DNA of 43,817 nucleotides from Prevotella sp. (lineage in GTDB: Bacteria > Bacteroidota > Bacteroidia > Bacteroidales > Muribaculaceae), in contig JAMPBN010000007.1 of NCBI GenBank assembly GCA_023666665.1, positions 1 to 43,817 on the forward strand. The letters are read 5' to 3'. Below, piece after piece: positions 1-43,817 of this stretch. The position numbers were made by a program, and so were the translations under genes. The notes beneath the pieces were generated by a model, which saw nothing but the letters and a program-made list of their open reading frames with translations, was not told where the DNA came from and searched no databases. Every line of letters starts with the position of its first letter. Position 1 is the stretch's first letter.

Positions 1-70
1 TAAATTTTCAGGTGTTTTTTAGGCCGTTTTTAGGAACATCTAACTGAACACCCTAGTTGTTTTATTGTTT

Positions 71-78
71 TATTTTTG
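71..78 (+). promoter_or_regulatory. Probable -7 promoter box for ndh
   Basis: TATTTTTG matches the Bacteroidetes -7 consensus TAnnTTTG and lies 46 nt before the ndh start codon. No good TTG/TTTG sits 19-20 nt upstream, so the call rests on the -7 element and its position. Confidence 0.35.
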
Positions 79-124
79 CAAATGTAGCAAAAAATAACGA
101 TATTCGCGAAAAATTTCTTTAATT

Positions 125-1417
125 ATGGAAAACAAGAAGGAAAAAGTGGTTGTTATCGGCGGCGGTTTTGCCGGTCTTAACCTAATTAAGAACTTGGACC
201 GCAAGAAGTTCGACATTGTGTTGGTTGACCGTCATAACTATCATAGTTTTCCGCCTCTATTCTATCAGATAGCATCGAGCGGTCTTGATCCGGGCAGCAT
301 ATGCTTCCCGCTGCGTCGTGAATTATATCGGCGGCTCGACGGCGAGGGAGTTTCGCTCTCAATGGGCGACGCAAAGTGCATTGATGTAAACCGCAAAGTT
401 GTTATCACCGACCACGAGGAAATACATTACGACAAGGTAGTCATTGCCATCGGCACGGGTAATAACTTCTTCAATATGCCTGAGTTGATTGAAGACGTAT
501 TCACTATAAAATCAGCTCCGCAGGCAATACGCTGCCGCAACCAGATTCTTTGGAATCTTGAAGAGGCGGCAATATGCACCGACCGTGAGCGTCGCCGCAA
601 ATTGTTGACGTTTGTGGTTGTTGGCGGTGGCCCGACCGGGGTAGAAATTGCCGGAGCCCTCGGCGAGATGAAGCGCTACGTGTTGCCGCGTGAATATCCG
701 TCGATTCCACAATCTGATTTCCGCATTCTGCTTGTTGAGGCCGCGCCGAAACTTTTGGGCACAATGAATCCGAAATCATCGGACGATGTGCAGAAATATC
801 TCAATCACCTGATGGTTGATGTTAAGACCGGTGTGGGTATGAACTCGTATAAAGATGGCGTGGCCAGACTTGCCGACGGCCAGTCAATCCATGCCGACAC
901 CGTAATTTGGACTGCCGGTGTCACCGGTATCAACCTGCCGATTCTCGGCGCAAACATTCAGCGCACTCGAGGCAATCGCCTGGAAGTTGACGGCTGCAAT
1001 CGCGTAAAAGGACTTCAGGATGTATATGCCGTGGGAGACATCTGCTTGATGCCCGACGTTGACAAAGCATTCCCCAACGGACATCCGCAACTCGCTCAGG
1101 TTGCCATTCAGCAATCTCGTCTGCTCGCCAAGAACCTGAATAAAGCAGCATGTAGGGAATTTGTGTATAACGACAAGGGCACAATGGCCACCGTGGGGCG
1201 CAACCGAGCTGTAGCAGATATTGGGAAGATGCACCTTAGCGGCTTCCCGGCATGGTTTATATGGATGTTTATCCACCTGATTTCAATACTTGGAATGCGC
1301 AATAAAATCTCCGTTCTCATCAACTGGATTTGGGCATATTTCAGCTATCAGTCGAGCTTGCGCATACTGATTCGGCCCGACAAATATCCTGTAAAGAACC
1401 GCTGGAGAGAAAAATAA
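125..1417 (+). CDS. ndh: Type II NADH:quinone oxidoreductase (NDH-2)
   Basis: This is a 430-aa FAD-dependent pyridine nucleotide-disulfide oxidoreductase family protein. NDH-2 enzymes pass electrons from NADH to quinone at the inner membrane face without pumping protons. Two Rossmann motifs are visible: the FAD-binding GGGFAGL near residues 12-18 and the NADH-binding VVVGGGPTGVEIAG near 163-176. A YAVGDIC motif near 302-308 is the usual FAD contact. The C-terminal 60 residues are rich in Trp, Ile and Phe (FPAWFIWMFIHLISILG), as expected for the amphipathic membrane-binding region of NDH-2. The length is normal for the family. The stop codon overlaps the start of the next, decayed gene as TAATG, so the two were once co-translated. 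A sulfide:quinone reductase is less likely because no redox cysteine pair is apparent. Confidence 0.9.
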   Translation: MENKKEKVVVIGGGFAGLNLIKNLDRKKFDIVLVDRHNYHSFPPLFYQIASSGLDPGSICFPLRRELYRRLDGEGVSLSMGDAKCIDVNRKVVITDHEEIHYDKVVIAIGTGNNFFNMPELIEDVFTIKSAPQAIRCRNQILWNLEEAAICTDRERRRKLLTFVVVGGGPTGVEIAGALGEMKRYVLPREYPSIPQSDFRILLVEAAPKLLGTMNPKSSDDVQKYLNHLMVDVKTGVGMNSYKDGVARLADGQSIHADTVIWTAGVTGINLPILGANIQRTRGNRLEVDGCNRVKGLQDVYAVGDICLMPDVDKAFPNGHPQLAQVAIQQSRLLAKNLNKAACREFVYNDKGTMATVGRNRAVADIGKMHLSGFPAWFIWMFIHLISILGMRNKISVLINWIWAYFSYQSSLRILIRPDKYPVKNRWREK

Positions 1418-2059
1418 TGAAGAAATTACTATTAATATTAGCAGGCCTGACCCTCGCGGCAGGCCTGTCTGCCGTAGAATTGAGATATTATCCCTACGAA
1501 CTGAAATTGCGCCACGCGTATAACCTCGCCTCAATGTCGCGAACTACCACACCCGGGGTGCAGGTTGAATTTGGACTCGCTGTCTCCCGGCAATCGTGCA
1601 GCCAAAGCGGCAATTGATATTGCGCTACACGACATGACAGGAAATATAAAGGGTCAGCCCTGGTGGCGAATCTATGGCTTGAATGCATCAAAAGCGCCCA
1701 ACACATCTTATACCGTTTCGGTTGATTCGCCCTCTGAACTCGCCGCAAAGCTGGCGGAAGCTGAGCCGTATAAAGTCATCAAAGTCAAGATGGGAGTAGT
1801 TGGCGACCGTGAGATGATTGAAACAATAGGTACTCAGACCGATCGCCCGATATGTGTCGATGTGAACCAAGGTTGGAAAACCAAAGAAGAAGCATTTTCG
1901 TGCGCCGTAAGTGCCGCCTCCCAACTCGCTCCGCTTGCCGACTGGGTTGACCTTGACGGCAATCTGCTCATTGCCAACGACCCGTATGTCGGTATGCAAA
2001 TCGTTGATGGTAAAGTCACGCTTTCAGGCCTCCCGGGTATCGGAGTTCTCAAAAAATGA
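1417..2059 (+). pseudogene. Dipeptide epimerase (enolase superfamily) remnant with two internal deletions
   Basis: The reading begins at ATG 1417 with a signal-like leader and ELRYYPYELKLRHA, the typical N-terminus of L-Ala-D/L-Glu (dipeptide) epimerases. Around 1570-1577 the frame changes: the capping-domain segment is missing (about 45-50 residues by my recollection of the family) and the text resumes one frame over at LDSLSPGNRAAKAAID. The KVIKVKMG (Lys-X-Lys catalytic base) and CVDVNQGW (first metal-ligand) motifs follow. Near 1895-1906 a second, in-frame loss of roughly 100 residues joins KEEAF to SCAVSAASQLAP. It removes the other two metal ligands and the second catalytic lysine. The C-terminus (DLDGNLL to PGIGVLKK) is intact. 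Such enzymes recycle murein peptides; this copy cannot be active. It overlaps ndh by 1 nt. Confidence 0.8.
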
Positions 2060-2078
2060 TTGTTCGAACAAAATAATT

Positions 2079-2110
2079 AAGGAGGCTGCGCTTTTGAACG
2101 CAGTCTCCTT
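2079..2110. terminator. Bidirectional intrinsic terminator
   Basis: AAGGAGGCTGCG (2079-2090) pairs with CGCAGTCTCCTT (2099-2110) over 12 bp with one G-T wobble and an 8-nt loop. A/T-rich flanks lie on both sides. It sits between the convergent epimerase remnant (+) and LEA-like gene (-), so it probably stops transcription from both directions. Confidence 0.75.
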
Positions 2111-2132
2111 AAATTTCTCAGATATTATTTAC

Positions 2133-2435
2133 TTATTGTAGTTTTTCTGCGGCGGCGCGGGTCTTGTCGGCAAGTGCATCAGCAGCATCGGCAGCCTTTC
2201 CGAGAATGTCGTGAAGCTTATCTGCAGCCTTTTCCTTGAGGTCAGCGGCTTTTGCAGCTGCCTGTTCTTTTAATTCGGAGGCTTTGACAGCTGCCTGTTC
2301 CTTAAACTCTGAGGCTTTGTCGGCCATCGCTTTTGCACCTTCTTTTGCAGCGACCTTGGCTGCATCGGTGCTTACTTGTGCGGCTGTTTTGGAAACTTCA
2401 GCCGCCTGTTTTGCTATAGTTTCGTTTGTGTTCAT
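2133..2435 (-). CDS. Small Ala/Lys-rich LEA-like / apolipophorin-like repeat protein
   Basis: This is a 100-aa protein almost wholly made of Ala, Lys, Glu, Asp and Leu. Three consecutive 11-residue repeats occupy residues 40-72: KASEFKEQAAV, KASELKEQAAA and KAADLKEKAAD. Weaker copies are suggested on both sides. The 11-mer period with acidic and basic faces resembles group 3 LEA proteins and apolipoprotein-like amphipathic helices. No signal peptide or membrane segment is visible, so it is probably cytoplasmic unless exported by an unseen route. The ATG lies 2 nt after the ompA-like stop codon, so the two genes are co-transcribed and probably co-translated. The function is unknown; protection under desiccation or envelope stress is inference only. 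Confidence 0.7.
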   Translation of the reverse strand: MNTNETIAKQAAEVSKTAAQVSTDAAKVAAKEGAKAMADKASEFKEQAAVKASELKEQAAAKAADLKEKAADKLHDILGKAADAADALADKTRAAAEKLQ

Positions 2436-2437
2436 AG

Positions 2438-3640
2438 TTATTCTTGTCCGAAGATTACGATTCGGTTCCAGTTATTTGTAGAATAGGGTTGTGTTGTGCT
2501 ACCTTCAGCTGCTTTAACCAGGCGGTCAGCGGTGATTCCGTAGTTGTTTACAAGGATGTCGTAAACGGCCTGAGCACGGCGTTCGGAAAGCTTCTGGTTG
2601 TAGGCTGCGGTACCGGTGTCTTTATCTGCGTAGCCGGTAATAGTTACCTTGGCCTTGGGATGGGCTTTCATATATTCTGCCACGTTGTAAACGTTGACCA
2701 TCTCCATCGGTGATACTTTTGCAGAATTTATGGTAAAGCGAACGGTGGTCAGCATCGGAGTTTCTTCAACAACAGGTTCTGGAGCGGGCGCGGGTTTAAC
2801 TTCCGGGCAGGGAAGCTGGCTTTCGGCAGCAGCAAGAGCGGCGGCGGTAACTGCAAGTTCATCGCGGAGGTCATTGACCTGATCATTGAGAGAGGCAATG
2901 TATGCAGCATCTGCGCAGGGGTCATATGTTTTAAAGCTCTTTCCGCCAATGTTGAAAGTCAAACCGCCGGTTGCTTGGAATGCAATGTCAACAGGAGCAT
3001 CTCCGGCAATGTTATTGAAGTTATCGCCGGCAAAGCTTGAACGGGCTTCGAGGAAGAAGTCAACGTACTTGCAAAGGCGGAAACGGAACTGAATACCTGC
3101 GCTTACAGGGAGCATCCATGAATTAGGTCTGAGTTCACCACCATCCATAACATTGCGGGCTTCGGTGTTGCCACCAAAGTGGTGAACGTAAGTGCCGCCA
3201 ATTCCTACAAAAGGAATTACGCTGACCGGACGGTTGAGATTAACTCCACCAATTGAGTTACACATATCCCACATAATATCGCCATTAATGGATGCGGTGC
3301 GGTAATGAAGATTGCCGCCGCCGAGTCCCTCAACGTTATTGCCATAGTAGCCGCTAAAGCGGAACCCAAAATAGGGTGAGAACCAGCGACCAAATCCGAG
3401 GTTATAAGTTGCGCCGATGTGTTTCTTTTCGTGCTTGAAGCCCTCCATTACGGGGAGATTTATACCGGCACCGAGTTGGATAAACCAGCCGTCACGCCAA
3501 GTATTGTAGTAATGAACGTCACATTCAGGGACTTCAGTAATTGTGATGGATTCCTGAGTAACAACTGCATTCTGGGCAGAGAGGGGAACAGCACTGCCAA
3601 CGATGGCCATAGCCATTAACGAGAGCAAAGATTTCTTCAT
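2438..3640 (-). CDS. OmpA-family outer membrane protein
   Basis: This 400-aa protein has an N-terminal signal peptide (MKKSLLSLMAMAIVG, predicted cleavage after SAQ). An N-terminal beta-barrel of about 190 residues follows, rich in Gly and aromatics (GWFIQLGAG, FGFRFSGYYGNN). A short heptad-like stretch at about 240-275 and a Pro/Glu linker lead to a C-terminal OmpA peptidoglycan-binding domain (about 295-400). The domain carries TGYAD and NQKLSERRAQAV, including the Asp and Arg that bind diaminopimelate. The architecture is that of Bacteroidetes OmpA porins, which tie the outer membrane to the murein. It is followed 2 nt later by the LEA-like gene. A perfect inverted repeat lies directly before the start codon, and no clear TAnnTTTG promoter was found in the 74-nt gap to metH. 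Confidence 0.9.
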   Translation of the reverse strand: MKKSLLSLMAMAIVGSAVPLSAQNAVVTQESITITEVPECDVHYYNTWRDGWFIQLGAGINLPVMEGFKHEKKHIGATYNLGFGRWFSPYFGFRFSGYYGNNVEGLGGGNLHYRTASINGDIMWDMCNSIGGVNLNRPVSVIPFVGIGGTYVHHFGGNTEARNVMDGGELRPNSWMLPVSAGIQFRFRLCKYVDFFLEARSSFAGDNFNNIAGDAPVDIAFQATGGLTFNIGGKSFKTYDPCADAAYIASLNDQVNDLRDELAVTAAALAAAESQLPCPEVKPAPAPEPVVEETPMLTTVRFTINSAKVSPMEMVNVYNVAEYMKAHPKAKVTITGYADKDTGTAAYNQKLSERRAQAVYDILVNNYGITADRLVKAAEGSTTQPYSTNNWNRIVIFGQE

Positions 3641-3641
3641 T

Positions 3642-3684
3642 TTGTCAAACAGTTAGAACGTTAATAAGTGTTTATGTTTGACAA
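3642..3684. repeat. Perfect 10-bp inverted repeat at the ompA-like start codon
   Basis: TTGTCAAACA (3642-3651) and TGTTTGACAA (3675-3684) are exact reverse complements separated by 23 nt. The proximal arm ends 1 nt before the ATG of the minus-strand gene. In RNA this would fold into a stem at the translation start. As DNA it could be a dyad operator. Confidence 0.7.
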
Positions 3685-3714
3685 TTAAACAAAACCCCCT
3701 CCCAAAAAGTTCAA

Positions 3715-6700
3715 TTAGCTGAAGTATTTGGATTTGGGGTGGGAGATTATGATGCCGCAGGTGGAAGCATCGGGATACATTCCGCCGGATTCGGTGAGAG
3801 TGATGCCGAGTTCGCCCAGGTGCAAGAGTTTGTCTAATTCAAAAATCAGGGAGTGGTCGGGTAGGGAAGGATAACCTACAGCAGGTCGGATGCCACAATC
3901 CTCAGGCACTCCCCAAAGCTCTGTTTTTACCTTTGAGTGAAGCCATTGGGTAGCAGCTTCTGCCAGACGGTGACATAAAATTTGACACATCAAAGATGTA
4001 TAGTCATCAAGGCCATCAAAGTTGCTGACAACAGTTGTTGCAAATAAACCGACGTGATCGTTTGCCGTGGCAATAAAGTCGGACAGTGCCGGACATTCTC
4101 CATTTACTGCATTCGGTTTTAGTGTGCGCGGTGTATGCATAGCGATGTCTCCGACAATAATGCAGTCCTGCTGTCTGTGTGCAGGTGCGATGATAACGCG
4201 GGCATTGACAGTGGCATCAAGAAATTTCAACTCTTCTTTCGCTCTATTTATTAAGCCGTTGACCTGCGTATTGCTAAAATCCGGAACCATTGACCATTCT
4301 CCTAAAAATGCTCTCCAATTGATTAATGGCGACAGTTCAGCAATAGTCGGGTGAAAATCAAATGCGCCAATATGCTTTGGGGTGGGTGCCGGCTCGATAA
4401 CTGCAATATTGCGTTTGGCCGCTTCTTCAATAGAAAGTCTTCCGACGTCATTAACAAATTTCTCACGCAGGGCTTCTTGCTTCGCTTTAATTTCCGGTTC
4501 CAGAATATTAATATTAAGTGCAATACGCGGCAAGGATGCTGCATCAGAAGTGCGAACAACCACTCCGGAATATAGAGGAGCAATTTTTACTGCGGTGTGC
4601 ATATCAGAGGTCGTTGCACCGCCAACAAAAAGCGGGATTTTTAGTCCTTGCTTTTCCATTTGACGCGCAACGTCACACATTTGTTCCAAAGATGGAGTTA
4701 TCAACCCACTCAAGCCAATCATATCGGCGTTGTGATTGATTGCGGCCCTGATTATATCCTCAGTCGGAACCATAACGCCAAGGTCCAAGACTTCAAATCC
4801 GGAGCAGCGCAAAACGGTTGCCACAATATTTTTGCCAATGTCGTGAACATCGCCCTTGACAGTTGCCAATACAAATTTAGGACGCGATGATGTTTGTACC
4901 GTTGCCTCGTTGCTAATTAACGGTGTTAGGCGGTCAACAGCTTTTTGCATAACGCCGGCAGCTTTCACAACCTGAGGGAGAAACAACTCGCCACGTCCAA
5001 ACATTTCGCCAACAAGATTTATAGCATTCATCAGCGGTCCGTTGATAATTTCCATCGGCGACATCCCGTCGGAGAGTTTTGTTTCTACGAGAGCCAAAAC
5101 CTCCTTTTCGTTTAAGTTTACACCGGTTTGTTTAATTTCTACAGCCTCTTTGTTTTTACTTTTTGAATAAGTTATGCTGTCGGCCACCTCAACGAGTCGC
5201 TCCGTGGCATCAGCTCGGCGATTAAGCAGAACATCATCAATGGCCTCAAGCATCTGAAGGGGCATTTCCGGTGTTCGGCTTATCGGCGCTGAGGGGTTGA
5301 CAATCGCCATACCAAGCCCGGCGGCACGTGCGTGTTCCAAAAACAATGCGTGCATTGCCTTACGGATGTCATTTTTACCACGGAATGCAAAAGACAGATT
5401 GCTAATTCCGCCGCTGACGCGAGCACCGGGAAGGTTCTCGACAATCCATTCTGTTGCGCGGATAAAGTCTATTGCATAATTGGCGTGTGCCTCAATACCG
5501 GTTGCCACGGCCAAAACATTTGGGTCGAAAACAATTTCTTCGCCTCGAAATCCGACTTGTTCTGTCAAAATTCGGTAAGCGCGTTGACAGATTTCAATGC
5601 GGCGATCAAATGTGTCGGCTTGCCCCTGTTCATCAAATGCCATTACCATAACTGCAGCACCGAGTCGCAAAATCTTGCGTGCTTGCTCTATGAATTTTAC
5701 TTCGCCTTCTTTCAGACTGATAGAGTTTACGATTGAGCGGCCTGGCAGCAATTTTAATGTTAACTCTATCAGCGGAAAGTTGGATGAGTCAATCATCAAA
5801 GGAACTTTTGAGGTTATCGGGTCAAGAGAAAGCTGACGCACAAACTCGGTCATCTCCTTTGTTGCATCAAGCATTGCATCGTCCATATTAATATCAAGGA
5901 CTGATGCGCCGTCTGCAACTTGACGAGCCGCTACTGCTACGGCTTCTTCCGTATCGCCGTTTTGAATCAGTTTCAGGAAATTGCGACTACCCGCAACGTT
6001 GCATCTTTCGCCGACTTTAAAGAACTTGTCTGAAACAAATGCTTCGTTGGCTGACAACTGAAATAGATTTTTAACCGCTGCAGGTTTACGCGGAACTGCT
6101 TGACTCACCGAGGCCGAAATGGCGCGAATATGATCGGGTGTTGTGCCGCAACACCCGCCGACGATATTAACCATTCCGCGTTCCAAAAGTCGGCGCAAGG
6201 TAAATGTCATATGTTCCGGTGTCTGTGAGTAGCGTCCTAATTCATCGGGTAGTCCGGCGTTGGCGTGAATTGATATATAGAAACCAATCGACTGCAGTCT
6301 TTCTATGTAAGGCAGTAGTTGTTCAATGCCAAATCCACAGTTTAAACCGATGGAAAGAGGCCGGGCGTGAGATACTGAAATCACAAAAGCCTCAAGGCTT
6401 TGGCCGGTTAGCAGACGACCGTTGTTATTCAAAGTTGCCGAAATTATCAATGGAATATCATTGTCTCCCATTGCACGTTGGCAAGCAGAAATTGCCGCCT
6501 TAGCATTCAATGAATCAAAAACCGTTTCTATTAATAAAACGTCAACACCTCCGTCAATCAAGCCGCGTACTTGCTCATAATATGCGGCTTCCATTTCGTC
6601 AAATCTTACTGTATCTGAAATAGAGAGCGAAACGTTTGTGGATCCCATACTGCCGGCAACATATCTGTCATCACCGGCTGCTTGTCGTGCAAGTTTCGCA

Positions 6701-6960
6701 GCAGCAAAATTTATTTCATATACCCGGTCAGAAAGTCCATATTCCGCCAAACTAAGAGCGTTGGCGTTAAACGTGTCTGTCTCTATAATATCCGCTCCGG
6801 ATTCAATATATTCGCGATGAATTTGAGTAATCAACTCGGGGTGTGTCAGCACCAAAGCATCATTGCATCCGCTTCCGCCAAGGCGCTGAATCATAGTGCC
6901 CATTGCACCATCAAGCACCAATACCCGGCGCTTTAATTCATCACGAATATTCCTGCGCAT
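3715..6960 (-). CDS. metH: Cobalamin-dependent methionine synthase
   Basis: MetH transfers the methyl group of 5-methyl-tetrahydrofolate to homocysteine through cobalamin. All modules are visible in order: the homocysteine domain (about 1-290) with zinc ligands C208 (GLNCGFG), C270 and C271 (GGCCGTTP); the pterin-binding domain (about 315-570; [20 protein letters not shown]); the cap and B12 domains with DVHDIGKN at 704-711, H706 being the cobalt ligand; and a C-terminal reactivation domain with [14 protein letters not shown]. At 1081 aa it is about 150 residues shorter than E. coli MetH, mostly because the reactivation region is only about 220 residues long. The ATG overlaps the metF stop as TAATG, placing the two consecutive one-carbon steps in one translationally coupled operon. 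No cobalamin riboswitch is present in the short leader of metF. Confidence 0.95.
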
Positions 6961-7865
6961 TAAAATACCTCCTTGGCTATTCTTTTAACGCTTTCTGATG
7001 CCATAAGCGTGTAATAATGCAGTCCGGGGACTTGGTGAGCAATCAAATCTTTGCTCTGCATAATACACCATTCAGCGCCAACTTCAATCACTTCGTTATC
7101 CGATTTGCAATTGCATAGCTCCGCCTTAAGCATATCGGGTAATTCGCACGCAAACACCTGCGGGAGCAAAGTGCGTTGCTTCAGATTAACAATGGGTTTA
7201 AGCCCGGGGATAATGGGAACTTTTATTCCGGCAAGTCGGCATTTATCAACGAATGAATAGTATTTTTCGTTGTTGAAAAACATCTGTGTTACAAGATACT
7301 GAGCTCCTGCATCAACCTTTGCTTTGGCTATGGCTATGTCACGCTCGGCAGATTCTGCTTCGGCGTGCACTTCGGGATAGCAAGCCATTCCGTAGTTAAA
7401 CGGCGTATCAATTCCCTTGATTTCAGTACCGTCAAGTGCAACACCGCGATTGAATTCATTTACCTGAGCCTGCAAATCCATAGCGTGAGCGTGATACTCG
7501 GCCCCCGGTGTTCGCGGTGCACATTTTTCGTCACCTCTGAGCAGCAACAGATTATGTATGCCAAGGTAATTCAAATCAATCAGTGCAGATTCTGTTTCTT
7601 CTTTTGAGAATCCCTTGCAGATAATATGTGGCACAGCCGGAATACCATATCGATATTGAATGGCAGCAGCTATGGCAACAGTGCCGGGTCGTTTGCGTTT
7701 GGCATCGTTATGGTGTGAAGTTATATTGATATATTTAGGGTCAAACTCTCGCAGACGGTCAATCACATTATAAACCGTTTGTATGTCATTGCCTTTTAGC
7801 GGAGGCAAAATTTCAAACGAAAATATTGGTCCGGAGGCGCTGTTTATGCTCTCTACTACAGTCAT
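6960..7865 (-). CDS. metF: 5,10-methylenetetrahydrofolate reductase
   Basis: MetF reduces 5,10-methylene-THF to 5-methyl-THF, the methyl donor used by the MetH encoded next. The 301-aa protein starts at MTVVESINSASG. An upstream in-frame extension to 8042 runs through the promoter and into the divergent gene, so it is rejected. FSFEILPP near residues 14-21 carries the catalytic Glu of the family. NITSHH, the LLLRGD stretch and TQMFFNNEKY are further signature segments of the FAD-binding TIM barrel. The length fits bacterial MetF (about 300 aa). It overlaps metH by 1 nt (TAATG) and is preceded by a TAACTTTG promoter box that leaves a leader of only about 12-15 nt. Regulation by a leader riboswitch is therefore unlikely. 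Confidence 0.94.
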   Translation of the reverse strand: MTVVESINSASGPIFSFEILPPLKGNDIQTVYNVIDRLREFDPKYINITSHHNDAKRKRPGTVAIAAAIQYRYGIPAVPHIICKGFSKEETESALIDLNYLGIHNLLLLRGDEKCAPRTPGAEYHAHAMDLQAQVNEFNRGVALDGTEIKGIDTPFNYGMACYPEVHAEAESAERDIAIAKAKVDAGAQYLVTQMFFNNEKYYSFVDKCRLAGIKVPIIPGLKPIVNLKQRTLLPQVFACELPDMLKAELCNCKSDNEVIEVGAEWCIMQSKDLIAHQVPGLHYYTLMASESVKRIAKEVF

Positions 7866-7883
7866 AAAATTATTTTTAATGCG

Positions 7884-7891
7884 CAAAGTTA
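7884..7891 (-). promoter_or_regulatory. -7 box of the metF-metH promoter
   Basis: On the minus strand TAACTTTG matches TAnnTTTG exactly and ends 18 nt before the metF ATG. A TTG at the expected -33 distance is not evident. It lies next to the divergent amidase promoter box. Confidence 0.5.
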
Positions 7892-7913
7892 CTGATTTTA
7901 AACCGAAAATTCG

Positions 7914-7921
7914 TAAATTTG
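7914..7921 (+). promoter_or_regulatory. -7 box upstream of the amidase operon
   Basis: TAAATTTG matches the consensus and ends 5 nt before ATG 7927, so transcription would begin at or within a few nt of the start codon. No convincing -33 element is seen, so the box may be fortuitous. An ATG at 7933 is an alternative start. Confidence 0.4.
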
Positions 7922-7926
7922 AGGGT

Positions 7927-10449
7927 ATGAAAATGAAAAATATTTTATTTGCAGCCTCTCTGTTGCTCTCTATAAATACAATCAATGCGGTTTCGCCCGT
8001 AACTTCAGAATCTAATCCCGACGGTGCACTCTCGGGGCGCAATATCGCACTTTGGCAGAGTCATGGACGATATTATGACGCTGCTGAGGACAGATGGAAA
8101 TGGCAACGTTGCCGTCTGTTTGGAACTGTTGAAGACATTTACACGCGTTCATATGTAGTGCCATATCTTGTGCCGATGCTCGAAAACGCAGGGGCTTACG
8201 TTATGCTGCCCCGCGAACGCGATGCCAATCCCTACGAGGTTGTTATAGACAATCCGACCGAACATAACGGAAAACATAAATGGCACGAAAGCAAAACTCC
8301 GGGTTTTGCAGTAGTCAACGGCGTATTGACCGATTCCATTAACCCTTTCACGCTTGGCACTGCACGCTATGTTAAGACCATAAAAGATGCTGAAAAAGCT
8401 TCAACTGCATCATGGCGCGGTGAGATTCCCGAAACAGGAGAATATGCCGTATATGTAAGCTATCCCAAACTTGAAAAAGCAATTACTGATGCTAAATACA
8501 CTGTGCATACTGCCGTTGGCGATAAAGTTTTCAGTGTAAATCAGAAAATGAGCACAGGTACTTGGGTTTATTTAGGTACTTTTCCTTTTGCAGCGTCAAA
8601 ACACTCAGAGACCTTGGTATCATTATCTAATGTTACCAATGAAACCGGAGAGGTTGGAGCAGATGCCGTAAGAATTGGTGGCGGAATGGGAAACGTGGCC
8701 CGCAATGGTCAGATTAGCGGAATGCCGCGCTGGGCCGAAGCATCGCGCTACTGGCTTCAATATGCCGGAATGCCCGACTCCGTATATGCCAACCAAGAGG
8801 GCGATTATCGCGATGATATATTTTGCCGTCCCCAATGGGTTAACTATATGCGCGATGAGCTTAACGTTCCTATAGACCTCATTATGGCATTCCACTCAGA
8901 TGCAGGAACGCTTGGCGGAGACTCCATAGTCGGAACTCTCGGAATATATTATACTCAAAAGAAACGTGGCCAGTTCACTGACGGCCGCACAAAGATGCTA
9001 AATGAAAAGTTGGCAAAGTCGATTGTCAATTCCGTCGTTGGTGATATACGTCAGAATTATGATTCCCGATGGGAAATGCGCAAGCTGAAAGATGCAAAAT
9101 ACGTTGAGGCTCGAGTTCCGGAAGTTCCGACGATGTTGCTCGAACTATTATCGCATCAGAATCTTACGGATATGCGCTACGGTCTTGACCCTCAGTTCAA
9201 GTTTGACGTTTCACGTGCTGTATATAAGGGGATATTGCGATACCTCGCCGATCAGAAATTGGCCAAATATATTGTGCAACCTCTTGCTCCATCGAAAATG
9301 TCGCTGACAGAAATATCTGCAGGGCGTTACCGTTTGAGTTGGAAGCCGACTACGGATCCATTGGAGCCAACGGCTATGCCTACCCATTACATAGTAGAAG
9401 CGCGCGAAGGTGAATTTTTCAAGCCATTGTGTGAAACAGCCGAAACTGAATTGTTTGTTGAAATACCTGAGGGCAAATTGCTGAGCTATCGCGTAATTGC
9501 CACAAATGGAGGCGGCCAAAGTTTCCCCTCAGAGATTCTTGCTGCAGGATATGTGAGAAACTCGAAGGCAACTGTAACAGTGGTCAACGGTTTTACCCGC
9601 ATTGCTGCGCCTGATGTATTTGTGGCTGATTCTCTCGCTGGTTTTGGTTTATCTGACCCGGGAGTAGCCGACGGAATAAATCTTGCATACACTGGAGCGC
9701 AATATGATTTTGATCGATCCAAGCTGTGGGTTCATGATGACCAGCCCGGTTTTGGAGCTTCGCTGGCCGATATGGAGATGAAACCTGTTTTTGGCAATTC
9801 ATTTGACTATGTGGTAACACATGGCCGCGCCATAATGGCCGCAGGATATTCTTTTGACAGTCAGTCAGTCGGCGCCTTTGCCAACAGCGATAATCGACCG
9901 GACTTGGTTGACTTGATTCTTGGACTGCAAAAAGAAACCAAAATTGGAGTTGGAGAGCGTCCGTCAGCGCATCACACGTTTCCCATCGAACTTCAAAATC
10001 GCCTCTCAACTTTGGCGGATAATAACGTGCCGATGTTCGTCAGCGGGTCATATATAGCATCAGATTCAAAAGACAATGAATCAATTGCATTCCTGCAAAA
10101 GGTGCTTGGCATAAAGCTACGTTCCGACAGAGGCTCATCTACGGGAAGCGTCAGTGAGGTGAAGTCAATATTTTCATCTTATTTCCAGGGCGGAACATTT
10201 ACCTATTCCACCATTTTGGCGCAGCAGCCGTATGCAGTAACCTCACCCGACGCAATTATACCCGGCTCGACATTGGCAGCCACGTTTATGCGCTATGACG
10301 ACAATCAGTCATCGGCAGCAGTTGCATTCTCCGGTGCATCAAATAAAGTTGTAACTCTCGGTTTTCCCTTTGAGGCAGTAACCCAAACTGCCAAACGTCA
10401 AATTCTTATGAACCAGATTTTAAATTTCCTATATGATACGTCTAAATAA
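7927..10449 (+). CDS. Secreted N-acetylmuramoyl-L-alanine amidase with golvesin-like insert and FN3-like domain
   Basis: From ATG 7927 the product is 840 aa with a signal peptide (MKMKNILFAASLLLSINTINA). Segments of an Amidase_3-type zinc amidase are recognisable: SHGRYY with ENAGAYVMLPRERD near the N-terminus, IMAFHSDAG in the middle, and TMLLELLSHQN carrying the catalytic Glu. Between the first two lies a beta-rich insert of about 140 residues (GFAVVNGVLTDSIN to GADAVRIGGG), like the golvesin C-terminal domain found in Bacteroidetes 'xanthan lyase' proteins. A fibronectin type III-like domain follows (about 470-560), then a C-terminal region of about 270 residues that I cannot assign. It probably cleaves peptide stems from glycan chains in the periplasm or at the surface. 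It overlaps the glycosyltransferase gene by 17 nt and opens the envelope operon. The ORF extends upstream to 7783, but that part overlaps metF and precedes the signal peptide. Confidence 0.8.
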   Translation: MKMKNILFAASLLLSINTINAVSPVTSESNPDGALSGRNIALWQSHGRYYDAAEDRWKWQRCRLFGTVEDIYTRSYVVPYLVPMLENAGAYVMLPRERDANPYEVVIDNPTEHNGKHKWHESKTPGFAVVNGVLTDSINPFTLGTARYVKTIKDAEKASTASWRGEIPETGEYAVYVSYPKLEKAITDAKYTVHTAVGDKVFSVNQKMSTGTWVYLGTFPFAASKHSETLVSLSNVTNETGEVGADAVRIGGGMGNVARNGQISGMPRWAEASRYWLQYAGMPDSVYANQEGDYRDDIFCRPQWVNYMRDELNVPIDLIMAFHSDAGTLGGDSIVGTLGIYYTQKKRGQFTDGRTKMLNEKLAKSIVNSVVGDIRQNYDSRWEMRKLKDAKYVEARVPEVPTMLLELLSHQNLTDMRYGLDPQFKFDVSRAVYKGILRYLADQKLAKYIVQPLAPSKMSLTEISAGRYRLSWKPTTDPLEPTAMPTHYIVEAREGEFFKPLCETAETELFVEIPEGKLLSYRVIATNGGGQSFPSEILAAGYVRNSKATVTVVNGFTRIAAPDVFVADSLAGFGLSDPGVADGINLAYTGAQYDFDRSKLWVHDDQPGFGASLADMEMKPVFGNSFDYVVTHGRAIMAAGYSFDSQSVGAFANSDNRPDLVDLILGLQKETKIGVGERPSAHHTFPIELQNRLSTLADNNVPMFVSGSYIASDSKDNESIAFLQKVLGIKLRSDRGSSTGSVSEVKSIFSSYFQGGTFTYSTILAQQPYAVTSPDAIIPGSTLAATFMRYDDNQSSAAVAFSGASNKVVTLGFPFEAVTQTAKRQILMNQILNFLYDTSK

Positions 10450-11704
10450 TTACTCAACTCAGGAACTGAAACGAGTTGCCAAACTGGCGGAAGATGAATA
10501 CACTCTGCTCTGTCTGACTGCAGAGGAAGTGGTTTCGTTAGATACGCACCGACTTGAGCAAATTGCCCGCGATTGCGATGCGTTGGCCGTTTATGGCAAT
10601 TATGTAAAGGACGGTGAGGTTTGCAAACTCACAGATATGCAACGCGGCTCGGTTCGCGATGACTTTGACTTTGGTCCGGTGATGCTTGTCAACACTGTTG
10701 CATTACAACAAGTTGCGGCTGAAATGCCTGAGCTAAACAACGCGGCATTTTATGCCCTTTGTCTAAGGTTTTATGCCAACATAGAGTTCTGTCCGGAAAT
10801 CGTTTCTGTAATGAAAACTACAAAAAAAGAAATCGCCGGAGGAGAGGAACAATTTCGCTACGTAGACCCACGAAATCGTGAGTCTCAGATTGAAAAAGAA
10901 AATGTATTTACCCAATTTCTCCAGGCAATCGGAGCAGACGTTGAACCCGGTCTGCCGGTGAGCCACGATGGGGAGTTCCCTGTAGAGGCTTCGGTGATTA
11001 TTCCTGTCAAAAACAGAGCAAAAACCATCGGAGATGCAATTCGCAGCGCCTTGTCGCAAAATACTGATTTCCCATTTAACGTGATTGTGGTTGACAATCA
11101 CTCTGACGACGGCACATCAGAATTGATTGAATCTATAGATGATATGAGATTGGTTCACCTGATTCCCGAACCCGGCCACGGCATTGGCGGCTGCTGGAAT
11201 GCAGCGCTTGATTCCGAATGTTGCGGACGTTTTGCCGTGCAGCTCGATTCTGATGATGTATATTCTTCGGAAAACACCTTGCAACTGATAGTTGACAAAT
11301 TTCGTGAAACTCAAGCAGCTTGCGTAATTGGCTCATACACGCTGACGGATTTTGACCTTAACGTAATTCCTCCTGGACTTATTGACCACAAGGAATGGAC
11401 TGACGACAATGGTGCCAATAATGCGCTGCGCATCAATGGACTTGGAGCGCCACGCGCATTCTTTACGCCAATTGCCCGTAAACTGCGCTTCCCCGATGTC
11501 AGCTATGGCGAGGACTATGCAATGGTATTACGTCTTACACGAAAGTATCGCCTTGCGCGAATTTTCGACTCGCTCTATTTCTGCCGCCGCTGGGGCGGAA
11601 ACTCCGACTCCAACCTCAGCCGCGACAAAATAAATGCCAACAATACGTATAAAGACTGGATTCGCTCAGTAGAAATAGTTGCCCGTCGAAATGCTAAACA
11701 TTGA
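10433..11704 (+). CDS. Glycosyltransferase family 2 protein
   Basis: This 423-aa protein has a GT-A domain beginning near residue 186 (EASVIIPVKNRAKTIGDAI). It continues with VIVVDNHSDDGTSE (nucleotide binding) and VQLDSDDVY, the DXD-type metal and sugar-nucleotide site. The final third (YGEDYAMVLRLTRKYR) has the ED motif common in inverting GT2 enzymes. The first 180 residues are not recognised and could recognise the acceptor. There is no signal peptide or membrane helix, so it is probably cytoplasmic or peripheral. It overlaps the amidase gene by 17 nt and the next gene by 14 nt, so the five-gene run is co-transcribed and tightly coupled. The donor and acceptor cannot be told from sequence. 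Confidence 0.85.
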   Translation: MIRLNNYSTQELKRVAKLAEDEYTLLCLTAEEVVSLDTHRLEQIARDCDALAVYGNYVKDGEVCKLTDMQRGSVRDDFDFGPVMLVNTVALQQVAAEMPELNNAAFYALCLRFYANIEFCPEIVSVMKTTKKEIAGGEEQFRYVDPRNRESQIEKENVFTQFLQAIGADVEPGLPVSHDGEFPVEASVIIPVKNRAKTIGDAIRSALSQNTDFPFNVIVVDNHSDDGTSELIESIDDMRLVHLIPEPGHGIGGCWNAALDSECCGRFAVQLDSDDVYSSENTLQLIVDKFRETQAACVIGSYTLTDFDLNVIPPGLIDHKEWTDDNGANNALRINGLGAPRAFFTPIARKLRFPDVSYGEDYAMVLRLTRKYRLARIFDSLYFCRRWGGNSDSNLSRDKINANNTYKDWIRSVEIVARRNAKH

Positions 11705-13556
11705 AGATTTTTTCAAAAAGCAACTGGCAATTTGGCCTGAGGTTGCTGCCCGTTATGAGGCGCTGAAAAATGTTGAGGTCAAAAACGTTGGAGACCATTG
11801 CGTGCAGTTCAATCCGGCGCGAGCGGTGTCTACCGCCGCCAAGGTTGATGCTGCAAGCATTGCCGCCCGACCATGTTTTTTGTGTGCCGAAAACCGACCG
11901 AAAGAGCAAATCGCTTTGGAGTGGGGCGACTATGAAATCCTCGTCAATCCCTTTCCGATTTTTCCGGGACATCTTACCATAGCTGCGAAAACGCATATCC
12001 CGCAGACTCTCGAAAGGCGTTTCGAGGATATGCAGAAACTGAGCCGTCAGCTTCCGGGTTATACTCTTTTTTTTAACGGCGCGAAAGCCGGAGCTTCTGC
12101 TCCCGACCATATGCACTTCCAGGCTGTGCCGAGCGAGTATATGCGCGTAAGCAATAAATATTTCAGCTATAAATTAAACGAAGATTTCACACCGGAATTT
12201 CTTGACCCGATGATTAACATAGTCTGCACCAATGGTGGAGCTATTGCAATTCCGCGCACAAAGCATCGACCTGACTGCTACGGCGACCTGCTTGTAAGCC
12301 CGGCCTCAATAGACCTGTGCGGAACGCTGATTGCCGTCAGACGCGAAGATTTTGACCGTCTTGACTCCAAGTTGGTTGACTCTATCATTCGTGAGGTAAC
12401 TTTCCAAGAGCCGATTATCTACGTTGAATTATGCTCGCGCGGTCCTCATCAAGTCGTTGAAAACGGCGACGGTACTGTAACGGTCAAAAACCTTCTGATT
12501 GGCGACAACTTTCATTGGGAGCGATTGCAACGCCACACATTTTCGGGCAGCGTAATCTTTGACAAAGAAAGAGCATATAATCGCATACCTATCGAAGAGT
12601 ATCTGAAATCAGTGATTTCATCAGAGATGTCGGCCAACAGTTCTTTTGAGTTGCTGAAAACCCACGCTATAATTTCCCGAAGCTGGGTATGGCACCAAAT
12701 GCGTATAAACCGAAAACCTCTGACTTTTAAAGAAGAACCCATTCTCAGTGATGAAGAGCGTAAAGTTTGGTACGATGGTTATAACCATATACATTGCGAT
12801 GTATGTTCCGACGACCATTGCCAACGCTATCAAGGTATTGACCGAATCAATGATATGGTAGCCGAAGCCGTGGAACAGACTCGCGGAATGATGTTGACCT
12901 GCAATGGGGAAATTTGCGATGCACGTTTCTCAAAATGTTGCGGCGGTGCATTTGAACGCTTTGAAACCTGTTGGGATAACGACCCTCACCCATACTTGCT
13001 TGAAGGCCGAGACTCTGCACCGGGTGAGCCATTGCCCGATTTGACTGACGAAGACGACGCGCGTCGTTGGATACTTTCCCGCCCTAAATCTTTCTGCGGA
13101 AACGTTTCAGATAACGTACTGAATCAGGTGCTGAACAACTTTGACCGCGAAACAACCCCTGACTTCTATCGCTGGACCGTTAGATACTCCCAACTCGGTT
13201 TGTCAGCACTCATCAAAGAAAAGCTGCATCAAGATTTAGGTATGATTTTGGAGTTGCGTCCACTCAAACGCGGTGTTTCCGGCAGAATTTTCCAACTCGA
13301 AATAGTTGGCGAAAAAGCGAGTATGATAATCGGGAAAGAACTGTTAATCCGTAGTGTACTAAGCCCGACTCATCTCTACAGCTCGGCTTTCGTGATTGAC
13401 CGTGACGGCACAGACTTCGTTCTACACGGTGCAGGGTGGGGACATGGTGTCGGCCTCTGCCAAATTGGCGCAGCACAAATAGCCGAACTATGTTATTCAC
13501 ATCAGGAGATTCTTGCCCATTATTATCCGGGAACAACGCTTGAACGTATTTATTGA
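11691..13556 (+). CDS. DUF4922 (HIT-like) / SpoIID-LytB domain fusion protein
   Basis: The 621-aa product from ATG 11691 has two parts. The N-terminal half resembles DUF4922, a HIT-superfamily fold related to ADP-glucose/GDP-galactose phosphorylases. It has paired Cys in RPCFLCAENRP, the segment NPFPIFPGHLTIA and a histidine triad-like PDHMHFQAVP. The C-terminal half is SpoIID/LytB-like: IPIEEYLKSVISSEMSANSS, HAIISRSWVWHQ, a Cys-rich insert (HCDVCSDDHCQRYQG), SKCCGGAFE and the terminal GWGHGVGLCQIGAAQIAE. SpoIID proteins are lytic transglycosylases acting on denuded glycan. The fusion of a nucleotide-sugar type domain with a murein hydrolase, without a visible signal peptide, is puzzling but recurrent in Bacteroidales as I recall. 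An earlier TTG at 11679 is a possible alternative start. It overlaps the glycosyltransferase gene. Confidence 0.8.
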   Translation: MLNIEDFFKKQLAIWPEVAARYEALKNVEVKNVGDHCVQFNPARAVSTAAKVDAASIAARPCFLCAENRPKEQIALEWGDYEILVNPFPIFPGHLTIAAKTHIPQTLERRFEDMQKLSRQLPGYTLFFNGAKAGASAPDHMHFQAVPSEYMRVSNKYFSYKLNEDFTPEFLDPMINIVCTNGGAIAIPRTKHRPDCYGDLLVSPASIDLCGTLIAVRREDFDRLDSKLVDSIIREVTFQEPIIYVELCSRGPHQVVENGDGTVTVKNLLIGDNFHWERLQRHTFSGSVIFDKERAYNRIPIEEYLKSVISSEMSANSSFELLKTHAIISRSWVWHQMRINRKPLTFKEEPILSDEERKVWYDGYNHIHCDVCSDDHCQRYQGIDRINDMVAEAVEQTRGMMLTCNGEICDARFSKCCGGAFERFETCWDNDPHPYLLEGRDSAPGEPLPDLTDEDDARRWILSRPKSFCGNVSDNVLNQVLNNFDRETTPDFYRWTVRYSQLGLSALIKEKLHQDLGMILELRPLKRGVSGRIFQLEIVGEKASMIIGKELLIRSVLSPTHLYSSAFVIDRDGTDFVLHGAGWGHGVGLCQIGAAQIAELCYSHQEILAHYYPGTTLERIY

Positions 13557-13589
13557 ACATTGGCACGCCTTTTGCTATTTTAATTATGT

Positions 13590-15719
13590 ATGAATACGTA
13601 TGAATATAAAGAGGCGGTCGAAAACGCACTGAACAATCGTAACTTCCACGAAACATTCCGCCTGCTCCGCGTGATGTTATCTGCCGACAATTGGAGACAA
13701 CGTGCTGATATTGAAGGTGCTGAAGAAGACTATAGCCGCATCGTTGACTATGCTCTTTCCGGAGCGCCTGACCCCTCGCGTGAAGCTCAAATTTCCGCGC
13801 TCATCACACGTATTTATTCCATTCTGGACCTGTTGCTGCGTGAGAGCCTTATCGCAGAGCATAATTCATTGTATTTCAGCGTGGCACGGACGTTGCGGCT
13901 TCGTCGCAACGAGACGCTCGTTACGGTGATTGAAGAATACGTTGCTGCCTCCCGTTCTCTTGCAAAACTTACAGGGTCAACTGATGCCGAGCGCCGACAA
14001 GCCGAAGACCTTGAAGAACGGCTTTTTGAAAGGATTTGGACCACAGTGCCATTGTCGTTTGACGAGTGCTCCGCAATCCGCAAATTTATGTCTGACGACT
14101 TGGTTTCTCAAACGGTTAAGGCAATGACAGTCGGGGCTTTGACTATGTCATTATTGCAATTTTATAGCGAACCGACATTGCGATTGCTCCTTGAATTGGC
14201 AAAACCCGAATCGGATTCAGAAATACGTATTCGTGCCACGGTAGGTGCCGTATTAGTTATGGCCCGCTGGCCACAGCGCTCCAACACTGTTGCGGTTAAT
14301 CGGCAACTTGACACTCTCCGCGAGGTTTCGACTTGGCAACGCGATGTTGAGCAGACAATTATGTCGATAATACGTGCTGCCGACGTTGAAAAACTTTCCA
14401 AAACTCTGCGCGACGAAATCATTCCCGAGATGATGAAATTGCGGCCCGATATTGAACGTCACATCAAAGAATCAGGCTTTGACCCGGCTGAAATGGAGAT
14501 GAACCCGGAGTGGGAAGAGATGCTTGAAAAATCGGGTTTGAACGAAAAGATGCGCAAACTTCAGGAGATGCAGGAAGACGGAGGCGACTTGTTCTATCCG
14601 ATGTTTCAGATGCTGAAGTCATTCCCATTCTTCAACCATATATCTCATTGGTTTTTGCCATTCACCACCTCGCGCCGCGATGTGAGAGATGCTCTTGGCC
14701 ACGATGCCGCTCTTGAGGTAATGCTTGAACAATCGCCAATGATGTGTGCATCCGACAAATATTCCTTTGCATTGTCGGTAACACGCATTCCCGAAGCGCA
14801 AAAGCAGATGCTGATGACGCAACTCAGCGAAGCGGCGGCAATGCCGATTGCCAATGAACAGCGGCCCGCAAAAGATGTTATTCGAGCATATATTCACGAT
14901 TTATATCGCTTTTTCAATCTTTTCCGCCGTTCAGGGGAATTTGTAAACCCATTTAAGTCACCAATAAATCCGGCAGAGATTCCCGCCTTGGCAGCAGATT
15001 TCAACGAACAAGACAAACTGCGACTTCTCGGCGAATTCTACTTCAAACACGGACAATTTGACCAAGCGTTGACGCTTTTCCGTACGGTTTCCTCGCCAGA
15101 TCTTGCCTTGCATCAGAAAATGGGGCACGCACTCCAACGCCTTGGTCTGCTCGAAGATGCAATAAAGGAATATGAACATGCCGAACTGCTCGCGCCGGAA
15201 TCCGAGTGGACTCTGACCCGCCTTGCAAGACTGAACAAGCATCTTGGCCGACATCAAAAAGCTCTTGAGTACTATAACAAGATTGAGGTAATTGCACCCG
15301 ACAAACCGGCCACGGCTCTTGCAATGGGTCATTGCTTCCTGGAGCTCAATGAATTACGTGAATCATTGCATTACTTCTATAAAGCGGAGATGCTTGATGA
15401 GAAGTCGACCAAAGCTTTGCGCCCCATTGCGTGGGTGTCATTCCTAAATAAAGATTATGACACGGCTCAGCAATATCTTACGCGTATTCTTTCCGAACTC
15501 ACTCCCGAGCCGGCAGATTACCTGAATATGGGACACCTTGCACTGGTTCAGGGCAATATTCGCGAAGCTGTCAACTACTATAGTTTAAGTACTCCGGAAC
15601 TCTCTAAACTCGATCAGATGATTGCCGAAGATATGCCATTACTAAGGCAGTCGGGCATTGATGTTTCCTTAATTCCTCTAATTTTAGACACAATCAGATA
15701 TAAAAATGATAGCAAATAA
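13590..15719 (+). CDS. Tetratricopeptide repeat protein
   Basis: This 709-aa protein lacks a signal peptide and obvious membrane helices. The last 250 residues contain TPR-like helical pairs: KLRLLGEFYFKHGQFDQALT, MGHALQRLGLLEDAIKEYEH, LARLNKHLGRHQKALEYYNK, MGHCFLELNELRESLHYFYK and MGHLALVQGNIREAVNYYS. The first 450 residues are helical and charged without a family I can name. TPR arrays scaffold protein complexes; the partner here is unknown. The gene lies 33 nt after the SpoIID fusion and overlaps the M3 peptidase by 14 nt (AAAATGATAGCAAATAA), so it is translationally coupled to it. ATG 13590 was chosen; an ATG 4 nt earlier is out of frame. Confidence 0.8.
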   Translation: MNTYEYKEAVENALNNRNFHETFRLLRVMLSADNWRQRADIEGAEEDYSRIVDYALSGAPDPSREAQISALITRIYSILDLLLRESLIAEHNSLYFSVARTLRLRRNETLVTVIEEYVAASRSLAKLTGSTDAERRQAEDLEERLFERIWTTVPLSFDECSAIRKFMSDDLVSQTVKAMTVGALTMSLLQFYSEPTLRLLLELAKPESDSEIRIRATVGAVLVMARWPQRSNTVAVNRQLDTLREVSTWQRDVEQTIMSIIRAADVEKLSKTLRDEIIPEMMKLRPDIERHIKESGFDPAEMEMNPEWEEMLEKSGLNEKMRKLQEMQEDGGDLFYPMFQMLKSFPFFNHISHWFLPFTTSRRDVRDALGHDAALEVMLEQSPMMCASDKYSFALSVTRIPEAQKQMLMTQLSEAAAMPIANEQRPAKDVIRAYIHDLYRFFNLFRRSGEFVNPFKSPINPAEIPALAADFNEQDKLRLLGEFYFKHGQFDQALTLFRTVSSPDLALHQKMGHALQRLGLLEDAIKEYEHAELLAPESEWTLTRLARLNKHLGRHQKALEYYNKIEVIAPDKPATALAMGHCFLELNELRESLHYFYKAEMLDEKSTKALRPIAWVSFLNKDYDTAQQYLTRILSELTPEPADYLNMGHLALVQGNIREAVNYYSLSTPELSKLDQMIAEDMPLLRQSGIDVSLIPLILDTIRYKNDSK

Positions 15720-17703
15720 TCCTCTCCTCAGTTCTTTTGAACTGCCTCCTTTCGATTTGGTTAAAAACGAACACTTTCTCCCGGCCATTGAAAGCGGTAT
15801 CAGTTCCGCACTGGCCGAAATAGACCTGATAACCAACAATGCCGAGCAGCCGACGTTTGCCAACACCATAGAGGCACTGGAGCGGACAGGTAACGAACTT
15901 GACCGCACACTCGGAGTTTTTTATCCATTGCTCTCGGCCAATGCAGATGATGAGCTGATGGAAATTTCTCTTAAAGCCTCGCAACTGCTGAGTGATTACT
16001 CCACTAAAATATCTCTTAACGAACAGCTTTTTGAACGCATACGAAAAGTCTACGACCAACGAAACAGCCTGACACTAAGCGACCCTCAAAGTAAACTTTT
16101 AGAGGATACCTATCTAAGCTTCACTCGCTCAGGTGCCGCTCTTCAAGGAACTGACAGAGAGCGTTATCGCGAAATATCCGCGCGTTTGAGCGAGTTGACT
16201 ACCGCCTTTGGTCAGAATGTCAAAAAGGAATTGGCACGCTATTCTCTGGAGCTTACAGTAGAACAGACCGAAGGACTTCCTCAATGGCTCATTGAACAGA
16301 TGGTTGAGAATGCTCGGGAGCGAAAATCGTCAGCTCCATATGTGTTGACCCTGCAAGCGCCCGAATATATGGCATTTATGCGTTTGTCGCCTTTTGACGA
16401 CTTGCGCAAACAGCTGTATTTGATGTATTCGCGCAGAAACACGTCGGGAGAGTACTCAAATATAGAAGTGGTAAAGGAGATTGTTTCTTTGCGTCTGGAG
16501 GAAGCTAAGTTGCTTGGTTATGACACATTTGCTGACTTCAAGCTTGCCCGGACTATGGCCAAGAAACCTGAAGCCGCACTCGGATTGCTTGACCAATTGT
16601 GCGAGGCATATCTTCCGGCGCTAAAACAAGAGCTGACAGACCTTCGCGATTTTGCCGGCGAAGATATAACACCTTGGAACTATGCGTATCATTCGAACTT
16701 GCTGCGCAAAGCCACGTATAATTTTGACCCGGAGGTAATGCGCCCTTACTTTGAACTGAATGCAGTGATTTTAGGAGTGTTCGGGCTTGCAGAGCGACTT
16801 TATGGAATCAAATTCTCGTCGCGAACTGATGTCCCGGTGTATCATCCCGACGTTAAGGTGTTTGAAGTCAATGATTCAAATGGCTCACCCCTCGGACTGC
16901 TCTACACTGACTTTTTCCCTCGCGCTGGGCGTAAAAGCCCGGGAGCATGGATGACAGATTTCCGTGAGGCAGACGGCAACACTCGCCCTCAGGTCAATAT
17001 AGTGATGAATTTTACAAAGCCAACGGCTGAGCGTCCGTCTTTGCTGTCGCCCGGTGAGGTGACCACTTTCCTCCACGAATTTGGTCATTCACTGCATTCA
17101 CTGCTGACACGCACAACGTATAAATCGCAGGCCGGTACTAACGTTGACCGCGATTTCGTGGAATTGCCGTCGCAGTTCAATGAGAACTTTTTCTACTCTC
17201 GAGAGTTCCTTTCAGGCTTTGCACGCCACTACCAGACCGGCGAACCGCTCCCCGAGGAGCTTTATCAGCAGATGATAGCCTCGCGCCGTTTCGGCGCTGC
17301 GTATGCTTGTATCCGTCAGCTTAACTTCGGCTATCTGGATTTCGGATTTCACACGGTTACTGAACCTATTTCAGATGTTGAATCGGTTGAGCTTGCAGCT
17401 ACCACCAAAACCGAAATTTTCCCTCATATTGACGGTGCGCTGATAGCAACATCATTTGGCCACATTTTCTCCGGCGGTTATGCCGCCGGCTACTATTCAT
17501 ATAAGTGGGCCGAAGTTCTTGATGCCGACGCATTTGCCTATTTTGAAGAAAACGGATTGTATAATACCGAGTTGGCTGCCTCTTTCCGCAACAATATATT
17601 GGAGCGTGGAGGATCAGCACCCGCAGATGAGCTATACCGTGCATTTCGCGGTAGAGATGCGTCGATTGACGCTCTGATGCGCCGTGACGGCATTACTTCT
17701 TGA
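15706..17703 (+). CDS. M3 family oligopeptidase / dipeptidyl carboxypeptidase (cytoplasmic type)
   Basis: This 665-aa zinc peptidase is of the Dcp/oligopeptidase A group. HEFGH at residues 457-461 (FLHEFGHSLHSLL) supplies two zinc His and the catalytic Glu. The downstream NVDRDFVELPSQFNENF provides the third ligand, and SGGYAAGYYSYKWAEVLDAD is the usual substrate-binding Gly/Tyr loop. There is no signal peptide, so it should degrade short peptides in the cytoplasm. Its start lies inside the TPR gene (14-nt overlap). Its end overlaps the convergent DMT-like gene by 11 bp, leaving no room for a separate terminator. A second M3 gene with a signal peptide lies at 28914-31043. Confidence 0.92.
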   Translation: MIANNPLLSSFELPPFDLVKNEHFLPAIESGISSALAEIDLITNNAEQPTFANTIEALERTGNELDRTLGVFYPLLSANADDELMEISLKASQLLSDYSTKISLNEQLFERIRKVYDQRNSLTLSDPQSKLLEDTYLSFTRSGAALQGTDRERYREISARLSELTTAFGQNVKKELARYSLELTVEQTEGLPQWLIEQMVENARERKSSAPYVLTLQAPEYMAFMRLSPFDDLRKQLYLMYSRRNTSGEYSNIEVVKEIVSLRLEEAKLLGYDTFADFKLARTMAKKPEAALGLLDQLCEAYLPALKQELTDLRDFAGEDITPWNYAYHSNLLRKATYNFDPEVMRPYFELNAVILGVFGLAERLYGIKFSSRTDVPVYHPDVKVFEVNDSNGSPLGLLYTDFFPRAGRKSPGAWMTDFREADGNTRPQVNIVMNFTKPTAERPSLLSPGEVTTFLHEFGHSLHSLLTRTTYKSQAGTNVDRDFVELPSQFNENFFYSREFLSGFARHYQTGEPLPEELYQQMIASRRFGAAYACIRQLNFGYLDFGFHTVTEPISDVESVELAATTKTEIFPHIDGALIATSFGHIFSGGYAAGYYSYKWAEVLDADAFAYFEENGLYNTELAASFRNNILERGGSAPADELYRAFRGRDASIDALMRRDGITS

Positions 17704-18064
17704 AGGCAAAAAAAACTGCTAAAATCAGAAAGATGAAAGAGATGAAGTGATTACGTGTGAAGTGAGTGTCTTTAAACATAACTAATGTGAATATGGTAAA
17801 TACAATCAGCGTAATCACCTCCTGCATTACTTTCAGCTCAACCAGCGAGAACGGCCCTCCGTTTCCGTCAAACCCCATACGGTTGGCCGGAACTTGCAGA
17901 AAGTATTCCACCAGTGCTATGCCCCACGACAAGAGTACCACCACATACAGCGGCCAGTTTGTGGAGATTCCGGCAGTTTGGAGCTTGAGATGACCATACC
18001 ACGCAAATGTCATAAATATGTTTGCAAGCACCAGCAGAGCTATGGTTACAATCATTGTTTTCAT
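17693..18064 (-). CDS. DMT-superfamily membrane protein (DUF486-like)
   Basis: This is a small 123-aa membrane protein with four hydrophobic segments: IVTIALLVLANIFMTFAW, YVVVLLSWGIALVEYFLQV, ITLIVFTIFTLVMF and ISFIFLILAVFFAF. FAWYGHL and the VELKVMQEVITL stretch between helices resemble the DUF486 family of small DMT-like proteins, whose substrate is unknown. It overlaps rsmG by 4 nt (ATGA) and ends 11 bp inside the convergent M3 gene. It is the last gene of the GEVED-sulfatase-rsmG operon; no functional link to rsmG is evident. Confidence 0.75.
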   Translation of the reverse strand: MKTMIVTIALLVLANIFMTFAWYGHLKLQTAGISTNWPLYVVVLLSWGIALVEYFLQVPANRMGFDGNGGPFSLVELKVMQEVITLIVFTIFTLVMFKDTHFTRNHFISFIFLILAVFFAFKK

Positions 18065-18681
18065 AACGGTGTATATAGCAGTCGTTTTGTCTGATAATAT
18101 GGCTCTGAATAATAATCGCTGAGAGGTACTGCAAGAATCTCGCGACCTGACCGACGCATCTCCTCGGTGAGGTCGCCGCCTTTAAGGCAAATAATTCCGT
18201 TGGGCAACTTGTTTTTATTTTTATGGCCTATAAGATGTTGCGACGCTTTAATCAGGTCGGGCAAGGTCATAACAGCGCGCGAAACCACGTAGTCAAACTT
18301 TTCGTGACATTCTCCGGAATCGCCGTGCTGAAATGTGACGTTTTTCAGCCCGATTGCGGAGGCTATGGTTTCGGCAACTTTGACCTTTTTGCCAATGCGG
18401 TCAATCAGGTGGAACGAGCATTCAGGCCAAAGTATTGCCAACGGTATTCCCGGGAATCCGCCTCCGCAGCCGAGGTCTATGAATCTCGTTGAGGCAACCG
18501 GGGTTATAAACTTCGATATGACCATTGAGTGCAACACGTGGTTCACGTAGAGGTTATCTATATCCTTGCGCGATATTACGTTGATTTTGGCATTCAGGTC
18601 ACTATACAGCGACTGCAACGCCTCAAGTTGAGAGCGTTGCAGTTCTGTAAGATTGGGATAGTACTTAAGTATTTCTTCCAT
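18061..18681 (-). CDS. rsmG: 16S rRNA (guanine(527)-N7)-methyltransferase
   Basis: The 206-aa protein has the RsmG (GidB) layout: an N-terminal helical part with NLYVNHVLHSMV, the SAM-binding motif FIDLGCGGGFPGIPLAI near residues 67-83, and the later FDYVVSRAVMTLPDLI. RsmG methylates G527 of 16S rRNA, and its loss gives low-level streptomycin resistance in other bacteria. The start overlaps the sulfatase stop as TAATG and its end overlaps the DMT-like gene by 4 nt. It is unusual that this housekeeping gene depends on the promoter of two secreted-protein genes, because no independent promoter was seen. Confidence 0.95.
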   Translation of the reverse strand: MEEILKYYPNLTELQRSQLEALQSLYSDLNAKINVISRKDIDNLYVNHVLHSMVISKFITPVASTRFIDLGCGGGFPGIPLAILWPECSFHLIDRIGKKVKVAETIASAIGLKNVTFQHGDSGECHEKFDYVVSRAVMTLPDLIKASQHLIGHKNKNKLPNGIICLKGGDLTEEMRRSGREILAVPLSDYYSEPYYQTKRLLYTPL

Positions 18682-20216
18682 TATTCGGGAATGGTAAGAT
18701 TGAAATCGCTAATGGGTTGGGTGTGTTCCTGATGAATGATGTCAACCAACTCGCGAACTATGTCGGGATAAGTTTCAGCGAGGTTATTGTCTTCGTGCAG
18801 GTCGGTTGCAAGGTCGTAGAGTTGACATACTCCGGCTTTGACCACGAGCTTCCAGTTGCCTTTGCGCACTCCGAGCATATTTGATTCGTGGAACTCCCAG
18901 TAGAGGTGGTCGTGGGCTATTTGTTCGCCTTCGCCGGTAAGGGTGGGGTAGATGGAGATGCCGTCAAACCAGTCGTTTTCGAGGTCTTTGTTGCGATAAC
19001 GTTCTTCGTAGTTTTCAATTCCGGCGATGTCGCAGAATGTTGCCATCAGGTCATAGAAAGCAAACTGATGGTCGGAGGTCTGTCCGGCGGCAATCTTTGC
19101 GGGCCAGCGCACTATGAACGGAATGCGGATACCGCCCTCGGTGGTTGAACGCTTGGTGCCGCGAAGCAGGCCGTCGCGGTTGAAGTAGTCGGGGTCAGCG
19201 CCGCCCTCTTCGTGAGGCCCGTTGTCGGAAGTGAAAATCAGCACGGTGTTTTCGGACAATCCTTTGGCTTCGAGTTTAGCCATAATCTGACCTACCATTT
19301 CATCAAGGCGGGTAATCATACCGGCGAATTGCGCGTGGGCTATCGGAGTGGCATTATATCGGTTGCCCGATTGTCCGGCAAAGGATTTTTCTTCACATTC
19401 GCAGAACTTGTCTTGATAAGCCTGAAGAATTGAGTCATTAGGTTGCAGAAGTTCGGCGTGGGGTAGGGTATATGTAAAAATTCCGAGGAATGGGGTGTCC
19501 TTGTCCTGTTTGTCGAGCCAGGCCATTGCCTTGTCGTGGATGAGGTCTGCCGAGTATTGGGCGCGGTTGTAATAGTCGCTGCCAAACATCGCGTGTTGCA
19601 CGTTCTGCTCCAGGGTTACACGGTGGGTTTCGGTATCGCCGGCCGATTTGCTGTACTCGTTGAGGAAGTTGGGATAGTAGAGGTGAGCCTGGAACTGGCA
19701 GATATATCCGTAGAACTCATCGATGCCGCGTTTTTCAGGTGTTGAAACCGAGCCTTCGTAGCCGCCGGCCCATTTGCCGAACATACCGGTGTTGTAGCCG
19801 TTGTCTTTGAAGATTTCAGGTATGATAACGTGGTCGGTTTTATAAGGTTCCTGTCCTACCGTGCCGTGGTCGGTCAGGCCATTATATTCGGGGAATACGC
19901 GGTCGGTACCTCTCCAATACTCTTTGTTGCCGCGTACGTGGGTATGGCCGGAGTGTTGACCGGTCATAAACGTTGCGCGTGAGGGTGCTGACACCGGGCT
20001 GCCCGCATATGCCTGGGTGAAGCGAATACCCTGAGTGGCGAGCGAGTCAATATTGGGGGTAGAGATGAGTTGCTGACCGTAGCAACCGAGGTCGCCGTAG
20101 CCCATATCGTCACACATTATATAGATGATATTGGGCTGATTGTTTTGTTGAGCTGCTGCGGGTGCTGCTGCGGCAGCTATTGCACCGAGAGTGCTGAAAA
20201 ATATTTTGCTGTTCAT
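18681..20216 (-). CDS. Secreted sulfatase, serine type (S1 family)
   Basis: The 511-aa protein begins with an Ala-rich signal peptide (FFSTLGAIAAAAAPAAAQ), followed by PNIIYIMCDDMGYGDLGCYG, the N-terminal metal-binding Asp pair of S1 sulfatases. The signature VSAPSRATFMTGQHSGH contains S76-x-P-S-R, so this is a Ser-type enzyme. Conversion of that Ser to formylglycine needs an anaerobic sulfatase-maturating enzyme (anSME), which is not in the window. VLIFTSDNGPHEEGG near residue 330 carries the later Asp/Asn metal ligands. The likely role is desulfation of host or dietary glycans in the periplasm or at the surface; the exact substrate cannot be told. It starts 3 nt after the GEVED gene and overlaps rsmG by 1 nt. 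Confidence 0.92.
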   Translation of the reverse strand: MNSKIFFSTLGAIAAAAAPAAAQQNNQPNIIYIMCDDMGYGDLGCYGQQLISTPNIDSLATQGIRFTQAYAGSPVSAPSRATFMTGQHSGHTHVRGNKEYWRGTDRVFPEYNGLTDHGTVGQEPYKTDHVIIPEIFKDNGYNTGMFGKWAGGYEGSVSTPEKRGIDEFYGYICQFQAHLYYPNFLNEYSKSAGDTETHRVTLEQNVQHAMFGSDYYNRAQYSADLIHDKAMAWLDKQDKDTPFLGIFTYTLPHAELLQPNDSILQAYQDKFCECEEKSFAGQSGNRYNATPIAHAQFAGMITRLDEMVGQIMAKLEAKGLSENTVLIFTSDNGPHEEGGADPDYFNRDGLLRGTKRSTTEGGIRIPFIVRWPAKIAAGQTSDHQFAFYDLMATFCDIAGIENYEERYRNKDLENDWFDGISIYPTLTGEGEQIAHDHLYWEFHESNMLGVRKGNWKLVVKAGVCQLYDLATDLHEDNNLAETYPDIVRELVDIIHQEHTQPISDFNLTIPE

Positions 20217-20219
20217 GGT

Positions 20220-22496
20220 TTAGAGTCTGATTTTTGCTGATACTACGCCATCGGCAGTTACTGCCTTGGCAATATAGATTCCTCCTGGAAGTTCGGAAAC
20301 GTTTAAGGTGTTGGCCTCGACAGCGCTTATACATTGGCCGCTGAGATTAAATACCATCAGGACTATGGCATCTGCGCCGATAACGGATACTTCGCCGTTG
20401 TTTGCTTCGATTACAGCATTGGTGTTAACTTTGTTGAGCAAGTCTAATGCAGATTGCGGCAGTTTTTCAGTGTTGACGGTAAAAACGGCCGTAAGAGTGC
20501 GGGGATGATTGGATGCGGCTACCTGATGCTCGGAGTCCAGGGAGCTGATGCGGTTGCCCTCGCCCCAGTAGAGGAACATAGCGTTACCGAGTTTGGTCGC
20601 GCTTGCAGTGTCGTTTTCCCACGTTGCCGTGCCGCGAGTTAAGTCGTTGACTTTTACGGTCGGATCGATAAGGGTGGTTGAAGGTTCTGCAACTTTGAGC
20701 AAGAGATCAATTGCTTGACCGCTTATATCGTCTTCGGCATCGTTGTGCCCGTTGTTGTTCAGACGCAGACGCAGACGTGTGCGGCCGAGGACTGCGTCAT
20801 CGGGTGCGCTAAGCGTAATATTTTGGAGATCTGTAATCTCTTGACTGTATTCAAATACGCCGTCGCGATTCCAGTCAACATACATTGTCATTGTGTAATC
20901 CTGAGCCAAGGCCTTGTTGGTTGCAATGGTCATCTGAGTATCAGTTCCGGGAGCGACGGTAGCGGCATCAGACGAGAGTATGATATATTTCTGAGGCTTG
21001 ACGGTTACGGTGGGTTCCATTAAACTTTGAGTGGCCATCGGATAACGGAAGTCATCTCCGATAGTTACTTGCGAAATCCAAGTGTCGCCGATTGAACCGC
21101 AAGGGATACGATAAATTTGATGATTCAGAGCGTAATTCTCGCGGGCTCTCACAAATGAATACCATTCTTGGCCGCCGAGAATCAAGCCGTTCCCCTCTGA
21201 GTCAACAAATTTGAAAGATGAATAGCCGTCGTTTGTTTCAACTTTGTAAGTTGTACCGTTGTTGATTGCTTCATTGGTCTTGGCGTTGACAATCTGAAAT
21301 GTGTTGTCGCCGATGAATTTCCACTGTCCGTTTGACGATCGGCGGCTATATTTTTGCCAAGTCATTTCATACGTGAGCGTTTCGCCGACCGAGTTCATTA
21401 TGAAGTAGTTAATTCCGGGAGTAAATGGGCGAGGCTCGTATAAATTTTCGGTTTCTATGAGAGTCCAGTATGAACCAACACTAGAGGTGCTTGTTGTCCA
21501 AGTGATTACATAGCTTGATGCACCATCTTTGTTCAGGCAACGTGCGCCTTCGCTCTCTTGATTGTATTTATCGCAGTCGGTCGACGACATCCAATAGCAA
21601 TCTTTATTATCGCCGGAAGTGGCAGCGGAAAGATGAACATAATATTCTACCGGAGTATCCGACATATGAACTCTCGAAGCGGAGTTGGGAGTCATATTGC
21701 AAGAACCGATATATTTGCCTGAGGCGGTGTTGCGGATATAGTAGCAGTTTTCGTTATCGGTAGGAATAAATTCCCAAAATACGCTGTTATAGGTCTGATA
21801 ATCGCCAACTGCAATAGAGCCGTCGGCCTGTTCGGTCATATAGTTTTGGGTATTGTTTTTCCACTTGATGGTGTAGAATTTGCTCGTGGTGGGGGTTACA
21901 ACCGGCGGCTCGGGTTCTTCCGTTTCGGTTGTTGACAATGTAATGCCCTCCAAGCCGAAGAAGCATCCATCATTTCGAGTTCCTTTTGTTACTGTAATTA
22001 CCAGTTCAAAAGGATTGCCGGGCGTCACCTCGGTTGCTGTGGGCGAATCCCATACTTTGCGTACTCCCGTAATACCGGCAGCAGGGTCAAGGTCGGTGTA
22101 ACTTGTGAGTAATTGCGAACCGGAGGTCACACTTACATTAAATTGGCGCACTTTGTTGTCATTTGACTGTTGGTCGCCACCACTGCCGTTAAGAGCATGG
22201 ACATCAAGACCGACGTTGTTAAACGACCATCCGTCAGGCAGACCGGAAATTGTGAAGTTATACACAATTGTCGGGTCACCACTGCCGTTAACATCGGCAC
22301 AGATAACGGTGTTGGTAACGTTTTTAATTGCGTGACTTAACGAAGTAAGCGAAGCCGTTACTCCGTCAATGTTGGCCGTGACGTTTACCGCTGATAAATC
22401 GGTACCCGTACGCTGAAAGCTGAGAGTCAACGGCTCAGATGCGTAAAGACCTGAAACGGCCAGCAGACTCAAGGCGGTTAATAGATTTTTTTTCAT
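20220..22496 (-). CDS. Secreted multidomain protein with GEVED domain and T9SS-type C-terminal tail
   Basis: The 758-aa protein has a signal peptide (MKKNLLTALSLLAVSGLYAS). A beta-rich region (about 20-190) and a Pro/Glu linker come first. Ricin-like or lectin-like segments with repeated Trp/Tyr (FYTIKWKNNTQNYMTEQ, YYIRNTASGKYIGSCN) follow. A GEVED-type domain near 545-640 carries MTMYVDWNRDGVFEYSQE. The end, IVLMVFNLSGQCIS to LPGGIYIAKAVTADG and KIRL, has the pattern of type IX secretion sorting domains (FNLSGQ, GGIYI, basic end). It is probably a surface-exposed binding protein. It heads an operon with the sulfatase (3-nt gap), suggesting a shared sulfated-glycan target, which is inference. 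No catalytic motif was recognised. Confidence 0.75.
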   Translation of the reverse strand: MKKNLLTALSLLAVSGLYASEPLTLSFQRTGTDLSAVNVTANIDGVTASLTSLSHAIKNVTNTVICADVNGSGDPTIVYNFTISGLPDGWSFNNVGLDVHALNGSGGDQQSNDNKVRQFNVSVTSGSQLLTSYTDLDPAAGITGVRKVWDSPTATEVTPGNPFELVITVTKGTRNDGCFFGLEGITLSTTETEEPEPPVVTPTTSKFYTIKWKNNTQNYMTEQADGSIAVGDYQTYNSVFWEFIPTDNENCYYIRNTASGKYIGSCNMTPNSASRVHMSDTPVEYYVHLSAATSGDNKDCYWMSSTDCDKYNQESEGARCLNKDGASSYVITWTTSTSSVGSYWTLIETENLYEPRPFTPGINYFIMNSVGETLTYEMTWQKYSRRSSNGQWKFIGDNTFQIVNAKTNEAINNGTTYKVETNDGYSSFKFVDSEGNGLILGGQEWYSFVRARENYALNHQIYRIPCGSIGDTWISQVTIGDDFRYPMATQSLMEPTVTVKPQKYIILSSDAATVAPGTDTQMTIATNKALAQDYTMTMYVDWNRDGVFEYSQEITDLQNITLSAPDDAVLGRTRLRLRLNNNGHNDAEDDISGQAIDLLLKVAEPSTTLIDPTVKVNDLTRGTATWENDTASATKLGNAMFLYWGEGNRISSLDSEHQVAASNHPRTLTAVFTVNTEKLPQSALDLLNKVNTNAVIEANNGEVSVIGADAIVLMVFNLSGQCISAVEANTLNVSELPGGIYIAKAVTADGVVSAKIRL

Positions 22497-22524
22497 GGAA
22501 TGATTGGTATAGTAAATCTCGTTG

Positions 22525-22555
22525 CAAAAGTACGAATTATTTTCGATTTATGCAA
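22525..22555 (-). promoter_or_regulatory. Promoter of the GEVED-sulfatase-rsmG operon
   Basis: On the minus strand TTG (22555-22553), a 20-nt spacer and TACTTTTG (22532-22525) form a Bacteroidetes promoter. It lies 28 nt before the ATG at 22496, giving a leader of about 20-24 nt. Confidence 0.7.
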
Positions 22556-22558
22556 TTG

Positions 22559-22589
22559 TTGGTTTATATGGAATTTTTGACTAAATTTG
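22559..22589 (+). promoter_or_regulatory. Promoter of the GltD-like gene
   Basis: TTG (22559-22561), a 20-nt spacer and TAAATTTG (22582-22589) form a promoter 29 nt before ATG 22619. It supports that start over the longer reading frame. Its -33 element lies 3 bp from the -33 element of the divergent promoter. Confidence 0.7.
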
Positions 22590-22618
22590 CGGCTATATTT
22601 ACCAATCGAGATAACGTA

Positions 22619-23953
22619 ATGACCTTAGATAATCAAGAAACCGCCATTTTTACAATGGCCGACGCCATTAATGAGGCAAAGAGATGTCTGCACTGCAAGG
22701 TGCCTCAATGCCGTAAGGGGTGCCCGGTAGAAAATAACATTCCCGAGTGGATTCACGAGCTTTCAATGGGCAATATCGGCAATGCGATGAGGATAATAAA
22801 CACCCGCAGTAATCTGCCGGCTGTTTGTGGCAGGGTCTGCGCCCACGAGCGCCAGTGTGAGGGGCATTGCGTGTTGGGCAAAAAGGGCCAACATATAAAT
22901 ATTGGCCAACTTGAACGCTTTATCGCCGACTTCGACACTGAGATGCATCTCAGCCGCAACCCGATTGAGCGGAGAAGCAACGGCCGTGTCGCCGTTATTG
23001 GCAGCGGCCCCTCGGGCCTGACTGTTGCCGGCGAACTTGCCCGCAAAGGTTTTACAGTAGAAATATTTGAGATGGAGAAGAGCGCCGGAGGAGTATTGAA
23101 ATTCGGTATTCCCGAATATCGGCTTCCCAAGTCGGTGGTTAACAGTGAGATTGAAAAGATTGAGCAACTCGGCGTAAAAATCAATCTTGGAGTCACCATC
23201 GGACTTGATTATACCATTGACGACTTGTTCTGCCAGAGGTTCGATGCCATTTATATCGGCACGGGTACCGGTCGACCCAAAGCCTTGCCTATAAAAGGCA
23301 TAGAGAGTGATTGTGCAGTACAGGCCATTCATTTTCTGCGTCGGGTAGGGCTATACAACGCCGGGCTTATTGACCGAAAGGAAATTCCGGTAGAGGAGGG
23401 CAATGTGGTGTTTGTTATCGGTTGTGGAAACACCGCGATGGATGCTGCAAGAACTGCCTTGCGGTTCGGCGCTTCGGAAGTCAACGTGGTTTACCACCGC
23501 TCAATCGAAAATATGACTGCATTGAAAGCGGAATATGACGATGCGGTCAGCGAGGGCGTCGGCTTTATGTGGAATTCTTCCATCACCGCCATACTCCCCA
23601 ATCAGGAAAAGCGTTATTCCATAGTTATTGAAACCGCCGACGGCTTTACCAACAAGATTGCCGACCGCATAATAATGGCTGTGGGCAGTCGCCCGGCAAG
23701 TCGCATCGTTTCCACTACCGAGGGAATTGAAGTCGACGAGAAAGGCTACGTGGTAATGCGCGAATATCCGTTTGGTATGACTACCCGCAAGGGGGTATTT
23801 GCCGGCGGCGACGTGAGCGGCAATCAGGCCACGGTGGTTCACGCTATGGCTAACGCACGTGCGGTTGCCGAAAGCATTGCTTCATACGTTGATGCGGTGG
23901 CGCTGCTACGCGCTGTTGACTCAGACACGCAGCTGCCAAAAAGCGACTGCTGA
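22619..23953 (+). CDS. GltD-like NAD(P)H-dependent oxidoreductase (glutamate synthase small-subunit family)
   Basis: From ATG 22619 the product is 444 aa, the usual length for GltD-type flavoproteins. The N-terminal CLHCKVPQCRKGCPV and CGRVCAHERQCEGHC carry the cysteines of two Fe-S clusters. VAVIGSGPSGLTVAGELARK binds FAD, VVFVIGCGNTAMDAARTALR binds NAD(P)H, and GVFAGGDVSGNQATVVHAMA is the C-terminal FAD contact. GltD feeds electrons to the GltB glutamate synthase subunit; relatives include NfnB and dihydropyrimidine dehydrogenase subunits. No GltB, NfnA or dehydrogenase partner lies next to it, so the electron acceptor is unknown and I give no symbol. The upstream reading frame to 22439 crosses the promoter and is rejected. 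The 3' end overlaps the convergent methyltransferase gene by 33 bp. Confidence 0.85.
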   Translation: MTLDNQETAIFTMADAINEAKRCLHCKVPQCRKGCPVENNIPEWIHELSMGNIGNAMRIINTRSNLPAVCGRVCAHERQCEGHCVLGKKGQHINIGQLERFIADFDTEMHLSRNPIERRSNGRVAVIGSGPSGLTVAGELARKGFTVEIFEMEKSAGGVLKFGIPEYRLPKSVVNSEIEKIEQLGVKINLGVTIGLDYTIDDLFCQRFDAIYIGTGTGRPKALPIKGIESDCAVQAIHFLRRVGLYNAGLIDRKEIPVEEGNVVFVIGCGNTAMDAARTALRFGASEVNVVYHRSIENMTALKAEYDDAVSEGVGFMWNSSITAILPNQEKRYSIVIETADGFTNKIADRIIMAVGSRPASRIVSTTEGIEVDEKGYVVMREYPFGMTTRKGVFAGGDVSGNQATVVHAMANARAVAESIASYVDAVALLRAVDSDTQLPKSDC

Positions 23954-24706
23954 TGCTGCGGCAACGTTGAGCGAGTCTACTCCGTGAGCCATCGGAATGC
24001 GCGCAACGTAATCTGTTGAGGCGATTACATTTTTTGCGAGGCCGTCGCCCTCAGTGCCGAGAATTATGGCCAAGCGCGGTTCAGCGCAAAGCTGAGGGTC
24101 GTCAATCGAAACAGACTTTTCCGTCAATGCCATAGCAACGGTTTTGAAGCCAAATTCGCGAACTGCGTTTACATCTGAAATCCAAGTCCACGGAACGAGA
24201 AATACCGACCCCATACTCACTCTTACCGCACGTCGGTTGAGCGGGTCACACGATGTGGGTGTAAGTAACACCGCTTCGATGCCCAAGGCGGCGGCTGAAC
24301 GGAAAATTGCACCAATGTTGGTTGTGTCAACAACTCCGTCAATGATGGCAATTCGCCGGGTGTCTTTTATTATTTCACCAAGTCCCGGCATTGGTTTGCG
24401 ACGCATGGCGCAGAGAACTCCACGCGTCAACTTATAGCCGGTAAGGGCTTGAAGCAATTCGCGGCTTCCGGTATAAACGTTGGGGCACATGTCAACAAAT
24501 TCGGCAGCGTCGCCGCTGAGATGCCGCTCCTCACAGAGCATTGAAACCGGCTCAAAGCCCGCATTCAACGCCACTCTGATTACCTTGGGACTTTCAGCGA
24601 TAAAAAGTCCGGCAGCGGGATTCAACCGCGAACGAAGTTGCGCCTCCGTCAGTGAGACGTAAGGCGCAAGTTCGGGTTGGTTAATATCGGTAATATGTTG
24701 AATCAC
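23921..24706 (-). CDS. TrmH/SpoU-family RNA 2'-O-methyltransferase
   Basis: The 261-aa protein has an N-terminal substrate-binding part ([16 protein letters not shown]) and a C-terminal SPOUT domain. All three motifs are present: [29 protein letters not shown] and [19 protein letters not shown], which form the SAM-binding trefoil knot. It should 2'-O-methylate a ribose in rRNA or tRNA; the exact nucleotide cannot be told. It overlaps fumarase by 4 nt (ATGA) at its start, and its 3' end overlaps the GltD-like gene by 33 bp. It is the last gene of the long minus-strand run. Confidence 0.9.
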
Positions 24707-26349
24707 TTGTTAAGTCCGCAAGCAGCGCATTTTGCCTGAATTTCGGTGAAGAAGTCATTACCCTTGTCGTCAACAAGAATGAAAGCGGGGAAGTCTTCAA
24801 CTTCGATTTTCCAGATTGCCTCCATACCCAATTCAGGATATTCGAGCAGCTCGACTTTCTTGATTGAGTTGGCGGCAAGTACTGCAGCCGGGCCGCCGAT
24901 AGAGCCGAGGTAGAAGCCGCCGTGTTTATGGCAGGCGTCGGTTACTTGTTTTGAGCGGTTGCCCTTTGCAATCATAATCATAGAGCCTCCGGCGGCCTGG
25001 AATTGGTCGACATACGGATCCATACGGCCGGCAGTTGTAGGGCCGAAGGAGCCGCTGGCCATACCCTTAGGAGTTTTGGCCGGTCCGGCATAGTAGATAG
25101 GATGATTTTTGAGATATTCAGGCATAGGTTCGCCCTTGTCGAGGCGCTCTTTAATCTTGGCGTGAGCAATATCACGGCCAACTATGATTGTGCCTTTCAA
25201 GCTCAGGCGTGTGCTTACGGGATATTTGGTCAGTTCGGCAAGCACTTCATTCATCGGGCGGTCGAGGTCAATTTTAACTACCGTGCCTTCGCCGGCCTTG
25301 CGCATATCTTCGGGAATCAGTTCGCCGGGATTGGAGTCAAGTTTTTCAATCCAAATTCCCTCTTTGTTGATTTTAGCTTTGATGTTGCGGTCGGCCGAGC
25401 AGCTTACGCCCATACCGATGGGGCAGGAAGCACCGTGGCGAGGCAGACGAATCACGCGGATGTCGTGAGCAAAATATTTGCCGCCAAACTGTGCGCCAAG
25501 ACCGATTTTGCGCGAGGCTTCGAGCAGTTCCTTTTCAAGCTCGACGTCGCGGAATGCGTGGCCGAGTTCATTGCCGTGGGTGGGCAGTTCATCGAGATAT
25601 TTCACCGATGCTTTTTTTACCACTTCAAGATTCTTTTCGGCCGATGTACCGCCGATTACGAAAGCGATGTGGTATGGAGGACAGGCTGCAGTGCCAAGCG
25701 TCTTCATTTTCTCAACGAGGAACGGTACGAGAGTCTTGGGGTTAATTATTGCCTTGGTTTCCTGATAGAGATATGTTTTATTAGCAGAGCCGCCACCTTT
25801 GGCAACGAACAGGAATTTGTATTCGTCACCCTCCGTAGCGTGGATGTCAATCTGCGCGGGGAGGTTGCAGCCGGTGTTAACCTCGTCATACATATTGAGC
25901 GGGGCATTCTGCGAATAGCGCAGATTGTCTTCGGTATAGGTTTGATAAACGCCGAGACTGATTTTCTCCTCGTCGTTGGATCCGGTCCATACCTGCTGGC
26001 CCTTTTCGGCGTGGCAAATTGCGGTGCCGGTGTCCTGGCAGAAAGGCAGCTGGCCCTTGGAGGCGATTTCGGCGTTGCGCAGCATTGTGAGTGCTACGAA
26101 CTTGTCATTATCAGAAGCTTCGGGATCATGGAGAATTTTGGCAACCATCTCGTTGTGGGCGCGGCGGAGCATAAACGCATTGTCGTGGGTGGCGCGACGA
26201 GTCAGAACCGTCAGAGCTTCCGGATCGACAACGAGCATTTCGTGGCCGTTCCAGATTTCGGTCCAGACGTAGTCCGAGGTCAGCAGATAATATTCCGTCT
26301 TGTCGGGACCAAGCGGAAACATTTCCTGATATTTAAAGGGTTTGGTCAT
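24703..26349 (-). CDS. Fumarate hydratase, class I (iron-sulfur)
   Basis: The 548-aa protein is the single-chain class I fumarase that interconverts fumarate and malate using a [4Fe-4S] cluster. Candidate cluster cysteines are in [21 protein letters not shown] and [26 protein letters not shown] and [20 protein letters not shown] are conserved in the C-terminal beta half. In Bacteroidales it works in the reductive branch that makes succinate. The length is normal for the FumA/FumB type. It overlaps the trmH-like gene by 4 nt and lies 18 nt after the beta-barrel gene, so these are probably co-transcribed. A long open frame on the opposite strand is a codon-bias shadow. Confidence 0.95.
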
Positions 26350-26367
26350 GAGATTTATTGTTAAGGT

Positions 26368-27072
26368 TTAGAAATTATATCCAATTGAAAATTGCCATTC
26401 GTGGCTGTGTGCTTTGCTGAGAACTTTTTTACTCAAAGCAAGATTTCGTGCACCAATCAGGTAGTGGACACCGATATAATAATGCTTGGCGAACATAAGC
26501 CCGACACCGAAGTCAAAACCCCAGTCTATATTGAAATAGCGAGAGTCCTCACCGTAGCCGAATGCGGTGGTCTTGATAGTCATTGGCTCCATAATTTCTT
26601 CATGGCCCACTTCTGTTGTCGTGGTTTTGTCGCGACCGCCAAGTCCAAGAGAAATATACGGACCAAAGTCAAACTGAAAAGTGACGAATTTCACCGGGAT
26701 ACGATATGACATCAATACCGGGATTTGAAACCAGTTGGTATATACCTCACCCCTTGTCATAGCAACAATATCGCGGTCATTGGCCACGAATTGATATTGC
26801 ATATCATACTCATTGTGGCGATAATCGTAGTAAAAACCGGGGGTAAGGTAAAAATTATGCTTTATGGGAATATCTACTATAGCACCGATAGTGAAACCTT
26901 CCTTCCAATGAGGGGTGTGGCTTAAAGTAAGGCCAGGGGTTATGCGAGTTTCAGAAATGTTTGAGGTATTGACCCCGACACGGATGCCGACTTGAACCGG
27001 TGCCGGTGATTCTGCAACGGCAATAATTGGAAGGGCTGCAACGAGAGCAGCAAGCAGATGTTTCAGTTTCAT
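26368..27072 (-). CDS. Outer membrane beta-barrel protein (PorT/OMP_b-brl-like)
   Basis: From ATG 27072 the product is 234 aa with a signal peptide (MKLKHLLAALVAALPIIAVAES). It continues with alternating hydrophobic and polar strands ending in aromatics (VGIRVGVNTSN, FYLTPGFYYDYR, VTFQFDFGPYISLGLGG) and closes with WQFSIGYNF. The terminal Phe is typical of BAM substrates. It fits the small 8- to 10-stranded barrels common in Bacteroidetes; no specific function can be given. An in-frame ATG at 27099 would add 9 residues, but they precede the signal peptide. It lies 18 nt upstream of fumarase. Confidence 0.8.
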   Translation of the reverse strand: MKLKHLLAALVAALPIIAVAESPAPVQVGIRVGVNTSNISETRITPGLTLSHTPHWKEGFTIGAIVDIPIKHNFYLTPGFYYDYRHNEYDMQYQFVANDRDIVAMTRGEVYTNWFQIPVLMSYRIPVKFVTFQFDFGPYISLGLGGRDKTTTTEVGHEEIMEPMTIKTTAFGYGEDSRYFNIDWGFDFGVGLMFAKHYYIGVHYLIGARNLALSKKVLSKAHSHEWQFSIGYNF

Positions 27073-27076
27073 AGTG

Positions 27077-27109
27077 CAAAAATATAAAAATTTATGCACT
27101 CTACAAAAA
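27077..27109 (-). promoter_or_regulatory. Promoter adjoining the beta-barrel gene start
   Basis: On the minus strand TTTTTG (27109-27104), a 19-nt spacer and TATTTTTG (27084-27077) have consensus form and spacing. The -7 box ends 4 nt before ATG 27072, so the transcript would start at about the ATG. The upstream TATTTTTG (27111-27104) could also serve as a -7 box with a longer leader. Confidence 0.5.
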
Positions 27110-27114
27110 TAAAT

Positions 27115-28266
27115 TTAGTTACCGGACAAATTTGAGGGATAGTTGTAGGCAATCAATCCGAACTGAGTGGCTGCGGCTATACAGTATGCTGCTACTTCGC
27201 TTTGAATTTCTTCGTAGTCGGGCCATACTGTTGTGTCGGTAAAACCATATAGCTGCATCGGTATGCCGTTGGCATCTCCCGCGAGCAGACGCACCATAGT
27301 CAATGCATTGCTGCCGGTGGTGTGATTCAGCTTGGGATGTTTATTCATATAGTCAAAACAGAACTTGCGATATTTGTCGAGGTTTGTTGTGGTGGGGTCG
27401 TCTTTATCCGGCTTTATTGAGCTGACATCTATAAGAATATTACGGCAGAAGCGCCGCATTTTTGACTCGCCCATTGAGCGCCAGTTTTGAAATGATGTGC
27501 TTACTAAAGTATATGGGGGGAGCATCACGGTGGTGTTGTCGAAATTCAACACTTTCACTACCGAGATGGTTACATCCGTAACTACGCCGTCGGCGAGGGT
27601 ACCGGGTACGGTAATCCAGTCGCCTACGTGGAGCATGTCGTTATTGCTCATTTGAATACCGGCGACGAAGCCGAGAATGCTGTCGCGAAATACGAGCATC
27701 AGTGCAGCGGCAAAGGCACCCAATCCGCCGAGCAATATTGCAGGCGATTTGTTGATTAATACGCTGACGGCAATTATTGCGATTATAATCCAGACAATAC
27801 CGATTGCAACTTCATAAATACCTTTAAGCGGTAAACGTTTTTGGTTTTCGTGTGCATCATAGCGAATCCATATATATTTGAACGCCGCGCATATTGCCAT
27901 ACCCAATGTTATAAGCATATACACTATGGTAAGTCGCATTGCCCATACGTGCCAGCCGTCTGTTATCCGAAAGGCGATTGGCAGACATATCAACAAAACG
28001 ATTGGCGGAATTATATGGCAGCTCGTGCTTAAAGTGTGTGCTTTCAGAAGGTCGCGCCCCCACGCCGTGTTGCGCAGCTTAACCCAGCGACGCAAAGACC
28101 ATAGTATTATTTTACGCAATACCCAACCGATAAGCAGAGCTACGGCAACTATTATTAACAGATAGATTACTTCCTCGAGACGTGGCGTCTTGTCAAGACC
28201 GATGCGGTCAAGACATTTATCAATAAAGCCGAGGAGCGTTTGGGCAAGTTTATGTGAGGGTATCAT
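27115..28266 (-). CDS. Mechanosensitive ion channel, MscS family (YbdG/MscM-like)
   Basis: The 383-aa inner-membrane protein has about five hydrophobic helices (VIYLLIIVAVALLIGWVL, IIPPIVLLICLPIAF, MRLTIVYMLITLGMAICAA, GIVWIIIAIIAVSVLI and the pore helix). The pore-lining segment GGLGAFAAALMLVFRDSI is followed by the beta domain (HVGDWITVPGTLADGVVTDV, VMLPPYTLVSTSFQNWR), as in MscS. Such channels open on membrane tension and release solutes during hypo-osmotic shock. The long N-terminal part and the VLPPY-type beta region resemble YbdG. It starts 33 nt after the MBL gene, past a short inverted repeat. Confidence 0.9.
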   Translation of the reverse strand: MIPSHKLAQTLLGFIDKCLDRIGLDKTPRLEEVIYLLIIVAVALLIGWVLRKIILWSLRRWVKLRNTAWGRDLLKAHTLSTSCHIIPPIVLLICLPIAFRITDGWHVWAMRLTIVYMLITLGMAICAAFKYIWIRYDAHENQKRLPLKGIYEVAIGIVWIIIAIIAVSVLINKSPAILLGGLGAFAAALMLVFRDSILGFVAGIQMSNNDMLHVGDWITVPGTLADGVVTDVTISVVKVLNFDNTTVMLPPYTLVSTSFQNWRSMGESKMRRFCRNILIDVSSIKPDKDDPTTTNLDKYRKFCFDYMNKHPKLNHTTGSNALTMVRLLAGDANGIPMQLYGFTDTTVWPDYEEIQSEVAAYCIAAATQFGLIAYNYPSNLSGN

Positions 28267-28274
28267 ATCGTGAA

Positions 28275-28299
28275 ACGTTTTATAATACCCTTAAAACGT
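28275..28299. repeat. 8-bp inverted repeat between MBL and MscS genes
   Basis: ACGTTTTA (28275-28282) and TAAAACGT (28292-28299) are perfect complements with a 9-nt loop. They start right after the MBL stop codon on the minus strand. It may be an RNA stem-loop that attenuates transcription or protects the upstream 3' end. No clear U-run follows. Confidence 0.45.
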
Positions 28300-28917
28300 C
28301 TATGAGTCGGCTATTGTTGAGCTTGGGCCGTGGCCGGGGAGCAGTTTGGTCGTACCGGGGAGCTTATGCAGCTTCGCTACCGACTGCATCAGCGTTTGAT
28401 AATCTCCGCCGGGCAGGTCAGTACGGCCAACGTTACCGTCAGAAAAAAGGGTATCGCCGGTGATTACCCATCCATCGGCGGGCGCATACAGCGATATTCC
28501 GCCGGGCGAATGCCCCGGAGTTTCGATAACTTTAATTTTCTCAGTTCCCAAGGTCAGTGTATCGCCCTCGCTCAAGCGGATAATCTCGCCAACATTGTCA
28601 AAGTTATTGAATACGCCGAACATACGAGCCTGACCGGAAATATCGTTACCTAAAAATTCGTCTGCCTGGTTGGCGCGGGTTTTAATGCCGTATTTTTGGG
28701 TGATATGTGCGTTGCCAAAGCAGTGGTCAAGGTGAAGATGTGTGTTTAAAAGGTATTTGAGAGTCAGGTTTTCCTTGTCGATATAATTATCGAGAGCATC
28801 ATTTTCGGCAGGAGAAATCATACCCGGGTCTACGACCATAGCTTCGCGTGAAGCCGGGTCGTAGACCAGGTAGCAGTTCTCACCGAACATATTGAATGTA
28901 AATCGGACAATCTTCAT
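28300..28917 (-). CDS. Metallo-beta-lactamase-fold hydrolase (glyoxalase II-like)
   Basis: The 205-aa protein has the MBL zinc motif H60-L-H62-L-D64-H65 (NTHLHLDHCFGN), then ETPGHSPGGISLY, VITGDTLFSDGNVGRTDLPG and the terminal LLPGHGPSSTI. This compact, secretion-signal-free form resembles GloB-type thioesterases and is common in Bacteroidales as 'MBL fold metallo-hydrolase'. The substrate is unknown; S-lactoylglutathione is unlikely in this phylum. Its start overlaps the exported M3 peptidase gene by 4 nt (ATGA). Confidence 0.88.
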   Translation of the reverse strand: MKIVRFTFNMFGENCYLVYDPASREAMVVDPGMISPAENDALDNYIDKENLTLKYLLNTHLHLDHCFGNAHITQKYGIKTRANQADEFLGNDISGQARMFGVFNNFDNVGEIIRLSEGDTLTLGTEKIKVIETPGHSPGGISLYAPADGWVITGDTLFSDGNVGRTDLPGGDYQTLMQSVAKLHKLPGTTKLLPGHGPSSTIADS

Positions 28918-31043
28918 TTAATCAGTCCGCGGTTGCGAAGCAGTGCGTTTACATCGGGTTTGCGGCCACGGAATTGGATATAGAGCTTCATCGGGTCGTC
29001 AGAACCTCCGGCTTCAAGCACGTTGTGTTTGAACGATTCTGCCGTAGCGGGGTCGAAAATTCCTTTTTCTTCAAACAGTTCAAAGCCGTCGCTGTCGAGA
29101 ACCTCCGCCCAAAGATATGTATAGTAGCCGGAGGCGTAGCCGTCAGAGCCAAACACGTGTTTGAAGTAGGGCGAGCGATAGCGGAATTGAAGTTCGGCGG
29201 GCATTTGAAGTTTTTCGGCAACCGAGCGTTCAAAATCAAGAACGTTTACGCTGTCGCCGTCTTCAAGGTTGAGCTTGCCCCATTCGAGGTCAAGAATAGA
29301 AGCACCTGCGAGTTCGCCGGTGGTAAAGCCCTGATTGTGTTGAAGCGCTGCTTGAAGCTTTGCAATCAATTCGTCGGGAATAACTTCACCGGTCTTCCAG
29401 TGGTGAGCATACATCTTCAGCATCTGTGGTGCCACTGCCCAATGCTCGTGAATCTGACTGGGAAGCTCCACAAAGTCGCGGTCAACGTTGGTACCGGCCT
29501 GAGAGCGATATTGTGCCTGAGTAAGCATTCCGTGCAAACCGTGACCAAATTCGTGGAAAAGAGTTTCCACATCGTCAATCGAAAGCAAAGCGGGAGTAGT
29601 GGCGGTCGGGCGGGTAAAGTTGCCAACGTTATAGATAATCGGCGTTATACGATTGCCGTTTTCATCCTTATAAGCACCCTTGAACTCACTCATCCATGCA
29701 CCCTGACGTTTTGAAGCGCGGGGAAAATAGTCGTTCATAAACACTGCGATGTGTTCGCCGGTTTTGGCATCGGTAACGTCATAAACCTTTACTTCGGGGT
29801 GATATTTCGGAGCATCGGGTAGCTCTTGGAAATTCACACCATAAAGAGTGTTAGCCATTTTGAATACGCCGTTGAGCACGGAATCGACTGCAAAATATTG
29901 GCGCAGTTCGTCTTCATCAAGATCGTATTTCAGCTGACGCACTTTTTCAGCATAATACGCGTAGTCCCAAGGCATAATCTTCTCGTCCGTGAGCTGCTGC
30001 ATTTCAGCAACTTCTTCGTTTACGCGGATGCGTGCAGCCTCCCAAACTTTATTGAGCAAATCCATTGCAGCCTCGGGAGTCTTTGCCATAACATTTGCCG
30101 TTGCATACGAAGCGAAATCTGGATAGCCTAAAAGTTTTGCCTTTTTGGTGCGTTCGCGGACTATGGCATTGATTACCGGGCTGTTGTCATATTTTCCGGA
30201 AGATGCCAATGAGGTATATCCGTCATAGACCTGACGGCGAAGATCGCGGTCGGCAGCATATTGCAAAACAGGGAGGCGGCTGGGAGCATGGAGAGTAAAC
30301 GAGTATGTCCCCTCGGGTAAATTACGTTCAGCCGCAGCTTCGGCAGCTGCATCAACAATGCCCTGAGGCAGTCCGGCCAAACGTGTGGTATCGGTAATGT
30401 TGATTACAAACTCATTGGTAGCCGCCAGGAGGTTTTTGTTATATTTTAAAAACAAATCGGTGAGTCGGCTATTTACAGCCTTGAGCGAATCCTGATCAGC
30501 GGCTGAAAGAAGCGCACCGTTGCGAACAGCGTCGCGATAGGTCTGCTCCACCAATCTCATTTGGGAAGTGTTGAGACCGAGAGAGTTGCGCTTGTCATAA
30601 ACTGCTTTAATGCGAGCAAAAAGCTTCGGATTCATCGACATCTCGTCGGCCCATTGTTGAGCCTCTGCATAGAAGTCGGCGGCCACTGCCTCTGACTCGG
30701 GAGAGTTAAGCGCCTCGTCAAGTCCCGAAAAAAGCAGCGAGACTTTTGTCAGCAACTCCCCGCTATTGTCGAGCGCGAGAATGGTATTATTGAAAGTCGG
30801 AACTTCCGGATTTTCAATTATGGCATTGACTTCGTTTTTCTGTTGAGCTATTGCCTCACGCAATGCGGGCATATAGTCCGACACTTTGATTTGCTCAAAG
30901 GGGGGAATTTCATACTGCGTCTTATATTCAGAGAGCAGCGGATTATTGCGGTTGATACTTGGCATTGTGTCTTTTGCTGTGACATAAACGGCAGTTGCGC
31001 CCACCAAGGCTACAGCTGCAAGAAAGATATATTGCTTCTTCAT
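28914..31043 (-). CDS. Exported M3 family peptidase (dipeptidyl carboxypeptidase-like)
   Basis: The 709-aa M3 zinc peptidase has an N-terminal hydrophobic leader (KKQYIFLAAVALVGATAVYV), so it should act in the periplasm. The HEFGH site is at residues 497-501 (FHEFGHGLHGMLTQ), with NVDRDFVELPSQIHEHW as the downstream zinc-ligand segment and SDGYASGYYTYLWAEVLDSD as the substrate loop. It is a paralogue of the cytoplasmic enzyme at 15706-17703, with the same motifs. It would hydrolyse peptides from protein degradation in the envelope. It has its own consensus promoter reaching into the end of the macroglobulin gene and overlaps the MBL gene by 4 nt. Confidence 0.92.
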   Translation of the reverse strand: MKKQYIFLAAVALVGATAVYVTAKDTMPSINRNNPLLSEYKTQYEIPPFEQIKVSDYMPALREAIAQQKNEVNAIIENPEVPTFNNTILALDNSGELLTKVSLLFSGLDEALNSPESEAVAADFYAEAQQWADEMSMNPKLFARIKAVYDKRNSLGLNTSQMRLVEQTYRDAVRNGALLSAADQDSLKAVNSRLTDLFLKYNKNLLAATNEFVINITDTTRLAGLPQGIVDAAAEAAAERNLPEGTYSFTLHAPSRLPVLQYAADRDLRRQVYDGYTSLASSGKYDNSPVINAIVRERTKKAKLLGYPDFASYATANVMAKTPEAAMDLLNKVWEAARIRVNEEVAEMQQLTDEKIMPWDYAYYAEKVRQLKYDLDEDELRQYFAVDSVLNGVFKMANTLYGVNFQELPDAPKYHPEVKVYDVTDAKTGEHIAVFMNDYFPRASKRQGAWMSEFKGAYKDENGNRITPIIYNVGNFTRPTATTPALLSIDDVETLFHEFGHGLHGMLTQAQYRSQAGTNVDRDFVELPSQIHEHWAVAPQMLKMYAHHWKTGEVIPDELIAKLQAALQHNQGFTTGELAGASILDLEWGKLNLEDGDSVNVLDFERSVAEKLQMPAELQFRYRSPYFKHVFGSDGYASGYYTYLWAEVLDSDGFELFEEKGIFDPATAESFKHNVLEAGGSDDPMKLYIQFRGRKPDVNALLRNRGLIK

Positions 31044-31050
31044 AATGCTA

Positions 31051-31081
31051 CAAAGTTAGTGATTAATTTTGGTTTGTGCAA
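31051..31081 (-). promoter_or_regulatory. Promoter of the exported M3 peptidase gene
   Basis: On the minus strand TTG (31081-31079), a 20-nt spacer and TAACTTTG (31058-31051) form a full consensus promoter. Its -33 part lies inside the last codons of the macroglobulin gene. The -7 box ends 7 nt before ATG 31043, leaving at most a few nt of leader. Confidence 0.65.
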
Positions 31082-34000
31082 CATTCATTGCCCGCAGTGT
31101 GGCTCTGAAACTCCGGGGCATATTGGCTTTGGACCTCGGCCGGGGCAAGTATAAACTCGCCCTGTTCAGTGACATAGAAAGTTTCAGAAATTGTGGTTTT
31201 ACCCTTGACGAGTCTGTTAAAATACCAGTTGGTACACGTTGCGGTTGGTTCGCGATAAGCAGTCAACCAGCCGAGCCACAGCGTTGACGGGATTTGATCT
31301 ACGACTTCCATACCGGCGCAATGCGGTTGCTTTACGAGAACGTAGTCCAAATCTTGCGAGGCATCGAGTGTTAAGATAATCTCAACTTTTTCACCAACTT
31401 TCATTTTGCCATTAATCTGTCGGGTTAGTTTTAATTGTTCGGAACTGAATGCTTCGACTTTCTGAATAGAATCGACCGATGCCGAGAATATTCCTCCCCA
31501 AGCCGGGAACTTACTTTTTATAATATTGACTTTGCCACCTTCGGGGAGATTTAGACGAAATTCGCCTGAGAATTTTTCAACCCGAGGTTCAAAGTCTTGG
31601 CCATTAACTTTTACGCTAAGTTCATTTGCGGCCGGTACGAGCCAGTTGGCTCCCGAGTTGAGAATCGAAGCCACGAGATTGCTGACTTCAAGACCCGAAC
31701 CCCAGTCCATGCTCTGTTTGCGAGAAACGTATTCGTTGCGAATATATTCCACCTCGGGGCAACCGGGTTCTACTTTGGCAAAAGCGTTGAGCAGGGTAGG
31801 GGAAAGAGGCAACTGCGCCCACGCTTCGTGCTGACGCAGCGATTCAATCAACTTATGCGATGTGGTGGGATAATTGTTGTCATATAATATTATAGCGGCT
31901 TGAGCAATGCCTTGGAGCGACAAATCGCGCCAATGTCCCACAAGATATTGCACCGATGCATCTGCCGCACGTTTTGCGGGAGCCGACTGACGGACTTCAG
32001 GGAATTTTGAGCGCAACATCAGGTATTCAGTGAATCGGGCATTTTTGTCTTTTGCATAAATTCTTGCCACTTCTTTGTCAAGATAAGTTACGCAGCCATT
32101 CACAACTTTCTCAAGGTCTTTTGACTCAGGACAATATCCAAGACTGCGTAATTGCGCAATGATTGAAAGCACCGATTGCGTTATCCACATAGAGGGTTCA
32201 TTACAGTTTTGAGTCCAAGCTAAACCGCCGTTTCTGGTAAGCTTGGTGAGGGTCGCGATTGCCGACTTGATGGTTTTGTCAATCTCCTTATTATTAAAGA
32301 GCAATAGCAATCTTGCGCGTTGGTCGGTTTCGCTTTGAGCGGCATCAACGAATGGCGTGGATTGCAACAAGGCTGTCTTCAAATCCTCATTTTTGAGAAG
32401 CTGAGAAATCAACACCGAATCCTCGTTTTCCCATGAGTGAAGTGCCCGGCCAATTTCCGGATGCTGCCGTAAAAGTCCTCGGGCTGTCGCCGCGCTGAAA
32501 AGAGCAGAAACTGCATCCAAAGCACTTTGGTTATTTGATGCAATTAGACCCGGAAGCGCACTGACGCATTGCCAAACGGCGTTGGGTGTAAAAGTCAACA
32601 CTCCACCTCGCGGAATTTCAAGTTCGGTATCGGTTGAATCAGATGGCAAGAATATCGGTTTTCCGGTGCGGACATCAACGCGGTTTGGCAATATTGCAAT
32701 TATAGATTGTTCACCATCAGTGAAATTGCCGGCTTTGGCACGCACACGGATTCCAAACATTGAAACATCAGGAGCTGTGAAATCCAATGAGATAACATCT
32801 GAACCCATAGCATCAAGTTCGGTTGAAAAGTCCTTGTGCGCAAAAACTGTTCCGCTTGCGGGGTCAAACAATTCAATCATAGATTCAACCAGAGCAGCCG
32901 AATCAGTATTATTCATAACTACGGATTGCAGCATGATCTTGTCACCAACACGAAGGAATCGCGGCAATTGAGGCTGCACCATTACAGGTTTAGAAGTAAC
33001 AATTTCTGTGATTTTTGAGCCATACAGCATATCTTTGTCATACGCAAGGAGATTTACCGCCCAGGTGGTGTTTGCGTTGGGAGCAACAAATTGCAATTGC
33101 AGTGTGCCATCTGAGTTGGTGGTCAATGTCGGTTTCCACAATGCCACGGCAACTTCAGGCAAACGATATTGGTCTGCTGCGTTTTGCTCTGTATCATCCT
33201 CAACCGTTGTGGATGCGTCAGCCGTTTCCATATCTACGGCTGATTCTTCCACCATATCATAAACTGCTCCGGTTGCCATGTTTTTTGACATAAGCATACG
33301 TGACATAGTCCCATAGTCATACAACCTAAAAGACGGCCAGGTTTGGTCCCATAGATTAAAAGATGAGTGAATTGATGAAAACGGGTCATATAGATTTGCC
33401 CGGGTTGAATTAGATGCCAATGTTTCATGGCTTGAAGCTTCCTCAATATTGAAACTTTTTCCGTAGATATATGGTGTGTTAAATCGCCAGGTAAACGGCT
33501 GAAGAGTATCAAGCGCCTTGCAATAAACATCAGCTATAAGGGCAGAATTTGCTGCTGTGCCTGTAATGTCCTTAACCTTGATTATCCACACGTCTTTTTC
33601 GCCGGGTGTCATATTGTCGCGCAGCGATTCGATTTCAATTTCCAGCTTGCGGGCAACGTCTGGACGAGAAATTTTAACGGACACGCTCTCATATCTGTAA
33701 TTTCTCAGAGTCATTAACGACATCTGCGCATTGTTGACTTTTTTGGGTATTTCAACGTCAATAAAGAAGTTGCCTTGTTGAGGCGTAAGCCAACGTTGTT
33801 CAATTATGCTGTCAGGGGTCCATACGGTCATTAATATGTGACTGTCAGCAAAAGAGGTGCCGACCAATAATTTGTCACCCGGATTTGCAGTCACGACAGG
33901 CACGAATAATGCCGATTTCGTCGGAGGCATTGCATCATCACGGCGATAAACAATCACATCATATTCAACATCAGCGGCATCATTGGCAGTTACTTTGACT

Positions 34001-35982
34001 TTATACTCTCCCGAGGGAACGTTGTTCCAGCTCTCATCCGGAACAATTGAGTCGTTAAGGGTAAATATCGGTTTTATATCAGTTGGGTTGCCGTTGCTGT
34101 CAAGTACCCTGAATTTGGGAGCGTTTCCGACTTCTACGTATTCACCAATGTTTCCCTCAATGTAGTATCTGTTGAAGGGAATAAATGTGGACTCCTCGCG
34201 GCTTTCTCCCGCTTGAGAGGTTACCACTGCAGTTGCTGAAAGATTCACTTCATTCGGTACAGTTATTTGCACCGAGAAGTAACCGTTACTGTCAGTGGTC
34301 GTGGTATCGGTGGCTACCTCATCGTCCACAGCATTGCGGAAATTGCGGAACCATATCCATTTAGGCAACTCGTTGACGGAGATATTGACGTTGGCGTTTG
34401 AAATCGGGAAACCATTATAACCAACTGCTTGACCATAAATCCTCACAGTTGTGGAATCTATATGTTCGGCATTGGTTTCTACCACAAAAGTCGGTGCTTT
34501 ATAGTCGGTTACCAAAACGTAAGCATTGTCGTATTCCTCTACCGTGATTATATATCTTCCGGTGAGGCCATCTTTTGGTAGAGCAAATTCGCCGCTGATA
34601 CGGCCGAAATCATCTGATGTCAACGTAAGTTCGGCAACGTTCTGCCAATTGACATTTTTGAGTATTACCTTCGCAGAAGTTCCGCCCAAAAGTTTAAGTT
34701 TCATTCCTTTGGCCTCCATTAAGGTAGCAACAAAACGCAGTTTATCACCGGGATGATAAATAGCTCTATCCGTAAGGATATTTGCATTTTTGCGGCTGTT
34801 CGTATTCGGTTCATACCCACCGTAAGAATAAATAGAGGGTGAATATTTGTCGTTTCCACGTTGTGCGGTAATGACGTGTAGGTCATTTGTGATGAATTTC
34901 ACGTCTGTTTGCAGCGATCCGTTTTTTACATCAAGAGCCATAGTGTCAAACTTCTTGTTTCCATATATTGGCTTGGCCATCAAAAAGTCCGTCACCGTGA
35001 TTTCAGTGTAATCCTGATTCTTCTTATTAAGTCCGTCATAGGTGGGATAGATGCGGTATGTGCCATATTCTTCCAGTATCAGGTCGACTACTGTGTCAAT
35101 TTGGAATACTCCGGATCCATTAAAGTTCAAATCAATCGTTTTTACCGTCTTGGCTATGGGTCGCTGCATCTTTATCTCTAATTTGGCAGTATTCAGACAG
35201 ATTGCCTGGACATTTATTTTCATAACATCATTTTTGGCAACCACAGAGTTGCAACTGATGTTGATTGACGGCCATGTAAGTGCTTCGATAGCCTCACGAG
35301 TCTCTTTACCCTGATTGTTTTTAATCAATTCATACGCTTCCTTACGTTCATTGAAAGTGTATGCTTGCTTCGCCATAGCAAGAATCAAATATTTCGCAAC
35401 TGGTGAATTACGATGTTCTATATAGATATTTTTGTAATCTTCAAAATTCCGTGCTTTACGTAACTGCAGATAAGCGAGCGGATAAGGCCGATTCGCATCA
35501 TAGTCAATCGCAGCATCAATAATTGAATCAGATTCGGATTGAGCAACAGCAAAATCATAAAGGGTAGGGAAGAACAGCTCATCAGCGTTTATAACCGTTT
35601 TCCAATCGGCGCTTTGAGCTGCTTTCAAGTCATTGCCATACTGCAATATTGCCTTAGAAACCAGAGAGTCTTCCTGTTGAGCCGATGCTTGGGCAAGAAG
35701 AATCATTGCTTTTCCGGTCGGTGAATCTACTTTTTCACTAACCTCTGAAAAGTATTGCATTGTGGTCTCCAACTTGTCGGGGTTAATCGCTGCTTGAGCC
35801 AATCCATAATCGAGTAATGCTCTGACTGCGGCCTGAGGATTTTTATTTTTGATTGCCGATTTCAATTCCATATCGGCATTCTTGCTTACGATTTTGGGGT
35901 AAGCAAAATCGGGTTTTGAAAGCTGAGTCCCAAAACCCGTTAATGCTATTAGTGACATCGCGAATACGCTTAATAATTTCAT
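31063..35982 (-). CDS. Alpha-2-macroglobulin family protein (MG2-domain, no thioester)
   Basis: At 1639 aa this is the largest protein in the window. It has a signal peptide (MKLLSVFAMSLIALTGFGTQ) and an N-terminal helical region. An MG2-type segment follows (NILTDRAIYHPGDKLRFVATL), then further beta-sandwich MG domains and a C-terminal helical toroid-like region (TKLTRNGGLAWTQNCNEPSM) ending in a receptor-domain-like part. Bacterial A2Ms are thought to trap proteases that enter the periplasm. The thioester motif CxEQ is absent: the expected region reads AVWQCVSALPGLI, so it belongs to the thioester-less class. No PbpC partner is adjacent. It overlaps the Spy-like gene by 4 nt and is the terminal gene of the sigma-factor operon. 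Confidence 0.9.
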   Translation of the reverse strand: MKLLSVFAMSLIALTGFGTQLSKPDFAYPKIVSKNADMELKSAIKNKNPQAAVRALLDYGLAQAAINPDKLETTMQYFSEVSEKVDSPTGKAMILLAQASAQQEDSLVSKAILQYGNDLKAAQSADWKTVINADELFFPTLYDFAVAQSESDSIIDAAIDYDANRPYPLAYLQLRKARNFEDYKNIYIEHRNSPVAKYLILAMAKQAYTFNERKEAYELIKNNQGKETREAIEALTWPSINISCNSVVAKNDVMKINVQAICLNTAKLEIKMQRPIAKTVKTIDLNFNGSGVFQIDTVVDLILEEYGTYRIYPTYDGLNKKNQDYTEITVTDFLMAKPIYGNKKFDTMALDVKNGSLQTDVKFITNDLHVITAQRGNDKYSPSIYSYGGYEPNTNSRKNANILTDRAIYHPGDKLRFVATLMEAKGMKLKLLGGTSAKVILKNVNWQNVAELTLTSDDFGRISGEFALPKDGLTGRYIITVEEYDNAYVLVTDYKAPTFVVETNAEHIDSTTVRIYGQAVGYNGFPISNANVNISVNELPKWIWFRNFRNAVDDEVATDTTTTDSNGYFSVQITVPNEVNLSATAVVTSQAGESREESTFIPFNRYYIEGNIGEYVEVGNAPKFRVLDSNGNPTDIKPIFTLNDSIVPDESWNNVPSGEYKVKVTANDAADVEYDVIVYRRDDAMPPTKSALFVPVVTANPGDKLLVGTSFADSHILMTVWTPDSIIEQRWLTPQQGNFFIDVEIPKKVNNAQMSLMTLRNYRYESVSVKISRPDVARKLEIEIESLRDNMTPGEKDVWIIKVKDITGTAANSALIADVYCKALDTLQPFTWRFNTPYIYGKSFNIEEASSHETLASNSTRANLYDPFSSIHSSFNLWDQTWPSFRLYDYGTMSRMLMSKNMATGAVYDMVEESAVDMETADASTTVEDDTEQNAADQYRLPEVAVALWKPTLTTNSDGTLQLQFVAPNANTTWAVNLLAYDKDMLYGSKITEIVTSKPVMVQPQLPRFLRVGDKIMLQSVVMNNTDSAALVESMIELFDPASGTVFAHKDFSTELDAMGSDVISLDFTAPDVSMFGIRVRAKAGNFTDGEQSIIAILPNRVDVRTGKPIFLPSDSTDTELEIPRGGVLTFTPNAVWQCVSALPGLIASNNQSALDAVSALFSAATARGLLRQHPEIGRALHSWENEDSVLISQLLKNEDLKTALLQSTPFVDAAQSETDQRARLLLLFNNKEIDKTIKSAIATLTKLTRNGGLAWTQNCNEPSMWITQSVLSIIAQLRSLGYCPESKDLEKVVNGCVTYLDKEVARIYAKDKNARFTEYLMLRSKFPEVRQSAPAKRAADASVQYLVGHWRDLSLQGIAQAAIILYDNNYPTTSHKLIESLRQHEAWAQLPLSPTLLNAFAKVEPGCPEVEYIRNEYVSRKQSMDWGSGLEVSNLVASILNSGANWLVPAANELSVKVNGQDFEPRVEKFSGEFRLNLPEGGKVNIIKSKFPAWGGIFSASVDSIQKVEAFSSEQLKLTRQINGKMKVGEKVEIILTLDASQDLDYVLVKQPHCAGMEVVDQIPSTLWLGWLTAYREPTATCTNWYFNRLVKGKTTISETFYVTEQGEFILAPAEVQSQYAPEFQSHTAGNECCTNQN

Positions 35983-36449
35983 TTCTTTCCTTTTTCTTGT
36001 TGCATCAATTTGCGTTGAAATTCAAACTCAACATGACGCAATTTGTACAGCTGTCGTTTGGTGATGACTTTACGAAATTCGCTCTCATATTTCGACTCAA
36101 TCTTTGCCAATTCGTGATTCAATTGATATTGAGCGGTTATGGCGCGGTTATAATCTTCTTCGATAGCAGCAGCTCCTTTCTTTTTAATTTCTTTTTCAAG
36201 ATTGCGCACTTTGCGTTCAGCTTCGTGTCGTTCAGATTCTTTTGCATCATAAAGACGGAAAAAATCGGCCTGCTGCGCTTCGGTAAGGTCTAATTCCTTG
36301 ACCATAAAGTTATGTTTCGCAGCTTTGAGTTTGCGAAACCATTCGGTGCGTTCCTTGTCGCCTCCCTTGGGTCCACCCTTAGGCTTGTCGGCAAGGAGAT
36401 TAAGAGGAGAGAGAACTGCGAGGAGAAGTAATAGTTTTAAATATTTCAT
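35979..36449 (-). CDS. Spy/CpxP-like periplasmic protein
   Basis: The 156-aa protein has a signal peptide (KYLKLLLLLAVLSPLNLLA) and a highly charged helical body. LDLTEAQQADFFRLYD near residues 53-68 resembles the LTxxQ motif of Spy/CpxP chaperones and metal sensors. The following helices (AERKVRNLEKEIKKKG, QLNHELAKIESKYESEF) suit a coiled-coil cradle. It is probably a periplasmic chaperone or stress sensor. It is flanked by 4-nt overlaps with the putative anti-sigma gene and the macroglobulin gene, so all three are produced together. The role in sensing is inference. Confidence 0.7.
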   Translation of the reverse strand: MKYLKLLLLLAVLSPLNLLADKPKGGPKGGDKERTEWFRKLKAAKHNFMVKELDLTEAQQADFFRLYDAKESERHEAERKVRNLEKEIKKKGAAAIEEDYNRAITAQYQLNHELAKIESKYESEFRKVITKRQLYKLRHVEFEFQRKLMQQEKGKK

Positions 36450-36844
36450 AAGGTTTCGGGAATTTCTATTCCTAATTCGTAGAGGTCATCATAAAGGTAT
36501 GGATCAGACATCGACACATATTCGTCAACATAGTTGGAATTGCCGGTAGTGACAAGTTCCGCAAGGAGAGAAGAAGTGTCTTGCCCTTGTGCAACATTCC
36601 TGATGCCGGTAGTCAGAGTGAAGATGTTCATCATAAGATATACTCCGGCAAACATTGCAGCCATATACACGTAGGGTCTGATTTTCTGCCAAACAGTGCG
36701 CTTGGGTTCTGTAACCGCGGAAACCTCCATGGGCAGCCGCTGCAGCATACGACGATTGAAGTCCTCAAAGTAACCTTCGGGAACCGTTCGGCCGTCGTTG
36801 CGAGGCCATCCTTGGGTGCTGTCTGTTATGTCGAGATTCTTCAT
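36446..36844 (-). CDS. Putative membrane-anchored anti-sigma factor
   Basis: The 132-aa protein has one transmembrane segment (VYMAAMFAGVYLMMNIF, about residues 67-83). The N-terminal part includes VPEGYFEDFNRRMLQRLP, a motif I associate with small regulatory proteins encoded after ECF sigma genes in Bacteroidetes. A short C-terminal part (DEYVSMSDPYLYDDLYELG) would be periplasmic. No zinc-binding HxxxCxxC motif is seen. The position 43 nt after an ECF sigma gene and the topology support an anti-sigma role, but no family match can be claimed. It overlaps the Spy-like gene by 4 nt. Confidence 0.6.
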   Translation of the reverse strand: MKNLDITDSTQGWPRNDGRTVPEGYFEDFNRRMLQRLPMEVSAVTEPKRTVWQKIRPYVYMAAMFAGVYLMMNIFTLTTGIRNVAQGQDTSSLLAELVTTGNSNYVDEYVSMSDPYLYDDLYELGIEIPETL

Positions 36845-36887
36845 ATTTTTCTTTTTTAACTATTTGACTGACAAAACTGCCAAAGGT

Positions 36888-37439
36888 TTAACTCCGGTTC
36901 TCTAAAAATTGCTCTATCTTCTTAACTGCGAAATGATATGTGGCTTTCAAGGCTCCAACAGTCGTGCCTGTTATCTCCGCAATATCCTCATATTTCATTT
37001 CATCGAAGTATTTCATATTGAAAACGAGACGTTGCTTTTCAGGGAGCGAATCAACGGCCTCGCGCAGTGCTGTTGCAGCTTCATCGCCATCAATCCAGTC
37101 ATCCGTTTCAAGTGTGTGGATGGCAGAATGTTCGGCATCGTCAAGGCTTTCGGTTTGACGACGCTTCTGTTTGTCAATAAATGTCAGCGCTTCGTTTATT
37201 GCAATCTTATGCAGCCAGGTTGAAAGTTTGGCATCACCACGGAAATCGTCCATTGCTTGCCACGCTTTCATAAATGTATTTTGAAGCAAATCGTCAGCGT
37301 CATCGTGGTTGCTGACCATACGTCTGATTTGCCAATACAAGGGTTCGGAGAACTGAGCGAGCAGTTCTCCGAAAGCTTCGCGCCGTGTCTGCGGGTCACG
37401 AAGCCGTTCCTCAAGGCTTTTGTCAGTATTAGCGGACAA
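36888..37439 (-). CDS. ECF-type RNA polymerase sigma factor
   Basis: The 183-aa protein has sigma region 2 (AQFSEPLYWQIRRMV, DDADDLLQNTFMKAWQAMDD, LSTWLHKIAINEALTF) and region 4 (LPEKQRLVFNMKYFDEMKYE, DIAEITGTTVGALKATYHFA), with no region 1 or 3. The only plausible start is TTG at 37439; the next Met is residue 41, inside region 2. That TTG lies within the last codons of the GH16 gene (11-nt overlap), so translation is probably coupled to GH16 termination. The following genes (putative anti-sigma, Spy-like, macroglobulin) are likely its partners and possibly its targets. Confidence 0.9.
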   Translation of the reverse strand: MSANTDKSLEERLRDPQTRREAFGELLAQFSEPLYWQIRRMVSNHDDADDLLQNTFMKAWQAMDDFRGDAKLSTWLHKIAINEALTFIDKQKRRQTESLDDAEHSAIHTLETDDWIDGDEAATALREAVDSLPEKQRLVFNMKYFDEMKYEDIAEITGTTVGALKATYHFAVKKIEQFLENRS

Positions 37440-39810
37440 TTTTAGTCGCTTTATTACCTTGCAATTTAATATATATTCCCTTGGTAGTGGGATTTGCTAC
37501 CGGGCGACCTTGAAGGTCGTAGTACGTTGCAGCTGCGCAGTTATTGGATTCAATCTGCTGAATCGAGTCTTTGTGCAATGGAGTGAAGAAATCCGGATCA
37601 TCACCATTGCCCGTGAGTGGGGTGGTATATAGATTTTCTCCCTTTTTCTGATAGCAGCGAACGTAGTCAAATTGAGTCAAATACGTGTGGGTGAGATCCG
37701 CCCATTGAGCCCATGCACCATTGCCAACGCTTTGGTTAAGTATTACGTAGAAGTCTTTATAGAACGGCCAGCAAATCTCGGCAGTGTAATTTGTGCCCTC
37801 TTCGGAGTAGTGCATATTTTTATATGTGAATGAAACCTTGCCGTCAACATACCAAGTCAACATATCTTCTGTCCATTCAAGTGCGTAATAATGCCAGGCG
37901 GCCATATCGTCAACTGTAACACTCCCAGAGCTTGTGGGCGAACCTACTTTGGGGCCTTCAGTCCAGCCGCAATAGTTTTTCCAGCCGGTCCAGCCGGTGT
38001 GTACGGTGGCGTGAGCCTTATCTTGGGCATCTATCTGCTCCCAAATATCTATTTCGCCGCTGCGTGGCCATCCTCCCTCGGCGTTAGTTTCAGGCATCAG
38101 CCAAAAAGCAGGAAAGTTGCCCTTGAACGGATGTGTTTTTATTCGGGCCTCGATGCGACCGTAATGGAAATGAAATTTTCCTTGTGTGTTAATCGCTCCG
38201 GAAATCATAGCCTCTGATTCAGAGGGGAACTCTTCTTTGTCCGTGGGTACACACCACGAGTTGTAATAACCGTTGCCAAAAGTATTTACGGTCTCACCCT
38301 CCGCATCGCCTACTGCACAGTAGCGATTCCACGTTGCGTTATATCGCGGTTGGTAGCCCCAGGTTGTTTTGTTGAGATTGTCGGTATTAAACTCGTCGCC
38401 CCAAATCTTAGTCCATTCGCTGTCGGCTTGTTCTTCAAAAAGGCCATAGATTATAACATCGCCGCTAATAATTTCGGCAGGTATGGTTGCGAGTCCATCG
38501 GCTGAAATCGCCACCTCTGTATCTTGACGACTTTCACCCTGGCCGTGACGCACAATCAGATGATCTGCTGTAAAACCGGGAAGCGAAGCCTCAACCTTGA
38601 GTTCGATGGAATAACCTGCTGCAAGAGTTTCGGGCACAGGTGCGCCGCTCGAAAGGGTTATCATACAGTTGAGCGGCATCAGTGTAATGGTTGTCGTTTC
38701 AATGTCATCACCCAAAACGTTCAGAGTGAAGTCGGTAATTGAACCGCCATTTTCAAGAATATTATCGGAGCCGGCTGCATCGGCATTGTCCCAATCAATT
38801 TTTGCACGGCAACGATATTTGCCGGGAATCAAGTCAGAGGGTAGGGCGAAGGCAGGTATCTCGTTAAGATATTCGCCTTTGTTGGTTTGACCAAGGGAAT
38901 TTTTATTATTAACGTGTGAATACGCCATAATATCAGTACCGGGAACGGGAACACCTGCAGCCGCAATGTCAGATAAGAAATCACCGTTTCCGTCGCGGTC
39001 AATATAAACATATGAGTTCATCCAGGTTCCGGTCCAGTCGAAATTAAACTGAATTTGCCCGCCGGGGAGAACGTCAACTTCCTGGTCAGTGCAATCGTGA
39101 TATAGCAGCTTGTCTTCACTTTGTCCTACTTTAATTGACTGCATACCAAGCAACGGCTGCGTTACATTAATGTTATGAAGACGGCGCTGATTGTGAGTGA
39201 TAGTCGTTTCGGGAGTATAGTTAACTGCGTATTTATTCTCAGGCTGCACTGCAGGGGCGACGCGCAACGTGGCATCAACGATTGCGCCGTCGTTTTGAAT
39301 GATGGTATTGGTTTCACCAAAACGACCGCCGGGTTCCGACGAGTCCCAGTCAATAATAAAGCGTACGCGATAATCACCGGCAGGCTGCGACGCGGAAAGC
39401 ACGAAAGGATGAAGTGTTACATTGCAGTCATCTTTAACTGTTAAACCGAGTGAGTTAACACCTTGAAAATATGAAAAAGAATAAAGCTCAGAGGGATAAT
39501 CAAATTTTCCATCATTATTGAGGTCAGCATAAAAATATCCATGCATATACGTGCCGTTCCATGTTATGACAGGCGTGATGGCGGTACCAGCTGTTACGTC
39601 AAAGATTGCCGATGTTGAGAAGTCGTGATATAGCAACTTGTCAGTTGCCTGAGGCACATCAACGATATTTTCACCAATGCCCACACCGGTTATAATACGA
39701 CTTGGGCGGGCTCCCGAAATCTGTGCATCGGCAGGAAAATTGATTTCATAGTCTGCCATTACCGGAAGTGCAACACAGACTCCGAGGAGTAGAGTAGATA
39801 TTCTATTCAT
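37429..39810 (-). CDS. Secreted GH16 beta-glucanase with duplicated N-terminal domain and sorting-tail-like C-terminus
   Basis: The 793-aa protein has a signal peptide (MNRISTLLLGVCVALPVMA). Two tandem copies of a domain of about 170 residues follow, marked by DKLLYHDFSTS / DKLLYHDCTDQ and FYADLNNDGKFDYPSE / VYIDRDGNGDFLSD, which are GEVED-like. A linker leads to a GH16 catalytic domain (about 480-745) with the signature E586-I-D588-I-W-E591 (nucleophile and acid/base) and the WPRSGEIDIWEQI context. GH16 enzymes cut beta-1,3/1,4-glucans and related polymers. The C-terminus (YYDLQGRPVANPTTKGIYI, then KIVR) resembles a type IX sorting tail. It has a strong consensus promoter and overlaps the sigma gene by 11 nt. 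An unusual point is that a glucanase leads an envelope-stress regulatory operon. Confidence 0.9.
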   Translation of the reverse strand: MNRISTLLLGVCVALPVMADYEINFPADAQISGARPSRIITGVGIGENIVDVPQATDKLLYHDFSTSAIFDVTAGTAITPVITWNGTYMHGYFYADLNNDGKFDYPSELYSFSYFQGVNSLGLTVKDDCNVTLHPFVLSASQPAGDYRVRFIIDWDSSEPGGRFGETNTIIQNDGAIVDATLRVAPAVQPENKYAVNYTPETTITHNQRRLHNINVTQPLLGMQSIKVGQSEDKLLYHDCTDQEVDVLPGGQIQFNFDWTGTWMNSYVYIDRDGNGDFLSDIAAAGVPVPGTDIMAYSHVNNKNSLGQTNKGEYLNEIPAFALPSDLIPGKYRCRAKIDWDNADAAGSDNILENGGSITDFTLNVLGDDIETTTITLMPLNCMITLSSGAPVPETLAAGYSIELKVEASLPGFTADHLIVRHGQGESRQDTEVAISADGLATIPAEIISGDVIIYGLFEEQADSEWTKIWGDEFNTDNLNKTTWGYQPRYNATWNRYCAVGDAEGETVNTFGNGYYNSWCVPTDKEEFPSESEAMISGAINTQGKFHFHYGRIEARIKTHPFKGNFPAFWLMPETNAEGGWPRSGEIDIWEQIDAQDKAHATVHTGWTGWKNYCGWTEGPKVGSPTSSGSVTVDDMAAWHYYALEWTEDMLTWYVDGKVSFTYKNMHYSEEGTNYTAEICWPFYKDFYVILNQSVGNGAWAQWADLTHTYLTQFDYVRCYQKKGENLYTTPLTGNGDDPDFFTPLHKDSIQQIESNNCAAATYYDLQGRPVANPTTKGIYIKLQGNKATKIVR

Positions 39811-39832
39811 ATTTAAAAGATTTTAATTCGCA

Positions 39833-39864
39833 CAAATTTACGAAATTTTTATCGAAAAATCAAA
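39833..39864 (-). promoter_or_regulatory. Promoter of the GH16-sigma operon
   Basis: On the minus strand TTTG (39864-39861), a 20-nt spacer and TAAATTTG (39840-39833) match both consensus elements exactly, 22 nt before the GH16 ATG at 39810. Confidence 0.8.
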
Positions 39865-39923
39865 ATACAATTTTCTTAACATACATTAACATCCATAACC
39901 ACTAATTTGTTAAAAAAAAATAC

Positions 39924-39931
39924 TAACTTTG
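39924..39931 (+). promoter_or_regulatory. -7 box for the tRNA-Ser unit
   Basis: TAACTTTG matches TAnnTTTG. A TTTG at 39906-39909 is only 14 nt upstream, closer than usual. Transcription from here would include the tRNA half copy and then the full tRNA-Ser. Confidence 0.5.
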
Positions 39932-39962
39932 CACTCGCTTTACGAAGCTACCATTTACTTGA

Positions 39963-40002
39963 GGAGTGATGCTCGAGTGGCTGAAGAGGCACGCCTGGAA
40001 AG
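39963..40002 (+). pseudogene. 5'-half copy of tRNA-Ser
   Basis: This 40-nt stretch matches the first 40 nt of the complete tRNA-Ser at 40040 in 37 positions, covering the 5' acceptor strand, D arm, 5' anticodon stem and loop. The match stops 2 nt beyond the anticodon; the 3' anticodon strand, T arm and 3' acceptor strand are missing. It cannot make a tRNA. The break at the anticodon loop suits a recombination or old attachment site. Confidence 0.75.
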
Positions 40003-40039
40003 TCTATTTTCCACCCCTCGGACACCACTGAAAACATTA

Positions 40040-40127
40040 GGAGAGATGCTCGAGTGGCTTAAGAGGTACGCCTGGAAAGCGTATATAGGCCAAAAGCCTA
40101 TCCCGGGTTCGAATCCCGGTCTCTCCG
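40040..40127 (+). tRNA. tRNA-Ser(GGA)
   Basis: The 88-nt gene folds into a type II tRNA: acceptor GGAGAGA/TCTCTCC, anticodon stem TACGC/GCGTA with loop CTGGAAA (anticodon GGA), long variable arm TAGGC/GCCTA, and T arm CCGGG-TTCGAAT-CCCGG. The 3' CCA is not encoded (GCA follows the acceptor strand). It reads UCC and UCU codons. It lies next to an integrase gene, a common attachment situation. Confidence 0.95.
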
Positions 40128-40130
40128 CAA

Positions 40131-40181
40131 TAAAACACTGACAATCAGGCTATAACAAAAGGTCTTTTTGTTAGTGTTTTA
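40131..40181 (+). terminator. Hairpin after tRNA-Ser
   Basis: TAAAACACTGACAA (40131-40144) pairs with TTGTTAGTGTTTTA (40168-40181) with one mismatch. A nested TAACAAAA/TTTTGTTA pair (40153-40160/40166-40173) offers an alternative stem. The 3' T-rich strand suits transcription termination after the tRNA. Confidence 0.55.
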
Positions 40182-40391
40182 TCTTTTAAGACCCATTTCA
40201 GGCGTCGCATCCATGCCATTTAATGGTTTTAAAAAAAATCCCCCAAGTACGATTTATGCAGATTGGTTGACGACCGTTTCCGATACCTTGACGAAAAAAA
40301 TGCGCAAAAAATGCGCAAAAAATTTTTCAAGTTTTTGAAACTAAGTTGCTGATTTTCATAATGAGTATGCAAGGGATGCCGCAAAACCGCT
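40182..40391 (+). other. Non-coding leader of the integrase, possible att-arm region
   Basis: These 210 nt hold no credible gene. They contain CCATT-T-AATGG (40216-40226, a small dyad), two TTGACG copies (40267-40272, 40288-40293) and the tandem AAAAAATGCGC repeat, followed by an A/T-rich stretch. Clustered short direct repeats before an integrase gene are the usual look of arm-type integrase sites, but this is inference. Confidence 0.4.
40295..40316. repeat. Tandem 11-bp direct repeat AAAAAATGCGC x2
   Basis: Two exact adjacent copies (40295-40305, 40306-40316), followed by AAAAAATTTTTC, lie 76 nt upstream of the integrase ATG. Confidence 0.8.
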
Positions 40392-41639
40392 ATGGCAAAA
40401 TTGAAATTCTACCTCGACGCTCGTCATGTGAGCGTCAAAACGGGCGAAGCTCCCCTGAAGCTCGCAGTGACTCACCTCAGCCGAACCGCCTACATTGGCA
40501 CCGGCATCAGCCTTGACCCCAAATATTGGGATGTCAAGAAAGAGAAGGTCGTTGGCCACCCTCAAAAGAAGTCGCTCAACGACAAAATCGATGCAAAACG
40601 CAGCGAGATGGTGCTCGTCTTTCAGCAGATTGAGGCTGAAATCAACATCGATGCCCTGTCTGCCAACGAGATTCGCGATGAAATTCTCCTGCGTACAACC
40701 AACAAGCGCGTCAATGTCAAGGACGAGAAAAGCGTTGTGACTGTCTTCAAGAAGTTCATCGCACTGAAATCAGGTAGCACGGCCTCAATCTACTCGCGCA
40801 CTCTCGCTCATATTCAGCAGTTTGAGGGTAAGTCTGCCGACAAACTGCGTTTCGAGCAGATAACCAAGGAGTGGCTGATGCGCTTCGACCAGTTCCTGAT
40901 GCGCTCGTGTCCGTCGGCCAACACTCGCGCCATCAATATGCGCAACATTCGTGCCGTCTTCAACTTTGCGATAGACAACGAGATAACTACTGCTTATCCG
41001 TTCCGTCGCTTCAAAATCAAGGGTGAGCCGACACGCAAGCGCAACTTCGATGTGGAGACACTGCGCTGCATCTTCAATGCCGACAACCTCGAACCGTGGA
41101 TGGTGAAGTACCGCGACCTTTTCAAGCTGACGTTTATGCTCATCGGCATAAACATCGTGGACCTCTGCCACCTCAAAGAGATGCGCAATGGCCGTATAGA
41201 CTATATACGAGCCAAGACCCGCAAGCTCTACTCCATCAAATTGGAGCCGGAAGCAGAAGAAATTATCGCCAAATATCGGGGCGATAAACAGCTGCTTAAC
41301 TATCTGGACACCTATAAAGATTATAGGAAGTTCTACAACAATCTGTGCAAGGGCCTCAGAGCCATCATGGGTCTCGTCAACGAGAAGTATGGCACAGAAA
41401 TCGACACGCTCTCAACCTATTGGGCACGTCACTCATGGGCTACAATAGCGGCAAGTCTCGACATACCTAAAGAGACCATAGCCGCCGGACTCGGCCACAG
41501 CAGCCACTCGGTTACTGACATCTACATTCAGTTTGACCCTCGCAAGGTCGATGAAGCCAATCGTCGTGTCCTCAATTACGTCCTCTATGGGTGGGAAGGA
41601 GGCTATAATCCCGATGATGCAGCCGCAAAAAAGCGTTAG
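40392..41639 (+). CDS. Tyrosine recombinase / integrase (Bacteroidetes phage-integrase type)
   Basis: The 415-aa protein has an N-terminal arm-binding-like region (KFYLDARHVSVKTGEAPLKL), a SAM-like core-binding domain (about 110-210) and a C-terminal catalytic domain. Catalytic residues visible are R346 (YWARHSWAT), H369 (AAGLGHSS) and the nucleophile Y378 (TDIYIQF). The first catalytic Arg of the standard GLRxxEL motif is not present: the equivalent reads IGINIVDL (around 251-258). The HxxR His is replaced by Tyr, a change I recall in many Bacteroidetes integrases. It should integrate or excise the element that begins here, using the nearby tRNA-Ser. A 12-bp repeat array starts at its stop codon. 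Confidence 0.9.
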   Translation: MAKLKFYLDARHVSVKTGEAPLKLAVTHLSRTAYIGTGISLDPKYWDVKKEKVVGHPQKKSLNDKIDAKRSEMVLVFQQIEAEINIDALSANEIRDEILLRTTNKRVNVKDEKSVVTVFKKFIALKSGSTASIYSRTLAHIQQFEGKSADKLRFEQITKEWLMRFDQFLMRSCPSANTRAINMRNIRAVFNFAIDNEITTAYPFRRFKIKGEPTRKRNFDVETLRCIFNADNLEPWMVKYRDLFKLTFMLIGINIVDLCHLKEMRNGRIDYIRAKTRKLYSIKLEPEAEEIIAKYRGDKQLLNYLDTYKDYRKFYNNLCKGLRAIMGLVNEKYGTEIDTLSTYWARHSWATIAASLDIPKETIAAGLGHSSHSVTDIYIQFDPRKVDEANRRVLNYVLYGWEGGYNPDDAAAKKR

Positions 41640-41756
41640 GATTGTCGCTCCCATAAGTATTTCGGTTGGCACTCGGATAAGCCCTCCGATATGTGTTCCG
41701 AAATGCGTTCGGTTTTCCGTTCCGATAATCGTTCTTAAATGCGATATGATAGGCGT
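41637..41756. repeat. Degenerate 12-bp tandem array, ten units
   Basis: Ten consecutive 12-mers share the consensus TCCGATANGCGT, with T1 invariant, G4, A5, T6 and C10 in eight of ten, and C2, A7, G9 and G11 in seven. The best copies are TCCGATATGTGT, TCCGAAATGCGT and TCCGATAATCGT (41685-41732). The first unit begins on the integrase TAG. A further weak unit may lie at 41625-41636 (GCAAAAAAGCGT). Read in one plus-strand frame it would encode a loose P-I-x-V repeat. No known element is recognised. Confidence 0.8.
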
Positions 41757-41783
41757 TTGAAGCCCCAAAATAGCGTTCGTAGA

Positions 41784-41821
41784 TAGCAAAAAGCCGCTCC
41801 GATGTGGGGCGGCTTTTGCTA
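41784..41821. terminator. Bidirectional terminator between integrase and tail gene
   Basis: TAGCAAA plus AGCCGCTCC (41784-41800) pairs with GGGGCGGCT plus TTTGCTA (41806-41821), with one bulged A, one T-G wobble and a 5-nt loop. A/T-rich outer stems give U-rich ends in both directions. It serves two convergent genes. Confidence 0.85.
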
Positions 41822-41845
41822 TAATATGAAGTGCGGAGTCGTAGG

Positions 41846-43660
41846 TCAGGAATCCTTGACCGGGTAGAACACTCCCTTGACCAATTCTGACATGCCGTTC
41901 TCCGTGAACGTGCATGTCAGCTTCTCACAGATGTAGCGTTTGCCTTTGATGTAGAAGATGGCGCGGACGTTGGGGATGGTATCGGAGAGGAACTTGAAGG
42001 TGGTCTTTTGCTTGGGTTCGATTTGTGGAGCGATGCGTTTGTTGATTAGGCGGCGGTTGATGCGGAGGTTGAAGTGGGCGTTGGTGTAGCCGCTCCAATC
42101 ATCGGCAATAATGACATCTTCAGTCCAGGGGTACGGCAACTTGCCGTTTGTGTTCTGCGCACCATCCCAAAAGCCGATATAGATGCGGTCGTAATACTCG
42201 GCTTTCTTTTCTTGTTCACCGGCGGCAAGTGATTCTGTGGTACGGGTCTTCAGGAACGGATATTGGCTCTCGTCCTCGCTCTCGATGCCAGTGTCTTCGT
42301 CATAGCCGGAGAAATTGAGGAACATGCATCGTCCATACTTCGCCTCGGTATCGTCTATTCTTACAGGTACAAATTCAATTTCGTCCTGGTCGGCATCTTC
42401 GGAGTCATCAATGATGCGACCACCAAAAAGATTGATTGGGCGCAAGATGCATTTGTAAGTGAAGTTTATGCGACCAAAAGAAATTGACGATACCGTTCTA
42501 CTTACACTCTCTATTATAAAGTGGCAATCAACATTTTCGGCATAGAAGATTTTGTCGATATTGCTGTCACGCCCTCTGCGTCCATCCCAATATCGGTAGC
42601 CTTTGAGGTCTTTGAGGATGTCGCTAAGGCTCTCATACCTCACTATTCGCCATTGATTGCCTTTGATAAACCAATCGCATGAGTAGTATTTCCAAGTGTC
42701 GTGGTCACATTCCTTATACACAAGGTTCTTCATCACCGAGTATTCACATTTATCGTCCTCCACCTTTACCTCTGTTGAATGGTCTTCAATGACGTTTTGC
42801 AGTTCTACGGGTGGCGTAGATCTCAAAACGTTTTCGGTAAAGTGGAAAGAGATACGCTTTGCCCGGTGGTCGATGGTAAACTCTCCTTGCAGAAAGAGTT
42901 CAAGCTTCTCGAAGTATTCCTCGACCGTCCAGTGAGGCATAGCCCGCGCAAAGGCCGGCAAATACCAGGCGTGAGGCAAGGTGTTGCAGATGAGCAGGTA
43001 TTTATATTCCTCCTTATTATCCCACTCGTCAAAGTCGGTTGAGTAGCCGATAGCTTCACATATTTTGCGAGTGATATATATAAGGTATGGTTGCCACGAC
43101 AAGCCGGTGATGTCATTCGACCAGGAGTAGTATGCGTTGGAGACCAATACTCCATTGTTTCTGACTTCGGGGTGATAGTCGACAAGATTCTGAATGTTGC
43201 CGGAATAATCGTTCACCCACGGCAGCGCAACGCAGTTGGGATTGTAAATCGGGCTCCAAGCCCTTTCGGGAGTAACAGCCGATTTAGACGTGGTGGGAGG
43301 CGTACCGAGGTCAAGCTCATTGATATAGAGTTTGTCAAAAGTCTTGTCAAAGTTCTGTTCCGAGCGACCGTCGAGGAACTGCGTCTTGACCTCTGACTCG
43401 TTAATTTCGGTAACAGTTATGCAGCCGAACTTGTAGAAGCTCTTGTCGCGTATCTCACAGTTGAATATACACCGTTGGGCAATGACATCGGCTCGGTTGA
43501 TATGGCCGAAGATAGCGATATTCTGAGGGCAATCTTTCAGCGGAAAGGTAATTGTCAGTGTGTAGCCATCGCTACCGCTGAACATTCTGTTTTCACTGAC
43601 GTACTCGAAGCTCGTTCCCTTTTTAAGGGCAGCGAGTTTATTGTCAACGTATATTTGCAT
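41846..43660 (-). CDS. Probable phage tail/baseplate protein
   Basis: The 604-aa protein starts MQIYVDNKLAALKKGTSF, has no signal peptide, and is rich in Tyr, Trp, Asp and beta-strand-like segments (YTLTITFPLKDCPQNIAIFG, GFWDGAQNTNGKLPYPWTED). It ends in a region that looks like a beta-sandwich (YICEKLTCTFTENGMSELVKG). I recall similar proteins downstream of tape-measure genes in Bacteroides prophages, but I see no named domain. The gene overlaps the upstream partial gene by 1 nt (TAATG), as in phage late operons, and converges on the integrase. A conjugative-element or host surface protein cannot be excluded. Confidence 0.55.
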   Translation of the reverse strand: MQIYVDNKLAALKKGTSFEYVSENRMFSGSDGYTLTITFPLKDCPQNIAIFGHINRADVIAQRCIFNCEIRDKSFYKFGCITVTEINESEVKTQFLDGRSEQNFDKTFDKLYINELDLGTPPTTSKSAVTPERAWSPIYNPNCVALPWVNDYSGNIQNLVDYHPEVRNNGVLVSNAYYSWSNDITGLSWQPYLIYITRKICEAIGYSTDFDEWDNKEEYKYLLICNTLPHAWYLPAFARAMPHWTVEEYFEKLELFLQGEFTIDHRAKRISFHFTENVLRSTPPVELQNVIEDHSTEVKVEDDKCEYSVMKNLVYKECDHDTWKYYSCDWFIKGNQWRIVRYESLSDILKDLKGYRYWDGRRGRDSNIDKIFYAENVDCHFIIESVSRTVSSISFGRINFTYKCILRPINLFGGRIIDDSEDADQDEIEFVPVRIDDTEAKYGRCMFLNFSGYDEDTGIESEDESQYPFLKTRTTESLAAGEQEKKAEYYDRIYIGFWDGAQNTNGKLPYPWTEDVIIADDWSGYTNAHFNLRINRRLINKRIAPQIEPKQKTTFKFLSDTIPNVRAIFYIKGKRYICEKLTCTFTENGMSELVKGVFYPVKDS

Positions 43661-43817
43661 TATTTTTTGGATTTGGGTGATTTGTTGCGCATAAGGAGGT
43701 CATATTCATCCTGGGCCTGTTGGATGCCGTGATCGCCGGACACGGTGTTCACGGTAACAAACGGCTCATTCAGACGCAAGTCAAGCCTGTCGAGGACTGC
43801 GACCATTCTTTCATCGT
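43660..43817 (-). CDS. C-terminal end of an upstream phage gene (possibly tape measure), partial
   Basis: An open frame enters from the window edge and ends at TAA (43662-43660), which overlaps the next ATG as TAATG. The visible 51 residues include DRLDLRLNEPFVTVNTVSGD, HGIQQAQDEYDLLMRNK and a Lys/Ser-rich end (SPKSKK). The composition and position just before a tail protein gene suggest the end of a tail tape-measure or related protein. The assignment is inference; the coding nature is supported by the coupled overlap. Confidence 0.55.
   Translation of the reverse strand, partial: DERMVAVLDRLDLRLNEPFVTVNTVSGDHGIQQAQDEYDLLMRNKSPKSKK

Follow-up and report, generated by a model that had tools for sequence, protein, structure and literature searches.

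The arm-type sites of lambda-family tyrosine recombinases are direct repeats that lie near int and are hypervariable between elements. Mycobacteriophage stoperators are repressor sites located in short intergenic regions, where they block transcription; they have one orientation and diverge between immunity groups. Iterons and par centromeres consist of tandem direct repeats of ~11-12 bp. Finally, the available text of a report on BldC and RdfS describes proteins that form head-to-tail filaments on direct repeats (PMC11963761). Here, we analyzed a contig of 43,817 nucleotides from Prevotella sp. (JAMPBN010000007.1, positions 1 to 43,817, referred to below as the window), in which a degenerate array of 12-bp repeats follows a tyrosine integrase gene. 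Arm-type sites are similar to this array in their pitch (mostly 11-12), proximity to int and hypervariable letters; however, they precede int and are exchanged along with the arm domain, whereas the array follows int and is not. Stoperators are scattered single sites, whereas we observed one tandem array per element and, in scans of two prophages, no repressor. Unlike iterons and par centromeres, the array lies between the converging operons of an integrated phage, and no replication or partition gene was seen in the two-prophage scans. The sites of wHTH filament proteins (BldC, RdfS-type) resemble it in having direct repeats or degenerate sites, a loose sequence rule and, for RdfS, a mobile-element setting (PMC11963761). 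In contrast to RdfS-type sites, the array is behind the integrase gene rather than in attP and has a fixed 12-bp pitch with up to 15 units.

The window array spanned 132 bp (41628..41759, + strand) and contained 11 units in the register of its relatives, with the core GYGnTnC on the integrase strand (GCGTTCC in the window). An earlier note on this DNA had described ten 12-mers at 41637-41756 that begin with the integrase TAG. These units were present as described, with an unbroken phase; the 12-bp phase from the TAG was correct but the start point was not, as the array began one unit earlier with AAAAAGCGTTAG (41628-41639), which covers the final integrase codons and the stop. T1 occurred in 10/10 units, as the note had it, but eight rather than seven further positions were conserved at the level of at least 7/10 (C2, G4, A5, T6, A7, G9, C10 and G11, each kept in 7 or 8 of the ten units). 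The summed period-12 information was 12.0 bits, compared to 3.03 ± 0.67 in 5000 dinucleotide shuffles; sequence of the same composition never matched the array (maximum 6.05), and the highest period-12 score elsewhere within the 43.8-kb window was 7.76. The period-12 array is thereby confirmed as real. With usual penalties, TRF detected it only partly (41685-41743, score 39), and the sole match of the array region in its own genome was itself.

The element is inserted beside a tRNA-Ser (GGA) gene at 40040..40128 on the + strand (ARAGORN; Rfam tRNA 40040-40127, 55.6 bits). A degenerate partial tRNA-Ser copy was observed just upstream of the intact gene (39967-40029), and similar fragments were found in G104, the nearest relative of the window element (integrase 86% identical). 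Direct repeats of 11 bp (AAAAAATGCGC, 2.6 copies, TRF) at 40295..40323 on the + strand are the presumed arm-type sites, and we infer that they are bound by the integrase. The integrase gene itself (415 aa, 40392..41639, + strand) encodes arm-binding (PF17293), core-binding (PF13102) and catalytic (PF00589) domains, the PF00589 match being below the Pfam cut-off; one integrase of this type was present in the genome. Behind the array, in the interval before the next gene, we found a bidirectional terminator-like hairpin (41792..41815, locus L002) with -15.4 kcal/mol on the integrase strand and -13.2 on the other. The 27-bp gap previously reported between array and terminator holds if the A/T tracts of a longer stem from ~41785 are included, the hairpin located by our script being at ~41792-41815. 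The convergent gene that follows (604 aa, 41846..43660, - strand) had no Pfam or PHROG match. In G104, its homologue directly follows a tape-measure gene of the same orientation, suggesting that the 604-aa gene probably codes for a tail protein at the end of the late operon. An endolysin-like amidase gene occurs farther along in G104, which together with the tape-measure gene gives the appearance of a siphovirus-like prophage. Since the window is the entire contig, the element extends past the contig end. A second homologue of the tail gene, 41% identical, was detected in the same genome (G000 contig C1, 1359-3326, L131); by eye, no gap separates it from a neighbouring frame that resembles a different integrase.

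We further examined the occurrence of such arrays among relatives. The window integrase as sole query revealed no close relative in genome contigs or viral contigs, and relatives were obtained by a whole-genome search, which at E <= 1e-40 identified 128 places in 101 of 397 genomes of the family (probably Muribaculaceae). All but the 26 weakest places were fetched, giving 106 oriented integrase loci including repeats, 96 of them distinct. From these we left out L045 (too little downstream sequence) and four loci with an integrase frame of <380 aa; one of the four was G380, whose array was plain in a separate scan. An array was present in 46 of the 91 scored loci at z >= 4.65, a cut-off chosen after the scores were known so as to exclude L015 (4.6; signal inside the tail gene). 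The same cut-off was passed by 7 of 180 control windows, scored with 12 shuffles each versus 30 for the loci. The best period among 9 to 15 was 12 in all 46 arrays. Thus, the comparison with relatives that the earlier note had proposed revealed 12-bp arrays of the same phase behind related integrases. Where the tail gene was in place, the array was found in 42/46 loci with a gap of >20 bp and in 0/16 loci in which integrase and tail gene abut. The gap loci without an array call were L007 and L060 (both with weak 12-bp repeats by eye), L079 (4.5) and L108, whose tail gene is 2270 bp distant. In two other loci (L105 and L101) the array was present, though no tail-gene homologue was seen within ~2.9 kb. 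The array was the top period-12 place in seven scanned stretches (G350, G251, G211, G376, G312, G380 and the window); in G104 it was surpassed by a GC-rich stretch at 50.6 kb, which may be coding.

Among 99 further loci (80 of one set and 19 of another 80), only L382 and L225 reached an IC of 1.0 with period 12. Six phage records contained no array, and no clear array was seen in five of six IMG/VR relatives of the tail gene, the sixth being truncated. In six order-wide tail-gene loci (five from other families and one from the window's genome), the integrase-like frame, by eye, reaches the tail gene without a gap. Among the titles and abstract openings listed in literature searches, there was no publication on such arrays.

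The cores differed between elements (for example, GTGTACC, GGTGCC, GTGATG, GCGCTTCC and GTGTAAC), and array size ranged from 5 to 15 units. To compare them, 39 arrays of at least 6 units were collapsed into 27 groups and, with L004, gave 28 non-redundant arrays for alignment; the shorter arrays L027, L076, L082, L041, L031 and L043 were excluded. Similarity between the 28 arrays was 0.431 on the same strand and 0.280 on opposite strands, compared to 0.356 ± 0.007 (maximum 0.397) for a random-flip null, and the aligned information was 4.02 bits, compared to a null maximum of 2.78. The motif common to these arrays, read on the integrase strand, was WGYGnTnC (core GYGnTnC) in every 12 bp. This strand was T-rich (T > A in 21/28), and the flanks were balanced. 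Within individual arrays, column conservation was uneven with p<0.05 in 23/46. Like known filament sites, the arrays are direct repeats of fixed pitch and one orientation.

Rho utilisation follows a spacing rule with a pitch near 12 nt, C over G and an excess of YC on the transcribed strand. The array has such a pitch and a recurring C, and could be viewed as a Rho site that places one YC per 12 nt onto the Rho hexamer. However, YC dinucleotides numbered 388 on the integrase strand against 389.9 expected (236 against 289.8 on the other strand), integrase strands with more C than G were limited to 13/28 arrays and the top conserved letter was G, all of which render a Rho site extremely improbable. 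Alternatively, the units could make RNA polymerase pause on the integrase strand and so slow transcription ahead of the terminators; as every host has a polymerase, this reading would account for an array that is linked to no phage gene. The E. coli pause consensus is given in the available text of PMC6062546 as G-11 G-10 T-3 G-2 Y-1 G+1, and the core G-Y-G matches its 3' half (Y 0.87, G+1 0.84 and G-2 0.51). In contrast, G-10 was depleted (0.09) and G-11 reached only 0.19, and in 13/46 loci a terminator-like hairpin of the integrase strand precedes the array. We consider pausing improbable.

Several pairs of elements have exchanged modules around the array. In L004 and L005, the integrases are nearly identical from approximately residue 101 and the arrays are identical, whereas the arm domains and arm repeats differ. 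Residues 1-100 and the upstream repeats were exchanged together in this pair, a natural domain swap that pairs the repeats with their reader. In two other pairs (L055/L085 and L059/L068), array DNA was 93-100% identical per 60-bp window and the DNA after the array 87-98% and 97% identical, respectively, whereas the integrases were only 57-72% identical by domain. In L013/L041 and L084/L017, tail-gene DNA was 82-100% identical per window (mostly >90%), but the array stretches were only 33-63% alike. Exchange breakpoints thus occur at both array edges. The array is kept or swapped apart from the integrase and the tail gene, and is therefore tied to neither neighbour; it behaves as a cassette of its own, independent of the integrase arm domain, the catalytic domain and the tail gene. 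In the array-tail gene interval of L013 and L041, we also observed three ACTTGCGCATNG-like repeats with a pitch of 12, which look as if the arm-type sites of some other integrase had been left behind on the incorrect side of int.

These exchanges bear on the possibility that the array provides additional arm-type sites for the integrase itself. It adjoins int, and the repeats upstream of the relatives' integrases, which have different letters, occupy the same place as in the window and are of similar pitch (mostly 11 or 12). But an identical array accompanies different arm domains and repeats in L004/L005, near-identical arrays accompany divergent integrases in L055/L085 and L059/L068, and the fit of array motifs to the arm or att regions of the same element was not superior to their fit elsewhere (z 0.37 ± 0.22 against own arm repeats in 27 groups). 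The earlier note had listed the recombinase among its candidate binders; binding by the integrase arm domain is accordingly very unlikely. Target tRNAs also varied (Ser, Val, Pro, Gly, Arg and Met, with a tRNA in 20 of 22 loci scanned), and near-identical arrays were found beside tRNA-Gly (L053) and tRNA-Arg (L085). A search for attR by direct repeat in eight stretches, several of limited length, yielded no repeat of >13 bp.

In six groups of close relatives, 19/360 core columns varied compared to 38/360 spacer columns (p=0.012); no reference column was deleted in relatives, and the count ignored insertions relative to the reference. The signal came from two of the six groups, the window/G104 pair (4/54 versus 15/54) and L050/L058/L062 (2/78 versus 9/78), and the other four showed 7/84 versus 8/84, 4/42 versus 4/42, 1/60 versus 1/60 and 1/42 versus 1/42. 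By shared column, substitutions were commonest in spacer columns 3 and 4 and in core column 8. The earlier note had taken a single phase in divergent units as a hint of selection, and this suggestion gained support from the single phase, some constraint on the core and the arrays of the same phase in relatives. Its companion argument, that the units are too divergent for slippage, was only partly borne out: L055 and L085 have one 12-bp unit more than L052 and L053, a unit gained or lost whole between close relatives. Gain or loss of whole units keeps the phase, and whole-unit duplication indicates that slippage contributes.

A protein-coding repeat was considered and rejected, as array substitutions fell on the three codon positions in a 21/22/22 ratio (counted over non-independent pairs) with no third-position excess and the best forward frame carried stops in 17/46 arrays. 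The frame relative to the integrase also varies, and the eroded P-I-x-V peptide that had been suggested for the window array is not supported by these observations.

Slippage and past coding capacity are combined in an explanation that we regard as doubtful but still worth serious attention, namely a minisatellite or former tetrapeptide-coding repeat of little or no function that recurrently arises 3' of integrases and decays. Some related integrases are followed by tandem arrays with a pitch of 9-11 (L107, L092, L253 and L296), and the whole-unit difference between L055/L085 and L052/L053 is of the kind expected. Neighbouring units were more alike than units at least 3 apart in 27/46 arrays (equal in 4, less alike in 15), and the frame from the conserved G was stop-free in 29/46. 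A scan of viral contigs for the four-unit motif also matched at least 120 stretches, and among the matches listed the motif was inside a long open frame in 75/80 contigs, indicating both that 12-bp repeats of this kind are often coding and that the scan is not specific. On the other hand, decaying repeats would not readily account for the single orientation and register of the 28 arrays, the overall core constraint or the even codon positions. The drop in similarity with lag was slight in most arrays (an excess of at least 0.10 in 7; 0.54 at lag 1 versus 0.53 at lag >=3 in the window), and despite repeated gain or loss on the integrase tree (at least 7 changes) the best period remained 12 in every array.

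Action at the RNA level, in the form of a regulatory 3' UTR of the integrase mRNA, was another suggestion of the earlier note. It was weakened by terminator-like hairpins on the integrase strand that come before the array in 13/46 loci, and by the lack of consistent folding on either strand (average z -0.83 on the integrase strand and -0.14 on the reverse, with single arrays down to -5.9). Hairpins of this strand were found after the array in 11 loci and within it in 10. Between the array and the tail gene, 37/46 loci had a terminator-like hairpin on the tail strand. An Rfam search over 39800-43817 yielded only the tRNA above the gathering score, rli42 at 41731-41820 scoring 18.1 bits against a threshold of 80. 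On the basis of the early hairpins, unremarkable folding and lack of an Rfam family, we favour a DNA site over an RNA. For the host RNA binder RbpB, the available text of PMC11697453 describes a motif of 41 nt that belongs with a family of sRNAs; nothing in it resembled the array.

AT-hook-like C-terminal tails, such as KKRGRPRK, were observed in 12 of 16 integrases that abut the tail gene (for example, at the C-termini of L009, L015, L016, L019, L020, L037 and L064). Hook tails and arrays were never found together: none of 17 hook integrases had an array, and all 46 arrays followed hookless integrases. In a rapidly built tree of 91 rows, covering the core-binding and catalytic portion of the integrase, array presence changed 11 times, at least 7 of the changes being forced by well-supported branches, and AT-hook tails changed 8 times. 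The mutual exclusion would fit an array that is bound by a directionality factor of the Xis, Cox or RdfS type, or by some other architectural factor, and acts on att ~1.5 kb away, with AT-hook integrases having no need for it. Head-to-tail binding of such factors to short direct repeats is described in the available text of PMC11963761. However, the exclusion was not significant once kinship was respected (7 independent pairs, on average 1.8 opposite and 5.2 without difference, a test that cannot reach significance). In addition, the array is located at the end of int, far from the attachment region, its motifs were no better on their own att and arm regions than on others, and no factor gene was found in the two-prophage ORF scans. 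A directionality factor site is thus unlikely.

The explanation that we tentatively prefer, and consider possible, is that the array is a selected set of direct repeats on which a protein assembles head to tail into a filament, insulating the integrase from the late operon. The array has a definite period, position and orientation, a common motif and some constraint on its core; we infer its DNA binding, the filament and the insulating role. According to this model, 5 to 15 DNA sites, directly repeated with an exact 12-bp pitch, would be under selection and would form a cassette that is exchanged independently, with the integrase on one side and the convergent tail operon on the other, in tRNA-linked siphovirus-like prophages of this family. 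A protein would occupy each GYGnTnC core, head to tail, with neighbours touching to form a short filament. The filament and the flanking terminators would separate the two converging transcription units, such that late transcription is kept from the integrase gene and integrase transcription from the tail genes. Roles other than insulation fit equally well.

The flanking genes probably do not encode the binder, which is more likely to be a host factor or one found throughout these phages. Because letters differ strongly between arrays, a single binder would need loose specificity, or there would be several binders. Pfam and PHROG scans of two array-bearing prophages (67/82 called ORFs) detected no convincing repressor, directionality factor or oligomerising DNA-binding protein; these scans used crude gene calling and undefined right ends, with 25 of 26 and 25 of 27 families listed. 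The listed families included a holin, an endolysin, a weak portal match and one weak HTH hit (E 0.006). A sigma-factor gene and other genes in the two prophages are probably of host or cargo origin. A comparison by eye with array-less prophages gave no candidate gene confined to array-bearing ones.

More generally, and with similar reservation, such arrays may represent a class of prophage cis elements: modular, fast-drifting direct-repeat filament sites that combine a rigid pitch and orientation with free letters, occupy their own cassette between int and the late operon and are dispensable with an AT-hook integrase. If so, the temperate phages of a common gut family, Muribaculaceae, would carry a portable DNA platform that is selected for its spacing and direction and not for a fixed sequence, an unusual recognition rule. 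The array would also mark a recombination joint between phage modules. Natural experiments are provided by pairs in which the swap was limited to the arm domain or to the integrase.

Additional repeats were noticed during these searches. The motif scan revealed non-coding GTGTAAC and GTGTATC arrays resembling those of the family in two viral contigs, L389 (~111-153) and L430 (~2453-2495). In L382, many copies of AAGTGGTCTAA were located ~70-700 bp downstream of the integrase, first at a pitch of ~12-13 bp and, farther on, once per longer repeat (~41 bp) with a small hairpin. Other arrays downstream of integrases (L253, L296, L107 and L092) were an 11-bp GGGGACTTTYA repeat, 9-10-bp GTGTATTGGT-like repeats, a 9-bp CACATATCT repeat and a 10-bp TGTAAACCTG repeat. 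In Bacteroides phage Versailles (L117, ~1600-2100), a near-palindrome, TTTTGCCTAAGCAAAA, was present in many copies behind the integrase. Finally, the last 30 integrase codons of L057 encode a four-residue repeat (SKGA/SKGV), so that this locus has another stretch of period 12, here in the reading frame of int.
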